Assembly (NCBI RefSeq): GCF_002843315.1
Contig: NZ_MVDD01000004.1
Span: 1-64,000 of the forward strand
Origin: Labilibaculum filiforme
Lineage (GTDB): Bacteria > Bacteroidota > Bacteroidia > Bacteroidales > Marinifilaceae
Length of the DNA: 64,000 nt
Direction of reading: 5' to 3'
In this document: piece by piece, positions 1 to 64,000 of the stretch
Position numbering within the stretch: position 1 is the first letter of the stretch
Layout of the letters: each line of letters starts with the position of its first letter
Made by a program: the position numbers and the translations under genes
The notes under the pieces: generated by a model
What the model saw: only the letters and a program-made list of their open reading frames with translations
Told to the model about the DNA's origin: nothing
Databases searched by the model: none

Positions 1-122
1 TTGATAGATATCATAACAGAGATCATCAAGGCATCGATAGGAAGAAGCCGTTTATAATCTATAATATGGCAGCTTAAATTCAACTTAGAAAACAGAAATC
101 TTGGTCCAACAAAACGAGGGTA
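1..122. other. Sequence beyond the breakpoint of the repeat protein
   Basis: No gene start or RNA is recognisable. Homology to the repeat unit stops abruptly around position 127. After the stop codon the minus-strand frame stays open to the window edge but does not resemble the repeat. This may be the end of an inserted element or a rearrangement; the window is too short to tell. Confidence 0.3.
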
Positions 123-3100
123 CTATAGAGTGTTTCCTTCTAAACTTCCACTACTTAGTTGATCGCAATAATATTGATCAACACCAACCGTTGCAGTACT
201 AGCTTCTTCATAATAAGTCACGGTTATGTCAGCACTATTTGACGAGCAACTACCATTAGAAATGGTCCAGCGGTAAACGTAAGTTCCATATTCACTTGCA
301 GCAGCTGTTGAACTTCCTGAATTAATTGCACTAAAAGTAGTTGAACTGCCTACTGGCCCGGTAACTTGAGACCATTCTCCATTTCCAACAGCAGGAGTAT
401 TTCCGCCTAAACTTGCTGTAAATAGATCGGAACAAATATCCTGATTAACACCAACCGTTGCAGTACTTGGTGTTTCATAAAAATTTACAGTAATATCTGC
501 ACTGAATGGTGTACAAGTTCCATTGGAAATGGTCCAGCGGTAAACGTAAGTTCCATATTCACTTGCAGCAGCTGTTGAACTTCCTGAATTAATTGCACTA
601 AAAATTGTTGAACTGCCTACTGGCCCGGTAACTTGAGACCAAGTTCCTATTCCAACAGCAGGAGTATTTCCGCCTAAACTTGCTGTAATTAGATCGGAAC
701 AAATATCTTGATTTGCACCAACTGTTGCAATACTTGGTGTTTCATAGAAATTTACAGTAATATCTGCACTGGATGGTGTACAGATTCCATTGGAAATGGT
801 CCAGCGGTAAACGTAAGTTCCATATTCACTTGCAGCAGCTGTTGAACTTCCTGAATTAATTGCACTAAAAGTAGTTGAACTGCCTACTGGCCCGGTAACT
901 TGAGACCAAGTTCCATTTCCAACAGCAGGAGTATTTCCGCCTAAACTTGCTGTAAATAGATCGGAACAAATATCTTGATTCGCACCAACTGTTGCAGTAC
1001 TTGGTGTTTCATAGAAATTTACAGTAATATCTGCACTGGATGCTGTACAAGTGCCATTGGAAATGGTCCAGCGGTAAACGTAAGTTCCATATTCACTTGC
1101 AGCAGCTGTTGAACTTCCTGAATTAATTGCACTAAAAATTGTTGAACTTCCTACTGGCCCGGTAACTTGTGACCATTCTCCATTTCCAACAGCAGGAGTA
1201 TTTCCGCCTAAACTTGCTGTAAATAGATCGGAACAAATATCCTGATTAACACCAACTGTTGCAATACTTGGTGTTTCATAGAAATTTACAGTAACATCTG
1301 CACTGTATGGTGTGCAGATTCCATTGGAAATGGTCCAGCGGTAAACGTAAGTTCCGTATTCACTTGCAGCAGCTGTTGAACTTCCTGAATTAATTGCACT
1401 AAAAATTGTTGAACTGCCTACTGGCCCAGTAACTTGAGACCAAGTTCCATTTCCAACAGCAGGAGTATTTCCGCCTAAACTTGCTGTAAATAGATCGGAA
1501 CAAATATCTTGATTTGCACCAACTGTTGCAATACTTGGTGTTTCATAGAAATTTACAGTAATATCTGCACTGGATGCTGTACAAGTGCCATTGGAAATGG
1601 TCCAGCGGTAAACGTAAGTTCCGTATTCACTTGCAGCAACTGTTGAACTTCCTGAATTAATCGCACTAAAAGTAGTTGAACTGCCTACTGGCCCAGCAAC
1701 TTGTGACCAAGTTCCATTTCCAACAGCAGGAGTATTTCCGCCTAAACTTGCTGTAAATAGATCGGAACAAATATCTTGATTCGCACCAACTGTTGCAGTA
1801 CTTGGTGTTTCATAGAAATTTACAGTAATATCTGCACTGGATGGTGTACAGATTCCATTGGAAATGGTCCAGTGGTAAACGTAAGTTCCATATTCACTTG
1901 CAGCAGCTGTTGAACTTCCTGAATTAATTGCACTAAAAATTGTTGAACTGCCTACTGGCCCGGCAACTTGAGACCATTCTCCATTTCCAACAGCAGGAGT
2001 ATTTCCGCCTAAACTTGCTGTAAATAGATCGGAACAAATATCTTGATTTGCACCAACTGTTGCAATACTTGGTGTTTCATAGAAATTTACAGAAATATCT
2101 GCACTGGATGCTGTACAAGTTCCATTGGAAATGGTCCAGCGGTAAACGTAAGTTCCGTATGCATTTGCAGCAGCTGTTGAACTTCCTGAATTAATTGCAC
2201 TAAAAATTGTTGAACTGCCTACTGGCCCGGCAACTTGTGACCATTCTCCATTTCCAACAGCAGGAGTATTTCCGCCTAAACTTCCTGTAAATAGATCGGA
2301 ACAAATATCTTGATTTGCACCAACTGTTGCAGTACTTGGTGTTTCATAGAAATTTACAGTAACATCTGCACTGGATGGTGTACAAGTTCCATTGGAAATG
2401 GTCCAGCGGTAAACGTAAGTTCCGTATTCACTTGCAGCAGCTGTTGAACTTCCTGAATTAATCGCACTAAAGATTGTTGAACTTCCTACTGGCCCGGCAA
2501 CTTGTGACCATTCTCCATTTCCAACTACAGGAGAATTTCCACCTAAACTTGTTGTAAATAGATCGGAACAAATATCTTGATTTGCACCAACTGTTGCAAT
2601 ACTTGGTGTTTCATAGAAATTTACAGTAATATCTGCACTGGATGCTGTACAAGTTCCATTAGAAATGGTCCAGCGGTAAACGTAAGTTCCGTATTCACTT
2701 GCAGTAGCTGTTGAACTTCCTGAATTAATTGCACTAAAAGTAGTTGAACTGCCTACTGGCCCGGTAACTTGAGACCAAGTTCCATTTCCAACAGCAGGAG
2801 TATTTCCGCCTAAACTTGCTGTAATTAGATCGGAACAAATATCTTGATTTGCACCAACTGTTGCAGTACTTGGTGTTTCATAGAAATTTACAGTAATATC
2901 TGCACTGGATGCTGTACAAGTTCCATTGGAAATGGTCCAGCGGTAAACGTAAGTTCCATATTCACTTACAGCAGCTGTTGAACTTCCTGAATTAATTGCA
3001 CTAAAAGTAGTTGAACTGCCTACTGGCCCGGTAACTTGAGACCATTTTCCATTTCCAACAGCAGGAGTATTTCCGCCTAAACTTGCTGTAAATAGATCGG

Positions 3101-5798
3101 AACAAATATCTTGATTTGCACCAACTGTTGCAGTACTTGGTGTTTCATAAAAATTTACAGTAACATCTGCACTGGATGGTGTACAAGTTCCATTGGAAAT
3201 GGTCCAGCGGTAAACGTAAGTTCCATATTCACTTGCAGCAGCTGTTGAACTTCCTGAATTAATTGCACTGAAAATTGTTGAACTTCCTACTGGTCCGGTA
3301 ACTTGTGACCATTCTCCATTTCCAACTGCAGGAGTATTTCCGCCTAAACTTGTTGTAAATAGATCGGAACAAATATCTTGATTTGCACCAACTGTTGCAG
3401 TACTTGGTGTTTCATAGAAATTTACAGTAATATCTGCACTGTATGGTGTGCAGATTCCATTGGAAATGGTCCAGCGGTAAACGTAAGTTCCGTATTCACT
3501 TGCCGTAGCTGTTGAACTTCCTGAATTAATTGCACTAAAAATTGTTGAACTGCCTACTGGCCCGGTAACTTGTGACCAAATTCCTGTTCCTGCACTTACT
3601 GTAGCGGCTAAAGTATAAGACAGGCCACATGCATCACCACCTACTCCAACATTTCCTTCTGGAGCAGGTGTTATTGTTAAAAGCATTTCAGCACTAACCG
3701 AAGAACAACCTAAATTATTAACTGTTTTTGTTAAGGTTACTACTCCACTTTCGTTCGAATCGAATATATAAATTGGATTCTCAGCACTATCATCATCAAA
3801 AGTCCCAGATCCTGAACTTGTCCACAAAATTGAAGAGGCATTTGTAGATGTACTCCCAGTAACTTTATAGGAATTCGCACTTGAACAAACTTCATCATTC
3901 AAACCCATAGTTACCGTTGAAGGTTCTGAAATAGTTAAAATCATATCAGCACTAACCGGAGTACATCCTATATTACTAACTGTTTTTGTTAAAGTTACCG
4001 TACTAATATCGCTGGATCCAATTGTGTAAATAGGATTTTCTACAGTTGCATCGTCAAAAGTTCCATTGCCTGATGTAGACCATAAAATATCAGTAGCGTT
4101 TATTGAACTACTGCCTGTAATTTCATAAGATGGAGAATCTTTACAAATTGAGGCAGCCACAACACCTTCTATAATTGGCGATTGGTGAAATTCAATTTGC
4201 ATATCATTACTAACTGAACAACTTCCACTAGTAACGGTTAGTGTAAACTCATATAAGCCAAACACACTTACTTCAACATCAGATTCAAAAGAGTTTGGTG
4301 TTTTAATATCCGCTGTTCCTGGCCCTGACTTTAAGTTCCAGTGTGGAGTTCCTACACTATTACTGATTACTGTTAATCTACCGATTTTCGTATCACAAAC
4401 ATTACTATTAGGTCCAGGTACTGAAAAAATATTTTGAATAAAAACAACACCTATTGTATCCGCATCTGTACAAGCTCCATTTACAACTGTCCATGCAAAT
4501 TCATAATTACCAGGAGCAGTAACGGTAACTGTCGTTTTAGGATCGTTATTGTTCGTTGAATAGCTAAAAATTCCTCCAGTGATTGGCTTTGAAACGATAG
4601 ACCAAGTACCTATACCAACACTTGGTGTTGTGGCATCAAAAGTAAAATCCACATCACAAGATTCACCACCAGAGCCTGCAATAGCTATTGTAGATTCAGA
4701 AATAGTCAAATCCATATTGTTCGCATTTGAGCATCCATTTACACTCACAGTTTTTGTGAATGTAAGGGTTTCAGAATCCGATAAATCAAACGTGTAGGTC
4801 GGATTCTCGAGTGTTGCATCATTAAATGTTCCTGCTCCGGTTGTAGACCATTGAATATCACCATTAGACGAAGTTGGCCCACTAAAAGTATATGAAAGCT
4901 CTGTTTCACAAATCGCATCATCGTCTCCTGCTTCTGCTATCGGGTCAGGAGAAATCGTTAAGATCATCTCATCAATAACATCGGAACATCCTAGTGAATT
5001 GTAGCCTGTTTTTGTAAGCGTAACAGAACCATTGTTTTTGTCATTACTTCCTAATGTATATATCGGATTTTCTTGTGACGAATCATCAAAACCTCCATCT
5101 CCAGAAGTAGTCCATGTTACTGATGATGTGTTGGCCGAAGATGTGCCGGAAATAGAATAAGATAATGCAGACTTACAAATTGTATCATTGAGGCCTGCGT
5201 CTACAACAATACCTACACATTCATCGTAAACGCATAGTTCAAAAATACCACCCGTAACATTATGGTGATCCCAAACACGAATTAATAAATCATCACCAGC
5301 ATTAACGCCTGAAATTCCGGTAATTTCAAGAGATTCATCATTATCAAGTTGAGCATCTTCTAATATCGTTGGAGAACTACAAGCACCCTTATAAATTGCA
5401 AATCTAACTTTATCCATCCAAGCATCATTTTCATCATCCGAAACGGTTTTTATGAAAAGTTCTCCTGATGTAGGAACGGTAACTATAAACCAAACATCTC
5501 CTCCATCAAAATCGCTTAACCCATCATCATTCACATATTCGGGGTCTCCTGGCGACCAAATTGTTGCACCGACATTGGTGAATTGAGAAAAAGAACAAGA
5601 ACTAGAAACAATCAGTGATATAGCGGCACAGGAATAATCATTTGTTGGGACAGGTGGAGCTGGAATAGGAAGTGGAGCTAAATTAAAAAACTGATCCTTA
5701 TTCAATTTTCCACCAGCAGATAACCGGCTAAATGTTCCCATTCCAACCGAAGCAAATAATAATAAAAAAAGCACTACAAAGAGTAAAAGTCTTTTCAT
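123..5798 (-). CDS. Giant secreted repeat protein (PKD/Ig-like repeats), apparently truncated
   Basis: 1891 aa. The N-terminus (MKRLLLFVVLFLLLFASVG) is a signal peptide, so the protein is exported. Residues about 190-700 hold divergent repeats with a Gly-Thr-Phe-Asp-Asp-Ala-x-x-Glu-Asn-Pro motif. From about residue 720 onward come one degenerate and 12 nearly identical 89-residue units (NQDICSDL ... GGNTPAVGNG-x-WSQV ... YVYRWTISNG-x-C ... VNFYETPS), then a partial 13th. Two cysteines per unit probably form a disulfide. Such repeats occur in large surface adhesins and gliding-type proteins of Bacteroidota, which normally end in a T9SS sorting domain. Here the protein stops in the middle of a repeat (GNTL-stop where GNTPAVG is expected) and has no sorting domain, so it is probably a broken gene. 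A surface adhesion role is inference from repeat type only. Confidence 0.8.
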   Translation of the reverse strand: MKRLLLFVVLFLLLFASVGMGTFSRLSAGGKLNKDQFFNLAPLPIPAPPVPTNDYSCAAISLIVSSSCSFSQFTNVGATIWSPGDPEYVNDDGLSDFDGGDVWFIVTVPTSGELFIKTVSDDENDAWMDKVRFAIYKGACSSPTILEDAQLDNDESLEITGISGVNAGDDLLIRVWDHHNVTGGIFELCVYDECVGIVVDAGLNDTICKSALSYSISGTSSANTSSVTWTTSGDGGFDDSSQENPIYTLGSNDKNNGSVTLTKTGYNSLGCSDVIDEMILTISPDPIAEAGDDDAICETELSYTFSGPTSSNGDIQWSTTGAGTFNDATLENPTYTFDLSDSETLTFTKTVSVNGCSNANNMDLTISESTIAIAGSGGESCDVDFTFDATTPSVGIGTWSIVSKPITGGIFSYSTNNNDPKTTVTVTAPGNYEFAWTVVNGACTDADTIGVVFIQNIFSVPGPNSNVCDTKIGRLTVISNSVGTPHWNLKSGPGTADIKTPNSFESDVEVSVFGLYEFTLTVTSGSCSVSNDMQIEFHQSPIIEGVVAASICKDSPSYEITGSSSINATDILWSTSGNGTFDDATVENPIYTIGSSDISTVTLTKTVSNIGCTPVSADMILTISEPSTVTMGLNDEVCSSANSYKVTGSTSTNASSILWTSSGSGTFDDDSAENPIYIFDSNESGVVTLTKTVNNLGCSSVSAEMLLTITPAPEGNVGVGGDACGLSYTLAATVSAGTGIWSQVTGPVGSSTIFSAINSGSSTATASEYGTYVYRWTISNGICTPYSADITVNFYETPSTATVGANQDICSDLFTTSLGGNTPAVGNGEWSQVTGPVGSSTIFSAINSGSSTAAASEYGTYVYRWTISNGTCTPSSADVTVNFYETPSTATVGANQDICSDLFTASLGGNTPAVGNGKWSQVTGPVGSSTTFSAINSGSSTAAVSEYGTYVYRWTISNGTCTASSADITVNFYETPSTATVGANQDICSDLITASLGGNTPAVGNGTWSQVTGPVGSSTTFSAINSGSSTATASEYGTYVYRWTISNGTCTASSADITVNFYETPSIATVGANQDICSDLFTTSLGGNSPVVGNGEWSQVAGPVGSSTIFSAINSGSSTAAASEYGTYVYRWTISNGTCTPSSADVTVNFYETPSTATVGANQDICSDLFTGSLGGNTPAVGNGEWSQVAGPVGSSTIFSAINSGSSTAAANAYGTYVYRWTISNGTCTASSADISVNFYETPSIATVGANQDICSDLFTASLGGNTPAVGNGEWSQVAGPVGSSTIFSAINSGSSTAAASEYGTYVYHWTISNGICTPSSADITVNFYETPSTATVGANQDICSDLFTASLGGNTPAVGNGTWSQVAGPVGSSTTFSAINSGSSTVAASEYGTYVYRWTISNGTCTASSADITVNFYETPSIATVGANQDICSDLFTASLGGNTPAVGNGTWSQVTGPVGSSTIFSAINSGSSTAAASEYGTYVYRWTISNGICTPYSADVTVNFYETPSIATVGVNQDICSDLFTASLGGNTPAVGNGEWSQVTGPVGSSTIFSAINSGSSTAAASEYGTYVYRWTISNGTCTASSADITVNFYETPSTATVGANQDICSDLFTASLGGNTPAVGNGTWSQVTGPVGSSTTFSAINSGSSTAAASEYGTYVYRWTISNGICTPSSADITVNFYETPSIATVGANQDICSDLITASLGGNTPAVGIGTWSQVTGPVGSSTIFSAINSGSSTAAASEYGTYVYRWTISNGTCTPFSADITVNFYETPSTATVGVNQDICSDLFTASLGGNTPAVGNGEWSQVTGPVGSSTTFSAINSGSSTAAASEYGTYVYRWTISNGSCSSNSADITVTYYEEASTATVGVDQYYCDQLSSGSLEGNTL
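150..3620 (-). repeat. Tandem 267-bp coding repeats (12 full units plus partial ends)
   Basis: The unit recurs every 267 bp (for example GATCGG at 425 and again at 692), exactly 89 codons, so the frame is kept. Units are almost identical at the DNA level, and variants such as TTGATTTGC/TTGATTCGC/CTGATTAAC are shuffled among units. This suggests recent expansion or gene conversion. The repeats will be prone to length change and to assembly error. Confidence 0.9.
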
Positions 5799-6228
5799 CT
5801 AATCATTATTTGATTTTCGCATCCCTCATTCATCCCTCATTCATCACAAAAATGAATCTATAAAAAATACTTATGAATAAGTTTGATTTTATTATTTCAG
5901 AAATAAAAACAACTTATCAAACTCACATAGTATCTATGCAACAGTACATTTTAAAATACAATTCAAGAATAACAAATAATTGTACGGTTGGATTAGTAAA
6001 AAGTTTACTGAATATAGTATTCTACCCCGTAAAGCCTCTTATTTGCAATAAATTTATAGAAAACATCCGAAACAGCAAGCTAAAAAGGCTTTGATATGGG
6101 AAATAGCAGGAGTAAATTTTATTACGGAAGCAATTTTCAAGTTGAAATACTATTTTACGACTGGGATTCGATGTTTTTTATGGACAAAACAAATTAAATA
6201 GACTTAATATGAATAATGAAATGTCAAA
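5799..6228. other. Gene-poor, probably decayed DNA
   Basis: Upstream of the repeat protein an 11-bp string (ATCCCTCATTC) is directly repeated at about 5820-5842. On the plus strand a 73-codon reading frame (5873-6094) is followed in another frame by 38 more open codons, which could be a frameshifted remnant. I recognise no family in either piece. Confidence 0.35.
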
Positions 6229-6483
6229 TTATTCTTCGCGAATTGAATCAATAGGACGTATTTCCACTACACGTTTTGAAGGAATTATCCCAGCAAAAAT
6301 TACTAGCGAAACTATTGCCACATTAAAATCGACTTTAGGATTAGTAAATAGTATATTATCACCTCCTCTATTCTGAAAGACTTTATCTATGAGTTTCAAA
6401 ATAATCACGCCAAAAACCAATTCCAACCATCCTGCTATAGCCTTTAAAACCGCAAACTCTATTAAAATCGGACCTAATACCAC
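6229..6483 (-). pseudogene. Remnant of a MacB/FtsX-type ABC transporter permease (C-terminal end)
   Basis: 84 codons remain. The end reads VSLVIFAGIIPSKRVVEIRPIDSIREE in three short blocks. This matches the hallmark C-terminus of MacB/FtsX permeases: a last membrane helix, then Ile-Pro-x-x-Arg/Lys-x-x-x-Ile-x-Pro-Ile-x-x-Ile-Arg. A complete permease is about 400 or more residues; here everything before the last two helices is missing, and an in-frame stop lies about 19 codons upstream of the GTG. No ATPase or periplasmic partner is nearby. I read it as a decayed gene fragment. Confidence 0.6.
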
Positions 6484-6977
6484 AAATGGTGCACCTATAG
6501 CTACAAGTATAATATAGTCGCACGAAGCATCTTAAACGTTACAATTGTGATGTGCTAAAATTAGTGATGTTTAATAATGGAAGGCTTTCTATCTTGCATA
6601 ATATAGAAAGATATTATAGAAGTCAAAATTTATTTATCCCTAACAGATAGAAACTTAAATTTTACTCCAAAAATTGGACAACCACCCTTTTAATTTTATT
6701 TAACCTCCCTTAATAGCTCTTAACTATATTTTATATTAACTTCATGGTGTAGCACAAAAGATTAAGTAGTTTTATCATAGATTGAGATTGGGGTTAAATT
6801 TAAAAGGATCAGTTGGTTGCTGATCCTTTTTTTTTGATTCCAATTCTTCTTTTAGGTTGCAAAACATAGCAGATTCCCCAATAATCCCAATCAATTAAAA
6901 TAGTATAAAAAAATAATACCAAGTATTAAATACTATCAATCCTCTGTTTAAGCAGAGGATTAATTCTTAATTTTATG
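6484..6977. other. Non-coding stretch with one strong plus-strand terminator
   Basis: AT-rich with stops in all frames. The only clear structure is the terminator at 6802-6835, which has no plus-strand gene in front of it. Confidence 0.5.
6802..6835 (+). terminator. Orphan intrinsic terminator
   Basis: An 11-bp perfect stem (AAAAGGATCAG / CTGATCCTTTT) with loop TTGGTTG is followed by a run of T. Nothing coding precedes it on this strand for several hundred bases, so it may end a small RNA or be left from a lost gene. Confidence 0.65.
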
Positions 6978-7379
6978 CTAGAGATATGTAGCAAATAGTT
7001 CATCGAACAGTTCGCCCTTCGATAAACGACCATGCACCAAACAAATCGTATATACCTTCCCTTTCGCGCAAATTTTATTATCAGATAATCGATAAATATC
7101 TTCATTAAACACCAATTTTACTCCTTCCCGCTCAATATTTAAGCGAACCTCAAATTCATCCCCACATGTTAATGAGGTTTTGTAATCTATTTCAATTCGT
7201 GATACCATTGCATCTGTACCTTGTTCGTGCAGTGCTTTAAAATTAGTGCCAATAGATTCCAAAAACTCATGACGAGCATGCTCTAAATAATTTTGATAGA
7301 CCGAATTATTTACAACTCCCTGAATATCACACTCGTAATCTCGAACTTTAAACTTGATTTTGTATATATATTTTACCAT
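6978..7379 (-). CDS. Acyl-CoA thioesterase, 4HBT/hotdog fold (YbgC/FadM-like)
   Basis: 133 aa, the usual size of a single hotdog domain. The N-terminal block DYECDIQGVVNNSVYQNYLEHAR fits the family signature (aromatic-x-x-Asp-x-x-Gly-Val-Val-x-x-x-x-Tyr-x-x-x-x-Glu-x-x-Arg), which carries the catalytic acidic residue. The family hydrolyses acyl-CoA thioesters in the cytoplasm; the chain length used here cannot be told. It starts at ATG 7379 and stands alone between decayed DNA and the C25 protease gene, with no operon partner. Confidence 0.85.
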   Translation of the reverse strand: MVKYIYKIKFKVRDYECDIQGVVNNSVYQNYLEHARHEFLESIGTNFKALHEQGTDAMVSRIEIDYKTSLTCGDEFEVRLNIEREGVKLVFNEDIYRLSDNKICAKGKVYTICLVHGRLSKGELFDELFATYL

Positions 7380-7454
7380 TAAACTCGTTTTTATTGAAAA
7401 GTTAAATTTAATAATATTTAAGAAATAAGAATTAAAATTTTCCTTAAGAAATAC

Positions 7455-7495
7455 ATAAAAAAAAAGAACTGCTGAGATAATATCTCAACAGTTCT
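7455..7495 (-). terminator. Terminator of the C25 protease gene
   Basis: On the minus strand AGAACTG-TGAGATA pairs with TATCTCA-CAGTTCT (one mismatch, 1-nt loop) and is followed by a run of nine T. It lies just downstream of the stop at 7517. Confidence 0.8.
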
Positions 7496-7516
7496 AAAAT
7501 GTTGACTAGAACATTT

Positions 7517-10468
7517 TTATCGATTCACAATCAATTTTTTGGTCCAACTGTTACCATCTGCATCAATTTTAACCATGTACACTCCTGCATTCAAACCTGT
7601 TACATCAATCTCTTTTGAGCCATCTGTTTTATAAGTTCGAACTACACTTCCTGTAAGGTTTACTATTTTAACAGTCATTTCAGCTGAAACACCTTTTAAT
7701 TCTATTTTGAAAAAATCAACCGCTGGATTTGGATAAAGGCTAACTGCAGCATTATTGGAAATTTCTCGTTCTCTTTCCTCTCTGCTAGCTTCCACTTTAA
7801 TTCCATAATCTTCTATTTCGCCATAACTAGTATTACCGCAAGCTAACGGACTTGTATTGTAGGTTAAACGAACCCTCATTCTTGTGGTTCCTAAATTTGC
7901 ATTGTTAGGAACTGAAATTGAACCAACTGCTTGTCCTAGTCCACCACTAATGCTATAACTTAATGCATATTCTTCATTGGCATCTTCAAAATCACCATCT
8001 CGATTCCAATCAAACCAAACACTTACATAGTCTCGAGAGTCCGGACGACCAACATTTATAGTTATAGCGTAAGTCCCACCTGGCTCAACCAAAGCTTGCT
8101 GAGAAGTGTAATCGGTATATTTTTTACAAACGGAAGTCTGATTGATTGTTCCAAACAAAACACTCGAAATGTATTCGTAAGAACTGCATCCATTGGTTGT
8201 TGCCTCGCAATAACTTTGTTGAGTTGGAGCACTTACTGTAATTATATCGGCAATTGTTTTTGTATCAGTACTGCCTGTTTTAGATGCAGTTAAAGAGACT
8301 GAGTAGGTTCCCTCTGTATTATAAATTACATTTGGATTTTGTTTAGAGCTAGTTGTTGGAGTTCCACCAATAAAAGACCAATTCCAAGCTGTTGGATTGT
8401 TTGATGATAAATCGGAGAAACTAATACTTTCACCTTCATAAATAGTAGTTTTGTTGGTGGTGAAATTTGCGATAACATCACTAGATCCTGATCCTGAAAT
8501 ATTTACATTTGCAGTGTAAGGAATTTTATTATAAGCACATACGGTAACTTTTACCACACCTGATGTAGGCAGAGGACTAAAAGAAACTGTTGCCGATCCA
8601 CTACTGGTTTTTGCAGTTCCTAAAATTTCCCCATTTAAAGTTAAAGAAACCCATGCATCATTAGTTGTACAAGTAACTACCAATTGATTGCTATTTGGAG
8701 CAAGAGTTCCTGAATGACTCACTTGCAAATTACCAGGTGTTTTTGTTCTCACCTGCAATGATGGATCTCCAAAGATAGTCCAAGTATCTAACATGGTTTC
8801 ACCTCCAGATCCGTAAACATCTACCATTTTAAACATTCCATTTAAAGCCAAACCTGTAAATGTTCTTCGAATATTATTGGCATAACTCTCTACTAAAATA
8901 TCATTCATCTCGGTTTGAGCAATCATAGGTGGCACCCATGATTGATTGATAGTAGAAGCACAAATAGCTATCGCTCCTGTTGCAACACCATTATTTGTTG
9001 CCCTTAACCATGATTCGGCAAAACAAGTGATTGATTTAAAGTTTCCATTTACGCAAGCTACATCAAAAATAAAAGGAAGCTTGTTTTTATTAGTTAGGCT
9101 ATTTACATTGGAACTGGTATATACCATACTCGCAAAACTAGTATTGGAGCCATGTCCCACATAATTAATTAAACTTTTACCTGAATTTAGCAAACTAGTT
9201 AATTGACTGGCACTTCCACCACTCTGATAGCAACGAGTAATACCATATCCATATCCTTCCAATTTGCCTTGAATTGTATTCATGTGCTCCGCATCAGAAG
9301 GATTAGAACCTTCGTTGGAAGCAATACCTACACCTGAAGATAACCATGTATCAGCAGAAGTTACATCTCTTTCGTAGTAAATTGTTCTATTAACCTGAGT
9401 GGTTACCTGACTGGCATTTTCGGCTGAAAACCGACCAACAAAAATATCGATATAGTGATCGCTACCAACAATAAATCCATAATTATTATCGGAATCTCCT
9501 GCACTAGTGGATGATGTTGGAACTTGTGCGGCATCCCCTACAAGTAAAAGAAAGGTTAAACCATGCGTATTATAGTAGTTACTTACATAGGTTTTAATTG
9601 CCGAAGCATTTCCGATTGTACTTACTGCAACCATTTCTACGGCTATTCCTTTCTGTTTTTTCCATGCTACAAAATCTGCCATTTCGTCCATAAAATCGTC
9701 ATAGCAAATAATTAACATATTACCAGGAGCATCATTCAATGCAGTATATTTAGTACTAGTACTTGAATAATTTAGAAAATGACTTTGATAGATTTTATCA
9801 AAATCATTATCCGCAACAAGCGATTTGGTACTCGACATTACATTTTTAGTTGACATTTTTTGACTTGGACTCACTTTTATTTCCAGATGAGTATAAATCC
9901 TCAACTTTTTCTGAATTGGATTATAGACAATTGGTTGCACAACAACGGCTTGTCCACGAACACTTCGTAAGATATACGGATCGTTCAATAGTGCCAATTC
10001 TGTTGGGAAAAAAGCATCTTTACCATAGCTATCGCCATATTGATATGGAATAGTCTTTGGATCAATATCTCTAGTTAGATCTCCTTTCGAAGAGACTATT
10101 TTGATATCGTTTATTTCTATAAACTCTGAGGCAAGAATCTCGACCTGCATGTCGGCGCTAGCAGGAATCATGATGGATTGAGCGTAACGAGGCAACGCAG
10201 GATCACCTTTTTGTAGAATATCGCCCATGTTGCTGGCTTCTACTTTATAGGCACTTTCTTTTTCAATCCAAATAAGATCGTAAGAGTTTAAGGTAAAATC
10301 AAGAACATAATCGTTTCCAGCAGATGATTTTAGACTCATCTCATTTTTGTCGTTACGATTATTCGGATTGATTTTAATGTGTTCTCGCTTTTGAGCAAAA
10401 GCATTAAAGGAGGTTGCAAGGATAAGAACAATAGCCCATCCCCATAAGGTGTAAAATGTTTTTTTCAT
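7517..10468 (-). CDS. Gingipain-like C25 cysteine protease with T9SS sorting domain
   Basis: 983 aa. Order of parts: signal peptide (about 1-25, ending AFAQ), propeptide (about 50-210), peptidase C25 catalytic domain (about 240-575), an Ig-like segment (about 580-650), a PKD domain (about 655-745), a GEVED domain (about 750-890, with WFDWNRDGDFED) and a T9SS type A sorting domain (about 905-983, VSLYPNP ... KKLIVNR). Putative catalytic residues are His439 in YVGHGS and Cys472 in DVACVNG. They are 33 residues apart, the same spacing as His211/Cys244 in gingipain R. It should be exported by Sec, crossed over the outer membrane by T9SS and processed at the cell surface. Substrate preference cannot be read from sequence. 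Monocistronic, with its own terminator. Confidence 0.93.
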   Translation of the reverse strand: MKKTFYTLWGWAIVLILATSFNAFAQKREHIKINPNNRNDKNEMSLKSSAGNDYVLDFTLNSYDLIWIEKESAYKVEASNMGDILQKGDPALPRYAQSIMIPASADMQVEILASEFIEINDIKIVSSKGDLTRDIDPKTIPYQYGDSYGKDAFFPTELALLNDPYILRSVRGQAVVVQPIVYNPIQKKLRIYTHLEIKVSPSQKMSTKNVMSSTKSLVADNDFDKIYQSHFLNYSSTSTKYTALNDAPGNMLIICYDDFMDEMADFVAWKKQKGIAVEMVAVSTIGNASAIKTYVSNYYNTHGLTFLLLVGDAAQVPTSSTSAGDSDNNYGFIVGSDHYIDIFVGRFSAENASQVTTQVNRTIYYERDVTSADTWLSSGVGIASNEGSNPSDAEHMNTIQGKLEGYGYGITRCYQSGGSASQLTSLLNSGKSLINYVGHGSNTSFASMVYTSSNVNSLTNKNKLPFIFDVACVNGNFKSITCFAESWLRATNNGVATGAIAICASTINQSWVPPMIAQTEMNDILVESYANNIRRTFTGLALNGMFKMVDVYGSGGETMLDTWTIFGDPSLQVRTKTPGNLQVSHSGTLAPNSNQLVVTCTTNDAWVSLTLNGEILGTAKTSSGSATVSFSPLPTSGVVKVTVCAYNKIPYTANVNISGSGSSDVIANFTTNKTTIYEGESISFSDLSSNNPTAWNWSFIGGTPTTSSKQNPNVIYNTEGTYSVSLTASKTGSTDTKTIADIITVSAPTQQSYCEATTNGCSSYEYISSVLFGTINQTSVCKKYTDYTSQQALVEPGGTYAITINVGRPDSRDYVSVWFDWNRDGDFEDANEEYALSYSISGGLGQAVGSISVPNNANLGTTRMRVRLTYNTSPLACGNTSYGEIEDYGIKVEASREEREREISNNAAVSLYPNPAVDFFKIELKGVSAEMTVKIVNLTGSVVRTYKTDGSKEIDVTGLNAGVYMVKIDADGNSWTKKLIVNR

Positions 10469-11216
10469 AAGTAAATTTTTTAGTTATTATCATTTGGTAA
10501 TTGATTGTGATAATTTGAATGAATATTTAGTCCAAATACTCACAATTTTCAAAATGCGAAATTAATTACCACACCCTTTTATTCCCCATATTGTAAAAAG
10601 GTAACCCAAAAAATTATAAAATTTTTGAAAAATTATTATCAACTACAGATCCTGACCTTATCAAAGCACTATGTTTCCTAGTATTAAACATTATTACGCA
10701 TAAAAAATTAAGTTGTAAAAAAGATAATTACGTTACTATACAAATAGTTAATTAAAGATGAAAAATAAACTATTTTCTTATTTAAATACAAAAAACATGC
10801 ACAATACATCAAGTTATGTTTGTATTTATCACTCAAAAAAGCGCACAAATTTTCTTTTATAATTAAAACAACTGTGAAGTCACGAATATATTTATTTAAT
10901 AGTTATGAATTAAAAATAAATTATAACGATACAAAGCTTAAAGATTATCATATTAATATTATCTATTAGTGTGCATAATACATTAATTTGTATGATAATT
11001 ACTACATAATACAAATCGAAACTAAGATTCTAAATCATGTAAATAGCGTAAAATATTATCTTCTCAGCCCTAACATTAAGCCAAACGAAAAGATCGAATA
11101 CTCCTTTTGGAGGAAACTTAAAAAGCCCCGATAGGTTTCGAAACCTATCGGGGCTTAAAGAATTATACTGGTAATTGAATACGGATAACTACTATTAGAG
11201 TTTAAGTTATAAAAAT
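10469..11216. other. AT-rich intergenic stretch
   Basis: About 650 bp of very AT-rich DNA without an open frame of note, up to the carB terminator hairpin. I see no RNA gene or repeat in it. It separates the C25 gene promoter from the end of the arg-car operon. Confidence 0.5.
11121..11160 (-). terminator. Terminator of the arg-car operon
   Basis: A perfect 16-bp inverted repeat (AAGCCCCGATAGGTTT, 2-nt centre CG, and its complement) is followed on the minus strand by TTTTT. It lies 60 nt after the carB stop and probably ends the operon of at least nine genes. Confidence 0.9.
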
Positions 11217-14200
11217 TTAAAATCCATCTTTTTTATCCACATAATCGCTAAAGCTATCAATTCCTAAATCGTTAATAGATTTTTTGCAGAATGAATAGAT
11301 AAAAGCAGATGCCAAACGAGCATTGGTTACCAAGGGAATGTTTAAATCAATCGCTGTTCTTCTTATCAGATAGTCGTTATTCAGCTCCGATTTGCTTAAG
11401 TTTTTAGGGATGTTAATTACTAAATCAACTTTTCGTTCCTTAATTAAATTTTGCGCAGTAATTGCTACATCTTCATCGGGCCAGCCAACACTTTCGATAT
11501 TTATTCCGTTCTCTTCCAAGAATTTTGCAGTTCCTCTAGTACCATACAATTTATGTCCTCTTTCTTCAAGCATTTTAGCGCTTTTTAAAAGCTCAATTTT
11601 TGAGCGAATAGGTCCACTACTAATAAGAATAGCACTCTTCGGAATCCGATAACCTACTGATAGCATAGCTTTTAAGATAGCATCGTAATAATCAGAACCA
11701 ATACAACCAACTTCGCCTGTAGATGACATATCAACCCCCAAAACAGGGTCTGCTTTTGATAGTCGTGAGAAGGAGAATTGGGAAGCTTTTATACCAATAT
11801 GCTCCAACTCGAACATAGATGGCAAGTTATTGGGTATAGTAACGTCCAACATTGCTTGAGTAGCAGTTTCGACAAAATTAAAGTCCATAACTTTCGATAC
11901 AAAAGGAAAACTTCTACTTGCCCGCAGGTTACACTCAATTACTTTTATGTCGTTATCTTTTGCCAGTAATTGCATATTGAATGGTCCGGTAATATTCAAC
12001 GATTTTGCAATTTTCCCTGCTATTTTTCGAATTCGTCGAATGGTTTCGAAATAAAGCTTCTGCGGCGGAAACACTAATGTTGCATCTCCAGAATGAACTC
12101 CAGCAAATTCAACGTGTTCCGAAATGGCATCGATTATAATTTCTCCATTTTTAGCTACCCCATCAAATTCAATTTCTTTGGCTTCCTGAATAAATTCACT
12201 TACCACCACAGGATATTGCTTAGAAACCTGAGCTGCTAAATCCAAGAAATGTCCCAATTCGTCGTGATTCGAAACCACATTCATTGCAGCTCCTGAAAGC
12301 ACGTAACTTGGCCGAATTAAGACGGGAAAGCCTACTTCATCAATAAAGTCGTTAATTGCTTCCTTACTGGTTAACTCTTTCCATCTTGGCTGATCAATCT
12401 TCAATTCATCAAGCATTGCGGAGAAGGTCTGGCGATTTTCTGCTCTGTCGATTGATTCTGGAGAAGTTCCCAAAACTTTAACATCTGCTTTATATAAACG
12501 CATTGCCAAATTTTGTGGGATTTGACCACCAACCGATACAATTACTCCTCGAGGTGATTCTAAATCGATAATATCCAAAACTCTTTCGAATGAAAGTTCA
12601 TCGAAATACAAACGATCACATACATCGTAATCGGTACTTACTGTTTCTGGATTGTAATTAATCATTACCGATCGTAATCCTTCTTTATTAACTGTGTTTA
12701 ATGCATTCACACTACACCAGTCAAACTCTACCGAAGACCCTATTCTGTAGGCCCCCGATCCCAATACAATAACCGATTGATTGTCGTCTACATAGGTGAT
12801 GTCATTTTCATCGCCACTGTAAGTTAAATAAACATAGTTGGTTTGTGCAGGATATTCTGCAGCAAGTGTATCAATTTGTTTTACAACAGGAACTATGCCT
12901 TTTGCTTTTCGATGTTTTCTCACCTCTAAAAGCTCCGATTGCATATCCGTATTATTCGGTTTTAGCACAAATCGGGCTAACTGAAAATCAGAGAAACCAT
13001 ACACTTTAGAAGCTTTAAGTACTGCATCAGGTAATTCTTGTAAGCTATTGTATTTCTGAAGGTCCCATTTTAATTTAGCAATGTGCTCCAGTTTGCTCAA
13101 GAACCATTTATCGATTTTTGTTAAATCGTGTATTTTATCGATAGAATACCCGTTTTCAAAAGCTTGTGCGATCGAAAAAATACGCATATCAGTTGGATGT
13201 GATAATTCACGATCAATATCTTCGAATTTAGAATGAACATTACCAACAAAACCGTGCATTCCCTGACCAATCATACGCAAACCTTTCTGAATGGCTTCTT
13301 CGAAATTACGACCTATGGCCATAACTTCTCCAACGCTTTTCATGCTGGACCCAATCTCTTTGGTTACCCCTTCAAATTTATTCAAATCCCAACGAGGAAT
13401 TTTACAAACCACGTAATCCAAAGCAGGCTCAAAACAAGCTGTAGTTGTTTGTGTTACCGTATTTTTAAGTTCATGCAAAGCATATCCTAAACCAAGTTTG
13501 GCAGCCACAAAAGCTAAAGGATATCCTGTTGCTTTGGATGCCAGGGCAGAAGATCTTGATAATCGTGCATTTACTTCAATAACACGATAGTCTTCCGAAT
13601 TAGGATCAAGAGCATACTGAACATTACATTCTCCCACTACACCCATATGGCGGATAATCTTAATGGCTAAAGACCTTAATTTGTGATACTCCGAATTTGT
13701 TAGTGTTTGCGATGGCGCAATAACAATACTCTCTCCGGTATGAATTCCCAGCGGATCAAAATTCTCCATATTACAAACAGTAATACAGTTGTCGTAAGCA
13801 TCCCTTACAACCTCATACTCTACCTCTTTCCAGCCTTTCAAGGACTCCTCTACCAATATCTGACTTGAATAGGAAAGAGCATTTTCTGCCAACTTTTCTA
13901 GTTCTGACATATTGGAACAAAAACCACTACCTTGTCCACCTAAAGTAAAGGCTGCACGTACAATAATCGGAAATCCTAAGTCTTCGGCGGCTTTTAAAGC
14001 ATCTGGAATAGATCCTACAGCAAAAGATTTTGGAGTTTTTACATCTATTTTGCGCAACTCGTTGGCAAATATCTCTCTGTCTTCTGTTTTAATAATTGTC
14101 TCTATTGGAGTACCTAAAACCTGAAGATTGTATTTTTTTAGTAAACCTGCATTGAATAGTTCAATACCACAATTTAATGCGGTTTGTCCTCCAAAAGCCA

Positions 14201-14456
14201 ACAAAATTCCATCTGGCTTTTCTTTTAAGATTACCTGCTCTACAAAAAACGGTGTAATTGGCAGAAAATAAATTTGATCGGCAACCCCTTTCGAAGTTTG
14301 TACCGTGGCAATATTGGGATTGATAAGTACCGTATAAATACCTTCCTCCTTCATGGCTTTTAATGCCTGAGACCCTGAATAATCAAACTCCCCTGCTTCA
14401 CCAATTTTAAGTGCTCCAGATCCTAATACCAGTACTTTCTTAATATCTTGCTTCAT
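11217..14456 (-). CDS. carB: Carbamoyl-phosphate synthase, large subunit
   Basis: 1079 aa, about the length of E. coli CarB (1073). It makes carbamoyl phosphate from ammonia, bicarbonate and two ATP for arginine and pyrimidine synthesis, with CarA supplying ammonia. Two homologous ATP-grasp halves are visible: the first begins VLVLGSGALKIGEAGEFDYS, the second VIVLGSGAYRIGSSVEFDWC near residue 560. Both contain the Ala-Gly-Gln/Gly-Gly-Gln-type loops (FGGQTALNCG and VGGQIPQNLA). An MGS-like allosteric domain occupies about 940-1079. The gene is last in the operon, 26 nt downstream of carA, so it shares the arginine-sensing leader far upstream. Confidence 0.96.
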   Translation of the reverse strand: MKQDIKKVLVLGSGALKIGEAGEFDYSGSQALKAMKEEGIYTVLINPNIATVQTSKGVADQIYFLPITPFFVEQVILKEKPDGILLAFGGQTALNCGIELFNAGLLKKYNLQVLGTPIETIIKTEDREIFANELRKIDVKTPKSFAVGSIPDALKAAEDLGFPIIVRAAFTLGGQGSGFCSNMSELEKLAENALSYSSQILVEESLKGWKEVEYEVVRDAYDNCITVCNMENFDPLGIHTGESIVIAPSQTLTNSEYHKLRSLAIKIIRHMGVVGECNVQYALDPNSEDYRVIEVNARLSRSSALASKATGYPLAFVAAKLGLGYALHELKNTVTQTTTACFEPALDYVVCKIPRWDLNKFEGVTKEIGSSMKSVGEVMAIGRNFEEAIQKGLRMIGQGMHGFVGNVHSKFEDIDRELSHPTDMRIFSIAQAFENGYSIDKIHDLTKIDKWFLSKLEHIAKLKWDLQKYNSLQELPDAVLKASKVYGFSDFQLARFVLKPNNTDMQSELLEVRKHRKAKGIVPVVKQIDTLAAEYPAQTNYVYLTYSGDENDITYVDDNQSVIVLGSGAYRIGSSVEFDWCSVNALNTVNKEGLRSVMINYNPETVSTDYDVCDRLYFDELSFERVLDIIDLESPRGVIVSVGGQIPQNLAMRLYKADVKVLGTSPESIDRAENRQTFSAMLDELKIDQPRWKELTSKEAINDFIDEVGFPVLIRPSYVLSGAAMNVVSNHDELGHFLDLAAQVSKQYPVVVSEFIQEAKEIEFDGVAKNGEIIIDAISEHVEFAGVHSGDATLVFPPQKLYFETIRRIRKIAGKIAKSLNITGPFNMQLLAKDNDIKVIECNLRASRSFPFVSKVMDFNFVETATQAMLDVTIPNNLPSMFELEHIGIKASQFSFSRLSKADPVLGVDMSSTGEVGCIGSDYYDAILKAMLSVGYRIPKSAILISSGPIRSKIELLKSAKMLEERGHKLYGTRGTAKFLEENGINIESVGWPDEDVAITAQNLIKERKVDLVINIPKNLSKSELNNDYLIRRTAIDLNIPLVTNARLASAFIYSFCKKSINDLGIDSFSDYVDKKDGF

Positions 14457-14482
14457 TTTATTTGCGAATTTAAAGGGCTTAA

Positions 14483-15574
14483 CTATTGCTTTTTACTTTT
14501 ATATTCTTCCATCATATTAATGAAATCATCGAATAAGAATTCGGTATCTGTTGGACCACTGGAAGCTTCAGGGTGAAACTGAGAAGCAAAAAATGGTTTA
14601 CTCACATGCTTAATTCCTTCACATGTGTTATCATTCGCATTAACGAACAAAGGTTCCCACTCCTTTGGTAAAGTATCCATATTAATGGCGTATCCGTGAT
14701 TTTGAGAGGTGATAAAGCAACGTTTACTTCCTTTCAATACAACCGGCTGATTGTGACTACGGTGTCCGTACTTTAGCTTATAGGTATCAGCACCAGCAGC
14801 CAATGCCATTAGTTGAGTACCTAAACAAATACCCATAATTGGAGTATTCTTAGTAAAAACACTTGCGAGATTTGCAATTGCTTCTGTATTTTGTTTTGGA
14901 TCTCCAGGACCATTAGAAATAAATAATCCATCGTATTCTTCTTGAGTAAAATCGTAATCGTGTGGAACTCTAATTACGGTAGTATCACGTTTTAACAAAC
15001 AACGAATAATGTTATTTTTCACACCACAATCCAACAATAAAACTTTGTGTTTTCCATTGCCGTAAACTAATTTCTCTGTTGTGCTTACTTGCGCTACCAG
15101 ATTCTCTAAATTAGGATCTTTCCATTCAGGTTCTTTGCCTTCAAAAACAATTTTAGCAAGCATACTGCCTTGTTCGCGAAGTTTTTTAGTTAATGCTCGA
15201 GTATCAACACCATAAATTCCTGGAATTTTGTGTTGTTTCATCCAATCTCCCAGACTTAAACTCGCATTCCAATGACTGAATTCCTCGGTGTAATCTGATA
15301 CAATAAATGCAGATACCTGAATTTTTTCCGATTCATAAAAACGAAACAAGTCATCTTCCTGAAGTGTTCCAGGAACACCATAGTTTCCAATTAAAGGAAA
15401 AGTACTAACCAAAATCTGTCCTCGGTACGAAGGATCGGTTAAACTTTCTGGATAACCTGTCATTGCAGTATTAAACACCATTTCTCCGGAAATAGATTCC
15501 TGGTATCCAAAAGATGTGCCGACATACTCCGATCCATCTTGTAAAATTAATTTAGCTTTTGTCTCTTCTGACAT
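14483..15574 (-). CDS. carA: Carbamoyl-phosphate synthase, small (glutaminase) subunit
   Basis: 363 aa. It hydrolyses glutamine and channels ammonia to CarB. The N-terminal CPSase domain (about 1-140) has the expected FNTAMTGYPESLTDPSY block. The C-terminal class I glutamine amidotransferase domain shows the nucleophile Cys in MGICLGTQLM and the catalytic His and Glu in QFHPEASSGP. Start ATG at 15574, 44 nt after argH and 26 nt before carB. Placing carAB in an arginine operon makes carbamoyl phosphate follow arginine demand. Confidence 0.96.
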   Translation of the reverse strand: MSEETKAKLILQDGSEYVGTSFGYQESISGEMVFNTAMTGYPESLTDPSYRGQILVSTFPLIGNYGVPGTLQEDDLFRFYESEKIQVSAFIVSDYTEEFSHWNASLSLGDWMKQHKIPGIYGVDTRALTKKLREQGSMLAKIVFEGKEPEWKDPNLENLVAQVSTTEKLVYGNGKHKVLLLDCGVKNNIIRCLLKRDTTVIRVPHDYDFTQEEYDGLFISNGPGDPKQNTEAIANLASVFTKNTPIMGICLGTQLMALAAGADTYKLKYGHRSHNQPVVLKGSKRCFITSQNHGYAINMDTLPKEWEPLFVNANDNTCEGIKHVSKPFFASQFHPEASSGPTDTEFLFDDFINMMEEYKSKKQ

Positions 15575-15618
15575 AAAAGTTCTATAAAATGGTTAAATAT
15601 AAATTTCTTTTCAATGAT

Positions 15619-16956
15619 CTAAATTCTATTCAATAAATTCATGTAGGCCTCTTTGGTTTTGTTAAAGTTAAAACCAATGAAAATCTCATTCATCTTATCT
15701 ACAATTTTATCATTACATAAATTTCCAATACTGCCTTCGTGAACGTGTTTCACGCTACCTTTATATTCAAATTTACCTTCTTCCACAATTTGTCCTATCT
15801 TCTTGTAAGCATCGCGAAAAGGAACCCCGTTCAATACCATCTGGTTCACTTCTTCTACAGTAAACATGTACTTATAACGCTCATCCTCTAAAACATTTTT
15901 ATTAATTTTCACCTCGGAAAGCATGATTCTTGTCATTTCCAAACAAGCAATCATTTTATCAAACGCAGGCATGAAAAATTCCTTTGTGAGCTGATAATCT
16001 CTATGATATCCGGAAGGAAGATTGGAGGTAACAGCCTGAATTTGTGCTGGCAACATTTGTAAAGCATTTGCATGTGCCCGAATTAATTCAAATACATCAG
16101 GATTCTTTTTGTGAGGCATGATACTGCTACCAGTTGTTAATTCATCAGGAAAACTTAAAAAGTTGAAATTCTGACTGTTGTAAAGACAAGCATCCATCGC
16201 TAATTTCCCAATGGTCATGGCCATATTTGCAATAGCAGACAATACTGAAAATTCCATTTTTCCACGTCCCATTTGCGCATAAACCACATTATAACTTAAG
16301 TCTCTAAAACCTAACAATTCGGTAGTCATTCGTCTGTTTAATGGAAAAGAGGAACCATAGCCGGCTCCAGATCCTAATGGATTCTGATTAACCACTTTAT
16401 AAGCCGCTTGCAACACCATCATATCGTCGGTTAGACTTTCGGCATAGGCCCCAAACCACAAACCAAATGAAGATGGCATAGCAACCTGTAAGTGAGTATA
16501 TCCAGGTATTAATACATCCTTATTTTCATTGCTCTTTGCAATCAACTCATCAAAGAGCAATCTGCCTTCCCTAACAATTTCTTCTAGTTTATTTCGGGTA
16601 AATAGTTTTAAATCCAACAAAACCTGATCATTTCTAGATCTACCACTATGAATTTTTTTTCCAATATCTCCCAAAGCTAAAGTGAGTTGATATTCGATTT
16701 GAGAGTGGACATCCTCTGTGCCATCTTCAATTACAAAAGCATCATTTTTTATCGAAGAATAAATCTTTCGTAATTCTTCCTGAATCAATTTTAATTCTGT
16801 TTTCTCCAATAACCCTATAGATTCGAGCATTTCAATATGTGCAAGCGATCCAAGTACATCAAAGGCTGCCAATTGTACATCCAATTCGCGATCCATTCCA
16901 ACAGTAAATTGTTCTATTTTTTTGTCGACTTTTACGCCTTTGTCCCAAAGTTTCAT
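15619..16956 (-). CDS. argH: Argininosuccinate lyase
   Basis: 445 aa. It splits argininosuccinate to arginine and fumarate, the last step of arginine synthesis. The fumarase/aspartase superfamily signature GSSIMPHKKNPD is present near residue 275, with the catalytic serine in this loop. The HSGRSRNDQV block near residue 110 and TGYTHLQ-like block (PGYTHLQVAMPSS) near 150 are also as expected. Slightly shorter than E. coli ArgH (457). It follows the deacetylase gene in the same operon by about 77 nt, the largest gap inside the cluster. Confidence 0.96.
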   Translation of the reverse strand: MKLWDKGVKVDKKIEQFTVGMDRELDVQLAAFDVLGSLAHIEMLESIGLLEKTELKLIQEELRKIYSSIKNDAFVIEDGTEDVHSQIEYQLTLALGDIGKKIHSGRSRNDQVLLDLKLFTRNKLEEIVREGRLLFDELIAKSNENKDVLIPGYTHLQVAMPSSFGLWFGAYAESLTDDMMVLQAAYKVVNQNPLGSGAGYGSSFPLNRRMTTELLGFRDLSYNVVYAQMGRGKMEFSVLSAIANMAMTIGKLAMDACLYNSQNFNFLSFPDELTTGSSIMPHKKNPDVFELIRAHANALQMLPAQIQAVTSNLPSGYHRDYQLTKEFFMPAFDKMIACLEMTRIMLSEVKINKNVLEDERYKYMFTVEEVNQMVLNGVPFRDAYKKIGQIVEEGKFEYKGSVKHVHEGSIGNLCNDKIVDKMNEIFIGFNFNKTKEAYMNLLNRI

Positions 16957-17033
16957 AGTAATTCTCTTTAAAGTAGGTGTGAGTATATGTTATTGTTTAA
17001 TTGTCTGATTCGTATTTTATAACTTTTTTAGGC

Positions 17034-18104
17034 TTATATCTTCAAACCGTTCAACAAGTTATAATATTTTTTAATTCCATTCTCAATTTCATCAATATAG
17101 ATGAACTCATTGGCAGTATGAGATCGGGCAGAATCTCCAGGTCCTAATTTTAAAGTTGGAAATCCCTTCATTATCGCTTGATCAGAGGTCGTTGGCGAAC
17201 CATAATAAGTCATGCCTAAACTTATTCCATTTTGAATAAGAGGATGTTCCAAAGGAATTCCAGAAGAATTCATTCTGAAAGATCTTGCTGTAACTTCACT
17301 TTCTAATTTTTCGACGATAATTGCAAATGCTTTTTCGTTAGAATAATGCTCGTTTGTACGAACATCCACAACAAATTTGCAGGAGGATGGAATAACATTG
17401 TGCTGTTTCCCTGCATTAATCTGGGTTACAGTCATTTTAACTGCACCCAACATTTCCGATTCTAAAGCGAATTTATAGGAATGAAGCCATTCTATATCTC
17501 TCATTGCAATAGTTATAGCATTTACTCCCTCGTTACGGGCAGCGTGTCCTGGAACCCCAATTGCATCGCAATCCAACACCATTAAACCTTTTTCGGCAAT
17601 AGCCATTTCCATAAGCGTAGGCTCTCCTACAATACCAACATCTATACGACCAATTTCATCCTGCACCAACTCAAAACCTCCGGTTCCTGATATTTCCTCC
17701 TCTGCCGAAGCTACAAAAACACGATTATATGCCTGATTTGTCCCTTCTAAAGCAAGAAAACTAGCAAATAAGGACACTAAACACCCTCCAGCATCATTAC
17801 TCCCCAAACCGTATAATTTACCATCAGTTACTTCCGGATTGAAAGGATCTTTGGTATATTTTTCAGAAGGATGTACTGTATCCAAATGAGAATTTAGTAA
17901 CAGAACCGGTTTATTATCATCAAAATCCTTATTGTAAGCCCAAACATTATTTCCTTTTCGGTGAACCTGATAACCAAAACCATTCAATTTTTGCTCTATT
18001 AAATCGGCAACTTTATGCTCCTCTTTACTGTAGGATTGAATTGAAATTAGTTGTTTTAAAGTGCTCAAAGCTATTTCGCTATACTTTTTTACATCCATCT
18101 CCAT
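17034..18104 (-). CDS. argE: M20-family N-acyl-ornithine (acyl-citrulline) deacylase
   Basis: 356 aa. Zinc-dependent M20 peptidase fold. Metal-binding blocks are visible: NSHLDTVHP (His and following Asp), GSNDAGGC (bridging Asp), SAEEEISGTGG (catalytic Glu and ligand Glu), VGEPT, and the last His in SRSHTANEFI. Position between argB and argH fits removal of the acyl group from N-acyl-ornithine or N-acyl-citrulline. In Bacteroides the pathway uses N-succinyl rather than N-acetyl intermediates and deacylates at the citrulline stage; which acyl group is used here is not decidable from sequence. Start ATG 18104 lies 3 nt after the argB stop. Confidence 0.88.
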   Translation of the reverse strand: MEMDVKKYSEIALSTLKQLISIQSYSKEEHKVADLIEQKLNGFGYQVHRKGNNVWAYNKDFDDNKPVLLLNSHLDTVHPSEKYTKDPFNPEVTDGKLYGLGSNDAGGCLVSLFASFLALEGTNQAYNRVFVASAEEEISGTGGFELVQDEIGRIDVGIVGEPTLMEMAIAEKGLMVLDCDAIGVPGHAARNEGVNAITIAMRDIEWLHSYKFALESEMLGAVKMTVTQINAGKQHNVIPSSCKFVVDVRTNEHYSNEKAFAIIVEKLESEVTARSFRMNSSGIPLEHPLIQNGISLGMTYYGSPTTSDQAIMKGFPTLKLGPGDSARSHTANEFIYIDEIENGIKKYYNLLNGLKI

Positions 18105-18107
18105 AAG

Positions 18108-18887
18108 CTAAGAATTAACGATTTGTGTTCCTGAAGAATGATTAGTTTCAATGGAAACAAAATTCCCAATTACCACTTCTTCAACTCCTTTAGATAAGGC
18201 ATAGAATGCATTTTGTGTTTTGGGTAACATTCCAGTATTTATTTTATTCAGCTTTACCATTTCTGCACATTTTTCACTTGAAAGAACTGGCATTACACTG
18301 CTATCATCATCTGGATTTATCAGCACACCAAGCTTTTCGAAACTGTATACCAATTTTACTTTGTAAAAACGACTCAAAGCAACTGCAACTTCCGTTGCTA
18401 CAGTATCTGCATTCGTATTAAATAACTGACCGTTTCCATCGTGAGTAATTGGAGCAATTACCAGCACTGAATTACATTCAATTTGCTTGCATAATGCCAA
18501 GGTATTCACTGCTGTAATGTCACCTACAAAACCAAAATCAACCTTTGAATTACTTCTCTTCTCTGCCCTAATTAAATCTAAATCAGCACCACACATTCCC
18601 ATCGCATTAACGCCAAGAGCTTGTAAAGCTGCAACAATATTTTTATTGATTAAACCAGCATAAACCATGGTCACCAATTTCAGATTTTCTGCATCCGTAA
18701 TTCGTCTACCATCAACCATTTTGGTTTGAACACCTAAACTGCCAGCTAAATCAGATGCAAGCTTCCCTCCTCCATGAACCAAAACAATCTTGCCATTTAA
18801 ATTCGAAAAGGCATCTAAAAAATCATTTAGTTTTTCGGGATCGTCAATTACGTTTCCTCCAACTTTTACTACTGTTAAATCTATCAT
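18108..18887 (-). CDS. argB: N-acyl-L-glutamate kinase
   Basis: 259 aa amino-acid kinase fold. It phosphorylates N-acetyl- (or N-succinyl-) glutamate. The N-terminal VVKVGGNVID and VLVHGGGKLASDLA blocks form the phosphate and substrate sites; a later FNTNADTVATEVA block is the nucleotide/substrate segment. The start codon overlaps the argD stop by 4 nt (ATGA-type), so translation is probably coupled. Without the N-terminal extension seen in arginine-inhibited hexameric ArgB enzymes, it is likely the short form, which is usually less feedback-sensitive (inference). Confidence 0.93.
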   Translation of the reverse strand: MIDLTVVKVGGNVIDDPEKLNDFLDAFSNLNGKIVLVHGGGKLASDLAGSLGVQTKMVDGRRITDAENLKLVTMVYAGLINKNIVAALQALGVNAMGMCGADLDLIRAEKRSNSKVDFGFVGDITAVNTLALCKQIECNSVLVIAPITHDGNGQLFNTNADTVATEVAVALSRFYKVKLVYSFEKLGVLINPDDDSSVMPVLSSEKCAEMVKLNKINTGMLPKTQNAFYALSKGVEEVVIGNFVSIETNHSSGTQIVNS

Positions 18888-20017
18888 ACTGGTACAATTT
18901 GGGTTATTTTTTGAAATGCATGAATGAATTGATCTACTTCCTTTTTAGTAATTGAAAGTGGTGGTAACAGACGAAGTGTTGAACTACCAGATGATCCAGT
19001 AAAAATTCCAAATTCTTCAAGAAGTTGCTTTCTAACTTTAGGCATATTTTCCAGATCAAGACCAATCATTAATCCCTTTCCCCTTATTGCTTTTATTGCT
19101 TTATCGTCTTTTAATTTAGAAATTAAATAATCTCCTAATTCAGTTGCATTTTCAATTAGCTTTTCCTCTTCAATTGTTTCCAATACAGCCATTCCTGCTG
19201 CACAAGCCAAATGACTTCCTCCGAAGGTTGTTCCCAACATTCCACTCCAAGCTTTTATAGCTGGCGAAATAATCACCCCTGCAATTGGGAACCCGTTTCC
19301 CATTCCTTTAGCTGTTGTGATAATATCCGCCTTTATTCCTGCGTGTTGATGTGCAAAGAATTTCCCTGTTCTTCCATAACCCGATTGAACTTCGTCGAGA
19401 ATTAAAATTACCTTATGACTTTTGCACAAACTTTCTGCAGCTTTCAAAAACTCAGTTCCAGGTTCAATAACTCCATTTACACCTTGTATTCCTTCTATAA
19501 TTACTGCGGCAACATCATTTTTACTAATTTCCTTTTCTAGAGCAGAAATATCATTCATTTCAACAAAAACAACCTCATGTTTTGCATTAAAATCTGACGA
19601 TAAAACAGGATTATCGGTAATTGCTAAAGCACCACTGCTTCGTCCATGAAAAGCACCTTTTATCGCAATAATTTTAGATTTCCTTGTATGAAAAGATGCT
19701 ACTTTTAAAGCATTTTCATTTGCTTCAGCACCTGAGTTGCATAAAAATAGATTATAATCATCATATCCTGAAAGAACCCCCAATTTACTGGCTAACTTCT
19801 CTTGCATATCATTTCTTACTGCATTTGAATAAAAACCTAAACAATGAAGTTGATGTTCAATTCTAAAAATATAGTGTGGATGACTATGACCAATTGAAAT
19901 TACGCCATGTCCGCCATAAAAATCTAAATATTTATTTCCTTTATCATCCGATATATAGGATCCTTTTCCATTTACCAAATTTATATCGTAACAATTATAT
20001 ACGTTAAATAATTCCAT
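18884..20017 (-). CDS. argD: N-acyl-ornithine aminotransferase
   Basis: 377 aa class III PLP aminotransferase. It converts N-acyl-glutamate semialdehyde to N-acyl-ornithine. The cofactor lysine lies in TTAKGMGNGFPIAGV near residue 235; upstream are the phosphate-binding CNSGAEANENALK segment and the Asp of ILDEVQSGYGRTG. The gene sits directly after argC (11 nt) and overlaps argB by 4 nt. Length is a little below E. coli ArgD (406). Confidence 0.94.
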   Translation of the reverse strand: MELFNVYNCYDINLVNGKGSYISDDKGNKYLDFYGGHGVISIGHSHPHYIFRIEHQLHCLGFYSNAVRNDMQEKLASKLGVLSGYDDYNLFLCNSGAEANENALKVASFHTRKSKIIAIKGAFHGRSSGALAITDNPVLSSDFNAKHEVVFVEMNDISALEKEISKNDVAAVIIEGIQGVNGVIEPGTEFLKAAESLCKSHKVILILDEVQSGYGRTGKFFAHQHAGIKADIITTAKGMGNGFPIAGVIISPAIKAWSGMLGTTFGGSHLACAAGMAVLETIEEEKLIENATELGDYLISKLKDDKAIKAIRGKGLMIGLDLENMPKVRKQLLEEFGIFTGSSGSSTLRLLPPLSITKKEVDQFIHAFQKITQIVPV

Positions 20018-20028
20018 TTTGCTTTTTT

Positions 20029-20994
20029 TTAAAATCCAATCGGCTTTAATCCTAGTCCTAATATTTCCGGCATTCCAAATAATAAATTCATATTCTGAAC
20101 TGCCTGACCAGAAGCACCTTTCAATAAATTATCAATCACTGAAATAATCATCAGTTTACTCCCATGTTTTTCAAGGTACAATACACATTTATTGGTATTT
20201 ACAACCTGTTTTACATCGGGTACTATATTGGTTATTGAAACGAATGGATGATTTTTATAATATGATTTGTACTTTTCAATGGCTTCCTCAACAGACCAAT
20301 CACAATCTGTATAAATGGTTGCCATTATTCCTCGACTAAAGTTTCCTCTTACAGGAATAAAATTGATCGATTTATTAAAGTTTGGCTGAAGTTGTAAAAC
20401 TGTTTCTGTGATTTCAGCCAAATGCTGATGAGTAAATGCTTTGTAAACCGATACATTATTGTTTTTCCAGCTAAAATGTGAAGTGCTTGTTGGATTCTGA
20501 CCTGCTCCGGTTGATCCGGTAATCGCATTAACATGAACCTCTTCCTTCAATTTATTTTCTTTCGCTAAAGGCAATAATCCCAATTCAATACATGTAGCAA
20601 AACATCCTGGATTAGCAATTTTATCCGCACGCTCAATTTTTTCCTTATTTATTTCGGGCAAGCCGTAAACGAATCCATTTCCATTTGTTCTCGGTCTAAA
20701 ATCAGTACTTAAATCGATAATTTTCACGTTTGCTGGCAAAACATTCTCTTCCAAAAATAATTTTGTTTTCCCATGTCCCGAGCAAATAAATAAAACATCA
20801 ATTGCCTGAAAATCTGCTTCGGAAAACATCAAGTTAGTTTCGTCTAACAAATCTCGGTGGACATCCGAAATTGGATGTCCCCTATGACTTGTACTCTGAA
20901 CAAAATTAATATGTGCTTGGGGATGCCAGATCAATATCCGTAATAACTCTCCTGCCGTATAACCTGCTCCACCTATAATTCCTACATTCACCAT
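20029..20994 (-). CDS. argC: N-acyl-gamma-glutamyl-phosphate reductase
   Basis: 321 aa, type 1 ArgC. It reduces the acyl-glutamyl phosphate made by ArgB with NADPH. The N-terminal GIIGGAGYTAGELLR is the nucleotide-binding loop; the active-site cysteine is in ANPGCFATCIELG near residue 130; GSTGAGQNP follows. It starts 2 nt after the argG stop. Confidence 0.95.
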   Translation of the reverse strand: MVNVGIIGGAGYTAGELLRILIWHPQAHINFVQSTSHRGHPISDVHRDLLDETNLMFSEADFQAIDVLFICSGHGKTKLFLEENVLPANVKIIDLSTDFRPRTNGNGFVYGLPEINKEKIERADKIANPGCFATCIELGLLPLAKENKLKEEVHVNAITGSTGAGQNPTSTSHFSWKNNNVSVYKAFTHQHLAEITETVLQLQPNFNKSINFIPVRGNFSRGIMATIYTDCDWSVEEAIEKYKSYYKNHPFVSITNIVPDVKQVVNTNKCVLYLEKHGSKLMIISVIDNLLKGASGQAVQNMNLLFGMPEILGLGLKPIGF

Positions 20995-20996
20995 AA

Positions 20997-22196
20997 TTAT
21001 TGTTTGTTTACGGTGTAATATATCTTCAATGAATTCGCCAGAATATTGGTAAATCCTTTTGCATCATCAGCAGTCCATCCTTTGCTACTTTCTCCATACT
21101 GACCAAATAAATCAGTCATTAAGTCGTTTGGTGAAGTAATTCCCTCCACAAAGAAATGCTTAGGATTTAAATTTAAAATAACTGTTCCAGTCACCTTCTT
21201 TTGAGAATCAACCAGAAAAGTTTCCATATTTCTCATTACTGGCTCTAAATATTGAGCCTCGTGCAGTAGCATACCATAGAAATTTGCAATTTGCTCTTTC
21301 CAATGCATTTGCCACTTGGTAAGCGTGTGTTTTTCCAGCGTTTGATGAGCTTTTATAATCATCAAGGGTGCAGCAGCTTCAAAAGCGACTCTTCCTTTTG
21401 TCCCAATAATTGTATCGCCAATGTGCATATCTCTTCCAATGCCAAATTGAGATCCAATAGCTTCAATTTTTTTAATTGCTTCGAGTGGATGTTTTACTTT
21501 TTCGCCATTTACACTTACCAATTCTCCTTTTTCAAAACCAATGATTAGTTTCTCCGATTCCGTTTTAACAACTTGCTTAGGATAAGCCTCTTCTGGTAAT
21601 GGTTGATCTGATGTTAATGTTTCCTTACCACCAATACTTGTTCCCCAAATTCCAGCATTAATCGAATATTTCATTTTTTCGAAATTGGCTGAAATGCCAT
21701 TTTCTTTTAGGTAATTGATCTCCGTTTCCCTGCTTAACTCCATATCTCTTGTAGGAGTAATAATTTCGGCATTAGGAGCCATTATTTTAAAGATCAAATC
21801 AAATCTTATCTGATCATTACCTGCTCCGGTACTGCCGTGAGCGATATAATCCGCATCAATAGAATGGGCAAATTGAGCGATTGCCATAGCTTGAAAAGCT
21901 CTTTCGGAGCTTACAGATAATGGATAAGTATTGTTCTTCAAAACATTTCCCATTATCATGTATTTAATACATTTATCGTAGTATTCTGTGGTAATATCCA
22001 GAGAAGCGTGCTGTACAACCCCCAGTTGCTTAGTTCTGTTCTCTATATCAGCCAATTCTGCATCACTAAAGCCTCCTGTATTCCCCAAAACTGTGTACAC
22101 ATCCATGTTTAACTCCTTAGATAAATAAAGTGCACAGTAAGTTGTATCCAAACCTCCGCTATATGCTAATACTACTTTTTTCTTAGTTGATGTCAT
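20997..22196 (-). CDS. argG: Argininosuccinate synthase
   Basis: 399 aa. It joins citrulline and aspartate using ATP. The N-type ATP pyrophosphatase loop AYSGGLDTTYCA is at residues 10-21, and the citrulline-binding HGSTGAGNDQIRFD block is near residue 120. It is the second gene of the operon, between the GNAT gene (66-nt gap) and argC. The length agrees with typical ArgG (about 400-445). Confidence 0.95.
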   Translation of the reverse strand: MTSTKKKVVLAYSGGLDTTYCALYLSKELNMDVYTVLGNTGGFSDAELADIENRTKQLGVVQHASLDITTEYYDKCIKYMIMGNVLKNNTYPLSVSSERAFQAMAIAQFAHSIDADYIAHGSTGAGNDQIRFDLIFKIMAPNAEIITPTRDMELSRETEINYLKENGISANFEKMKYSINAGIWGTSIGGKETLTSDQPLPEEAYPKQVVKTESEKLIIGFEKGELVSVNGEKVKHPLEAIKKIEAIGSQFGIGRDMHIGDTIIGTKGRVAFEAAAPLMIIKAHQTLEKHTLTKWQMHWKEQIANFYGMLLHEAQYLEPVMRNMETFLVDSQKKVTGTVILNLNPKHFFVEGITSPNDLMTDLFGQYGESSKGWTADDAKGFTNILANSLKIYYTVNKQ

Positions 22197-22262
22197 TATA
22201 TTGTTTTTTGTAGATTTTTAAAATCTTGTTCATAAATTGATAAAATTGCTTACGTTTCAAAA

Positions 22263-22832
22263 TTATTTTTTCTCCTTTTTATTGGGATCGTAAAGCATAC
22301 CAGTACACAAACACATTTTTCGATTGGTTCGTTGCAGTATGTCGTAATTCACACAACCGCTACATCCTTTCCAAAATGTATCATCAGTAGTTAGCTCCGA
22401 AAAGGTAACTGGTCTATACCCTAATTCTGAATTGATTTTCATTACAGGAAGACTGGTGGTGAGTCCAAATATTTTGGCCTCAGGATAACGTTTTCTGGAT
22501 AACTCGAATGCCTTAGCTTTAATCATTTTAGCTAAACCTACCGCTCTGTAATCCGGATCGACAATAAGTCCCGAATTAGCAACATACTTGCCGTGTTCCC
22601 AGGTTTCTATATAGCAGAAACCTATTACTTTCTCCTGATCAAAGGCAATGATTGCCTTTCCTTCCTGAATTTTTTGTACGATGTACAAAGGTTCTCTTTT
22701 TGCAATTCCTGTACCGCGAATTTTCGCTGCACTTTCAATCATATCACAAATTTCTTGGGCATAATCGTAATGCCTCAAACCTGCTATAATGACACTTAAC
22801 TTTTGCTCAACTTCCATTGATGTATCTATCAT
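22263..22832 (-). CDS. GNAT acyltransferase, likely N-acylglutamate synthase of the arg pathway
   Basis: 189 aa and first structural gene of the operon. A GNAT fold is recognisable: the strand VANSGLIVDPDYR leads into the acyl-CoA loop R96-x-x-G-x-A101. As no other gene of the cluster could catalyse the first step (acylation of glutamate), this is the best candidate for an ArgA-like enzyme; in Bacteroides-type pathways the donor may be succinyl-CoA. The C-terminus is unusual for GNAT proteins: four cysteines (157, 160, 174, 176) in C-x2-C and C-x-C pairs suggest a bound metal. Start chosen at ATG 22832; an internal ATG five codons later is an alternative. The four attenuator-like leaders end just upstream. 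Confidence 0.75.
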   Translation of the reverse strand: MIDTSMEVEQKLSVIIAGLRHYDYAQEICDMIESAAKIRGTGIAKREPLYIVQKIQEGKAIIAFDQEKVIGFCYIETWEHGKYVANSGLIVDPDYRAVGLAKMIKAKAFELSRKRYPEAKIFGLTTSLPVMKINSELGYRPVTFSELTTDDTFWKGCSGCVNYDILQRTNRKMCLCTGMLYDPNKKEKK

Positions 22833-22848
22833 TTTATTCTAACTAAGA

Positions 22849-22989
22849 CTAAATTTCCCAAAAAAGTGCTACCGCAGTTAAGCATAACCACCTATTATTT
22901 AATTCTACAAAAAAGTCCGCTCTTGCGGTTTGATTGTTGTGCTCTCGAAAACATCGTCTTCGAAAATCTAAGGAGTTGAAAAAATTCAT
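22849..22989 (-). CDS. Leader peptide 4 of the arg operon (46 aa)
   Basis: Translated from ATG 22989: MNFFNSLDFRRRCFRE is the start. Arg10-Arg11-Arg12 (CGA AGA CGA) and Arg15 form the control stretch. Two further Arg residues occur at 23 and 33. Its 3' half contains a GC hairpin with a U run (22909-22928), and the stop is 16 nt before the GNAT start. It is longer than the other three leaders, so it could be a hybrid of leader and translational-coupling element. Reality as a peptide is inferred from context and the Arg run. Confidence 0.65.
   Translation of the reverse strand: MNFFNSLDFRRRCFREHNNQTARADFFVELNNRWLCLTAVALFWEI
22909..22928 (-). terminator. Attenuator hairpin 4 (inside leader 4)
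   Basis: Minus strand: CCGC-AAGA-GCGG, then AC and six T. The stem is only four G-C pairs with a tetraloop, so weaker than the three upstream terminators. ACCGCA of this hairpin (22924-22929) can instead pair with TGCGGT at 22871-22876, which would open the terminator. A second weak hairpin with a T run follows at 22860-22884. Confidence 0.5.
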
Positions 22990-23011
22990 TTTTTTTAATT
23001 TTAGTTTATAC

Positions 23012-23044
23012 AAAAAAAGCTTACAGTCCGTGAACAGTAAGCTT
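23012..23044 (-). terminator. Attenuator terminator 3
   Basis: Minus strand AAGCTTAC pairs with GTAAGCTT over a 12-nt interior, followed by a run of T. It lies 5 nt after the stop of leader 3 and before leader 4. Confidence 0.75.
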
Positions 23045-23049
23045 ATAAA

Positions 23050-23151
23050 TTACGATATTTCAATTACAGAAATAGCAAGCTCATCTGTTCCTCCTGGGTA
23101 ACAGTTACTGCGCAAATGGCGTCGACTTTGAGTATAGATGATTTGCTTCAT
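23050..23151 (-). CDS. Leader peptide 3 of the arg operon (33 aa)
   Basis: Begins MKQIIYTQSRRHLRSN; Arg10-Arg11 and Arg14 (CGA CGC, CGC) are the control codons. Downstream in the same ORF a stem CTGTT-A-CC / GG-AACAG (over the codons for Cys17-Tyr18-Pro19 to Thr22) could act as the pause or anti-antiterminator hairpin. Terminator 3 follows its TAA directly. Confidence 0.75.
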   Translation of the reverse strand: MKQIIYTQSRRHLRSNCYPGGTDELAISVIEIS

Positions 23152-23173
23152 TTGTTTCTGTAAAAATTAGTTC

Positions 23174-23206
23174 AAAAAAAAGGCTTACCGGTAAAAACGG
23201 TAAGCC
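23174..23206 (-). terminator. Attenuator terminator 2
   Basis: A perfect 9-bp stem (GGCTTACCG / CGGTAAGCC) with a 7-nt loop and eight T on the minus strand. It is the strongest hairpin of the leader and lies between leaders 2 and 3, 18 nt after the leader 2 stop. Confidence 0.85.
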
Positions 23207-23224
23207 TTTAAATATTGTTGTAAA

Positions 23225-23311
23225 TCACTGATTAAACGACAATAAGACACCAACCGCTTTCCCTAAGGGAGCACTCTGTCTTCGTCGTAGTATGTTGTGA
23301 AATAAAATCAT
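23225..23311 (-). CDS. Leader peptide 2 of the arg operon (28 aa)
   Basis: Begins MILFHNILRRRQSAPLG; Arg9-Arg10-Arg11 (CGA CGA AGA) form the control stretch. TATTGT near the 3' end of the ORF can pair with ACAATA just past its stop, a possible competitor of terminator 2. No Shine-Dalgarno site is visible, which is normal in this phylum. Confidence 0.78.
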   Translation of the reverse strand: MILFHNILRRRQSAPLGKAVGVLLSFNQ

Positions 23312-23338
23312 TTATTAAATTTTCCTTGTTTGTTAATC

Positions 23339-23366
23339 AAAAAAAAGGCTTTCCGACAGGGAAAGC
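23339..23366 (-). terminator. Attenuator terminator 1
   Basis: Minus strand GCTTTCC-CTGTC-GGAAAGC, then C and eight T: a 7-bp stem intrinsic terminator 29 nt after the stop of leader 1. Confidence 0.85.
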
Positions 23367-23395
23367 TTGGAAAAAATTACACCAATGCTTATACC

Positions 23396-23452
23396 TTATC
23401 GTTGCGATAAAGATCTAATAAAGCGTCGTCGAATAATTTGCATATGTTCCAT
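23396..23452 (-). CDS. Leader peptide 1 of the arg operon (18 aa)
   Basis: The whole peptide is MEHMQIIRRRFIRSLSQR. Five of 18 residues are Arg, with Arg8-Arg9-Arg10 encoded CGA CGA CGC. An 8-bp hairpin (23394-23412, loop CAA) covers its last codons and stop, the usual place for a ribosome-pausing 1:2 hairpin. It starts about 25 nt downstream of the -7 box. Confidence 0.8.
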   Translation of the reverse strand: MEHMQIIRRRFIRSLSQR

Positions 23453-23474
23453 GCTTCTTTTTATTTGTTGTCTA

Positions 23475-23482
23475 CAAAGATA
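23475..23482 (-). promoter_or_regulatory. Promoter -7 box of the arg-car operon leader
   Basis: The minus strand reads TATCTTTG, an exact match to the Bacteroidota -7 consensus TAnnTTTG. It lies just upstream of leader peptide 1, and no other such box is seen between it and the GNAT gene. I could not place a convincing -33 TTG at 19-21 nt. Confidence 0.6.
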
Positions 23483-23801
23483 AATGCAAAAATCAGTAAT
23501 ATCCTAATAAATCAAGTTTTTTTTTCAAGCCCTACTAATTTATAACCTTTGCATAAAAAAAACCATACTCTTTTTACTTCAATACTCTATTAAATTATAG
23601 ACCTCATTTTATTAATTGAATATTTTCACTGTAAAACCAATGAATACAAGAATCAAATTTAATTTGCAAAACCTTTCTTTTCGTCTAAATAACAAGACGT
23701 TATGTATTTTTAACACTTTTAAATTCAATTTTTCACTAACCATTTATAACTTGCGCCGTAGAATTCAATTAAGTATCTAAAATTAAAAGATTTGTAATAC
23801 C

Positions 23802-24092
23802 ATGGAGTTAAAAAAAATTGTTGGATTTGTGCTGTTGGGTTTAGCTATTATTACTTTCTTCCTCTACTTATCCTTACCTTTTATTCTATCTGGTTCTAGT
23901 AAAATTATTTTACTAACAGCATCTGTGTATGTACTGAATAAAGTTTTCTTCTATTCTTCCCTTTATATTTTGGGGAAACAATTCATATTAAAATATGGAA
24001 AATACCTTCCTAAATGGATTGAAAAGCGATTACTTAAACTTCTTAAAGTACAAACTGTAGTTGAAAACGCTCAACACAACATAATACCATAA
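23802..24092 (+). CDS. Small membrane protein, unknown function
   Basis: 96 aa. Two hydrophobic helices (about 7-28 and 34-58, the second less hydrophobic) are followed by a basic tail rich in Lys, Leu and Ile. No family is recognised. It stands alone between the arg leader (divergent) and gltBD. The start ATG at 23802 is the only one that keeps the first helix. It is judged real from its clean composition and isolated, unshadowed frame. Confidence 0.55.
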   Translation: MELKKIVGFVLLGLAIITFFLYLSLPFILSGSSKIILLTASVYVLNKVFFYSSLYILGKQFILKYGKYLPKWIEKRLLKLLKVQTVVENAQHNIIP

Positions 24093-24464
24093 AGCATAGT
24101 TATCGATAAAATATTCTTTGGATAATTTATATTCTCATTTTTTCAATTCTCTAATGTATTGAATATCATGCAAACCATTGCAATGATAAATATCATGTTT
24201 TTTTTTCTTCTCAAACGTTTTCGCTAACTAGCTTAACAATAATAATTGCTATTTTAGATTTATTTGTATTATATTTGTTGAACGGATTAGACAAGCAAAA
24301 AATTAATCACCTCCATCTTTGGGTGTTTCTTAAGTTAAGGCAACGATTGTCGGATTTTTAAAAATCGTTACTAAATGATATAGAATGGGGATTTCTATTC
24401 ATTTTTTCATGTCCTTAAATTTAAAAGTTAAAATCATTTCCTGGCTTCGCACTAAAAATTGCCT
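24093..24464. promoter_or_regulatory. gltBD promoter region and long 5' UTR
   Basis: A TTG at 24246-24248 and TATATTTG at 24270-24277 are 21 nt apart, matching the Bacteroidota -33/-7 promoter. The transcript would carry about 180 nt before gltB. This leader contains CACC...GGTG (about 24309-24328) and AACGATT...AATCGTT (about 24344-24371) hairpins. Neither is followed by a T run, so termination control is not supported. Further upstream, ATGATA-AA-TATCAT followed by T10 (about 24182-24205) could terminate the 96-aa gene. Confidence 0.5.
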
Positions 24465-27400
24465 ATGCGAAACCTTAGACCAAAACAACAGGGTCTTTAC
24501 GACCCTCAGAACGAACATGACAATTGTGGGATTGGCTTTGTCGCCAACATTAAAGGAAAAAAATCTTTCGAGATAATTACTCGTGGACTGGAGGTGCTAT
24601 GCAATATGGAACACCGTGGTGCACGTGGTGCCGATAATGTAAGTGGTGATGGTGCTGGAATTTTAATGCAATTGCCTCACAGTTTCTACAAAAAAATCGG
24701 AATTAAACTTCCATTAGCTGGAAAGTATGGTACCGGTTTAATCTTTTTACCAAAAGACGAAACTGAAGAAAAATTCTGTATTGAAGTACTTATCCAAATT
24801 CTGGAAGAAGAAGGATTGAAATTTATTCAACTACGGGATGTACCTACTGACACAGATGCCATTGGAGAGATTGCTCGACAATCGGAACCTGTAATCAAAC
24901 AAATTTTTGTTGGTGGAAATTACGAACAAGATGAGTTAGAACGTCGGCTTTATTTAGCAAGAAAACAAGCTGAAAGCTACATTCGTGCCACTAAGATGAA
25001 GGAAAAGGAGATGTTTTACATCCCAAGCCTTTCCTCCAAAGTATTGGTTTATAAAGGAATGTTTGCAAGCGACCAGTTAGGAAAATACTATGGGGATCTT
25101 CAAGATGACCGTATGGAAAGTGCTATTGCGATGGTTCACTCCCGTTTTAGCACTAACACGTTTCCTTCGTGGGATTTAGCTCAGCCATTTCGTATTGTCG
25201 CTCATAATGGTGAGATTAATACAATTAAAGGTAATCGTTTATGGATGCAAGCTCGTGAATCTCTTCTAAAATCAGAGATGTATGGCGAAGATATCAAAAA
25301 ACTGTTCCCTGTTGTTGAACCAAACAAGAGTGATTCTGCTTCTTTCGATAATGTTCTTGAATTTTTATTCCTTACCGGGAGAAGCTTGCCACATGCTTTG
25401 AGTATGATGGTGCCTGAATCTTGGAATGAAAAAAATCCTATCCCAGATAGTTTAAAAGCATTTTACGAATACCACTCCACCTTTATGGAACCTTGGGATG
25501 GACCAGCTTCGCTTGTATTCTCCGATGGAAGATATATTGGAGGAACTTTAGATAGAAACGGTCTGCGCCCTTCTCGTTATGTAATTACTCAAGATGACAT
25601 GATTGTTATGGGTTCCGAAGTTGGAATTCAACAATTTAAACCCGAAGAGATTAAAGAAAAAGGAAGATTGAGACCTGGTAAATTATTACTTGTTGATACC
25701 CAGCTTGGAATTATTATACCAGATCAGGAAGTGAAATCTCAACTGACTTATCGAAATCCATATCAAAACTGGCTGAAGGAGAATCGTTTAGACCTAAAGG
25801 CTATTCCCGTTGAAAAACGAGTACCTTCAGATATTGGAGATCATTTTAATATTTGTCAAAAAACATTTAACTATTGTAAAGAAGATTTTGAAAGAGTTCT
25901 TCTTCCAATGGCAACGGGTGCACAAGAACCTGTTGGATCAATGGGTAATGATGCGCCAATACCTGTTTTATCACCAAAACCACAGTTATTCTTCAACTAC
26001 TTTCGACAATTATTTGCTCAAGTAACCAATCCTCCTATCGATTCGATACGTGAAAATTTGGTGATGGATTTAACAAATTATATCGGTGCAGTTCAAAAGA
26101 ATCTTTTGGATGAAACAGCCCAACATTGTAAGTTAATTCGTTTTAAGAGTCCGCTGATCACAAATACCGATTTAGGAAAAATTAAGAAGCTTAAGCACGA
26201 AGAATTCAGACATCAATCCATTGACATGCTGTTTAAGGCATCGGAAAATGGAGCTGGATTAGAGAATGCTTTGGATTCAATTTGTTTGTTAGCGGAAAAA
26301 GCTGTTGACGAACAAAAAAACTATATTATTCTTACGGATCGGAATTTATCAGCAACCATGGCTCCTATTCCAGTACTGTTAGCAGTAGCTGCCGTTCATC
26401 ATCATCTTATTAAAAAAAGAAAGAGGATGCAGATTGGACTTGTTGTGGAAACAGGCGAGGCTCGTGAAGTAAATCATATTGCCTTACTAATTGCATATGG
26501 AGCAAGTGTAATTAACCCATACATGAGTTATGCGGTTATTGACAAATTGGTAAAAGACGGAAGAATTAGTCTGGAATACAAAACAGCTCGTAAAAACTAT
26601 ATAAAAGCTGTAGATAAGGGACTACTTAAAGTGATGTCGAAAATGGGAATATCAACCATTGGAAGCTATTTAGGCGCCCAAATTTACGAAGCTCTTGGGG
26701 TTAGTAAGGATGTGGTTGACAAATATTTCACAGGCACAATTTCTAGAATTGAAGGAATAGGATTGAAAGAAATTTCAGAAGAAATTTTATGTCATCACAA
26801 AAAAGCTTATTCCCCAGAAGATCCTTTCGATAATCAGGATTTGTTGACCAATAATGGGAACATACATTACCGAAAAAATGGAGAACCACATAGCTGGAAT
26901 CCTGAAACAATAGGATTATTACAATGGTCAACAAGAACAAACAATTACAGTAAGTTTAAAGAATACAGCACTATTGTAAATAAGCAAACCGCTTCGCCAA
27001 ACTTCTTAAGAGGATTCTTTGAATATAAAAAGAACCCAATTGATATCAGTGAGGTGGAACCAGTGGAAAAAATAATGAAGCGATTTTGTACTGGCGCTAT
27101 GTCTTATGGTTCTATTTCAAAGGAAGCTCATGAAGCCTTAGCTATTGCCATGAATAAAATAGGTGGTAGAAGTAATACTGGTGAAGGTGGAGAAAGCTCG
27201 AAGCGCTTTTATTCAAGTGCTCGAAGTTCCATCAAACAAATTGCATCTGGTCGATTTGGTGTAAATACCGAATACCTTGTAAATGCGGATGAATTACAAA
27301 TAAAAGTAGCTCAAGGTGCAAAACCAGGAGAAGGTGGTCAATTACCGGGATTTAAAGTAGACAATATTATTGCAAAACTTAGAAATTCTACACCAGGAAT

Positions 27401-28985
27401 TACTTTGATCTCTCCTCCTCCACATCATGATATCTACTCCATAGAAGATTTGGCTCAATTGATTTACGATTTAAAGAATGTAAATCCAACAGCCTGTGTT
27501 AGTGTAAAATTAGTTTCAGAAAATGGTGTAGGTACAGTAGCCGCGGGTGTTGCTAAAGCAAATGCAGATCTTATTGTGATTGCAGGTTGCGAAGGTGGAA
27601 CAGGTGCAAGTCCTTTAAGTTCAATTAAACATACAGGCTTGCCTGTTGAGTTAGGATTAGCTGAAGCGCAACAAACACTTGTAATGAATGACTTACGAGG
27701 TCGTATTAAATTACAAACTGATGGACAGTTAAAAACGGGTAGAGATATTATTTCTATGGCTTTATTAGGAGCTGAAGAATTCGGGTTTGCTACAAGTGCC
27801 TTAGTTGTACTCGGATGTGTAATGATGCGTAAATGTCATCTTAACACATGTCCAGTCGGTATTGCAACTCAAAATAAAGAGCTAAGAGAAAAATTCCTTG
27901 GACGTTCTGAATGGTTGGTAAACTACTTCACATTTTTAGGAGAAGAGTGTCGGGAATTAATGGCTGAATTAGGAATTCGAAAATTTGATGATTTAGTAGG
28001 ACGTTCTGATTTATTAACCAAACGAAAAGATATCACTAATTGGAAAGCCAAAACCGTTAGCATCGACAATTTAATTCACTTACCAAAAACAGATGGACAT
28101 ACGATCTGTGGGATGAATGCTAAAATTAAATCTATTGGTACAGTTCTTGACCATGAGCTAATTAAACAATCTTCAAAAGCCTTACACGATGGGGAAAAAG
28201 TTTGGATCGATCAGAAAATAAACAATACAGACAGAACCACAGGAGCTATGCTTTCGGGTAAAGTTGCCTTAATGAAACCAAAAAAAGTTTTAGAAGAGGA
28301 TACTATTCATTGCATTTTTAGAGGATCTGCCGGTCAAAGTTTTGGAGCTTTTCTTGAACAAGGAATAACGTTCCGTTTGATTGGGGACTCTAATGATTAC
28401 TTTGGAAAAGGTTTATCAGGAGGAAAACTGGTTGTATATCCTTCGGAGAAAAGTAAATTTAAACCTGAAGAACAAATAATTATTGGAAACACTGCTCTTT
28501 ATGGAGCAACTAGCGGGGCAGCCTTTATTAGAGGAATGGCTGGAGAACGTTTTTGTGTTCGTAATTCAGGAAGTATAGCAGTTGTCGAAGGTGTAGGCGA
28601 TCATGGTTGCGAATATATGACCGGAGGTAGAGTTGTAATTTTAGGGAAAACTGGAAGAAACTTTGCCGCAGGTATGAGTGGTGGAATTGCTTATGTACTT
28701 AATATGGAAGGGCGATTAGATTATTTTTGCAATAAGAGTCTTGTTTCCCTCGAGCCAGTTGAAAATATGCAAGATGTTCATGAGCTTCAAGGAATGATCC
28801 ACGAACATTTGTTATTAACTCAGAGTAGTGTTGCCTCTAAAATACTTACCCATTGGGAAGAATATCTGCCACATTTTGTGAAAGTAATCCCATATGAGTA
28901 TAAAAAAGTACTTGAGGAGAAAAAACTGAAGAAGATTCACCGGAAATTAAAAGCCGCTCAATCGCAAACAGAAGTTCACGAGTAA
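24465..28985 (+). CDS. gltB: Glutamate synthase, large subunit
   Basis: 1506 aa from ATG 24465; a TTG two codons upstream is possible but less likely. It transfers the glutamine amide to 2-oxoglutarate, making two glutamates. Cys21 in EHDNCGIGF is the N-terminal nucleophile exposed after propeptide removal. The amidotransferase domain spans about 21-430, a central domain about 480-770, the FMN-binding synthase domain about 820-1200, and the GXGXG domain about 1270-1480. Cys1118, Cys1124 and Cys1129 (C-x5-C-x4-C in CVMMRKCHLNTC) bind the 3Fe-4S cluster. Followed after 80 nt by gltD. Confidence 0.96.
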   Translation: MRNLRPKQQGLYDPQNEHDNCGIGFVANIKGKKSFEIITRGLEVLCNMEHRGARGADNVSGDGAGILMQLPHSFYKKIGIKLPLAGKYGTGLIFLPKDETEEKFCIEVLIQILEEEGLKFIQLRDVPTDTDAIGEIARQSEPVIKQIFVGGNYEQDELERRLYLARKQAESYIRATKMKEKEMFYIPSLSSKVLVYKGMFASDQLGKYYGDLQDDRMESAIAMVHSRFSTNTFPSWDLAQPFRIVAHNGEINTIKGNRLWMQARESLLKSEMYGEDIKKLFPVVEPNKSDSASFDNVLEFLFLTGRSLPHALSMMVPESWNEKNPIPDSLKAFYEYHSTFMEPWDGPASLVFSDGRYIGGTLDRNGLRPSRYVITQDDMIVMGSEVGIQQFKPEEIKEKGRLRPGKLLLVDTQLGIIIPDQEVKSQLTYRNPYQNWLKENRLDLKAIPVEKRVPSDIGDHFNICQKTFNYCKEDFERVLLPMATGAQEPVGSMGNDAPIPVLSPKPQLFFNYFRQLFAQVTNPPIDSIRENLVMDLTNYIGAVQKNLLDETAQHCKLIRFKSPLITNTDLGKIKKLKHEEFRHQSIDMLFKASENGAGLENALDSICLLAEKAVDEQKNYIILTDRNLSATMAPIPVLLAVAAVHHHLIKKRKRMQIGLVVETGEAREVNHIALLIAYGASVINPYMSYAVIDKLVKDGRISLEYKTARKNYIKAVDKGLLKVMSKMGISTIGSYLGAQIYEALGVSKDVVDKYFTGTISRIEGIGLKEISEEILCHHKKAYSPEDPFDNQDLLTNNGNIHYRKNGEPHSWNPETIGLLQWSTRTNNYSKFKEYSTIVNKQTASPNFLRGFFEYKKNPIDISEVEPVEKIMKRFCTGAMSYGSISKEAHEALAIAMNKIGGRSNTGEGGESSKRFYSSARSSIKQIASGRFGVNTEYLVNADELQIKVAQGAKPGEGGQLPGFKVDNIIAKLRNSTPGITLISPPPHHDIYSIEDLAQLIYDLKNVNPTACVSVKLVSENGVGTVAAGVAKANADLIVIAGCEGGTGASPLSSIKHTGLPVELGLAEAQQTLVMNDLRGRIKLQTDGQLKTGRDIISMALLGAEEFGFATSALVVLGCVMMRKCHLNTCPVGIATQNKELREKFLGRSEWLVNYFTFLGEECRELMAELGIRKFDDLVGRSDLLTKRKDITNWKAKTVSIDNLIHLPKTDGHTICGMNAKIKSIGTVLDHELIKQSSKALHDGEKVWIDQKINNTDRTTGAMLSGKVALMKPKKVLEEDTIHCIFRGSAGQSFGAFLEQGITFRLIGDSNDYFGKGLSGGKLVVYPSEKSKFKPEEQIIIGNTALYGATSGAAFIRGMAGERFCVRNSGSIAVVEGVGDHGCEYMTGGRVVILGKTGRNFAAGMSGGIAYVLNMEGRLDYFCNKSLVSLEPVENMQDVHELQGMIHEHLLLTQSSVASKILTHWEEYLPHFVKVIPYEYKKVLEEKKLKKIHRKLKAAQSQTEVHE

Positions 28986-29065
28986 TTAATTTTAAGGAAA
29001 GGAGTAAGTGAAAGATTAATCCTTTCCTTTAATTACCGCACTATTCATTAACAAACAGAACGAAT

Positions 29066-30487
29066 ATGGGAAATCCGAAAGGTTTTTTAGAAATAAAAAG
29101 AAAAGAAGCCGGTTACCGTCCGGTAAGAGATAGAGTTGGTGATTTTGGAGAAGTGGAACAAACCTTAAATCTGGAGGACAGAATAGATCAAGCTGCCCGA
29201 TGTATGGATTGTGGTGTTCCCTTTTGTCATTGGGCATGCCCCACCGCCAGCAAAATTCCGGAATGGCAAGATGCCGTTTATCGCGAAAATTGGGAAGAAG
29301 CAAGCAAAATATTGCATTCGACAAATAGCTTCCCTGAATTTACTGGAAGAATTTGTCCCGCACCATGCGAAAAATCATGTGTTTTGGCTTTACACAATTC
29401 CCCGGTAACCATTCGCGAAAATGAAGCTGCCGTTATTGAAAAGGCTTTTGAATATGGATATATTAAAGCTAGACCTCCAAAAAAGCGTACTGGTAAAAAA
29501 GTTGCTGTAATTGGCTCAGGACCAGCTGGATTGTCGGTTGCTGATTTACTAAACAGAGCAGGACACAGCGTAACCGTATTTGAAAAAGATGATGCTATTG
29601 GGGGATTGCTTCGATATGGCATCCCTGATTTTAAATTAGATAAGGGTGTTATTGACAGGCGATTAGAACTTTTTATTGAGGAAGGAATAGAATTCAAAAC
29701 AAATCAGAATGTAGGCGGAGATGTTTCCTTTGCCGAATTGGAAGCTGAATACGATGCCATTTGCCTAGCTATTGGTGCTATGAAGCCTCGCGACTTACCA
29801 ATTAAAGGTCGTGAACTAGAAGGTGTACATTTTGCAATGGATTTTCTTAAACAACAAAATAAATTAATTCGTGGCGACGAATTTACCAAGCAGGAAAGAA
29901 TTTCTGCTAAAGGTAAAAGTGTTGTAGTAATTGGTGGCGGTGATACTGGTTCCGATTGTGTTGGTACTTCAATTCGTCAGAAAGCAAAATCTGTTTTACA
30001 GATAGAATTACTACCCAAACCACCAGAAGAAAGAATTGAAGAAAATCCTTGGCCTTACTGGCCACAAACACTAAGAACCTCCAGCTCTCACCTTGAAGGC
30101 TGTGAAAGAAGATGGTCTCTTGGCTCTAAAGAGCTACTTGGTGAGGATGGAATAGTGAAAAAATTAACTATTTCGCAGGTTGAATGGACTAAAGATGAAA
30201 AAGGTCAATTTAAAATGAGTGAAGTTCCAGGAACAGAAGAAACTATTGATGCTGATTTAGTTTTATTAGCAATGGGCTTTGTTCATCCTGTACACGAAGG
30301 GTTAGTTAATGAATTAGGTCTTGAATTAGATGGCAGAGGAAATATTAAAACTGATGCCAAAGGACAGACTTCAAATTCAAAAATATTCTGTTCTGGAGAT
30401 GCTGCATCAGGTGCAAGTTTGGTTGTTCGAGCATTAGATAATGGTCGTAAAACCGCGCTCTCCATACATAAATATTTAAACGCTTAA
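29066..30487 (+). CDS. gltD: Glutamate synthase, small (NADPH) subunit
   Basis: 473 aa. It passes electrons from NADPH through FAD and two 4Fe-4S clusters to GltB. The cysteine-rich N-terminus carries Cys46, 49, 54, 58 and Cys97, 101, 105. The FAD loop is GSGPAGLSVAD (about 150-160), and the NADPH loop is VVIGGGDTGSD (about 290). An FAD-contact block IFCSGDAASGASLVVRA lies near the C-terminus. Operon partner of gltB; a terminator follows at 30529. Confidence 0.96.
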   Translation: MGNPKGFLEIKRKEAGYRPVRDRVGDFGEVEQTLNLEDRIDQAARCMDCGVPFCHWACPTASKIPEWQDAVYRENWEEASKILHSTNSFPEFTGRICPAPCEKSCVLALHNSPVTIRENEAAVIEKAFEYGYIKARPPKKRTGKKVAVIGSGPAGLSVADLLNRAGHSVTVFEKDDAIGGLLRYGIPDFKLDKGVIDRRLELFIEEGIEFKTNQNVGGDVSFAELEAEYDAICLAIGAMKPRDLPIKGRELEGVHFAMDFLKQQNKLIRGDEFTKQERISAKGKSVVVIGGGDTGSDCVGTSIRQKAKSVLQIELLPKPPEERIEENPWPYWPQTLRTSSSHLEGCERRWSLGSKELLGEDGIVKKLTISQVEWTKDEKGQFKMSEVPGTEETIDADLVLLAMGFVHPVHEGLVNELGLELDGRGNIKTDAKGQTSNSKIFCSGDAASGASLVVRALDNGRKTALSIHKYLNA

Positions 30488-30528
30488 AACTACAAAATTT
30501 AACACTAGACATAGGCAGTTAAGTGGTT

Positions 30529-30574
30529 AGGACCGATAGTTTAATCTCGACAAAGATGACTATCGGTTCTTTTT
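30529..30574 (+). terminator. Terminator of gltBD
   Basis: ACCGATAGT pairs with ACTATCGGT across an 18-nt loop and is followed by CTTTTT. It begins about 40 nt after the gltD stop. Confidence 0.75.
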
Positions 30575-30732
30575 GTATCAAAAAATAAGGAATGCCCAAA
30601 TTGAACATTCCTTATCTCGCTCTTAATAAAATCTAATTCACTTTCGCAATTTACAACCACACAAATTACGAATACTTTCTAGATTTCATTTCTAATTAAA
30701 GTTGACTCAAACTTTAAAACAAAATCAACTCA

Positions 30733-30774
30733 ATTTTTTAAATTTAGCTGTCTTTAGAAATAAAGACAGCTAAA
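30733..30774 (-). terminator. Hairpin after the curlin-repeat gene
   Basis: A perfect 14-bp stem (TTTAGCTGTCTTTA and its complement) closed by a 4-nt loop (GAAA on the plus strand). It lies 8 nt past the stop. The T run is weak, so it may stabilise the mRNA 3' end as much as terminate. Confidence 0.65.
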
Positions 30775-30781
30775 TACTTTC

Positions 30782-32479
30782 TTACGGATTAACTGTATTA
30801 GCTTGCTCAACTAAAGCACTATTTCCATTACCATTTTGCATTACAACACTTAAGTGTCCTAAACCATCTTGAGTAACTTCTGCTTCATTAAAAGAACCAT
30901 CTTGTAATATTCCAGAATAGTTATAATCACCAGTTTGAGTAACAATTGCAAAGTTGGCATCACCATTGTACTGTAGAATAACAGATTCGTTAAAATCACC
31001 TGATTGATTTACATCAGCACCAGAATTAGTTACATTTTGTTGCAAAATACCAGAATAGTTATGATTGCCTAATTGATTAACTATAGCAAGATTACCTTCG
31101 CCACCAAACTGATAAGTTTCGGTATAGTTCATTGTTCCTTCTTGTTCTACAAAAATGGAATTACTAACTCCACCAATTTGTTTAGTATAGGTGTAATTAT
31201 TATCTCCAATTTGGTAAACTTCGGCCATATTTACTTCGCCACCAATTTGTTTCATCATTACAGTATTCTCATTACCTGCTTGTTCTGAATACATTTCATT
31301 ACCAGATCCTTTTCTTTGAATTCCTGTAGCCTTATTAAAATCGCCAATTTGCACTAAACCAGCCCAGTTCATCTCCCCTTTAATTTGTTTAATAGAAGCA
31401 TTATTAACATTACCAACCTGTGCAATACCTGCATAGTTATTGGCTCCTTTTTCTTGTTTAATTTGAGCTAAATTCCAATCTCCTGATTGTCCAACGTATG
31501 CTGTATTAAACTCACCTTCATTTTGATTAACAACAGCTGTATTGAAATTATTAAACTGCTCAACTTCAATATCGTTGAAAAAACCACCAATTTGATTTGT
31601 GAAAGCCCAGTTAGCATTACCTTCTTGTGTAACGTAAGAAGAATTAACAATTCCATCAACTTGATAAACATCGGCTAAATTGAACATTCCTGTTTGAACA
31701 ATACCAGCCCAATTACTCTCATTACCATATTGACGAATTCTTGCTTGATTTGCATAACCATCTTGAATAATACCTGCAAAATCACGATAACCGTCAGCTT
31801 GATCTACTTTAGCCCAGTTATAGTCACCATATTGATTAATTAATGCATTCGACCAGAAATTATCTTCCTGATTAACATACGATAAGTTAAACCAACCATC
31901 TTGAAGTACATTTGCAATATCCCAAACGCTGGATTGATTTACATATGACTCATTAAAAAATCCATATTGCTCTACATATGCCTCAACCCATTCACTAAAC
32001 GTTTGATTAATTTCTGAATAGTTCATTCCCCACTGATATACACCAGCAATATTGTCAACACCTATAAATTGATTAACAACAGAAGTATTAAAACCATATT
32101 GCTCCACACTAGCTGAGTTATTAACTGTCCAAAACTGATTAATAGTGGAATGATTACCCATTGTTTGAGTTACATCAGCACTATTATCATTTCCCCACTG
32201 AAAAATAGTAGAATAATTAGTCCCCATTTGGTTCACCATTGCTGAATTAGCACTTCCCCATGTTGTAATGAATGACTGATTAAGCATTCCTGATTGAGTA
32301 ACACCAGCAGTATTATCATTTCCAATCTGTGCTACATCACTCATATTTAAAAGACCGACTTGCTCAACAGTGGCACCATTATCGGTACCTGTTTGATCAA
32401 CATTTGATTGGTTGACCTGAGCTAAAGATACACTTGTAGTAAGAACTACAGCCGTAATAATTAACATTAATTTTTTCAT
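30782..32479 (-). CDS. Curlin-repeat amyloid-type secreted protein
   Basis: 565 aa. The signal peptide MKKLMLIITAVVLTTSVSLAQ is followed by about 24 repeats of 20-24 residues built as N-x-A-x-V-x-Q-x-G-x-x-N. Regular Gln, Asn and Gly positions match the curlin (CsgA/CsgB) associated repeat, which folds as a stacked beta-solenoid amyloid. It is much longer than E. coli CsgA (151 aa). Many repeats are rich in Tyr and Trp (GDYNYSGILQ, FNLSYVNQ). No csgE, csgF or csgG secretion gene is adjacent, so the export route must be encoded elsewhere or differ. A role in biofilm or adhesion is inferred from the repeat family. Confidence 0.88.
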   Translation of the reverse strand: MKKLMLIITAVVLTTSVSLAQVNQSNVDQTGTDNGATVEQVGLLNMSDVAQIGNDNTAGVTQSGMLNQSFITTWGSANSAMVNQMGTNYSTIFQWGNDNSADVTQTMGNHSTINQFWTVNNSASVEQYGFNTSVVNQFIGVDNIAGVYQWGMNYSEINQTFSEWVEAYVEQYGFFNESYVNQSSVWDIANVLQDGWFNLSYVNQEDNFWSNALINQYGDYNWAKVDQADGYRDFAGIIQDGYANQARIRQYGNESNWAGIVQTGMFNLADVYQVDGIVNSSYVTQEGNANWAFTNQIGGFFNDIEVEQFNNFNTAVVNQNEGEFNTAYVGQSGDWNLAQIKQEKGANNYAGIAQVGNVNNASIKQIKGEMNWAGLVQIGDFNKATGIQRKGSGNEMYSEQAGNENTVMMKQIGGEVNMAEVYQIGDNNYTYTKQIGGVSNSIFVEQEGTMNYTETYQFGGEGNLAIVNQLGNHNYSGILQQNVTNSGADVNQSGDFNESVILQYNGDANFAIVTQTGDYNYSGILQDGSFNEAEVTQDGLGHLSVVMQNGNGNSALVEQANTVNP

Positions 32480-33260
32480 TGTAGAATTTTTTAAGGTTTA
32501 AATGAATATTTCGATGAAGTTTTTCTTAGTTGAATTTTTATGGTTGTAGTTTAAAAAGATTCAAAACTTCATCCGGTTTAAATAGTTTATTTTTATTAAA
32601 ATTTAATTTTGAAGTTGGAAAATGTACTTTTGTTTCGAAAACTGATATCCCTTCTTTTCTAAATCAATTTTTCTTCTGAAAAGGATGTTTTGAATAAAAA
32701 GGGATCGTCTGAAACTGAAGTGATATATTTAATTTAGGATTTAAATTACCTATTAGAAGTGAAGATATCATCCAAAGGCATGCTTGCATACCTAAATGAA
32801 AAAATCTTAATAATTTCAATGCGTAATTCACAATTATATTTTAAAATTTAATTTACAATGTTAAATAAAAATAACAACTTCCTACTGATACTGGAATAAA
32901 TAGAAAATTCAACATGTTTAAAGCATAATTAAATATCAGCTCTCTTTTTAATCAACAAAATAAATTTACGGAAGTGTAAGTGGGTAACCTAGATTATTTA
33001 CATTAAAACACATTATTAAATGACTAATCTGCAGTTTCGTAGGATTAAAATTAAACGACAGCCTAAAAACTGCTTGAATTTTTAATTTAAATTAAACAAA
33101 AAGCAGTAATTGTTGCTTTTGGAGATTAAATTCATCTATTTTTCTTTTTAATTAAATTCAAATTATACACCTAATAAAAGTAGCATAAGCACACAAAAAA
33201 ATATAATTTATTAGTAAATCTAAAATCCAGTGATAACTTTAACTTTTCTGAAATTTAAAT
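32480..33260. other. AT-rich intergenic stretch
   Basis: About 780 bp with stops in all frames and no hairpin or RNA gene I can recognise. One TACTTTTG (32625-32632, plus strand) matches the -7 consensus but has no suitable -33 box and no gene behind it. The promoter of the curlin-repeat gene must lie in its left part. Confidence 0.45.
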
Positions 33261-33776
33261 ATGAGTAAACGTGAACTAAAAGAATACCTTCAACCATTAA
33301 ATAAGAAACAGCTTCAAGAACAAATTCTTGATCTTTATACCAGATTTAAAGAAGTAAAGGAGTTTTACGATTTTGCATTTAATCCGCAAGAAAATAAACT
33401 CTTGGAAGACTGTAAATTTAAAATCTCGAAGGAATATTTTCCTTTATCAGGCCGTAGAGCCAAAATGAGGCGTTCTGTTGCTCAGAACTTTATTCGTCAT
33501 TTTAAAAAACTTGGCGTAGAACCTGGTCTTATTGCAGATGTGATGCTATACCATATTGAAATAGCTCTTACCTATACGTCCGAAAAATATATCCATAAAG
33601 AAGCATTTTACAAGAGTATGCTTAAATCTTTTACTGAAGCAATAACTTATCTGGATCAAAATGGCATCAGAAAAGACTTTACCTCTCGGTTAACAGGCAT
33701 TGTTACCGATGTAGAAACACAAAATTGGGTTGGCTGGAGAAGCTTTGAAAATCAACTAAAAAACACATTACAGTAA
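33261..33776 (+). CDS. DUF6155-like protein
   Basis: 171 aa, cytoplasmic and largely helical. The opening MSKRELKEYLQPLNKKQLQEQILDL and the FNPQE-N-K-LLEDCK-x-K-I-x-K-E-Y-F-P block agree with my memory of the DUF6155 family, which has no assigned function. The 3' end overlaps the convergent nitronate monooxygenase-like gene by 9 nt. Start ATG 33261. Confidence 0.7.
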   Translation: MSKRELKEYLQPLNKKQLQEQILDLYTRFKEVKEFYDFAFNPQENKLLEDCKFKISKEYFPLSGRRAKMRRSVAQNFIRHFKKLGVEPGLIADVMLYHIEIALTYTSEKYIHKEAFYKSMLKSFTEAITYLDQNGIRKDFTSRLTGIVTDVETQNWVGWRSFENQLKNTLQ

Positions 33777-34712
33777 CTCTTTCATTACCTCTTGCACGGA
33801 ACGTTCTCTTTGGACCGCCTTGATACTTGGGCCAGCACACCAAACATTTTTATAGCTTACTCTAAATGCAGCCTTTTTTATCTTGCTCATTCCTTGCCAA
33901 GCAAGAATTAATTTTGCATATTTTTTTAAAATGGAACTATGATTAATGAGGTATTCCCAAAAATTTGCTTTTGTTCCTATTTTCTGTACATATTTGGTAT
34001 TAATTACGGTAAGAGGAGAACCAGTTAACTTGGTTGATGTTACTATGTCTTTTGAATTGTATTGAATCATGGCCTGCTTATACTCCTGGGATACATCTGA
34101 TTCGTGGGTAGCAATAAAAATGGTTCCAACTGCTACGCCAGCAGCACCCCACTCCATCATTTGCGTCACATCCTTTTTAGAAGTAACTCCTCCTGCCGCA
34201 ATAATTGGTAATGATATAGATTGAATCAACTGGTGCATCAATTCTTTTGCAGACAAATTACCACAATGTCCGCCAGCCTGTGAATTAACTGCAATAATAG
34301 CATCTGCTCCCAGCTCCTCTACTTTTTTGGCATAAACAACATCTATAACATCACAAAAAACCTTTATCCCAAGAGGTTTGCAGGCTACAATAACATCTTT
34401 AGGATTTCCTAAGGAGGTAATTATAAAATCCACTTTTAATTCAATCAATGTCTTTAATTGAGATGCTAATTTTGGATTGGATTTATTTACAATTAAATTG
34501 ACTCCAAAAGGTTTAGAACTTGCGTGACGGATTTTCACTATAGCCTCACGTAATTCCTTATTTGTTCGGTAATTTAGAGCTGGAATTGCAGCAGTGCAAC
34601 CACATTGTAATGCAGCAATTACCATTTTGGAATTACTTACTAAAAACATAGGTGCGAGCAATATTGAATGCTCTATTCCTAGAATTTGGCTCAGACTAAA
34701 TTTTTTCTTCAT
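33768..34712 (-). CDS. Nitronate monooxygenase-family FMN protein
   Basis: 314 aa from ATG 34712; an ATG ten codons upstream is possible, but MKKKFSLSQILGIEHSILLAPM is the typical beginning. It is a TIM-barrel flavoprotein of the NMO/2-nitropropane dioxygenase family (also FabK-like). Visible blocks are LLAPMFLVSN, the FMN phosphate sites SQAGGHCGN and PIIAAGGVTSKKDV, and GAAGVAVGTIFIAT. In family members the His in the AGGH motif is catalytic. The substrate (nitronates, or a reductase role) cannot be assigned. Monocistronic, convergent with the DUF6155-like gene. Confidence 0.8.
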   Translation of the reverse strand: MKKKFSLSQILGIEHSILLAPMFLVSNSKMVIAALQCGCTAAIPALNYRTNKELREAIVKIRHASSKPFGVNLIVNKSNPKLASQLKTLIELKVDFIITSLGNPKDVIVACKPLGIKVFCDVIDVVYAKKVEELGADAIIAVNSQAGGHCGNLSAKELMHQLIQSISLPIIAAGGVTSKKDVTQMMEWGAAGVAVGTIFIATHESDVSQEYKQAMIQYNSKDIVTSTKLTGSPLTVINTKYVQKIGTKANFWEYLINHSSILKKYAKLILAWQGMSKIKKAAFRVSYKNVWCAGPSIKAVQRERSVQEVMKELL

Positions 34713-34774
34713 AATAAAAGGATTGATATTAAGAAGGTACAAAGAAAATCGAGAATTTATAAGTGGAGATTAGT

Positions 34775-34812
34775 ATAAAAAAAGAGACTAATACTTTCGT
34801 ATCAGTCTCTTT
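34775..34812 (-). terminator. Terminator of tRNA-Leu
   Basis: On the minus strand AGAGACTGATAC-GAAA-GTATTAGTCTCT forms a long stem with one mismatch, followed by seven T. It begins 2 nt after the tRNA 3' end. Confidence 0.85.
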
Positions 34813-34813
34813 G

Positions 34814-34895
34814 TGCGGATGAAGGGACTCGAACCCCCACGCCTCTCGGCACTAGATCCTAAGTCTAGCGCGGCTACCAATTACGCCACATCCGC
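34814..34895 (-). tRNA. tRNA-Leu (UAG anticodon)
   Basis: 82 nt. Acceptor arms GCGGATG and CATCCGC pair perfectly, with discriminator A. The anticodon stem-loop CTAGA-CTTAGGA-TCTAG gives anticodon TAG. The variable arm TGCCGAGAGGCG is long, as expected for a class II leucine tRNA, and the T arm holds GTTCGAGTC. CCA is not encoded. Upstream, TTTG and CATCTTTG resemble a -33/-7 promoter. Confidence 0.95.
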
Positions 34896-35074
34896 GTTTC
34901 TGTTGATTGCGATGCAAAGATGGGGATTTTTTCTTATCCTCCAAATGTTTTTGCTAGAAAAAAAACACTACAACTCTTTAATAATAGGCATTACAGCACT
35001 AAACGCTCTGAATTACAAGCTCATCGCATTATAAAAAAAATAAAAAAATTTATGAATACTTCATCCGTAAAAAT

Positions 35075-35108
35075 AAAAAAGAAAGCCGAAACAATTGTTT
35101 CGGCCTTT
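35075..35108 (-). terminator. Terminator of nhaA
   Basis: GCCGAAACAA pairs perfectly with TTGTTTCGGC; on the minus strand the stem is followed by TTTC and a run of T. About 30 nt past the nhaA stop. Confidence 0.8.
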
Positions 35109-35136
35109 GAAAAATGAATTTAGTAAGGAAAAACAT

Positions 35137-36471
35137 CTATTTCTCGACTTTTGAACTCACCATTTTCAAAATAATAAATCCAAGTAATCCTGACATAACT
35201 GATGCTACTAGTACTGCAATTTTTGCTTGATTTAAAATTAAGGGATCAGAAAAAGCAAGTTGCGAGACAAAAAATGACATCGTAAAACCAATTCCTCCCA
35301 GAAAACCAATTCCAATAATTTGCGACCAACAAATTTTCTTAGGTTTTTGAGCAAAACCCATTTTCACACCCAAATAAGAAAATAGAAAGATCCCAATTGG
35401 TTTTCCTAAAAACAATCCTAAAATTACCCCTAGAGAAATAGGATTTAGAATATTACTTATTACATCCCCTCCTAGAATTACTCCTGCATTTGAGAATGCA
35501 AATAAAGGGACTATAAAATAGGCAACCCAAGGGTGGAAAAAATGTTCTAATCGCTCTAAAGGAGATATTACTTCGATACAATTCCCTTCTACTGCAGTAA
35601 TTGAAGATTGTATTTTTTTCTCTTTTAATTTTTTATCTTTTAAAAGTGTTGTTCCTAATTCTTTCAATAATACTGTATTCGATCGAATAAATTCGCTAAC
35701 ATTTCGATTTGCGTGTGCAGGAATTGTAAATGCTAGTAAAATACCCGCAAGAGTAGCATGCACCCCCGATTTAAGTAGGGTAAACCAAAGCAATACACCA
35801 AAAAACAGGAATATTGGTAGTTTTCTAACTTTCAGCAAATTAAGCCCCCATAGTATAGCATATATTCCTCCTCCATAAAGAAGGTAAATCCAATCTATTT
35901 GGTTTGTATAATACAAAGCAATAACAATTACTGCGCCTATATCATCAACAATTGCAATAGAGGTTAATAAAAGTTTAAGCGATGTAGGAATTCTTTTTCC
36001 TAAAAGAAGCAATATTCCTAAGGCAAAAGCAATATCTGTTGCCATTGGAACACCCCATCCATGTGTTCCTGATCCTGATAAATTAAAAGCAATATAGATT
36101 AATGCAGGCACTACCATACCTCCAATAGCACCAAAAATTGGTAAGCTAGCCTTTTTAATTGATGACAAACCACCAGTAAGTACTTCACGTTTAATTTCTA
36201 AGCCTACTACAAAGAAGAAAATTGCCATTAAGCCATCGTTAATCCAATGTATTAAAGTTTTACTTAGCTCCCACTCTCCGAAATGGATTCCAAAATGCTG
36301 TTTCCAATAAGCTAAAAAGGATTCTCCAAACATAGAATTAGTTAATACCATTGCTAAAATGGTAAAAAACATCAGCACTATTCCTCCGAATGCTTCCATT
36401 CGCATAAACTCGACAAGAGGATCTTTAATTCGATCAAATATTTTTTTTTCTTTCAAAAATTGTATCATCAT
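35137..36471 (-). CDS. nhaA: Na+/H+ antiporter NhaA
   Basis: 444 aa with about 12 membrane helices, somewhat longer than E. coli NhaA (388). It exchanges external protons for cytoplasmic Na+ at the inner membrane. The signature FFFVVGLEIKREVLTG is near residue 90. The ion-binding Asp pair is in AIVDDIGAV near residue 180 (Asp163/Asp164 of E. coli), preceded by PMATDIAFALG (Asp133 equivalent). A hydrophilic insertion of about 40 residues (KELGTTLLKDKKLKEKK...) sits near 275-315 and accounts for the extra length. Start ATG 36471; an ATG one codon later is equally possible. Confidence 0.95.
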   Translation of the reverse strand: MMIQFLKEKKIFDRIKDPLVEFMRMEAFGGIVLMFFTILAMVLTNSMFGESFLAYWKQHFGIHFGEWELSKTLIHWINDGLMAIFFFVVGLEIKREVLTGGLSSIKKASLPIFGAIGGMVVPALIYIAFNLSGSGTHGWGVPMATDIAFALGILLLLGKRIPTSLKLLLTSIAIVDDIGAVIVIALYYTNQIDWIYLLYGGGIYAILWGLNLLKVRKLPIFLFFGVLLWFTLLKSGVHATLAGILLAFTIPAHANRNVSEFIRSNTVLLKELGTTLLKDKKLKEKKIQSSITAVEGNCIEVISPLERLEHFFHPWVAYFIVPLFAFSNAGVILGGDVISNILNPISLGVILGLFLGKPIGIFLFSYLGVKMGFAQKPKKICWSQIIGIGFLGGIGFTMSFFVSQLAFSDPLILNQAKIAVLVASVMSGLLGFIILKMVSSKVEK

Positions 36472-36942
36472 TTTATTTTTATTCTCACTTAGTATCCACT
36501 CTTTTTGTAGAGTTTATTAAACTGACACCTTGCTTCTAATTTAATTTAAATTTTCTGGAAATAATTTTCATTTTTTTTCTCAATTCATAAGTTTAAAACT
36601 ATTTAATTTTAATTGAAAATCAAAACTAAAAAGAGAAAGGAAAAGAGCTTACTTCCCACATTTACTAATAGAACAAGAAGTCTTTTTTACAGATAGTCTC
36701 CACATCTTTACCTAATTTGAGTTTATAATTCGGCTTTATGAATTCATCAGGTTTAAATCCCTAAAATTTACGTAGGAGTCTTACTATTAAATAACTCAAA
36801 TCAATAAAGAGTCCATAAAATAATGATCTATTTGTATCGGTAAACTAAAACTAAGTGCAAAGTAAAAATCCTTTTCTAAATTAACCACCCTTTTACCTTA
36901 CAATTGAATTTTTTGATACATTTGCGTATAGAATTTTGATTC
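36472..36942. other. Intergenic stretch, no gene seen
   Basis: AT-rich with stops in all frames. The end holds TACATTTG (36917-36924), an exact -7 match that would drive the small gene starting at 36943. Confidence 0.45.
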
Positions 36943-37239
36943 ATGAAAAATCCAACTGTTTTATTGGTTCTCTTATCGATACTATTTCTTGTGATACCAA
37001 TCATACAACAGATGATTGTAGTAAAGCAGGAAAATAAGCATGCATTGGTTGCTGACCTTCTGCCAGAAACAGATGAAGCTGCCTCGGAATACCATGATAG
37101 TGAAGCTTCAGATTTGGATTTGTTCTCTATTAATAGAATTAAATTTTTCGCTTTCAAGGCTAATACTTATAGCAAATTAAGCTTTAATCTAAGTAGTTGC
37201 GACAAAGGAAAACTGGAATCACCACCTCCGCAATCTTAA
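36943..37239 (+). CDS. Small single-helix membrane or secreted protein, unknown
   Basis: 98 aa. A strong N-terminal hydrophobic segment (residues 5-25, VLLVLLSILFLVIPIIQQMI) could be a signal anchor; no cleavage site is obvious. The rest is acidic then basic, without a known domain. A perfect TAnnTTTG box ends 18 nt before the ATG, which favours a real gene. An antisense frame of similar length is taken to be a shadow. Confidence 0.5.
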   Translation: MKNPTVLLVLLSILFLVIPIIQQMIVVKQENKHALVADLLPETDEAASEYHDSEASDLDLFSINRIKFFAFKANTYSKLSFNLSSCDKGKLESPPPQS

Positions 37240-37432
37240 ATTTTACTTCCATATTAATTTGTTGTTATTGCAATGTTCACTCTTGATTAAGAATTAAGGA
37301 ATTGTATAAACACTTCAAATTCATAGCAATGAATAAGATATCTTTAGATTGAAAAAAAAACAGTCATACCAAGATATTTTAAGGCATACATTTTATTGTA
37401 TTTCTCTGATAACCCAACCAGTACTATAATTA

Positions 37433-38056
37433 ATGAAATCAAATATTGTGCGAAAAAATCGCAAACCAAAAATTCAACTTCTTCACCAATATTATTCCTA
37501 CACAGGCTTTTACCAATTTATTGGATCGAGCTTAAAGAAGGTTGCAATTCCATTTGCTGTTCTGGTTGGTCTTGTTCTTTTTATAGAATACTATGTGGTG
37601 GATTTTCATAGTTTATTTCATGAAATCACTAAAGATTATTCGCCAATTAGCGTATTCACGATTTTTTTTACTTCAGAATCGCTATTAGGTTTAATTCCTC
37701 CCGAATTATTTATTGCATGGGTAAAAACACTATCCAATCCGGGACTTAATCTTTTCCTACTGGCTATGCTTTCGTATTTGGGAGGTTGTGTATCCTATTT
37801 TATCGGGAAAACAGTGCTCAGCATTCCAGTTGTAAAAAAAACAGTAGAAAACAAAATGCAAAAGCATATCACTAACCTAAAAAAATGGGGTGGTCTGTTA
37901 ATTGTTGTTGGTGCCTTATTACCACTACCATTCTCTATGGTGAGCATGGCTTCTGGAATCATTAATTTTAGCTTTAAAAAATATCTTTTATACGGATTGT
38001 TCCGTTTTTTACGTTTTTACTTATTCGCTCTGGCAATTTTTAATATTATGAATTAA
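37433..38056 (+). CDS. YqaA-like inner-membrane protein (VTT/SNARE-associated family)
   Basis: 207 aa with about five hydrophobic segments. The blocks SESLLGLIPPELFIAW, LAMLSYLGGCVSYFIG and the late GALLPLPFSMVSMASG with conserved Gly and Pro resemble the YqaA branch of the DedA/VTT superfamily. Superfamily members act in lipid flipping or membrane homeostasis, but no substrate can be given here. Start ATG 37433. A shared terminator follows. Confidence 0.72.
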   Translation: MKSNIVRKNRKPKIQLLHQYYSYTGFYQFIGSSLKKVAIPFAVLVGLVLFIEYYVVDFHSLFHEITKDYSPISVFTIFFTSESLLGLIPPELFIAWVKTLSNPGLNLFLLAMLSYLGGCVSYFIGKTVLSIPVVKKTVENKMQKHITNLKKWGGLLIVVGALLPLPFSMVSMASGIINFSFKKYLLYGLFRFLRFYLFALAIFNIMN

Positions 38057-38092
38057 TATGCTTCACTAAGTACAAAATGCTCTAAGCAAAAC

Positions 38093-38125
38093 AAAAAAGT
38101 TCGATACATAAAGCATCGAACTTTT
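38093..38125. terminator. Bidirectional terminator between convergent genes
   Basis: AAAAGTTCGAT pairs perfectly with ATCGAACTTTT over a 9-nt loop, flanked by A and T runs on both sides. It serves the YqaA-like gene (plus) and the 117-aa gene (minus). Confidence 0.8.
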
Positions 38126-38151
38126 ACCATATATCATTGATATAGATTCAA

Positions 38152-38505
38152 TTACAGGTCAATGTATTCTAATACAAAAACCCCAAAACAATCATGATCG
38201 TCGTAACTATGCCCTACAATCTGATTGTTTGCATTCAAGATTCCTTCCCAAGTATCCAAATGATATTCAAACTGAGTTTCTACATCTAAAAGCTCTACCG
38301 AAGTTCCAGTAATCGTAAGATGTACCCCATCAAAAGTCCCTTCTACTTCCTGTTGAACTCTAAATGGAATTTCATCGTCAATTCTCTCGGTATACACTAC
38401 CTTTCCTTTTATGATCTCACCTTCTTGAGTAAATTCTGCAAAACCTTCATCTTTGCCAAAACCAAAATCTTCATTAAATGTCCAGCGACCAGTAATATTT
38501 TTCAT
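38152..38505 (-). CDS. Unknown 117-aa protein, beta-rich
   Basis: No signal peptide. The pattern GRWTFNEDFG ... GFAEFTQEGEIIKGKVVYTE ... VEGTFDGVHLTITGTSVE suggests a small lipocalin-like or immunoglobulin-like beta barrel of the kind seen in Bacteroidota hypothetical proteins. No catalytic motif is seen. It lies 47 nt downstream of the next gene on the same strand, so the two may be co-transcribed. Confidence 0.65.
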   Translation of the reverse strand: MKNITGRWTFNEDFGFGKDEGFAEFTQEGEIIKGKVVYTERIDDEIPFRVQQEVEGTFDGVHLTITGTSVELLDVETQFEYHLDTWEGILNANNQIVGHSYDDHDCFGVFVLEYIDL

Positions 38506-38552
38506 TCTCCTACTTTTAATTCTGAATTCACATCAAAAATAGAAAACAATTT

Positions 38553-38894
38553 CTAGTTTAAACTAAAATCAATCTCAAGTTTTGCATCACTCGGAAACTG
38601 ATTATTCAATTGACGAATACACAATCTTTTTAGATCGCTCAACTCCCCTGCATGCAGAATATAATTACAAGCTCCACCATTTATAGGAATAATTATTTTT
38701 CTATGATATGGGGAGTGAGCATTTTTTTGCACGACCTTTTCTATATCCAATTCGTGAATGTATTCAGCAAACTGTTGATACTTTTCTTCACTTGGAAAAT
38801 TAATATTTATATTATTAAATTCGAGATGAATTAATTTGCAGGAATCACATCTAAACAGTGATCCATTAGAGATTCTATTATATATCATAGTCAA
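38553..38894 (-). CDS. DUF6686-like small protein
   Basis: 113 aa. The start FRCDSCKLIHLEFNNININF has a C-x2-C pair, and the body has FPSEEKYQQFAEYIHELD then HRKIIIPINGG. This resembles my memory of the DUF6686 family (unknown function, about 110 aa, Bacteroidota), but only by pattern. Metal binding by the two cysteines is possible, with a third in GGACNYIL. Probably first gene of a two-gene unit with the 117-aa gene. Confidence 0.6.
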   Translation of the reverse strand: MTMIYNRISNGSLFRCDSCKLIHLEFNNININFPSEEKYQQFAEYIHELDIEKVVQKNAHSPYHRKIIIPINGGACNYILHAGELSDLKRLCIRQLNNQFPSDAKLEIDFSLN

Positions 38895-39044
38895 AAGTAT
38901 TTCTTAAGTTCCATTACAAATTTATAATCTCTGTTTGATGAAATCAATACCTAGAAATAATGATTTTTCAATAAATCTAAATTGGGAATAGGTGTAATTT
39001 TTTGAAAAGCAATCACGAATTACCCAAAAATCGTTATTCTCTTT

Positions 39045-39052
39045 TATCTTTG
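39045..39052 (+). promoter_or_regulatory. Promoter -7 box of mnmE
   Basis: TATCTTTG matches TAnnTTTG exactly. Transcription would begin near 39059, which excludes translation from the in-frame ATG at 39052 and supports the start at 39079. Confidence 0.6.
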
Positions 39053-39078
39053 TGTTTCATTATTACAATTGCATTACT

Positions 39079-40476
39079 ATGATAGATCAAACTACTATAT
39101 GCGCAATTTCGACTGCCCCAGGGAATGGAGCAATTGCGATTGTGCGCCTTTCGGGAGCTGATGCTCTTACAATTTGCGATGAAGTATTTACCGCAGCAAG
39201 TTCAAAAAAAATTAGTGAGCAAAAGGCGAACACAGTTCACTTTGGAACCATTCAAGATGGCAATGAAATTATCGACGAGGTTCTGGTAAGTATTTTTAGA
39301 GCTCCTCACTCCTATACCGGCGAAAATAGCATCGAAATTGCTTGTCATGGTGCACCTTTTATTCAATATCGCATCCTTCAGGTTTTACTAAAAAACGGAG
39401 CGAGAAGCGCCAAGCCTGGAGAGTATACGCAACGTGCTTTTTTAAATGGGAAGATGGACCTTTCTCAAGCAGAGGCTGTCGCCGATTTAATTGCATCTAG
39501 TTCGGCAGCTGCACACAAAGTTGCGTTGCAACAAATGCGTGGTGGGTTTTCGAATGAAATTGCCAATTTACGCGGTCGATTATTGAATTTTATATCCCTA
39601 ATTGAATTGGAACTTGATTTTGGAGAAGAAGATGTTGAATTTGCAGATCGAACTCAGTTGACTAATTTGGTAAACGAAATACAAAGCTTAATTCAGAAAT
39701 TAACCAACTCTTTTGAGTTAGGGAATGTTATTAAGAACGGGGTTCCTGTTGCTATTGTAGGAAATACAAATGTGGGAAAATCGACTCTGTTAAATGCACT
39801 TTTAAACGAAGATAGAGCTATAGTTTCTGATATTGCAGGAACAACACGCGATGTAATTGAGGATACAATTAACCTTGGCGGAATTACCTTCCGTTTTATT
39901 GATACTGCCGGAATTAGAACAACTCTTGATCGTATTGAAAGCATGGGAATTGAACGCACTTACAGCAAGATGAAACAGGCTCAAATTGTTCTGCTATTGA
40001 TAAATGCCGACCGTGACATTGAAGCCATAAATGATTCTATTCTAAAAGTAAATCAAACGATCGATCGTGATACTCAACAATTAATTGTTTGTATTAATAA
40101 AATTGATCTAATTCCTGATCCACAGGATGTCGCAAAGCATTTAGTTGGATTAAAAACCGAAGACAAAATCATTTTGATCTCGGCCAAACAAAAACAAAAT
40201 ATAGATACTCTAACTAACGAACTTTTAAAAACCGTTAATATGGGTAAAATTAATGAGCAAGATGTAATTGTAACCAATATTCGCCATTTTGAAGCTCTTA
40301 AAAATGCCTTAGGTAGTATAGACAGAGTAAATAACGGATTGGAAAATCAAATTCCAACCGATTTTCTTGCTCAGGATATTCGCGAATGTCTTCATTTCCT
40401 TGGAGAGATAACTGGGGACATATCTACTGACGAGGTTCTAGGGAATATCTTTAAGAATTTTTGCATCGGAAAGTAG
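39079..40476 (+). CDS. mnmE: tRNA uridine-5-carboxymethylaminomethyl modification GTPase MnmE (TrmE/ThdF)
   Basis: 465 aa. With MnmG it modifies uridine 34 of several tRNAs. The N-terminal folate-binding domain (about 1-120) has DQTTICAISTAPGNGAIAIVRLSG. A helical domain surrounds the G domain, whose G1 GNTNVGKST, G2 GTTRD, G3 DTAG and G4 NKID motifs are visible from about residue 220. The C-terminus FCIGK is the conserved end with the essential Cys. The last 18 bp serve as attachment site of the downstream island. The bases right of the crossover (GGA AAG TAG) appear to be supplied by the island but still encode the native end, so the protein is intact. Confidence 0.96.
   Translation: MIDQTTICAISTAPGNGAIAIVRLSGADALTICDEVFTAASSKKISEQKANTVHFGTIQDGNEIIDEVLVSIFRAPHSYTGENSIEIACHGAPFIQYRILQVLLKNGARSAKPGEYTQRAFLNGKMDLSQAEAVADLIASSSAAAHKVALQQMRGGFSNEIANLRGRLLNFISLIELELDFGEEDVEFADRTQLTNLVNEIQSLIQKLTNSFELGNVIKNGVPVAIVGNTNVGKSTLLNALLNEDRAIVSDIAGTTRDVIEDTINLGGITFRFIDTAGIRTTLDRIESMGIERTYSKMKQAQIVLLLINADRDIEAINDSILKVNQTIDRDTQQLIVCINKIDLIPDPQDVAKHLVGLKTEDKIILISAKQKQNIDTLTNELLKTVNMGKINEQDVIVTNIRHFEALKNALGSIDRVNNGLENQIPTDFLAQDIRECLHFLGEITGDISTDEVLGNIFKNFCIGK
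40459..40476 (+). other. attL: core at the mnmE 3' end
   Basis: TTTTGCATCGGAAAGTAG, codons Phe-Cys-Ile-Gly-Lys-stop. 15 of 18 bases match the copy at 59927-59944; the first 11 are identical. Confidence 0.88.
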
Positions 40477-40482
40477 TTATCC

Positions 40483-40614
40483 TTCTCTTATTTGCTAACT
40501 GCCTACTATTGTTAGGTTTATAGGTTCACTTTCTTCTCTTATTTGTTGCCCAATTGCATTTTATTGCTTATTTTTGTTGCCCAGTTGTTGCTCAAACAAC
40601 AAATTTGTTGCCCA
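40483..40614 (+). repeat. Left-end iterated motifs of the island (possible integrase arm sites)
   Basis: TTCTCTTATTT occurs at 40483-40493 and 40534-40544, and TTGTTGCCCA at 40543-40552, 40574-40583 and 40605-40614 (a further copy lies in the next gene at 40747). Both motifs recur at the right end (59840-59850 and 59881-59890). Short direct repeats near both ends are typical arm-type integrase or accessory-factor sites; assignment is inference. Confidence 0.55.
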
Positions 40615-40694
40615 AAGGCACAAATTAGTAGGTACTGGTGAAATGATGCACCAATCAGCACCACCGAGCAATATCAGGCACTAATAAGCACCAA

Positions 40695-41096
40695 ATGAGT
40701 AGTAACATTAAAATTCCGAAATTCTGTCAATATTGTGGTCAGGCATTTGTTGCCCAAACCACTACAACACGGTATTGCTCAAAAACTTGTAATTCCCGAC
40801 ACTACAAGCAAATCAAGAGAGAGGAAAAAGTACAGGCTACTCTAAAGGAGCAAATCAAATCCGTTACTTCTGCAAATTCCGAAAACTTGCAAAGTCTGCA
40901 AAGTCTGCCAATTCAAACAGGCAATTTTATCAATCTTAGAGATAAGGAGTTTTTAAGCGTTCAAGAAGCTGCCATTTTATTAGGTGCAAGCAGATGGACA
41001 ATTCAACGAATGATTCAAAGAGAAGACATAAAAGCAGGTAAGCTGGGCAGAAGAACCATTATACCACGTTCCGAAATTGATAATCTTTTTAACTGA
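40695..41096 (+). CDS. Zinc-ribbon plus excisionase-type HTH protein
   Basis: 133 aa. An N-terminal zinc ribbon (Cys11, Cys14, Cys28, Cys32 in FCQYCG and YCSKTCNSRHYKQ) is followed by a linker rich in Gln-Ser-Leu. A C-terminal helix-turn-helix of the excisionase/MerR-like type follows (about 82-132: LSVQEAAILLGASRWTIQRMIQREDIKAGKLGRRTIIPRSEI). Directly upstream of the integrase (6-nt gap), so a recombination directionality or regulatory role is likely. The linker codons hold one of the TGCAAAG repeats noted separately. Confidence 0.8.
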   Translation: MSSNIKIPKFCQYCGQAFVAQTTTTRYCSKTCNSRHYKQIKREEKVQATLKEQIKSVTSANSENLQSLQSLPIQTGNFINLRDKEFLSVQEAAILLGASRWTIQRMIQREDIKAGKLGRRTIIPRSEIDNLFN

Positions 41097-41102
41097 TGAG
41101 CA

Positions 41103-42209
41103 ATGAAAATAACATTAAGACAACGCAAAAAGGGTAACAAGATTACCCTCTACCTTGACTACTACGACCAAGGCAAGCGAGAGTATGAGCATTTAGGTTT
41201 ATACCTCACACCCGAACCCGACAAAGGAAGTTTAACCAAAGCCCAAAAGGACGAGAACAAAAAAATCCTTGAATTGGCAGAGAGCATCCGAAGTAAAAGA
41301 CATTTAGAAGTTCAAAACAGTATTTACGGTTTCCGAGATAAAGAGAAATTGAAAGGCAGTTTCTTTGAATTTTTTGATGCACTTACCGAAAAGAAAAAAG
41401 CAAGCTTAGGCAATTATGGCAATTGGAATGCAGTCCGTATTCTGATAAAAGCCTACAATCCTAAAGATGTAACCTTTGAGCGATTGGATAAAGATTGGGT
41501 TGAAGGGTTCAAAGATTACCTGGACTATGAAACCAAAACAAAAACAGGTGACGGCATTTCACTAAATACCAAGTACAGCTATTTCAACAAATTAAGAGCT
41601 GCACTCAAACAAGCATTAAAAGAAGGTCTAATCAAATTCAATCCTGCGGAGCAAGTAGAACCATTCCAACAGGATGATGTAGAACGTGAATTTTTAACCC
41701 TTGAAGAATTACAAAAATTAGCCAACACCCATTGCCGAAATGAAACGCTAAAGCGGATGTTCATTTTTTCTTGTCTAACTGGTTTAAGATGGTCAGACAT
41801 TGAGAAACTTAAATGGTCAGAAATTCAGCACTCAGAAAATTTAGGCTACTTCATTCGTTTTCGTCAGCAAAAAACCAACGGAGCAGAAACCTTACCTATT
41901 GCAGAAGAAGCAAGAGAATTGTTAGGCGAACAGAAAGAGCCAAAAGAAAAGGTTTTTACAGGGCTTAAATATGGCAACTGGAACAAAACCTACTTAAAGG
42001 ATTGGTTAATTGATGCAGGCATCAATAAGCACATCACATTCCACTGTGCTCGTCATACTTACGCTACGCTTCAGTTGACTTTAGGCACAGACATTTACAC
42101 CGTTTCAAAATTATTAGGGCATAAAAACCTTTCTACTACCGAGATATACGCAAAGGTTATCAACGAGAAAAAGGTGGAAGCTGCCAACAAAATCAAAATC
42201 AAATTATAA
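41103..42209 (+). CDS. int: Tyrosine recombinase (island integrase)
   Basis: 368 aa. N-terminal arm-binding region (1-90), core-binding SAM-like domain (about 105-195), catalytic domain (about 205-368). Catalytic set: Arg229 in TGLRWSD, His314-x-x-Arg317 in HCARHTY, His340 in LGHKN and Tyr349 in STTEIYAKV. It has the layout of Bacteroidota phage/transposon integrases. It should recombine the mnmE 3' end core. It is 2 nt from the next gene, so the first genes of the island form one unit. Confidence 0.95.
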   Translation: MKITLRQRKKGNKITLYLDYYDQGKREYEHLGLYLTPEPDKGSLTKAQKDENKKILELAESIRSKRHLEVQNSIYGFRDKEKLKGSFFEFFDALTEKKKASLGNYGNWNAVRILIKAYNPKDVTFERLDKDWVEGFKDYLDYETKTKTGDGISLNTKYSYFNKLRAALKQALKEGLIKFNPAEQVEPFQQDDVEREFLTLEELQKLANTHCRNETLKRMFIFSCLTGLRWSDIEKLKWSEIQHSENLGYFIRFRQQKTNGAETLPIAEEARELLGEQKEPKEKVFTGLKYGNWNKTYLKDWLIDAGINKHITFHCARHTYATLQLTLGTDIYTVSKLLGHKNLSTTEIYAKVINEKKVEAANKIKIKL

Positions 42210-42211
42210 GT

Positions 42212-42970
42212 ATGGAAGCACCGCAAATATTTTTAGTAGAAGAACTTGAATTGAGAATTTCAATTGAAGCTGTTGAGTACAAACATAAGTTTGACAACTT
42301 TTGGGAGCAATACAAATTCGACCCTGATTATTTCAACCGATTTATGGAAGGTCCTTTATTGAGTGAATTTGTTCAAACCATTTACAAAAGAACCCAACAC
42401 CTCAACAACAATGAAATCAATAAATACCTTACGGTATCATTGAGCCAGTTTAAAACCCATAGTCCAAAGCTACGCTTTGAAGCTATGAAAGAACAGTATT
42501 ATAGAGATTACTGGTATCCTAATGTTGAACCAGATCATTACTCTAAAATGTCAGAGTATGAAAACAAGTATTTCGGTCACGTTTTCAAATGGTATGAGAA
42601 ACATTTCCACTTATTTCAAGAAGCCACAGAACAAGCCCTGCAAGACTTCAAAAAAGGCTATTTAGGTTCATTTGCCGACTTCTCTATTCAAGCCCAGCAA
42701 GAGCCTAAAGCAAAGCTAAAAACTAATCTAACAGTTAAAGAAATAGCTTATTTATTCAGAGTATTAAATGATGAAGGTATCATTGATGCTAAACACAAAA
42801 CCGACATTTTCAATTTCATTGCCGAGAGCTTTTCATCCAAGCAAAAAGAAGATGTTAGTGTCAACTCAATCAAGAACGCTTTTGATACTCCAGACTTCAA
42901 CGCAATGGATTTTTGGTTTGAAAAATTTATCAGATTAAGAGACAATGTAAAAAAAGATAAACAAAAATAA
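42212..42970 (+). CDS. Unknown island protein, RteC-like in layout
   Basis: 252 aa, soluble. The C-terminal third (LTVKEIAYLFRVLNDEGIIDAKHKTDIFNFIAESFSSKQ, in parts, then a helix ending in RLRDN) follows the pattern of the C-terminal region of RteC and related transfer-element regulators of Bacteroides, though the similarity is weak. The N-terminal part is acidic and aromatic-rich with no motif. It begins 2 nt after the integrase stop. Function unknown; regulation of excision is one possibility. Confidence 0.6.
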   Translation: MEAPQIFLVEELELRISIEAVEYKHKFDNFWEQYKFDPDYFNRFMEGPLLSEFVQTIYKRTQHLNNNEINKYLTVSLSQFKTHSPKLRFEAMKEQYYRDYWYPNVEPDHYSKMSEYENKYFGHVFKWYEKHFHLFQEATEQALQDFKKGYLGSFADFSIQAQQEPKAKLKTNLTVKEIAYLFRVLNDEGIIDAKHKTDIFNFIAESFSSKQKEDVSVNSIKNAFDTPDFNAMDFWFEKFIRLRDNVKKDKQK

Positions 42971-43083
42971 ACAAGATAAGTAACTGATAACAAATACAAT
43001 AACATAAGGTTGTACAACCCTATGCAACTACCATAGCACTCATAAAGTGCCTTGTTTTGCTTCCGTAATCATAAAAATATACA

Positions 43084-43386
43084 ATGATGGAAGTAAATCA
43101 AATTCTCGAAAAGCTAAGTCAATTAGAACTAAAAATTGACGAGCAAAATCTTCTTAAAAAAGAAGTATTCAATTTTAATGATGCCTGCAAGTATCTTGAC
43201 ATAAGTGCATCACATCTCTACAAACTTACCTCTCAAAAGCAAATCCCGCATTTTTGCCCACAGGGAAAGAAACTCTATTTCAACCGCCAAGAAATAGACG
43301 AATGGTTAATGCGTAATAAGCAGGAAACTTCGGAAGACATAGAAACAGCAGCCGCTAATTATTTAATCAGAAATAAACGTAAATAA
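43084..43386 (+). CDS. Excisionase-family HTH protein (HTH_17-like)
   Basis: 100 aa. A short coiled N-terminus (EKLSQLELKIDEQ) precedes a DNA-binding domain: FNDACKYLDISASHLYKLTSQKQIPHF with the wing KKLYFNRQEIDEWL. Such proteins are common in Bacteroidota transposons as excision or transfer regulators. Start at 43084 or one codon later. It is 2 nt from the next HTH gene, so the pair is co-translated. Confidence 0.8.
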   Translation: MMEVNQILEKLSQLELKIDEQNLLKKEVFNFNDACKYLDISASHLYKLTSQKQIPHFCPQGKKLYFNRQEIDEWLMRNKQETSEDIETAAANYLIRNKRK

Positions 43387-43388
43387 TT

Positions 43389-43712
43389 ATGGGTTTTTAT
43401 AGATTTTCCGAAGAAGAGGTTCAAGACATCAAACTGCGTTTAGATGATATTGCTTTGACTTTAAAGCAAAAGCAAAGAACAGAACCCGACCAAATTTGGT
43501 ACGACAATCAGGAGTTCCTCCAGATTATGAACATAAGCAAGCGTACCGCAGCTTATTGGCGTACCGAAAATGTCATAACGTATTCGCAAGTAGGTAACAA
43601 AATCTACTACCGACTTTCTGACATAATGGACTTACTCCAAAAAAGTACCATTCCTGCAAATAGTATCAATAACCTTAAAATTTCAACTGATGGCGACAAT
43701 AACGACTTATAA
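43389..43712 (+). CDS. Second small HTH protein
   Basis: 107 aa. The core is EFLQIMNISKRTAAYWRTENVITYSQVGNKIYYRLSDIMDLL, the same winged-helix layout as the preceding gene. Its 3' end overlaps the DUF3987 gene by 23 nt, which links the three genes. A role in excision or replication control is inferred from position. Confidence 0.78.
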   Translation: MGFYRFSEEEVQDIKLRLDDIALTLKQKQRTEPDQIWYDNQEFLQIMNISKRTAAYWRTENVITYSQVGNKIYYRLSDIMDLLQKSTIPANSINNLKISTDGDNNDL

Positions 43713-45918
43713 AAATTTCAATATACCTATTGAGGACGTTTCACTATCCTCAATCATTTCTAATATCAAATCCGGCACTTACCACGATAGCATAAATGCT
43801 ATTCGTATGGCTAAAAGTATGGGTAAACCCGAAAGAGCCGACCAACTTAAAAAAGAGCTTTTGGCGTTCACGCCTTCAGCTACCTTTAAGGATGGACGTA
43901 AAAAAGATTTACTTACCGCTTACAGCGGTTACGTTCATCTTGATTTTGATAAACTAACACCCGAAGAATTAAAACAGTCTTTTGACCTTGTGGTCAAAAT
44001 TCCTTTCACTTTTGCTTGTTTCACAAGCCCAAGTGGTGATGGTTTAAAAATCTTCATTAAGGTAAATACAGATCAAGGCTTCCACGAATTGGTATATAAG
44101 CAAGTACAAATTTTTTATGAAAAAGAAATAGGTATTGAAGCCGACCCAAAATGTAAAGATATTACAAGGCTTTGTTTTGTGTCTGACGACAAAAACGCCT
44201 TTATAAATGAAAGTGCAAGCACTTTTGAAATTGCTTTGCAGGAGCAAGCTCCTTTAAGCGAACCTCTTTTTGAGCAAGCTCAAAATTCGTTCAATACTAT
44301 TTTTGATGAATGTGTTAGTTTCACTAACAACATCCTAACTTTCAATAACGGCAACCGAAACAACTACTTATATCAGTTGGCTTGCAATTGCAACCGCAGA
44401 GGCATACCACATCCAGAGGCAGAAACTTTGATTACATCAAATTTCTACCACGAAGACCAAACCGAAATACGCAAGTCAATTGAAAGTGCCTATCAAAACA
44501 ATGCAGCAGAGTTTGGCAAGTTTGCAAACCTTGCAGGTTCGCAAAAAAAAGAAATTACAAACGATACTACAGAAGACTACCTAAAAACAACACCAACCAT
44601 TCCGATAGAAGCTATCAATTTAATGCCCGATTTATTTCAAGAAGGTGCAAGAGCTTTTGATGCCGACCCAAGAAAAAGAGATGTTTTCTTAACCAGTGCT
44701 TTGTGTATCATAAGCGGTTGCCTGCCTGATGTTCAAGGGGTATATCATCAAGAACGGGTTTATCCACATTTATTTTCTTTCATTATTGCTCCAGCTGCAA
44801 GTGGTAAAGGCGTTTTAAAAAATGCCAAAAGGTTAGGCGATAAAATCCACGAAAGAATGGTGGAAAGCAGCAAACAAGCCAAAGACCAACACGAAAACGA
44901 AATGGTTGAATACAAAGCCCAATTAAGCAAGCGTAAGAAAGACGACCCAATACCCGAAAAGCCACAAGAACCTGCCTTTAAATTGCTTTTCATTCCTGCC
45001 GATTGCAGTCAGGCTATGATGATGCAAATACTTCAAGACAATGACGGTAGAGGCATTATTTGCGAAACAGAAGCAGATGCAATGAGTGGAGCAAACAAAC
45101 AAGATTGGGGCAACTATTCTCACATTATGCGAGCCGCTTTTCATCACGAAAAAATATCAGCAGCAAGAAAAACCAACCGAGAACTTTTAGAAATAAAACA
45201 CCCACAATTGGCGGTGGCCTTGTCAGGCACACCTGCCCAAGTGCCAAAGCTAATCGCTTCGGCAGAAGATGGTTTGTTTAGTCGCTTTATTTTCTATGCG
45301 TTTAAAAACGAAATCGTTTGGCAAGACCCATCACCAAGACCAGGCGGAATAGTTTACAATGACCACTTTGAAGCATTGTCAAACGAAGTACTAAAGATTG
45401 TTGATTTTTTAAACCAGTACCCAACAGAAGTATTTTTAACGCAGAACCAATGGAATAAACTCAATCAAGTTTTTTTCGACAAGCTCAAAAACGTAGTGAT
45501 TTTTACAGGGGAAGATGCAGCAAGTGTGGTATTTCGTTTGGGCTTAATCCTTTACCGCTTTTGTATGATTTTCACTTCCTTGCGGAAGTTTGAAAATGGC
45601 GATTGCTCAAAAGATGTAACCTGTACTGATGATGACTTTGAAGCATCTTTGATGCTTTCAGAAGTCTATTTGCAACACAGTCTTTTAATGTTCAACAATC
45701 TGGAAGAAAACAAAGACCCTATTCTGTACAAGATGCCAAACAACAAAAAACAGCTCTTAGACCAGTTGCCACAGGAGTTTCAACGCAAAGAAGCAGTTGC
45801 ACTTGGTAAAAAGTTAGGATTATCCGAAAGGTCAGTTGATGATTTCCTAAACAACTCTGTACCAATGCTTTTGGAGAAACCAAAGACAGGGCATTATCGA
45901 AAGATTGTGAATAACTAA
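43690..45918 (+). CDS. BT4734/VirE_N-DUF3987 protein (primase-helicase-like)
   Basis: 742 aa. Order: VirE_N/BT4734-type domain (about 40-180, with DFDKLTPEELKQS and FTSPSGDGLKIFIKV), a primase C-terminal-like segment (about 215-275) and a DUF3987 domain (about 310-720). The P-loop Ala367-Pro-Ala-Ala-Ser-Gly-Lys373-Gly is the ATP site. Such proteins are regular residents of Bacteroidota mobile elements and are thought to aid element replication; the activity is unproven. It may use the iterated region at 56.7-57.6 kb, which is speculation. Confidence 0.85.
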   Translation: MATITTYKNFNIPIEDVSLSSIISNIKSGTYHDSINAIRMAKSMGKPERADQLKKELLAFTPSATFKDGRKKDLLTAYSGYVHLDFDKLTPEELKQSFDLVVKIPFTFACFTSPSGDGLKIFIKVNTDQGFHELVYKQVQIFYEKEIGIEADPKCKDITRLCFVSDDKNAFINESASTFEIALQEQAPLSEPLFEQAQNSFNTIFDECVSFTNNILTFNNGNRNNYLYQLACNCNRRGIPHPEAETLITSNFYHEDQTEIRKSIESAYQNNAAEFGKFANLAGSQKKEITNDTTEDYLKTTPTIPIEAINLMPDLFQEGARAFDADPRKRDVFLTSALCIISGCLPDVQGVYHQERVYPHLFSFIIAPAASGKGVLKNAKRLGDKIHERMVESSKQAKDQHENEMVEYKAQLSKRKKDDPIPEKPQEPAFKLLFIPADCSQAMMMQILQDNDGRGIICETEADAMSGANKQDWGNYSHIMRAAFHHEKISAARKTNRELLEIKHPQLAVALSGTPAQVPKLIASAEDGLFSRFIFYAFKNEIVWQDPSPRPGGIVYNDHFEALSNEVLKIVDFLNQYPTEVFLTQNQWNKLNQVFFDKLKNVVIFTGEDAASVVFRLGLILYRFCMIFTSLRKFENGDCSKDVTCTDDDFEASLMLSEVYLQHSLLMFNNLEENKDPILYKMPNNKKQLLDQLPQEFQRKEAVALGKKLGLSERSVDDFLNNSVPMLLEKPKTGHYRKIVNN

Positions 45919-45939
45919 CAAAAATTGTAAATAACTCAG

Positions 45940-45962
45940 TACATTTGTCCTTTTAAGGACAA
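45940..45962 (+). promoter_or_regulatory. Promoter -7 box overlapping a perfect palindromic operator
   Basis: TACATTTG (45940-45947) matches TAnnTTTG. It overlaps TTGTCCTT-TT-AAGGACAA (45945-45962), a perfect inverted repeat. The XRE gene starts 18 nt later. A repressor bound here would block its own promoter and the restriction operon. Confidence 0.65.
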
Positions 45963-45979
45963 GAACAAATAAGGGAAAT

Positions 45980-46261
45980 ATGCTTGGAGAAAAACTCAAA
46001 GAGTTAAGAGAAAGCAACGGATTAGTTCAAAGGCAAGTAGCAGCCGCTTTAGGCGTAGATACTGCCTATGTGAGTAAAATGGAAAACAACGATAAACCAG
46101 TTAGTCGTACAAAACTGAAATCGTTAGCAAAGTTTTACCACGTAACAGAAAAAACCCTTTTGCCCTTTTGGCTTGCCGAAAAAGTGCTGACTGTGGTACA
46201 TAATGAAGATTGTGCAACAGATGCTTTAAAAATAGTATTAACTGAAATCGATAAGAAATAA
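45980..46261 (+). CDS. XRE-family regulator (control protein of the type I system)
   Basis: 93 aa. A Cro/C1-type helix-turn-helix at residues 5-60 ([31 protein letters not shown] in part) is followed by a short helical tail. It lies 3 nt before hsdM and behind a palindrome overlapping the promoter, the usual arrangement of a restriction-modification control protein that times methylase before nuclease. Target sequence is inferred from that palindrome. Confidence 0.85.
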
Positions 46262-46263
46262 AT

Positions 46264-47772
46264 ATGGATCAAGAACTCGAAAAAACCCTTTGGGCTACGG
46301 CTGATAAGTTGCGTAACAATATGGATGCAGCAGAATACAAGCATATTGTATTGGGCTTGATTTTCCTAAAATACATTTCAGACAGCTTTGAAGATTTATA
46401 CAACAGGCTCAAAGAAGACAAACTTTCTGATGCAGAAGATAAAGACGAGTACTTGGCAGAAAATGTTTTTTATGTGCCACCGTCTGCAAGATGGAACTAT
46501 CTACAACACCAAAGAGCCAAACTTCCAAGCATAGGAAAAGATATTGATGATGCTATGGATGCCATCGAAAAAGACAACCCTACACTTAAAGGAGTTTTGC
46601 CAAAGGATTATGCAAGACCAGCATTAGACAAAAAACGTTTAGGCGAATTGGTAGATTTAATTGGTAATGTAGGTTTCAAACAAGAAGGACACAGCAGTAA
46701 AGATTTATTAGGTAGAGTATATGAATATTTTTTAGGAATGTTTGCTGATGCCGAAGGTAAAAGAGGCGGTCAGTTTTACACACCTGAAAGTATCGTAAAA
46801 CTTTTAGTTGAAATGCTCGAACCCTACAATGGTCGTATTTATGATGGCTGTTGTGGTAGTGGTGGTATGTTTGTGCAAAGTGAGAAGTTCTTAAAAGCTC
46901 ACGGTGGTAGAATTGGAGATATAGCAGTTTATGGTCAAGAAAGCAACCCAACTACTTACAAATTGGCAAAAATGAATTTAGCCATTAGAGGTATTGATGC
47001 AAAAATTGAATTAGGCGACACCTTCCACAACGATAGACACAAAGACTTAAAAGCAGATTATATCATTGCCAATCCACCGTTTAATATTTCAGATTGGGGT
47101 GGTGAGCAATTGCAAGACAGCCATATATGGAAGTACGGAGTACCACCAGTAGGTAATGCAAATTACGGTTGGTTACAACTTTTTATTAATAAACTAAGCA
47201 CCACAGGAACAGCAGGTATTGTATTAGCCAATGGCTCTATGACTACCAATGCAGGTACAGAAAACGAAATAAGAAAACAACTCATTACAGAGGGTTTAGT
47301 AGATTGTATGGTTGCTTTACCAACGCAACTATTCTACAACACACAAATACCCGCTTGTTTGTGGTTCTTGGCTCGTAACCGAACCAATCACAAATTCCGC
47401 AATCGTTCTGGCGAAATACTGTTTATAGATGCCCGAAAATTAGGCACTATGACCAGCCGTAAAAACAAAGCATTTGAAGACACAGACATTGCCCAAATAG
47501 CAGATGCCTATCACAACTGGAGAAACATAGACGGTAATTATGAAGATGTTCAAGGTTTTTGCAAGTCTGCAAACCTTGCAGAAGTAGAAGCCAACAACTT
47601 TGTACTAACTCCGGGAAGATATGTAGGCACTGAAGAAGTAGAAGATGACGGCATACCCTATGAAGAAAAAGTAGCCACCATTTCAGAAAACCTAAAAGGT
47701 TATTTTGAAAAATCTATTGAGTTGCAACAGCGTATTAAAACGAATTTGGTAAAAGTAGGTATTGAGATATAA
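46264..47772 (+). CDS. hsdM: Type I restriction-modification system, methyltransferase subunit
   Basis: 502 aa. N-terminal HsdM helical domain (about 5-140, [32 protein letters not shown]-type start), then an N6-adenine methylase domain. The SAM site is Asp194-Gly-Cys-Cys-Gly-Ser-Gly-Gly, and the catalytic motif IV is Asn270-Pro-Pro-Phe273. It methylates the site chosen by HsdS and, with HsdR, protects or cuts DNA. The stop overlaps the next start (TAATG), so it is translationally coupled to the 146-aa gene. Confidence 0.95.
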
Positions 47773-48212
47773 TGGCTAAAAAATTCAAATATCAAGAAGA
47801 TATGGACAATATCAAAAATGAACATAATTGTGATTGTCCAAATAAAGATTTAAAAGCAATAACCACTTTTGAAGCATACCGCTATGTATTTGAAGACATA
47901 AATTATAAGAGCAATTTTTTACCACAATTAAAAGATGACCCTGCAAGATTTATAGATGCAAATGGTAAGAAAAAATGTGATTATTTAAACTTATCAATGT
48001 ATTCTAAAATTGAAGGTGCAAAAGAGAAATATTATGAATTAGCAAATTCTTTTCCAAATTTCAATAAAACAGCAGGCACACACCTTGCTAATGGTATTCT
48101 TGATGCTGAGGATGGTTTAATTACAGAAGAAAACTACTCATCTCACTTTGGTCTCTATGAGTTTGAAAATGTAGAATTAAAGAACAAATTTAATGTTATA
48201 GAAAAGCTATAA
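47772..48212 (+). CDS. Unknown protein inserted in the hsd operon (146 aa)
   Basis: Acidic, soluble, no membrane segment. There are two Cys in NCDCPNKDL near residue 20 and another in KKCDYL. No family recognised. Start and stop both form TAATG overlaps with hsdM and the 407-aa gene, which shows it is a genuine member of the operon. The ending LYEFENVELKNKFNVIEKL looks helical. Confidence 0.7.
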   Translation: MAKKFKYQEDMDNIKNEHNCDCPNKDLKAITTFEAYRYVFEDINYKSNFLPQLKDDPARFIDANGKKKCDYLNLSMYSKIEGAKEKYYELANSFPNFNKTAGTHLANGILDAEDGLITEENYSSHFGLYEFENVELKNKFNVIEKL

Positions 48213-49435
48213 TGGAAAAAGTAAAAGGCATATCAATTAAGTCCGATTGGCTAAAAGACTTAGTCAAAGTAAGCGACCTCATATATTATGATGGCCCTTT
48301 GCTTTCTCATTATCAAAGTTTATCGGGTGAAGATTATTTATTTTATTGGGTAGATACCGATGCTACTTATAATAGATGGCTCATTATCAATATTAGCATA
48401 GTTAAACTTCAAGACTACTTAAATCGTAAAATATCACTACATCAACTTATTACAGAATTAGATGCTGGCTTAGTGTATAAGGTAGATATTGATAAAGATA
48501 TTCAGTATCACAATTTTGAATTATTATATATTTATGAGTTACCAGAATCTTATTTGCCGAATAAAAACAGCCTATACAGTTTTGAGCCACTCAAACAACA
48601 AGTTGATTTAAGCAGCTATTCCAAAAAACACAATCAAGGTATATTTCAAGCATATTTCGGTAACTCCGAAAAAGTAGGTTATGGCACTATTGATGCCGAA
48701 TTATGGGCAAACTCATTAATACAATTTGTTGCAATTAACAAAGGGCTAAAAAAAGACTATATAAACAAAACAAAGCGTAAAGCTAAAGAAGATAATGTCA
48801 AGATTGATACAGCACTTTTACAAGGAGCATCAACCTTTCATTACATTGGCAATACCAGAAATTCTTTTGGTGCATTATTCAAGCCAGTTGGCAATGAAAT
48901 TAATTTTCCAGGCACTAAATCAACCGAGGATAAATTTGTAGAATTTGTAATTGGCTTTTACGAATCTTCAAACAACATAGAGGATTTCAAAGCCTATATC
49001 TCTACTTTAGATAAAAAGGTAGTCAATAGTTACAAAAGCCTTTTAAAAACAATAACAGGAGCAAAAACAAACTTTAAATTGAACTATGTAAATGCTATCT
49101 CAGAGCATTTTATAAATAGTGATATTGATTATAAAAAGGCAAAGGTTATTCTTCAAAATTTAGAAACATTAGAGTTTTCTGATACCGATGATATAAAAAT
49201 AACAGGGCGTTTTACTGCCTTGAATTTAAAAACGGGACATTACGAATTTGAAGATTTTGAAGATGAAACAAACAGATCAAAAGGATACTTAGATAGCGAC
49301 CGTTTAGAAGTAGCATACAAGATAAAATGGGATAAAACTTATGATATTATTGTGAAGCGTAAAGAGGAACTCAAAACAGGTTCAAAAGACCCAAAAATAA
49401 CAGATTTATTAATCTCATTTATTGAGCAAGATTAA
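48212..49435 (+). CDS. DUF6575-like protein in the hsd operon (407 aa)
   Basis: The N-terminal block YYDGPLLSHYQSL ... YLFYWVDTD ... RWLIINIS ... ISLHQLI fits my memory of DUF6575, an uncharacterised domain with Tyr-Tyr-Asp-Gly-Pro and Trp-Val-Asp motifs. The remainder (about 130-407) is unassigned, with a lysine-rich segment (KTKRKAKEDNVK) and an acidic patch (EDFEDE). It lies 3 nt before hsdS. Position suggests a modulator or an extra component of the restriction complex, but this is inference. Confidence 0.65.
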   Translation: MEKVKGISIKSDWLKDLVKVSDLIYYDGPLLSHYQSLSGEDYLFYWVDTDATYNRWLIINISIVKLQDYLNRKISLHQLITELDAGLVYKVDIDKDIQYHNFELLYIYELPESYLPNKNSLYSFEPLKQQVDLSSYSKKHNQGIFQAYFGNSEKVGYGTIDAELWANSLIQFVAINKGLKKDYINKTKRKAKEDNVKIDTALLQGASTFHYIGNTRNSFGALFKPVGNEINFPGTKSTEDKFVEFVIGFYESSNNIEDFKAYISTLDKKVVNSYKSLLKTITGAKTNFKLNYVNAISEHFINSDIDYKKAKVILQNLETLEFSDTDDIKITGRFTALNLKTGHYEFEDFEDETNRSKGYLDSDRLEVAYKIKWDKTYDIIVKRKEELKTGSKDPKITDLLISFIEQD

Positions 49436-49438
49436 GAT

Positions 49439-50761
49439 ATGACCAACTGGAAAGAATATAAATTAGGAGAACTTTGTACAATAACATCAAGTAAACGTAT
49501 CTTTTATAAAGAGTATGTTTCAGAAGGTGTGCCTTTCTTTAGATCTAAAGAAATAATTGAAAAGGCAAATGGAAACGATATTTCTACTGAATTATTTATC
49601 ACAAAAGACAAGTTTCAAGAAATTAAAGACAAGTTTGGCGTACCACTGGCAGGTGATATTCTTTTAACGTCTGTTGGTACACTTGGTGTATCATATCAAG
49701 TTCAAGAAAGTGATTATTTCTATTTTAAAGATGGAAATCTAACTTGGTTTAAAGATTTTTCAGATGAGATTAATACAAAGTTTCTATTGTATTGGCTGCG
49801 TTCACCGCTTGGTAAAGAAGGTTTTAATAGTATAACAATTGGATCAACACAAGCAGCCTTAACTATTGCAGGTTTGAAAGGAATAAAATTATCTATCCCC
49901 GACCTACCCACACAAACTGCCATTGCAGAAATCCTTTCTTCTCTTGACGATAAAATAGAACTCAACAACAAAATAAACCAAGAGTTAGAAAACCTTGCCC
50001 AAACCCTATTTAAGCAGTGGTTTATAGATTTTGAGTTTCCAAACGAAAAGGGAGAACCGTACAAATCATCAGGTGGTGCTTTGGTAGATAGTGAGTTAGG
50101 CGAAATTCCGAAGGGGTGGGAAGTTGGCGTACTTGAAGATTTAATTGATTTTTCAAATGGTAATGCTTTTAAGAGTAAAGAATTACTGAAAGAAGATATA
50201 GGCGATTGCTATCACGTTTTTAAAATGGGTCATATCAAAAAAGGTGGCGGTTTAAATGCTGACGGTACAAAAAGTTATTATGAGAAATCAAAAGCTAAAA
50301 AACTTAACAAATATGTTTTAAGAGTTGGCGATTTATTAATGTGTATGACAGATATGAAAGGCAATGTTGCTTTACTTGGGCATACAGCTTTAATGAATGA
50401 AAATGACAAATACATAGTTAATCAACGTGTAGGCTTATTGAGACCAAACAATGCTTTAGGTATTGATTTTCCTTACTTATACATTCTTACTAATAGTAAT
50501 GACTTTATAGAAGATTTAAGAAGTAGAGCAAATAGTGGTGTGCAAGTTAATCTCTCAACAAGTGAAATAAAAGTGTCAAAAGTATTATTGCCTCCTAAAG
50601 CGATTAATGTTGCATTTGATAATTGCGTAAAGGCATTTTTTGAATCAATTTTTAATAACACTAAAGAAAACCAAGAACTAACCAACCTAAGAGATACGCT
50701 ATTACCCAAGCTCATTTCGGGAGAGTTGGAAGTAGCAGAAGTAATGGCAGAAAAAGCATAA
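49439..50761 (+). CDS. hsdS: Type I restriction-modification system, specificity subunit
   Basis: 440 aa with two target-recognition halves. TRD1 is about 1-155 and TRD2 about 220-370. Each is followed by a conserved helix: [29 protein letters not shown] and the C-terminal [31 protein letters not shown], in parts. The second half opens with [11 protein letters not shown], the classic beginning of a TRD. The bipartite target cannot be predicted by eye. It is 4 nt from hsdR. Confidence 0.94.
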
Positions 50762-50765
50762 CCCT

Positions 50766-53700
50766 ATGGCAGTAATATCAGAAGACAACATAGAGCAAGT
50801 AATCATACAGGAGTTTATTGAGTTAGGCTACCAGTACATCAATGGCACAGACATTTCGCCTGATGGCTCAATGCCTGAAAGAGAGTACAACGAAGTTGTA
50901 CTCAAAAACCGTTTACAAGAAGCCATTGCCAAACTCAACCCCACTATCCCCTATGAAGCACAAGAAGAAGCCTTGCGTAAAGTATTGCGTTCTGATAGTC
51001 CAGAGTTATTTCAAAACAACTACCAATTCCATAAATACTTAACCGAAGGTGTAGATGTAGAATACCGAAAAACAGACCGTATTGCAGGTGATAAAGTTTG
51101 GCTCATAGATTATGAATCCCCAAGCAATAATGAGTTTTTAGTCATTAACCAGTTCACCGTGATAGAAGGCAATACTAATAAAAGACCTGATGTTATTTTG
51201 TTTGTAAACGGCTTGCCTTTGGTTGTGATAGAGCTTAAAAATGCAGCAGACGAAAATGCAGATGTCAATGCAGCTTTCAATCAGTTACAAACCTACAAAC
51301 AAACCATACCAAGCCTATTTCAATACAATGCTTTACTAATAGCTTCTGATGGGTGGGATGCCTTATATGGTTCGCTTACTTCACCCAAACAGTTTTTTGT
51401 GCCTTGGAAATCTATTGATGGGCAATTAGTAGCAGACGAGAATATCCCTCAAATGGAAGTAATGGCAAAAGGGATGCTCAATAAAGAAGTATTGCCAGAC
51501 CTAATTCGTCATTTTACCATATTCCACCAAAACAAAGAACAGATTACCAAAATAGTACCTCGTTATCATCAATACTTTGCAGTTAATAAAGCGGTAGAAG
51601 CAGCACGTAAAGCAACAGCAGATAACGGAGACCAAAGAGCAGGTGTTATTTGGCACACACAAGGAAGCGGTAAAAGCCTTTCTATGGCGTTTTACGCAGG
51701 TAAATTAGTGTTGGCACTCAACAACCCCACATTAGTTATTTTAACCGATAGAAACGACCTTGACGACCAATTATTCGATACCTTTTCATTAAGTCAAGAT
51801 ATACTAAGACAAACACCTGTACAAGCCGAAAACAGAGACCATTTAAAAAATTTATTATCAGTTACATCAGGTGGGATTGTATTCACAACCATTCAAAAGT
51901 TTTTACCCGAAATAGAAGAAAAAATTGATTTAGGAAATGGTCAATTTAAAAATATCAAAGGGCAATTTGAAGAATTATCAGACCGCAGAAATATTGTAGT
52001 TATAGCAGACGAAGCTCACAGAAGTCAATACGATTTTATGGATGGTTTTGCCAAACATATGAGAGATGCTTTGCCCAATGCTTCATTTATAGGTTTCACA
52101 GGAACACCCATTGAAAACACAGATAAAAATACCCAAGCTGTTTTTGGCGATTATATAGATGTGTACGACATTCAACAAGCAGTTGAAGACGGTGCAACGG
52201 TTCGTATTTTCTATGAAAACCGTTTAGCAAAAATTAATCTCAAAGACGAAGAAAAACCAAGAGTTGATGCAGAGTTTGAAGAACTCACGGAAAGCGAAGA
52301 ACTCACAGACCAACAAAAACTAAAAGCCAAATGGGCAAGATTAGAAGCAATTGTTGGTAATCAGCACCGTTTATCACTCATAGCAGCTGATATTGTGAAA
52401 CACTTTGAAGAACGAAACTCCATATTAGACGGTAAAGCAATGATAGTTTGTATGAGCCGTAGAATATGTGTGGATTTATATGCTGAAATCATTAAAATAA
52501 GACCAGATTGGCACAGTGATGATGATGCAGAAGGAACTATAAAAGTTGTTATGACAGGTTCATCATCAGACCCCTTAAACTTCCAACCTCACGTAAGAAA
52601 CAAACCAAAACGCAAAGCATTAGGCGATAGATTAAAAGACCCAAAAGACAGCCTTAAATTAGCCATTGTTCGGGATATGTGGCTTACAGGCTTTGATGCT
52701 CCAAGTATGCACACCTTGTACATTGATAAGCCTATGAAAGGCCATAACTTAATGCAAGCCATTGCAAGAGTAAACCGTGTTTACAAAGACAAAGAAGGCG
52801 GTTTGGTAGTAGATTATATTGGTATAGCAACAGACCTTAAAAAAGCCCTTTCTGTTTACACAGAAAGCGGTGGTAAAGGAAAACCAGCTTTTGACCAGGA
52901 AGAAGCAGCATCAGTAATGATGAGTAAGTATGAGATAGTGGCTCAAATGTTTGAAGAGCAACCCACAGACAAATCTCAACCTAAAGGTTTTGATTACAAA
53001 AGTTTCTTTGGGCTTACGCCAAAAGAAAAATTGTATTTCCCTATTCAAGCAGCCAACTACATTTTAGGCTTAGAAGATGGCAAGGCAAGATATACCAATT
53101 CCGTAACTGCACTTTCAAAATCATTTGCAATTTCAGTACCGCATCCATACACAAGTGATATAAGAGACGAAGTAGGCTTGTTCCAAGCTATTAAAGCAAG
53201 AATTGTAAAAGTTACCCAAAGTAGTAAAACAAAGAGTGATGAAGAAATAGAAACAGCCATTAAGCAAATTTTATCAGATGCCGTAGTTGCAGATGAGGTA
53301 GTAGATATTTTTGATGCAGCAGGTATCAAGAAACCCGATATTTCTATTCTATCAGATGAGTTTTTGGCAGAAGTAAAAGGAATGCAGCATAAAAACTTAG
53401 CCTTAGAACTGCTTAAAAAATTATTGAATGATGAAATAAAGACAAGACAGAAAACCAATATAGTACAATCCAAGAAGTTTTCTGAAATGATAGAAAATGC
53501 GGTACGCAACTACCAAAATAACTTAATCACATCAGCACAAGTAATAGAAGAACTAATCAATCTTGCTAAAGAAATAAAAGAAGCAGACCGTAAAGGAGAA
53601 GGTTTGGGCTTAGACTTTAGAGAGTTTGCGTTTTACTCAGCATTAGAAGTAAACGATAGTGCAGTAGCTGTTTTAGGAGATGAAATTTTAAGACACATTG

Positions 53701-53954
53701 CCAGAGAATTAGTAGATACCATTCGTAAAAACAGCAGTATCGATTGGACAGTTAGAGAAAACGTACAAGCCAAAATGAGAATAGCAGTGAAGAAAATATT
53801 GCGTAAACACGGCTATCCACCAGACTTAGAATTAAAAGCAACAGAAACAGTAATTGAGCAAGCAAAAATGATGGCAAGTGAATTTTCAAAAACGAAGGAG
53901 TATAAAATAAACCCAAGCAGTGATATTTCGATAGCAGCAGAACCGGAGCAATAA
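50766..53954 (+). CDS. hsdR: Type I restriction-modification system, restriction/translocase subunit
   Basis: 1062 aa. N-terminal nuclease domain with the PD-(D/E)XK set Asp142 and Glu156-Leu-Lys158 (RPDVILF ... VVIELKN). Two RecA-like motor domains follow: P-loop Gly300-Ser-Gly-Lys303-Ser and Asp415-Glu-Ala-His418, then GFTGTP as motif III. The helicase motif VI is in [13 protein letters not shown] near residue 660. The C-terminal region (about 850-1062) is helical and joins the methylase core. It translocates DNA with ATP and cuts at a distance. All motifs are intact, so restriction is probably active. Confidence 0.95.
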
Positions 53955-53955
53955 T

Positions 53956-54819
53956 ATGGAGCAACCAAACTACATATATACAAATCGTGCAGTTGCATTC
54001 TTAGATGTTCTTGGCTTTCAAAACAAGCTAAAGGAATTTGAAGATGAAGCCATTCAATTCTATTCTGATTTTGTAGCGGATAATATAGAAGATGATACAG
54101 ATGAAGATGAAGTTGGTGGTCGGGTATATTATTCTCAAAAAGCAACTGATTTTATTGAAACGTTTAACAAGGCTATCTCTAAGCTTGATAATGATAAATT
54201 TAGCTATTACTTATTTAGTGATAATATTTGCATTACAGCAAAAAACATTAGTAATGATGGCGAAAAGTCACTTGTTGAACTTCTATTAGTAATTTCAGAA
54301 TTGTATTTTGAATTTGTTCAAAAAGGCTATTTTCTTAGAGGTGGTATTGATTATGGTTTATTTATCGATAAGGCTTCAATTGCATTAGGTGTTCCATTAG
54401 CCACAGCATATAAAATGGAATCTTCACTTGCTGTATTTCCTCGTATTATCCTTTCTAAAGACTTTGTAAAACAGTTAAGCAACCACATAGCAATTGATGA
54501 ATATGAAATTGATTCAATTCTAAATTCAAGTTTGGTAAAGGTCAGTTGCGAAATACAATATTTAAACGTTTTTAATCATATTTTTAAAGTAGAAGACAAA
54601 GAATATTTCTTTGAGAAATACAATCATTACATTTCTGAAAACCTCTTATCCAGCTCCATTTCTGAAAGTATATTTCTTAAATACAAATGGTTAGCAGATG
54701 AATTTAATTCATTTATAGAAACCTACACATCAACATTAGCTTTTTATGATGAAAATTTTGACCCAACTGAAGAGTATATTGAATCAATAAAACAACTAAA
54801 AGTATCTTATGGACAATAA
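53956..54819 (+). CDS. Class III nucleotide-cyclase-like protein
   Basis: 287 aa. The layout of a class III nucleotidyl cyclase is visible: FLDVLGF with Asp17 (first metal-binding Asp), YYLFSDNICI with Asp89 (second metal Asp), RGGIDYG with Arg128 and Gly130 (the Arg-x-Gly-Ile-x-x-Gly block), and GVPLATAYKMES (like GxxVNxAxRLE). Both metal residues are kept, so activity is possible. No receiver or membrane domain is attached; the C-terminal 110 residues are unassigned. It begins 1 nt after hsdR and overlaps the next gene by 11 nt. Known relatives include uridylate and cytidylate cyclases of Pycsar anti-phage systems, but no Pycsar effector is recognised next to it. Confidence 0.6.
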   Translation: MEQPNYIYTNRAVAFLDVLGFQNKLKEFEDEAIQFYSDFVADNIEDDTDEDEVGGRVYYSQKATDFIETFNKAISKLDNDKFSYYLFSDNICITAKNISNDGEKSLVELLLVISELYFEFVQKGYFLRGGIDYGLFIDKASIALGVPLATAYKMESSLAVFPRIILSKDFVKQLSNHIAIDEYEIDSILNSSLVKVSCEIQYLNVFNHIFKVEDKEYFFEKYNHYISENLLSSSISESIFLKYKWLADEFNSFIETYTSTLAFYDENFDPTEEYIESIKQLKVSYGQ

Positions 54820-55918
54820 CTTAATATATATGCCAACTTTTAGAGTTAGGCAACAAGAAACCATTGTTTTAAAATCATTTGATTTTGGAAACAATATATA
54901 TCCTTTATTAGAAATTGTAAAGGAGCACGATAGAGCGAGAAAGGCAGATACTCAAAAGACATTTGAAGAAATTCATAATGAATTGATAAATGAAATAACA
55001 GCTCAACACGTTTTTATTGACTTGCCAATTTACTTAAAACAATCGGGCTCAGTAAAGGATGAAGTAGTGTCATTTTCATTTAGTGTAATAAATGATATTG
55101 AAAAACGTAGTGAGTACATCAATCGTTTAAGTGTATCAAGCCCTAAAGCTATTCCAGTTATTTCATCTTATTTATTCAAAACAGGCGAAATTGATAGTAT
55201 TGAAAGGCAAACAAATCTTTTACAACCTAATTTTGAAAGATTGGCGTACAGACTTTTTCCCATTTCATTTAGTGTTGATTTCCCAATAGTTCAAGGATTA
55301 GTAAGACCTAATGATTATATAATAATAGACTTAGACCAAATTACACCATATCCAAAAAGTCCGCCTTTGCGACCAATTGTAAATGCTCTTAAAGCATTTG
55401 AAGGTTGTTGTAAAATCCTCTTGCGTAGTGCAATTAATACAGAAATACAAAATATTAAACTTGATCACGGTCAAGTTGTGTTTGAAGCAGACAATAGCCA
55501 TATTGATGTAGATATTATGACTGATTTTGGAGTAAATGCGACTGGTGATTTTGTGGGTGTCAAAAAAGATGACCTTACAGCTGGTGGTACTATAAGCCCT
55601 GGATTTATTTATTATGATGCTACGGAAAATCAATACTACGGTTACAGAGCTGATATAAAAGAATTAAGCCAGTTTGAAAACAAAATTGTTCCTGATATAT
55701 TAAGTTCAGATTCTACGGTACGTATGTTAGCAGCAGCACCTCCATATTTATCTCCTACAAATAATGGTTATTCAACTTTATTAAACATTAATTCTGGAGG
55801 GGAAAGTGGCAAAAGTCAAGCTAAATTCAAAAAAATAGCAATGGACCATTATTTATATTGTATGAAAGTAAATATTGAATCTAATAATCTACATCAAACT
55901 AACAATCAGTTACCGTAA
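54809..55918 (+). CDS. Beta-protein / sce7725-like protein
   Basis: 369 aa. The beginning MPTFRVRQQETIVLKSF ... YPLLEIVKE matches the typical start of Beta_protein/sce7725-type proteins (x-Pro-x-x-Arg-x-x-Gln-x-Glu ... Pro-Leu/Ile-Ile/Leu-Glu). The core has VFIDLPIYL, LVRPNDYIIIDLD and MTDFGVN strands suggestive of a barrel. The family is uncharacterised but often lies beside sce7726-like nuclease-type proteins, exactly as here. Start at 54809, inside the end of the cyclase-like gene; if the second ATG (MPTFRV, residue 8) is used the overlap disappears. Confidence 0.6.
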   Translation: MDNNLIYMPTFRVRQQETIVLKSFDFGNNIYPLLEIVKEHDRARKADTQKTFEEIHNELINEITAQHVFIDLPIYLKQSGSVKDEVVSFSFSVINDIEKRSEYINRLSVSSPKAIPVISSYLFKTGEIDSIERQTNLLQPNFERLAYRLFPISFSVDFPIVQGLVRPNDYIIIDLDQITPYPKSPPLRPIVNALKAFEGCCKILLRSAINTEIQNIKLDHGQVVFEADNSHIDVDIMTDFGVNATGDFVGVKKDDLTAGGTISPGFIYYDATENQYYGYRADIKELSQFENKIVPDILSSDSTVRMLAAAPPYLSPTNNGYSTLLNINSGGESGKSQAKFKKIAMDHYLYCMKVNIESNNLHQTNNQLP

Positions 55919-56646
55919 ATTATTTCAGGCTTAACATTTGTGTTAAAGAAGAATTGTAAATCGATTGGTAAAATGCTATTCCAATTGGTTTGAACAAATG
56001 ACCACCTTTTATCATACCTGTCTTTTAAGGCTTGTTTTAATGTATTATTGATTTGTGCAGCATTGCAGTTTTTTAAGATTTGTTCATTATTAGTGCTGCC
56101 AAAATACTTTTGTAGCTCTTTTTTATTCATTAAAGTAAGCTGTTCAGCTGCATTAATCTTAGGGCTATATTTTGCTTCTCTATAGACAACTTTCTTTAAT
56201 TTTTCATAATACCAAACTCCATAATAATCAGGTATTAATTCAATAACCTTTTCAAGATGAGTTTTATCAATTACGACAGTGTTATATTCAAATACATCTC
56301 CATAGTCTTCGACTTGCTTTTTAAGTCTATTAAGAGTATCAATTTTTGATTTTACCTCAAATGATTTGGTGTCTCCATTGATAACTAAAAAATCTGTTCT
56401 ACTTGTCTTTGCTTTTACTTCAAATGCAGCAACATATTTTTTGGTTACAAACTCTTTAGCAAGACGATATTTCAAAATTTGCTCACCATCATAATTTTTA
56501 AAAACAGCATCATTTACCGTTTTTGCAAGCTCAAATTTATTGCAATCTTTGTATTTATCTGTTTGGAAAAAAGCAGCAAGAAGGTCTCTAAGCTGATTGG
56601 TATAGCTTAGAGTATTATATGACCTTGCAAGTGCTGAATAATCCAT
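55906..56646 (-). CDS. sce7726-like protein with PD-(D/E)XK nuclease motif
   Basis: 246 aa, minus strand, tail-to-tail with the beta-like gene (13-nt overlap). The core RTDFLVING ... FEVKSKIDTLNRLKKQVEDY holds Asp85, Glu97 and Lys99, a PD-(D/E)XK arrangement. It agrees closely with the sce7726 pattern (Arg-x-Asp-hydrophobic ... Glu-hydrophobic-Lys-Ser-x-x-Asp-Thr-Leu-x-Arg-Leu-x-x-Gln). It could cut nucleic acid as effector of a defence module; substrate unknown. Its promoter lies upstream in the repeat-bearing region. Confidence 0.72.
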   Translation of the reverse strand: MDYSALARSYNTLSYTNQLRDLLAAFFQTDKYKDCNKFELAKTVNDAVFKNYDGEQILKYRLAKEFVTKKYVAAFEVKAKTSRTDFLVINGDTKSFEVKSKIDTLNRLKKQVEDYGDVFEYNTVVIDKTHLEKVIELIPDYYGVWYYEKLKKVVYREAKYSPKINAAEQLTLMNKKELQKYFGSTNNEQILKNCNAAQINNTLKQALKDRYDKRWSFVQTNWNSILPIDLQFFFNTNVKPEIIYGN

Positions 56647-57867
56647 TTATTTCGTTAATATCGACACCACAAAGATACGTATTTCAAACTTAATTATTGT
56701 ATCTTTGCACCCTTTTTTAATAGATGTAGCAGAGCCACGAATTTATTAAGACCCACCCAGCAACCGCACAAAACACGGCTTATGCACTGCCAACCGCACA
56801 ATGCCAACGCTTCAGTGCATCCTATGGTACTGCCGCCATTTTTAAACTGTCATACTTTTTGTGTGGGCTGTTCCCCACGCTATACAGCACATTGCTTTTT
56901 TGTTTAAAGCATTTATTTTTTTAGTGGTATAAACTAAAAAAGCAAAGAGCTGTTGCCAACCCTCCACAGCCCAAACAAAAAGCCGCTACATTCCAACCAC
57001 CACCACCATTTCGCTTATGCCAGTATTAAAAATGTCGGAAGCTACATTAACATAATGTGGCATTATAGTACTGCCTTTTCCCCTGCTTATGCAAGCATCC
57101 AACCGCACAGTCAGTCCTATAATAACATTATGTTAAGTATCCAGCACCATAGCTGTCCTTATCAGTCCAGAGCCGTGTTTTAACCAGCCGCACCCACCCA
57201 AAAACCCAATTCCCCACCACCCTTTCAGCGGTCAGAAAAAAAATAAACTATGAAGTTTAGTATCGGCTTTTAGTAGGTACTATTCCGTTTCTCTACATAG
57301 CACCCACTACAGCCTAATTTGCCAGCAAGAGTAGTGTCTGCCCTCCATTACACGAACCCACCGCACAATTCCATTACGCAATCCGTATGCTTTCCCCAAC
57401 GCAATAAAACTTTGCAGAAATGTAAAGATTGCAAAGTTTGCAACCCTGCAAAAGCATACAGTATTGCTCCATTCCATACCCAAGCAATCGTTCCATTCCG
57501 TTCAGTCACCACACTTGCCACACACAAGCCACCGCACAAATAAGGTATAGTTTATTTTTTTTCTGGAAGTGTTTACCCCATTGGAATTGAAAAAAAGAAG
57601 TATCAATTAAGATTAGAGTTTAAAGAGATGTTTTAACAAAAAGAATAAAAAAGGAAGCAAAAGTAGGTGGCTACAATTGGCCCTTCAAGTTCAAGCCCTA
57701 CGGGTTTTTAAAAAAATCTCCACCCTATCGGGTAGTATTTTTTCAAAAAAACTTGCTTGTCCAATCTCCACCACCTGATGAGATGGCTTTCTTTTTTTTT
57801 CGTTTTTTTCTTTGTCAAAAAATTTTTTGTCAGAGGGGATTTCGGAAGCAAACAAAATCATCTCAAA
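56647..57867. other. Gene-poor region of the island with iterated octamer and inverted repeat
   Basis: About 1.2 kb without a credible gene; the open frames translate to Pro/His/Asn-rich strings. It contains five direct copies of ACCGCACA (56763, 56793, 57102, 57360, 57531) and a large inverted repeat (57048-57135). Base composition is less AT-rich than its surroundings. Hairpin-like strings with T runs lie near 57690-57745. It may hold the element's replication or transfer origin; this is inference. Confidence 0.45.
57048..57135. repeat. Large imperfect inverted repeat
   Basis: TAACATAATGT-ggc-ATTATAG (57048-57068) is mirrored by CTATAAT-AACATTATGTTA (57117-57135), with ACTG/CAGT extending the stem. 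The loop is about 40 nt and contains one ACCGCACA copy. Confidence 0.7.
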
Positions 57868-58293
57868 ATGGCAAAATTCTCACTTAAAACGTACAGCCCA
57901 AAAGCTCAAATAAATGAGCCACATTTTTACATCCTATGCAAAGGAAAAAACAGCGGAAAACCACTTTCCGAGCCTTGCCCGAATTGCTTTGTTTTAACCG
58001 CCAAAACCGAAGAAGAAAAGCAGTTTTTTTACTCGCTTTGTTTCGGCTTATGGAAGGCAAAATCCTTTGAATATTTCTTAAAAGGTTCCGTTATTCCATT
58101 CATTACCATTGGCGATTGTAAACAAGCCATAAATAACGGATTAGAGCAAGCCAAAAAGGATTTAAAAGGCTTCAACAAGTCAGTAAAAGCATTGGAAATT
58201 TTAGAACAGCAAGAGAAAAAATACAAAGAAACTTTGCTACTTATCAATGATGCAAAAAGAGCAATTTTTTACCGCTACATCAAAAGGAGGTAA
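57868..58293 (+). CDS. DUF6943-like island protein
   Basis: 141 aa from ATG 57868. A longer frame from 57757 adds a low-complexity Phe-rich stretch and is unlikely. The body (PHFYILCKGKNSGKPLSEPCPNCFVL, in parts, then FYSLCFGLWKAKSFEYFLKGSVIPFITIGD) matches my memory of DUF6943, common in Bacteroidota transfer elements. C-x2-C is present in PCPNC. The C-terminal half is helical. Function unknown; a structural or regulatory role in the element is possible. Confidence 0.75.
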   Translation: MAKFSLKTYSPKAQINEPHFYILCKGKNSGKPLSEPCPNCFVLTAKTEEEKQFFYSLCFGLWKAKSFEYFLKGSVIPFITIGDCKQAINNGLEQAKKDLKGFNKSVKALEILEQQEKKYKETLLLINDAKRAIFYRYIKRR

Positions 58294-58375
58294 AAAACCT
58301 TTCCTATGGTTGTCTTATGGTTTAGGTACATATATTTAAACCATATTTCGCCATTATAGGAAAAAAGGTGCAAAC

Positions 58376-58406
58376 GAAAAAAGCCCACTCAATTTGAGCA
58401 GGCTTT
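58376..58406 (-). terminator. Terminator of the 267-aa gene
   Basis: On the minus strand AAAGCC-TG-CTCAA pairs with TTGAG-TG-GGCTTT and is followed by T. It lies about 40 nt past the stop. Confidence 0.7.
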
Positions 58407-58444
58407 CCCGATTTTCCGAAATCGTCTAATTCACTGATGAAGAA

Positions 58445-59248
58445 TTAGAATATCTTAGCTACTTTCATTGCATTTCCTTGCGAAAATAAATAGTAGTTTG
58501 AGTTCACTTCCTGATAAAATTCTACTGCCAACACATTCACAACCGACACATCCGCAGAAACAGTAGGAGCACCCGGTAGAGTACTTACAACACTAATCAA
58601 ACCAGTTGCAGCATTAACAGGAAGATAACCTGAATCTTGCACATCTGTTAAACCGTTTGTTGTGGCATCTTTTGGCTCATATACTCCAGTTACATTGTTA
58701 TATTCAAAGTCGGACAAAACAGCAATAGCATTGATGATTTTGAAGTGAGTAGCACCAGCAGGTATATACATTCTATCCAAAGGATTAAAAGAAGGAATAT
58801 CCAAAGTTGAACTATCTCTTGCACCTGATGGAGTAATGGTGTAAGGAGCATTAAAAGCACCATTGAAAGAAGTGAATTTGTTAAACTCAAATCCTTGTAA
58901 GTACTGAGGTGCAACAGTTACCAAAATAGCTCTTTGCCCTCTTGCCTCTGAACCATCTTCCAGATTGATTTTTTTCATTATTGCGGTTACTCTTCCTGTA
59001 ACTTGGCTATCGCCATTGTTACGAATTAAACCTGCAATACTTGTTCTTAGGGATTTACCTGCAATTGCACTTCCACCAAATTCGTTCATATTCTCACGAG
59101 TACGAACAAAGGCTGGATCTGATGCAATCTGTTCGGAAGATGGTCCGCCCTTTAAGCCTGCAAAGTAACCATCATTACCTTTAATTTTGAAGTGTCTAAC
59201 TTCTCCGAGTGTTCCGACATATTTAATATGTCCTTTCTGTCTTGCCAT
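58445..59248 (-). CDS. Unknown 267-aa protein, recurrent in Bacteroidota
   Basis: No signal peptide. The start MARQKGHIKYVGTLGEVRHFKIKG and the block IASDPAFVRTRENMNEFGG are a pattern I have seen in uncharacterised Bacteroidota proteins, often near mobile genes. The C-terminal half (PAGATHFKIINAIAVLSDFEYNN, in parts) looks like a beta-rich domain. I know no function. Monocistronic, opposite to its neighbours, with its own terminator. Confidence 0.7.
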   Translation of the reverse strand: MARQKGHIKYVGTLGEVRHFKIKGNDGYFAGLKGGPSSEQIASDPAFVRTRENMNEFGGSAIAGKSLRTSIAGLIRNNGDSQVTGRVTAIMKKINLEDGSEARGQRAILVTVAPQYLQGFEFNKFTSFNGAFNAPYTITPSGARDSSTLDIPSFNPLDRMYIPAGATHFKIINAIAVLSDFEYNNVTGVYEPKDATTNGLTDVQDSGYLPVNAATGLISVVSTLPGAPTVSADVSVVNVLAVEFYQEVNSNYYLFSQGNAMKVAKIF

Positions 59249-59329
59249 AATAATACGTATTTTATGTTAAAAATTTATTGTAAATTTACGACATAAATAG
59301 CTGTTAATCAATTACTTAAATAGTGCAAT

Positions 59330-59824
59330 ATGAAGCAATTAGATGTAAAGTGTCAGACCACAATCAAAACCAACTACGAAATAGTAAAAGTTGTAGATGG
59401 TGACGGTATAATCGCAAAGAATATAATCTCAAATAAAGAGGAAGAAATACGTTTTTATGGTATTGATGCACCAGAGTTGACACCTTGCAAAAAACTAAAG
59501 CAGGACGAAAGAGAAACTCATTTATCAGGGCGTTTTTTGATAGAGCTTGCACACCAGTCTTATGAATTTTTAAGAACTAAGGCAAAGATTGGAAAGCGGA
59601 TTACATTAATTCAAGAAGTAGGCAACGAGCAAGACCCATACGGCAGAACTTTGGCTTATGTGGTATTGCCTAACGGCAACACCTTAAACGAGATAATGGT
59701 CAAGAACGGCTTTGCAAAGCCTTATGATAAACTTTATTGCTCCGAACTACCAAAGTATCAAGAACTCAATTTGAGAGCTAAAACAAGGAAAAAAGGATTA
59801 TATTTGCTCGTAGATAGGTTCTAA
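59330..59824 (+). CDS. Thermonuclease-family (SNase-like) protein
   Basis: 164 aa, OB-fold nuclease related to staphylococcal nuclease. Conserved residues are in place: Asp23/Asp25 (VVDGDGI), Arg41 and Asp46 (IRFYGIDAPE), Glu49 and Arg106 (DPYGRTLAYV), which equal the catalytic Arg35, Asp40, Glu43 and Arg87 set. No signal peptide is present, so it probably acts in the cytoplasm. Last gene of the island, about 100 nt before attR. Confidence 0.88.
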   Translation: MKQLDVKCQTTIKTNYEIVKVVDGDGIIAKNIISNKEEEIRFYGIDAPELTPCKKLKQDERETHLSGRFLIELAHQSYEFLRTKAKIGKRITLIQEVGNEQDPYGRTLAYVVLPNGNTLNEIMVKNGFAKPYDKLYCSELPKYQELNLRAKTRKKGLYLLVDRF

Positions 59825-59839
59825 TTCAACAAAGGCATT

Positions 59840-59890
59840 TTCTCTTATTTGCCACCAATTTTACAGATTTTGTTGCCTATTTGTTGCCCA
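59840..59890 (+). repeat. Right-end iterated motifs of the island
   Basis: TTCTCTTATTT (59840-59850), TTGTTGCCTA (59870-59879) and TTGTTGCCCA (59881-59890) repeat the motifs of the left end in the same orientation. Likely integrase arm sites. Confidence 0.5.
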
Positions 59891-59926
59891 ATCTACATAA
59901 CTCATTGATTATCAAGTTAAATTACT

Positions 59927-59944
59927 TTTTGCATCGGCAAATAA
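59927..59944 (+). other. attR: second copy of the mnmE 3' core
   Basis: TTTTGCATCGGCAAATAA again reads Phe-Cys-Ile-Gly-Lys-stop. It differs from attL only in the third positions of the Gly, Lys and stop codons. Confidence 0.88.
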
Positions 59945-59966
59945 CTCTTGTTAATTAGTCAAATTT

Positions 59967-60006
59967 AAAGAGTCGAATAACTAACTGCTATCCGACTCTT
60001 TTTTGT
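59967..60006 (+). terminator. Probable original terminator of mnmE, now separated by the island
   Basis: AAAGAGTCG pairs with CGACTCTTT (9 bp) over a 17-nt loop, followed by TTTTT. It begins 22 nt after the stop codon of the attR copy, the position expected for the terminator of an uninterrupted mnmE. Confidence 0.75.
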
Positions 60007-60008
60007 AT

Positions 60009-60158
60009 TTAATCGTTTTCTTCAAGTCTAAAGATATCTTCTACTCTGCATTCGAAAAAACGTGCCATTTTTAAAGCCAACATGGCAGAGGGAATAAACT
60101 TTCCCTTCTCAATTGCATTAATGGTCTGACGAGAAACCTGTATTTCACATAGACCTAA
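60009..60158 (-). pseudogene. N-terminally truncated XRE-type HTH gene
   Basis: About 50 codons remain with no usable start: the frame opens after a TAG and reads VSRQTINAIEKGKFIPS then LALKMARFFECRVEDIFRLEEND. Complete relatives are about 65-75 aa and begin with a first helix of about 20 residues, which is missing here. It sits 65 nt from attR, so the loss may be linked to element traffic at this site. Confidence 0.75.
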
Positions 60159-60171
60159 CTATTAAATAATA

Positions 60172-60206
60172 AATGAAGATGTCCATTTTTTTTGGACACC
60201 TTCATT
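60172..60206 (+). terminator. Hairpin with T run
   Basis: AATGAAG-A-TGTCC pairs with GGACA-C-CTTCATT (12 pairs, one mismatch) over a 9-nt loop, followed by TTT. No intact plus-strand gene precedes it. Confidence 0.5.
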
Positions 60207-60368
60207 TTTAAGTGATCTGAATTTAAGTTCTTCCTAAAAATTAATCTGCTTGGTTGGATGTCAGTTTTGCATTCTTGACTAAAGGTTCAAAACCTGATTC
60301 CTAGAATAACAACTTGTCCGCGAGTCTTAATATACTTTAATTTAGTGCATACTAATGTCCCGTACTTT

Positions 60369-61196
60369 CTAGTGTTTCCAAGTCTCTATCCCTTTTGAAT
60401 ATTGAATGTAAAAGCTTTTGGAAGAAACATATTTATTATAGCTACGTTTCGCGAAACTTTTCTCGCCACAAAATTCTTCATAATCCATATCAAACATTTC
60501 CTCTTGTGGGTAATTAGCAATTTCAGAAACATAAAATTTATTTTCCAAGCTTACTGCTTCTGTCGAGTTCCCAATCGTGTAAAGAAATCTGTTCGAAAAA
60601 ACCAAAGGACTATCCGAAATATCATAAGCTTTAGGAGTTATTTCTTTTCGTTTCGGGAAGCGTAGTAAATCGCAATCGCGGAGTATGGTGCTATTAATTT
60701 TAAATTCTGAAAATAACTTGGAAGTTTTTGCTGGAATACAAACAATTCTTTGCTCGCTAGTTGATACCGAATAGCCTTTTGAAATTGCTGCAGTACCAGA
60801 AGCTACCAAAGTCTGTTGACTTATTTGAGACAAAACCGAAGAAGTTTCAGAAACTGCAAGCGTTTTTTTTGCGGCTACTCCTTGACTTGAAGACTCGCTA
60901 TAAACTCTATTCTGAAAGTAATCATGAGCCTCATTATTTATAATAAAAAAACTTTCGCTCATATCAAGGTAGATGTTCTTATCCGTTTTATTATAAAATC
61001 GAAAATTCATGTTTCCATATTCGCCCCATAAATTATAATTTACAACACAATTCTCATCTTCGAATTTTAACGAATTACTATTCGTTGTATCCACATTTAC
61101 GGGTTTAACATTATAAACCTGATAAAAAACAGATGATCCGCAACCGGTACTAAACAAGGCTAAAACAGCCACTGCAAAAAGATTCTTAATTTTCAT
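60369..61196 (-). CDS. Putative lipoprotein, unknown function
   Basis: 275 aa from ATG 61196. A longer frame from 61301 would add 35 residues in front of the signal peptide and is rejected. MKIKNLFAVAVLALFSTGC is a lipoprotein signal with lipobox Ser-Thr-Gly-Cys19. The mature part is beta-rich (NLWGEYGNMNFRFYNKTDKNIYLDMSE in parts), with a Ser/Ala-rich stretch at about 105-145. Such an envelope protein with a DKNIYLD block occurs in Bacteroidota, but I know no function. Monocistronic. Confidence 0.7.
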   Translation of the reverse strand: MKIKNLFAVAVLALFSTGCGSSVFYQVYNVKPVNVDTTNSNSLKFEDENCVVNYNLWGEYGNMNFRFYNKTDKNIYLDMSESFFIINNEAHDYFQNRVYSESSSQGVAAKKTLAVSETSSVLSQISQQTLVASGTAAISKGYSVSTSEQRIVCIPAKTSKLFSEFKINSTILRDCDLLRFPKRKEITPKAYDISDSPLVFSNRFLYTIGNSTEAVSLENKFYVSEIANYPQEEMFDMDYEEFCGEKSFAKRSYNKYVSSKSFYIQYSKGIETWKH

Positions 61197-61417
61197 AGTA
61201 TTTTGAGTATTATTTATGAAACAATAGTAATTAAAACAAAATAAATATTCTGCTGTCAAACCTGCCAAGTTGCAAAAAAATTCCAAATCACTTCTGATCA
61301 AGCTTTAACAATACTAAAATAGTTTAGAAACTTGTTAGGATAATTAATTAACTAGAATTGGAAAAAAAGAAGCAGACTTAGACTTTCTATGAACCGGAAA
61401 TCCTTACTCCTTCGCAC

Positions 61418-61461
61418 AAAAAAAAGCTTGACAGGTCTGAGCATTCAGTTCTGTCAAGCTT
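61418..61461 (-). terminator. Terminator of the 257-aa gene
   Basis: AAGCTTGACAG pairs perfectly with CTGTCAAGCTT over a 16-nt loop; eight T follow on the minus strand. Confidence 0.85.
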
Positions 61462-61486
61462 AAAAATTCTTGTGCTTTTTCGTTTG

Positions 61487-62260
61487 CTAGCAGAAAGCTT
61501 TCAATGCTTTTTGCACTATTTTCAAATCACTTTCTTCCTTGCGGATAATTTTGTTATTCACATCGTAGTCAAAATCAGAATAAGCAATTACAACCAATGA
61601 AATTTCATGCTCGGGAAGAACTTTGGCTCTGCGTTCATCGTAAATTCTTCGTTGCTCCTCTCTCGATACTGTCTTCGTGCTTTCCTCGTCTTGCTCTTCT
61701 TCGTCTCTGTCGAAACCAGCACGTGGTCTAAAATTCTGTATTTCTTTATATTCTACTACCAATTGCAACTCTTCATAATAAGCATCTACAGGAAGCATGG
61801 TCTGTTTTTTTCCATTCTTGTGCAAATCACCCAAAAGAAAATCGAATCTTTTTTGACGATCCGATGTCAATGCTAAAACTTTATCACACAAATCAATCAC
61901 ATAGGTTTCATCACTATTTAAGCGAATGGCGATCGGATCATTTTCGGGCTTCTTCTTTTCCTGTTTGTAGGGCGTTTTTGGTGCGCTTACATTGGCTGGC
62001 ACAAAATACCAATAGGTATGTTCTCCGTGTCTTTCAGCATACACGAAGGGGATTAAAGCTAACTGATTACTTGCATCTAAATCTCTAAGAACTAAACGAA
62101 TTGGCAATCCTTTTTTTACATCTTTTGCAAATATTCCAGCTTGAATAAAAGCAGGCATCAAATTTTTTACTGGCACGATGGTAATTGATGCATTTGTCTT
62201 AAAATATTCCTCAATTACTGTGTTTATCTTTTCTACTTGGGAAAGATCTTTCATATTCAT
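61487..62260 (-). CDS. Unknown protein with possible PD-(D/E)XK nuclease core
   Basis: 257 aa, charged and cytoplasmic. The segment LPVDAYYEELQLVVEYKEIQN (in parts) places Asp159, Glu170 and Lys172 in a PD-(D/E)XK-like arrangement, preceded by RFDFLLGDLH. A very acidic/basic stretch follows (DRDEEEQDEE). The N-terminal half (about 20-110) has an unassigned strand-rich domain. Nuclease activity is a guess from the motif. Start ATG 62260, with a second ATG two codons later. Confidence 0.65.
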   Translation of the reverse strand: MNMKDLSQVEKINTVIEEYFKTNASITIVPVKNLMPAFIQAGIFAKDVKKGLPIRLVLRDLDASNQLALIPFVYAERHGEHTYWYFVPANVSAPKTPYKQEKKKPENDPIAIRLNSDETYVIDLCDKVLALTSDRQKRFDFLLGDLHKNGKKQTMLPVDAYYEELQLVVEYKEIQNFRPRAGFDRDEEEQDEESTKTVSREEQRRIYDERRAKVLPEHEISLVVIAYSDFDYDVNNKIIRKEESDLKIVQKALKAFC

Positions 62261-62771
62261 GTTACTTAATTGTATATCGACTAATTGTGCTTATCTCTTT
62301 AATTAGGAGAAAAACACTCTCTGTAACCACCAAATTATTGCAAGCTAAGAGAAATTCTTCTTTTTTTATCCTTGCGGAGTGCAAAGATAGATTTAAATTT
62401 ACAGATAAAAGCTATCCTTCTTCCGGTTCCCAATATGGTTTCTAGTAAAGCTCCTAAAAAATAGAAAGTAGAAATTAAATCATCCTTTCTCGAAGTGTCT
62501 ATTCCTAAACCCACTACTCGTCTATTATAAATAAATATTCGCATCAGCATTAAAATAAAGCTTTACTTGTTATAATAAAACAATCTAATTAAAACCTTTA
62601 ATATACTTGTTACTAGCACTATAATTTCTTAGCGTTATAAAAAATAGAATCGTAGAAATTAATATGCGATATGCGTATCTTTTACTCTTTATGAGCGTAT
62701 AGTAATACTTAGCATTTTAGTTGGGGTAATATAGTAATGACTTACTCCTATATCGCTATAAAAAAATAATT
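62261..62771. other. Intergenic stretch, no gene seen
   Basis: AT-rich and without hairpins of note. A 71-codon minus-strand frame here lacks any recognisable domain. The divergent promoters of the 257-aa gene and the CHASE kinase must lie in it. Confidence 0.4.
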
Positions 62772-64000
62772 ATGAGAACAAGAAGTGATTGGCGAGTATT
62801 GTTATTATTTATGGTAGGTATCCTAAGTACGTTTTTAGCCACATTCTTTATTAAATTAGATATTGATAAAATTAACGAAACAGAATTTGGTTTTGAGTGT
62901 AAGGAAATTTCAAATAGAACAGATCTGCGACTACATGCTCATGCCCGATTGTTACAAAGTGGGGTTGCTTTTTGGAGCGCTTCCGATATGGTAGAGCGTG
63001 ACGATTGGCGCGAATTTGTAACAAAATCTAAAATTAAGGAGGATTTACCTGGAATTTTAGGCACTGGATTTTCAAAACTAATTCGGTCGAAAGATCTGGA
63101 AGAACATTGCAAACAAGTTAGAAATACAGGCTTCCCCGATTACAAAGTTTGGCCTGAACAAAAAAGAGATACTTATACCTCCATTGTTCTATTGGAACCA
63201 TTCAACGAACAAAATTTACGTGCTTTTGGTTACGATATGATGACCGAACCTGTGCGCAGAAACGCAATGGAACGAGCTCGTGATGAAGATATCGCTGCTC
63301 TTTCGGGAAAAGTACTGTTGGTACAGGAAACGGATACGGATGTTCAGGCAGGAAACCTTATGTATGTTCCAGTCTATAAAAAAGGAATGCCAACCACCAA
63401 TTTGAAAGAGCGTCGAGCGGCTATTATTGGCTGGATATATAGCCCTTATCGTATGAACGACCTAGTTCGGGGGATATTAGACGATTGGGATTTTAAAAAG
63501 GAGGAAAGAACACTACATCTAAGCATTTACGATGGATTGGATTGTAACAGTAGATCGCTCCTATTCGCGTCTGCCGATACAAAAACCTTACAAGACTCAA
63601 CAGAAATACGTTTCACCTCCAAATCAATCATCAACTTTAACGGTCATAACTGGAGTTTGATATTTGCTCAAGAAAAAGGGAATGTATTTACGGATTACAT
63701 TGCGGCGTGGACCGTTTTTTTTGGGGGAATAGTTATTAGTATTCTCTTACTTTTCCTTGCTAGATCCTTAATTGACACAAAATACCAAGCGCAAAAAATA
63801 GCGGAAAGTCTAACCTTTGAGTTAAAGGAAAACGAAAGACAGCTAAATCAATCACAAAAAATAGCCAACTTAGGACGCTACTCTTTAGATATTCTTTCGG
63901 GACATTGGTCCAGCTCAAAAGTACTTGATGGAATTCTTGGCATTGAACCAAAAGAAAGTCATTCTGTTGATGTATGGCTAGATCTTTTGCATGCCGATCA
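62772..64000 (+). CDS. CHASE-domain sensor protein, probably a hybrid or sensory histidine kinase (partial)
   Basis: 409 codons to the window edge; the 3' part is missing. First membrane helix at about 8-27, extracytoplasmic CHASE domain (about 45-260, with GTGFSKLI and a later RAAIIGWIYSPYRM), second helix at about 318-340 (WTVFFGGIVISILLLFL). A linker coil (KIAESLTFELKENERQLNQ) and the start of a PAS domain (ANLGRYSLDILSGHWSSS) follow. CHASE domains bind small periplasmic ligands. A kinase or cyclase output domain should follow; the PAS lead-in fits a histidine kinase best. Confidence 0.85.
   Translation, partial: MRTRSDWRVLLLFMVGILSTFLATFFIKLDIDKINETEFGFECKEISNRTDLRLHAHARLLQSGVAFWSASDMVERDDWREFVTKSKIKEDLPGILGTGFSKLIRSKDLEEHCKQVRNTGFPDYKVWPEQKRDTYTSIVLLEPFNEQNLRAFGYDMMTEPVRRNAMERARDEDIAALSGKVLLVQETDTDVQAGNLMYVPVYKKGMPTTNLKERRAAIIGWIYSPYRMNDLVRGILDDWDFKKEERTLHLSIYDGLDCNSRSLLFASADTKTLQDSTEIRFTSKSIINFNGHNWSLIFAQEKGNVFTDYIAAWTVFFGGIVISILLLFLARSLIDTKYQAQKIAESLTFELKENERQLNQSQKIANLGRYSLDILSGHWSSSKVLDGILGIEPKESHSVDVWLDLLHAD

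Follow-up and report, generated by a model that had tools for sequence, protein, structure and literature searches.

The leader and its operon

The window, that is, the whole stretch of 64,000 nucleotides analysed, belongs to Labilibaculum (Marinifilaceae), the nearest named relatives of its GNAT protein being those of L. euxinus A4 (97%) and L. manganireducens (96%). On the minus strand, four short Arg-rich ORFs (P1 to P4) make up a leader between a TATCTTTG box, which we take to be a -7 promoter box of the Bacteroidota TAnnTTTG type, and an operon of the order GNAT-argG-C-D-B-E-H-carA-carB, where argH, carA and carB are names that we presume from the sequence (Table 1). A first-pass annotation, made from the sequence alone, had already pointed to this box and to four consecutive minus-strand ORFs with Arg runs, and both were recovered at the same positions. 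A second TAnnTTTG box between P1 and the GNAT gene is absent in 21 of 22 loci, one being present in G024; the check for a promoter between the last hairpin and the GNAT gene, proposed along with that annotation, thus brought up no internal box in these 21 loci.

Table 1. Positions of the leader and operon features in the window; P1 to P3, with their helices, form units 1 to 3
Feature	Position	Strand	Remarks
-7 promoter box TATCTTTG	23482-23475	(-)	TAnnTTTG-type box 5' of P1 in 22/22 array loci
Leader peptide ORF P1, MEHMQIIRRRFIRSLSQR	23396..23452	(-)	RRR in 22/22 genomes with P4
Unit 1 antiterminator 5' arm AAGCATTGG	23382..23390	(-)	starts 5 nt past the P1 stop codon
Terminator 1 (stem 23366-23348, T run) and antiterminator 3' arm CCAAGCTT (23370-23363)	23339..23370	(-)	100% of cells paired; 22/22
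Leader peptide ORF P2, MILFHNILRRRQSAPLGKAVGVLLSFNQ, including LRRRQSAPLGKAV	23225..23311	(-)	conserved
Unit 2 antiterminator 5' arm AAAGCGGT...GTCTT	23244..23260	(-)	inside P2; AAAGCGG invariant, 15/15
Terminator 2 (stem 23209-23179 and T run)	23172..23209	(-)	99.4% of cells paired; 22/22
Leader peptide ORF P3, MKQIIYTQSRRHLRSNCYPGGTDELAISVIEIS, including SRRHLRSNCYPGGTDELA	23050..23151	(-)	conserved
Unit 3 protector arm CTGTTACC (23104-23097) and antiterminator 5' arm GAACAGATGAGCTT (23090-23077)	23077..23104	(-)	
Terminator 3	23012..23044	(-)	one stem mismatch in the window; 96.4% of cells paired; 22/22
ORF P4, MNFFNSLDFRRRCFREHNNQTARADFFVELNNRWLCLTAVALFWEI, including FRRRCFREHNNQ	22849..22989	(-)	46 aa; 16 nt between its stop and the start codon of GNAT
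GNAT acetyltransferase, first structural gene	22263..22832	(-)	Acetyltransf_1, 28.9 bits (cut-off 20.7)
argG, argC, argD, argB, argE, argH, carA, carB (gene order)	11217..22196	(-)	
Strong terminator-like hairpin 3' of carB	11156-11123		

Some minor features of the surroundings may be added. An element GCAAAGG (GCAAACC in G014), at 23552-23546 (-) in the window, precedes the -7 box by 69-70 nt in 15 of the 17 array loci compared and was not found in the two loci of genus g17; it could be an activator site. Searching the own genome for further copies of the leader gave only short matches of 17-54 bases, with E values of 0.05 or worse. As for ornithine transcarbamylase (matches L182, at G000:C9:86629, and L188), its gene stands outside the window's operon; the strong match lies elsewhere in the genome, and the gene before it is presumably a carbamate kinase. 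No Arg leader precedes ornithine transcarbamylase in the six loci read, of eight in the genus, and the weaker, pyrB-like match has a leader hairpin and T run of its own.

All four ORFs stand upstream of GNAT in each of the 17 close relatives, window included (L001-L017), which cover the window's genus and the genera g5, g7, g9, g10 and g17. Of the 56 genomes of the family, a profile of P4 matched 22, spread over 6 of 17 genera, and all 22 carry P1-P3 (the array genomes); in the five found beyond the first 17, P1, P2 and P3 are likewise present and GNAT follows P4. These five stand outside the alignments. Selection counts, alifold consensus folding, helix statistics and folding z-scores refer to 15 of the 17 genomes, G007, with a leader near-identical to that of G008, and G028, whose last 700 bases are identical to those of G017, having been left out. 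At greater distance, 13 GNAT loci (L018-L030, about 58-65% identity) showed no such units, two of the 13 (L019 and L026) having short upstream sequences of only 213 and 522 bases; they belong to a GNAT set of 40, of which 30 were read upstream. Among the genomes of the order, 94 gave a GNAT match, the upstream sequence being read in the 30 with loci.

Related arrangements were seen in family f63. The genome G200 has two units built on other peptides (MKSIFQNPYRRFIKFIT and MNRYYKNPCRRCLPGL); in both, a terminator is present and an antiterminator arm directly follows the stop codon. In G330, there are two terminators, the second preceded by MSNMFCRPRRSFYPRNHRFR, and then a P4 homologue ending in FTVELNNKWLSLNAVCLFWET before GNAT; this genome, which also bears Arg leaders, is the only one outside the array genomes where P4 was seen. 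Moreover, single matches to an Arg leader with a terminator occur in other Bacteroidales (e.g. L038, L032), and some of them could be real.

Arg codons, terminators and predicted competing helices of units 1 to 3

The Arg runs that stand before the arg genes are RRR in P1, RRR in P2 and SRRHLR in P3, in 22 of 22 genomes. Their core codons vary only synonymously (CGA/CGC/CGT, and CGA/AGA at R10 of P3 and R11 of P2), and conservation of the runs of P1-P3 in close relatives, which the first-pass annotation had named as a check, was thus borne out. The ratio of nonsynonymous to synonymous change in the 15 non-redundant genomes was 0.59 for P1, 0.52 for P2, 0.37 for P3 and, the lowest, 0.24 for P4; since much of the later sequence of P2 and P3 overlaps the antiterminator arms, constraint on the RNA contributes to their values too. 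The arrangement is far from that of random sequence: if any short ATG ORF that encodes RR and lies close to a terminator is counted as a unit, the leader of 650 bases has three, whereas 1000 dinucleotide shuffles of it averaged 0.01 and never gave more than 1.

With respect to codon choice, CGN accounts for 12 of the 17 Arg codons in the four ORFs, P4 included, and CGA alone for 9 of 17, whereas in 31 genes of the window CGA makes up 15% of the Arg codons and AGA is the commonest (40%). The leader Arg codons are, therefore, mostly of one codon box and not a balanced mix, with CGA favoured; as they are mostly CGN while AGA prevails in the window genes, the sensor may read mainly a CGN-decoding tRNA.

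The intrinsic terminators reported behind the first three ORFs hold up, exactly three being present 5' of P4 in 22 of 22 genomes. Terminators 1 and 2 were listed by the standard scan, and the third, which lies outside the standard list, was found by a custom scan only. In the region 22500-24000, both strands considered, the standard scanner gave six terminator-like sites against 0.6 expected, two of them on the leader strand. Covariation in terminators and antiterminators did not rise above column shuffles and was, for this reason, set aside as a proof of the helices, most changes being one-sided G-U swaps, with one compensatory change in terminator 2. Hence, the case for these helices rests on their conservation and on the margin by which they beat slid controls.

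In every unit, the terminator 5' arm finds its best partner at an antiterminator site whose position is roughly constant across all 15 non-redundant genomes. In unit 1, AAGC-A-TTGG, just 3' of the stop codon, pairs with CCAAGCTT; the named helix of 8 pairs has 89% of cells paired, compared with 15-71% in slid versions, and the best duplex formed with the terminator arm, roughly constant in position in all 15 genomes, ranges from -7.7 to -10.6 kcal/mol. When the upstream sequence of each genome was shuffled, 0-24 of 200 shuffles were as good, which is moderate support. Several pairs of the named helix are disrupted in g17, and four genomes of the window's genus lack one or two of them. In unit 2, AAAGCGG and GTCTT together form pairs with the arm and the loop of the terminator; the eight pairs counted reach 93%, against 44-60% for slid versions, and the site, about the same in 15 of 15, was equalled by 2-65 of 200 per-genome shuffles, support being again moderate.

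Unit 3 gives the clearest picture. Here, GAACAGATGAGCTT (or GGACGG...) can pair either back with CTGTTACC or forward with the terminator 5' arm AAGCTTACTGTT, so that the 1:2, 2:3 and 3:4 pairings are mutually exclusive. The antiterminator has 96.7% of cells paired, against 36-58% in slid versions, and no more than 2 of 200 shuffles were as good in 13 of the 15 genomes, which is strong support, the counts in g17 being 9 and 76; the latter makes this helix weak in G034 (76 of 200). The protector has 100% of cells paired, against 41-72% when slid, with one compensatory pair, and 10 of 500 shuffles reach its score, a result which, as the tool itself warns, related sequences alone can produce. When alifold was run without the terminator 3' arm, the antiterminator was recovered for unit 3, only in part for unit 1, and not for unit 2. 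Protector-like helices are also predicted in units 1 and 2, that of unit 1 overlapping region 2 only slightly. By prediction, then, an antiterminator that competes with the terminator, and whose arm a ribosome at the end of the ORF would mask, is present in units 1 to 3, with strong support in unit 3 and moderate support in units 1 and 2.

The fourth ORF and rival readings of the leader

The C-terminus of P4, F..E.NNKWL.LT.VALFWE, is kept as a peptide over its last 20 codons while third positions vary freely, and in all 22 loci its stop codon lies 7-17 nt 5' of the GNAT start. According to the first-pass annotation, all four leaders are attenuators, the fourth using a weaker terminator (22909-22928) within its own ORF. 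In favour of that reading, the window's P4 has RRR-x-x-R, and an Arg run is present in P4 of most relatives; a 19-nt repeat found around the terminators has a fourth copy, 74% identical, at 22856-22874; and, of 17 loci, 7 retain both the stem and the T run of the hairpin at 22909-22928. These seven, however, all belong to the window's genus. Four pairs of the hairpin are kept in 10 of the 17 aligned loci and it is gone in genera g5, g7, g9 and g17, that is, outside g1 and g10, so that comparison with relatives led to its rejection. The custom scan gave no terminator for P4 of the window and, in 2 of 22 genomes, a candidate at another position within P4. In the 15 genomes folded, z-scores of this region lie on either side of zero (one at -2.6), giving no folding signal. 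Furthermore, what is left of the Arg run is NRLRLR or QLRLR in g17 and HRR in G330, the C-terminus being retained in both. An alternative fourth terminator at about 22856-22880, suggested by repeat D1, was also discarded, its T run being broken in several other genera. As no terminator is conserved, P4 is devoid of a defining feature of an attenuator, and the leader is better described as three attenuator units and a different fourth ORF. The serial attenuation proposed at the outset can, therefore, be retained for units 1-3 and not for all four, what is conserved in the fourth being its C-terminal peptide; that P4 is a fourth attenuator is very unlikely. Even less credible is a reading of the leaders as metabolite riboswitches or T-box RNAs with incidental ORFs. 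The structured leader with alternative helices would suit it, but no Rfam family reached its gathering score in 22500-24000, the ORFs and the identity of their Arg residues are conserved through synonymous change, and no common aptamer-like core was seen among the three units, their antiterminator arms lying at or in the ORF ends.

With three attenuators and a separate P4 as the preferred description, two roles for P4 can be considered. It may be a nascent-chain sensor or a coupling ORF, whose C-terminus would arrest or pace the ribosome before GNAT and add a translational step; a coupling or nascent-chain effect on GNAT translation is plausible given that the P4 stop codon lies so near the GNAT start in all loci. 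The conserved C-terminal peptide with varied third positions agrees with this role, as does the same position of P4 in G330, from another family. The fungal arginine attenuator peptide, whose nascent chain brings about arrest when arginine is high, is also an arginine-related leader peptide before an arginine-pathway gene; its logic is the opposite of that expected for P1-P3, and it could be an analogue of P4 only. Against a sensor, P4 matches no family in Pfam or NCBIfam and is predicted as a lone helix (pTM 0.38), and a free small protein is equally possible. In the latter case, P4 would be a small functional protein, for instance a partner of the GNAT enzyme, and its Arg-rich start would be incidental. 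Peptide-level conservation and the presence of GNAT as the next gene in 22 of 22 family loci fit such a protein, as does the order sample, where P4 was found in its own genome only (1 of 295). Its 46 aa without a family and the unexplained N-terminal enrichment in Arg speak against it, as does its occurrence, outside the array genomes, in G330 only. A class-wide profile search returned the own genome and 30 genomes with weak matches (best E 0.0013), the two inspected of these 30, L148 and L152, being judged chance. The sensor remains a tentative proposal, somewhat short of an even chance, and the small protein is tentative to the same degree. In either case, P4 is a separate element under selection at the peptide level, probably acting through its translation or nascent chain or as a small protein.

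ArgR, the proposed mechanism and Arg leaders in other systems

Of the 56 family genomes, 24 have the arginine repressor ArgR (PF01316), and none of these 24 is among the 22 with the array; G000, too, gave no match. By genus, it occurs in 0 of 6 array genera versus 9 of 11 others. The Fisher probability of this exclusion is 3e-8 over genomes and 0.002 over genera, values that ignore shared ancestry, and the pattern may go back to a single event or two in the tree. Neither ArgR nor the array was found in ten family genomes, six of which belong to genus g16 and are 64-84% complete. As for family f63, ArgR was not found in G330 (82% complete), and G200 has a second GNAT operon, its GNAT match lying on another contig at a distance of about 0.3 kb from ArgR, which is either a complication or contamination. 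In non-array operons of the same family, argR lies within about 2 kb of GNAT (G200:C77:66219-67243; G328:C387; G327:C150). On this distribution, leader-peptide control appears to stand in for ArgR in the Labilibaculum lineage, and perhaps replaces it widely in the phylum.

The conserved peptides, the synonymous variation of the Arg codons, the terminators in 22 of 22 genomes, the antiterminators in 15 of 15 and the lack of ArgR make ribosome-mediated attenuation by Arg codons, in series, a well-supported reading of units 1-3. In the proposed mechanism, when arginine is plentiful, the ribosome would finish P1, and then P2 and P3, covering the antiterminator arm, so that the terminator forms and transcription would have to pass three successive stops. 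When tRNA-Arg is uncharged, the ribosome would stall on the Arg run, the antiterminator arm would pair with the terminator 5' arm and RNA polymerase would continue. The three gates would multiply, resulting in a very low basal expression and a steep threshold. In a toy calculation with 90% termination per unit, one unit gives a 9-fold range and three a 729-fold range, the half-maximum moving from 44% stalled ribosomes with one unit to 77% with three; these are numbers of a model, not measurements.

Overall, the leader very probably consists of three attenuators of the his/trp type, in series, responding to charged tRNA-Arg and standing in for ArgR, with P4 as a separate element. A broader proposal, in which leaders replaced ArgR across the Bacteroidota, the three gates of Labilibaculum form a cooperative switch and P4 is a nascent-chain sensor, making up a four-step cascade with two sensors, is doubtful, and slightly less probable than either role of P4 taken by itself. 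Should the three-unit reading hold, a series of attenuators for the same signal would offer a natural test of steep, low-leak switches without a repressor protein, and the alternation of ArgR and leader inside one family would open the swap from a protein repressor to a leader to direct study.

Attenuation by a single leader is classical for the his, trp and leu operons of enterobacteria. The present units resemble these attenuators in having an ORF with control codons for the amino acid of the operon and competing protector, antiterminator and terminator pairings, and differ from them in the amino acid, arginine, in the three units in series per signal, in the conserved fourth ORF and in the host, Bacteroidota. 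Multiple leader ORFs within one leader mRNA, each a ribosome-sensing switch, are described for Salmonella mgtCBR, where two ORFs respond to ATP and proline, the signals act additively and structures like intrinsic terminators are lacking (PMC3641672); here, in contrast, there are three units with intrinsic terminators and one amino acid in place of two different signals. In Salmonella speF, consecutive Arg codons in orf34 sense arginine through ribosome pausing, an Arg-codon run in a leader ORF thus serving as arginine sensor, but this is a single ORF that acts on Rho termination, RNase G decay and polyamine-gene translation (PMC6386406), in place of the intrinsic terminators and arg operon found here. 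Sensor-terminator modules repeated within one leader are also known as tandem T-boxes, the modes of action of which are called unknown by the source (PMC7583486), and as tandem riboswitches, B. clausii metE being an example cited in PMC3641672; they sense tRNA or metabolite directly by RNA, without a leader peptide. For Flavobacterium psychrophilum, clues for leader-peptide attenuation before amino-acid operons have been given, in a passage that does not mention arginine (PMC9723704), and carA leaders of other kinds are mentioned in passages of two further papers (PMC8632094, PMC4997734). In the open-licence literature, searched by titles and the starts of abstracts, no arginine leader attenuator of an arg operon, Bacteroidota included, and no triple leader attenuator for the same signal was found. 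Judged by its conservation across related genomes, the triple Arg attenuator of Labilibaculum, with its distinct fourth peptide, is a real and conserved arrangement.

Finally, Arg leaders were looked for in 76 distant genomes (Cytophagales, Balneolaceae, Flavobacteria, Chitinophagaceae, Bacteroidales and others), taken from 80 named loci after leaving out four of Labilibaculum. An Arg-rich ORF, defined as one of 12-50 aa with at least 3 Arg in its last 14 residues and lying upstream of GNAT, stands before the same operon in 44 of the 76, the mean over 40 shuffles each being 6.7 and the maximum 12. ArgR scored over the cut-off in 14 of the 76 genomes, and the ORF was present in 3 of these 14 versus 41 of the 62 without ArgR (Fisher 0.005, with relatedness and genome completeness left aside). 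These results suggest, on the evidence of ORF counts, that control of the GNAT-arg operon by Arg leader peptides is widespread, the triple array being a local elaboration. The single leaders end in FRFRSPRTA, IPRRR, RRPLGV and similar sequences; as the 13 inspected by eye are mostly not followed by a T-run terminator, their mechanism may differ. Among loci L064-L139, Arg-rich ORFs within 350 bases upstream of GNAT include those of L077 (-213..-141), L091 (-170..-104), L115 (-253..-127) and L121 (-286..-232). Four loci from Chitinophagaceae and similar groups (L102, L103, L112 and L118) have a leader of about 43 aa upstream of GNAT, in part ending like FSVRPIPFWVRR.
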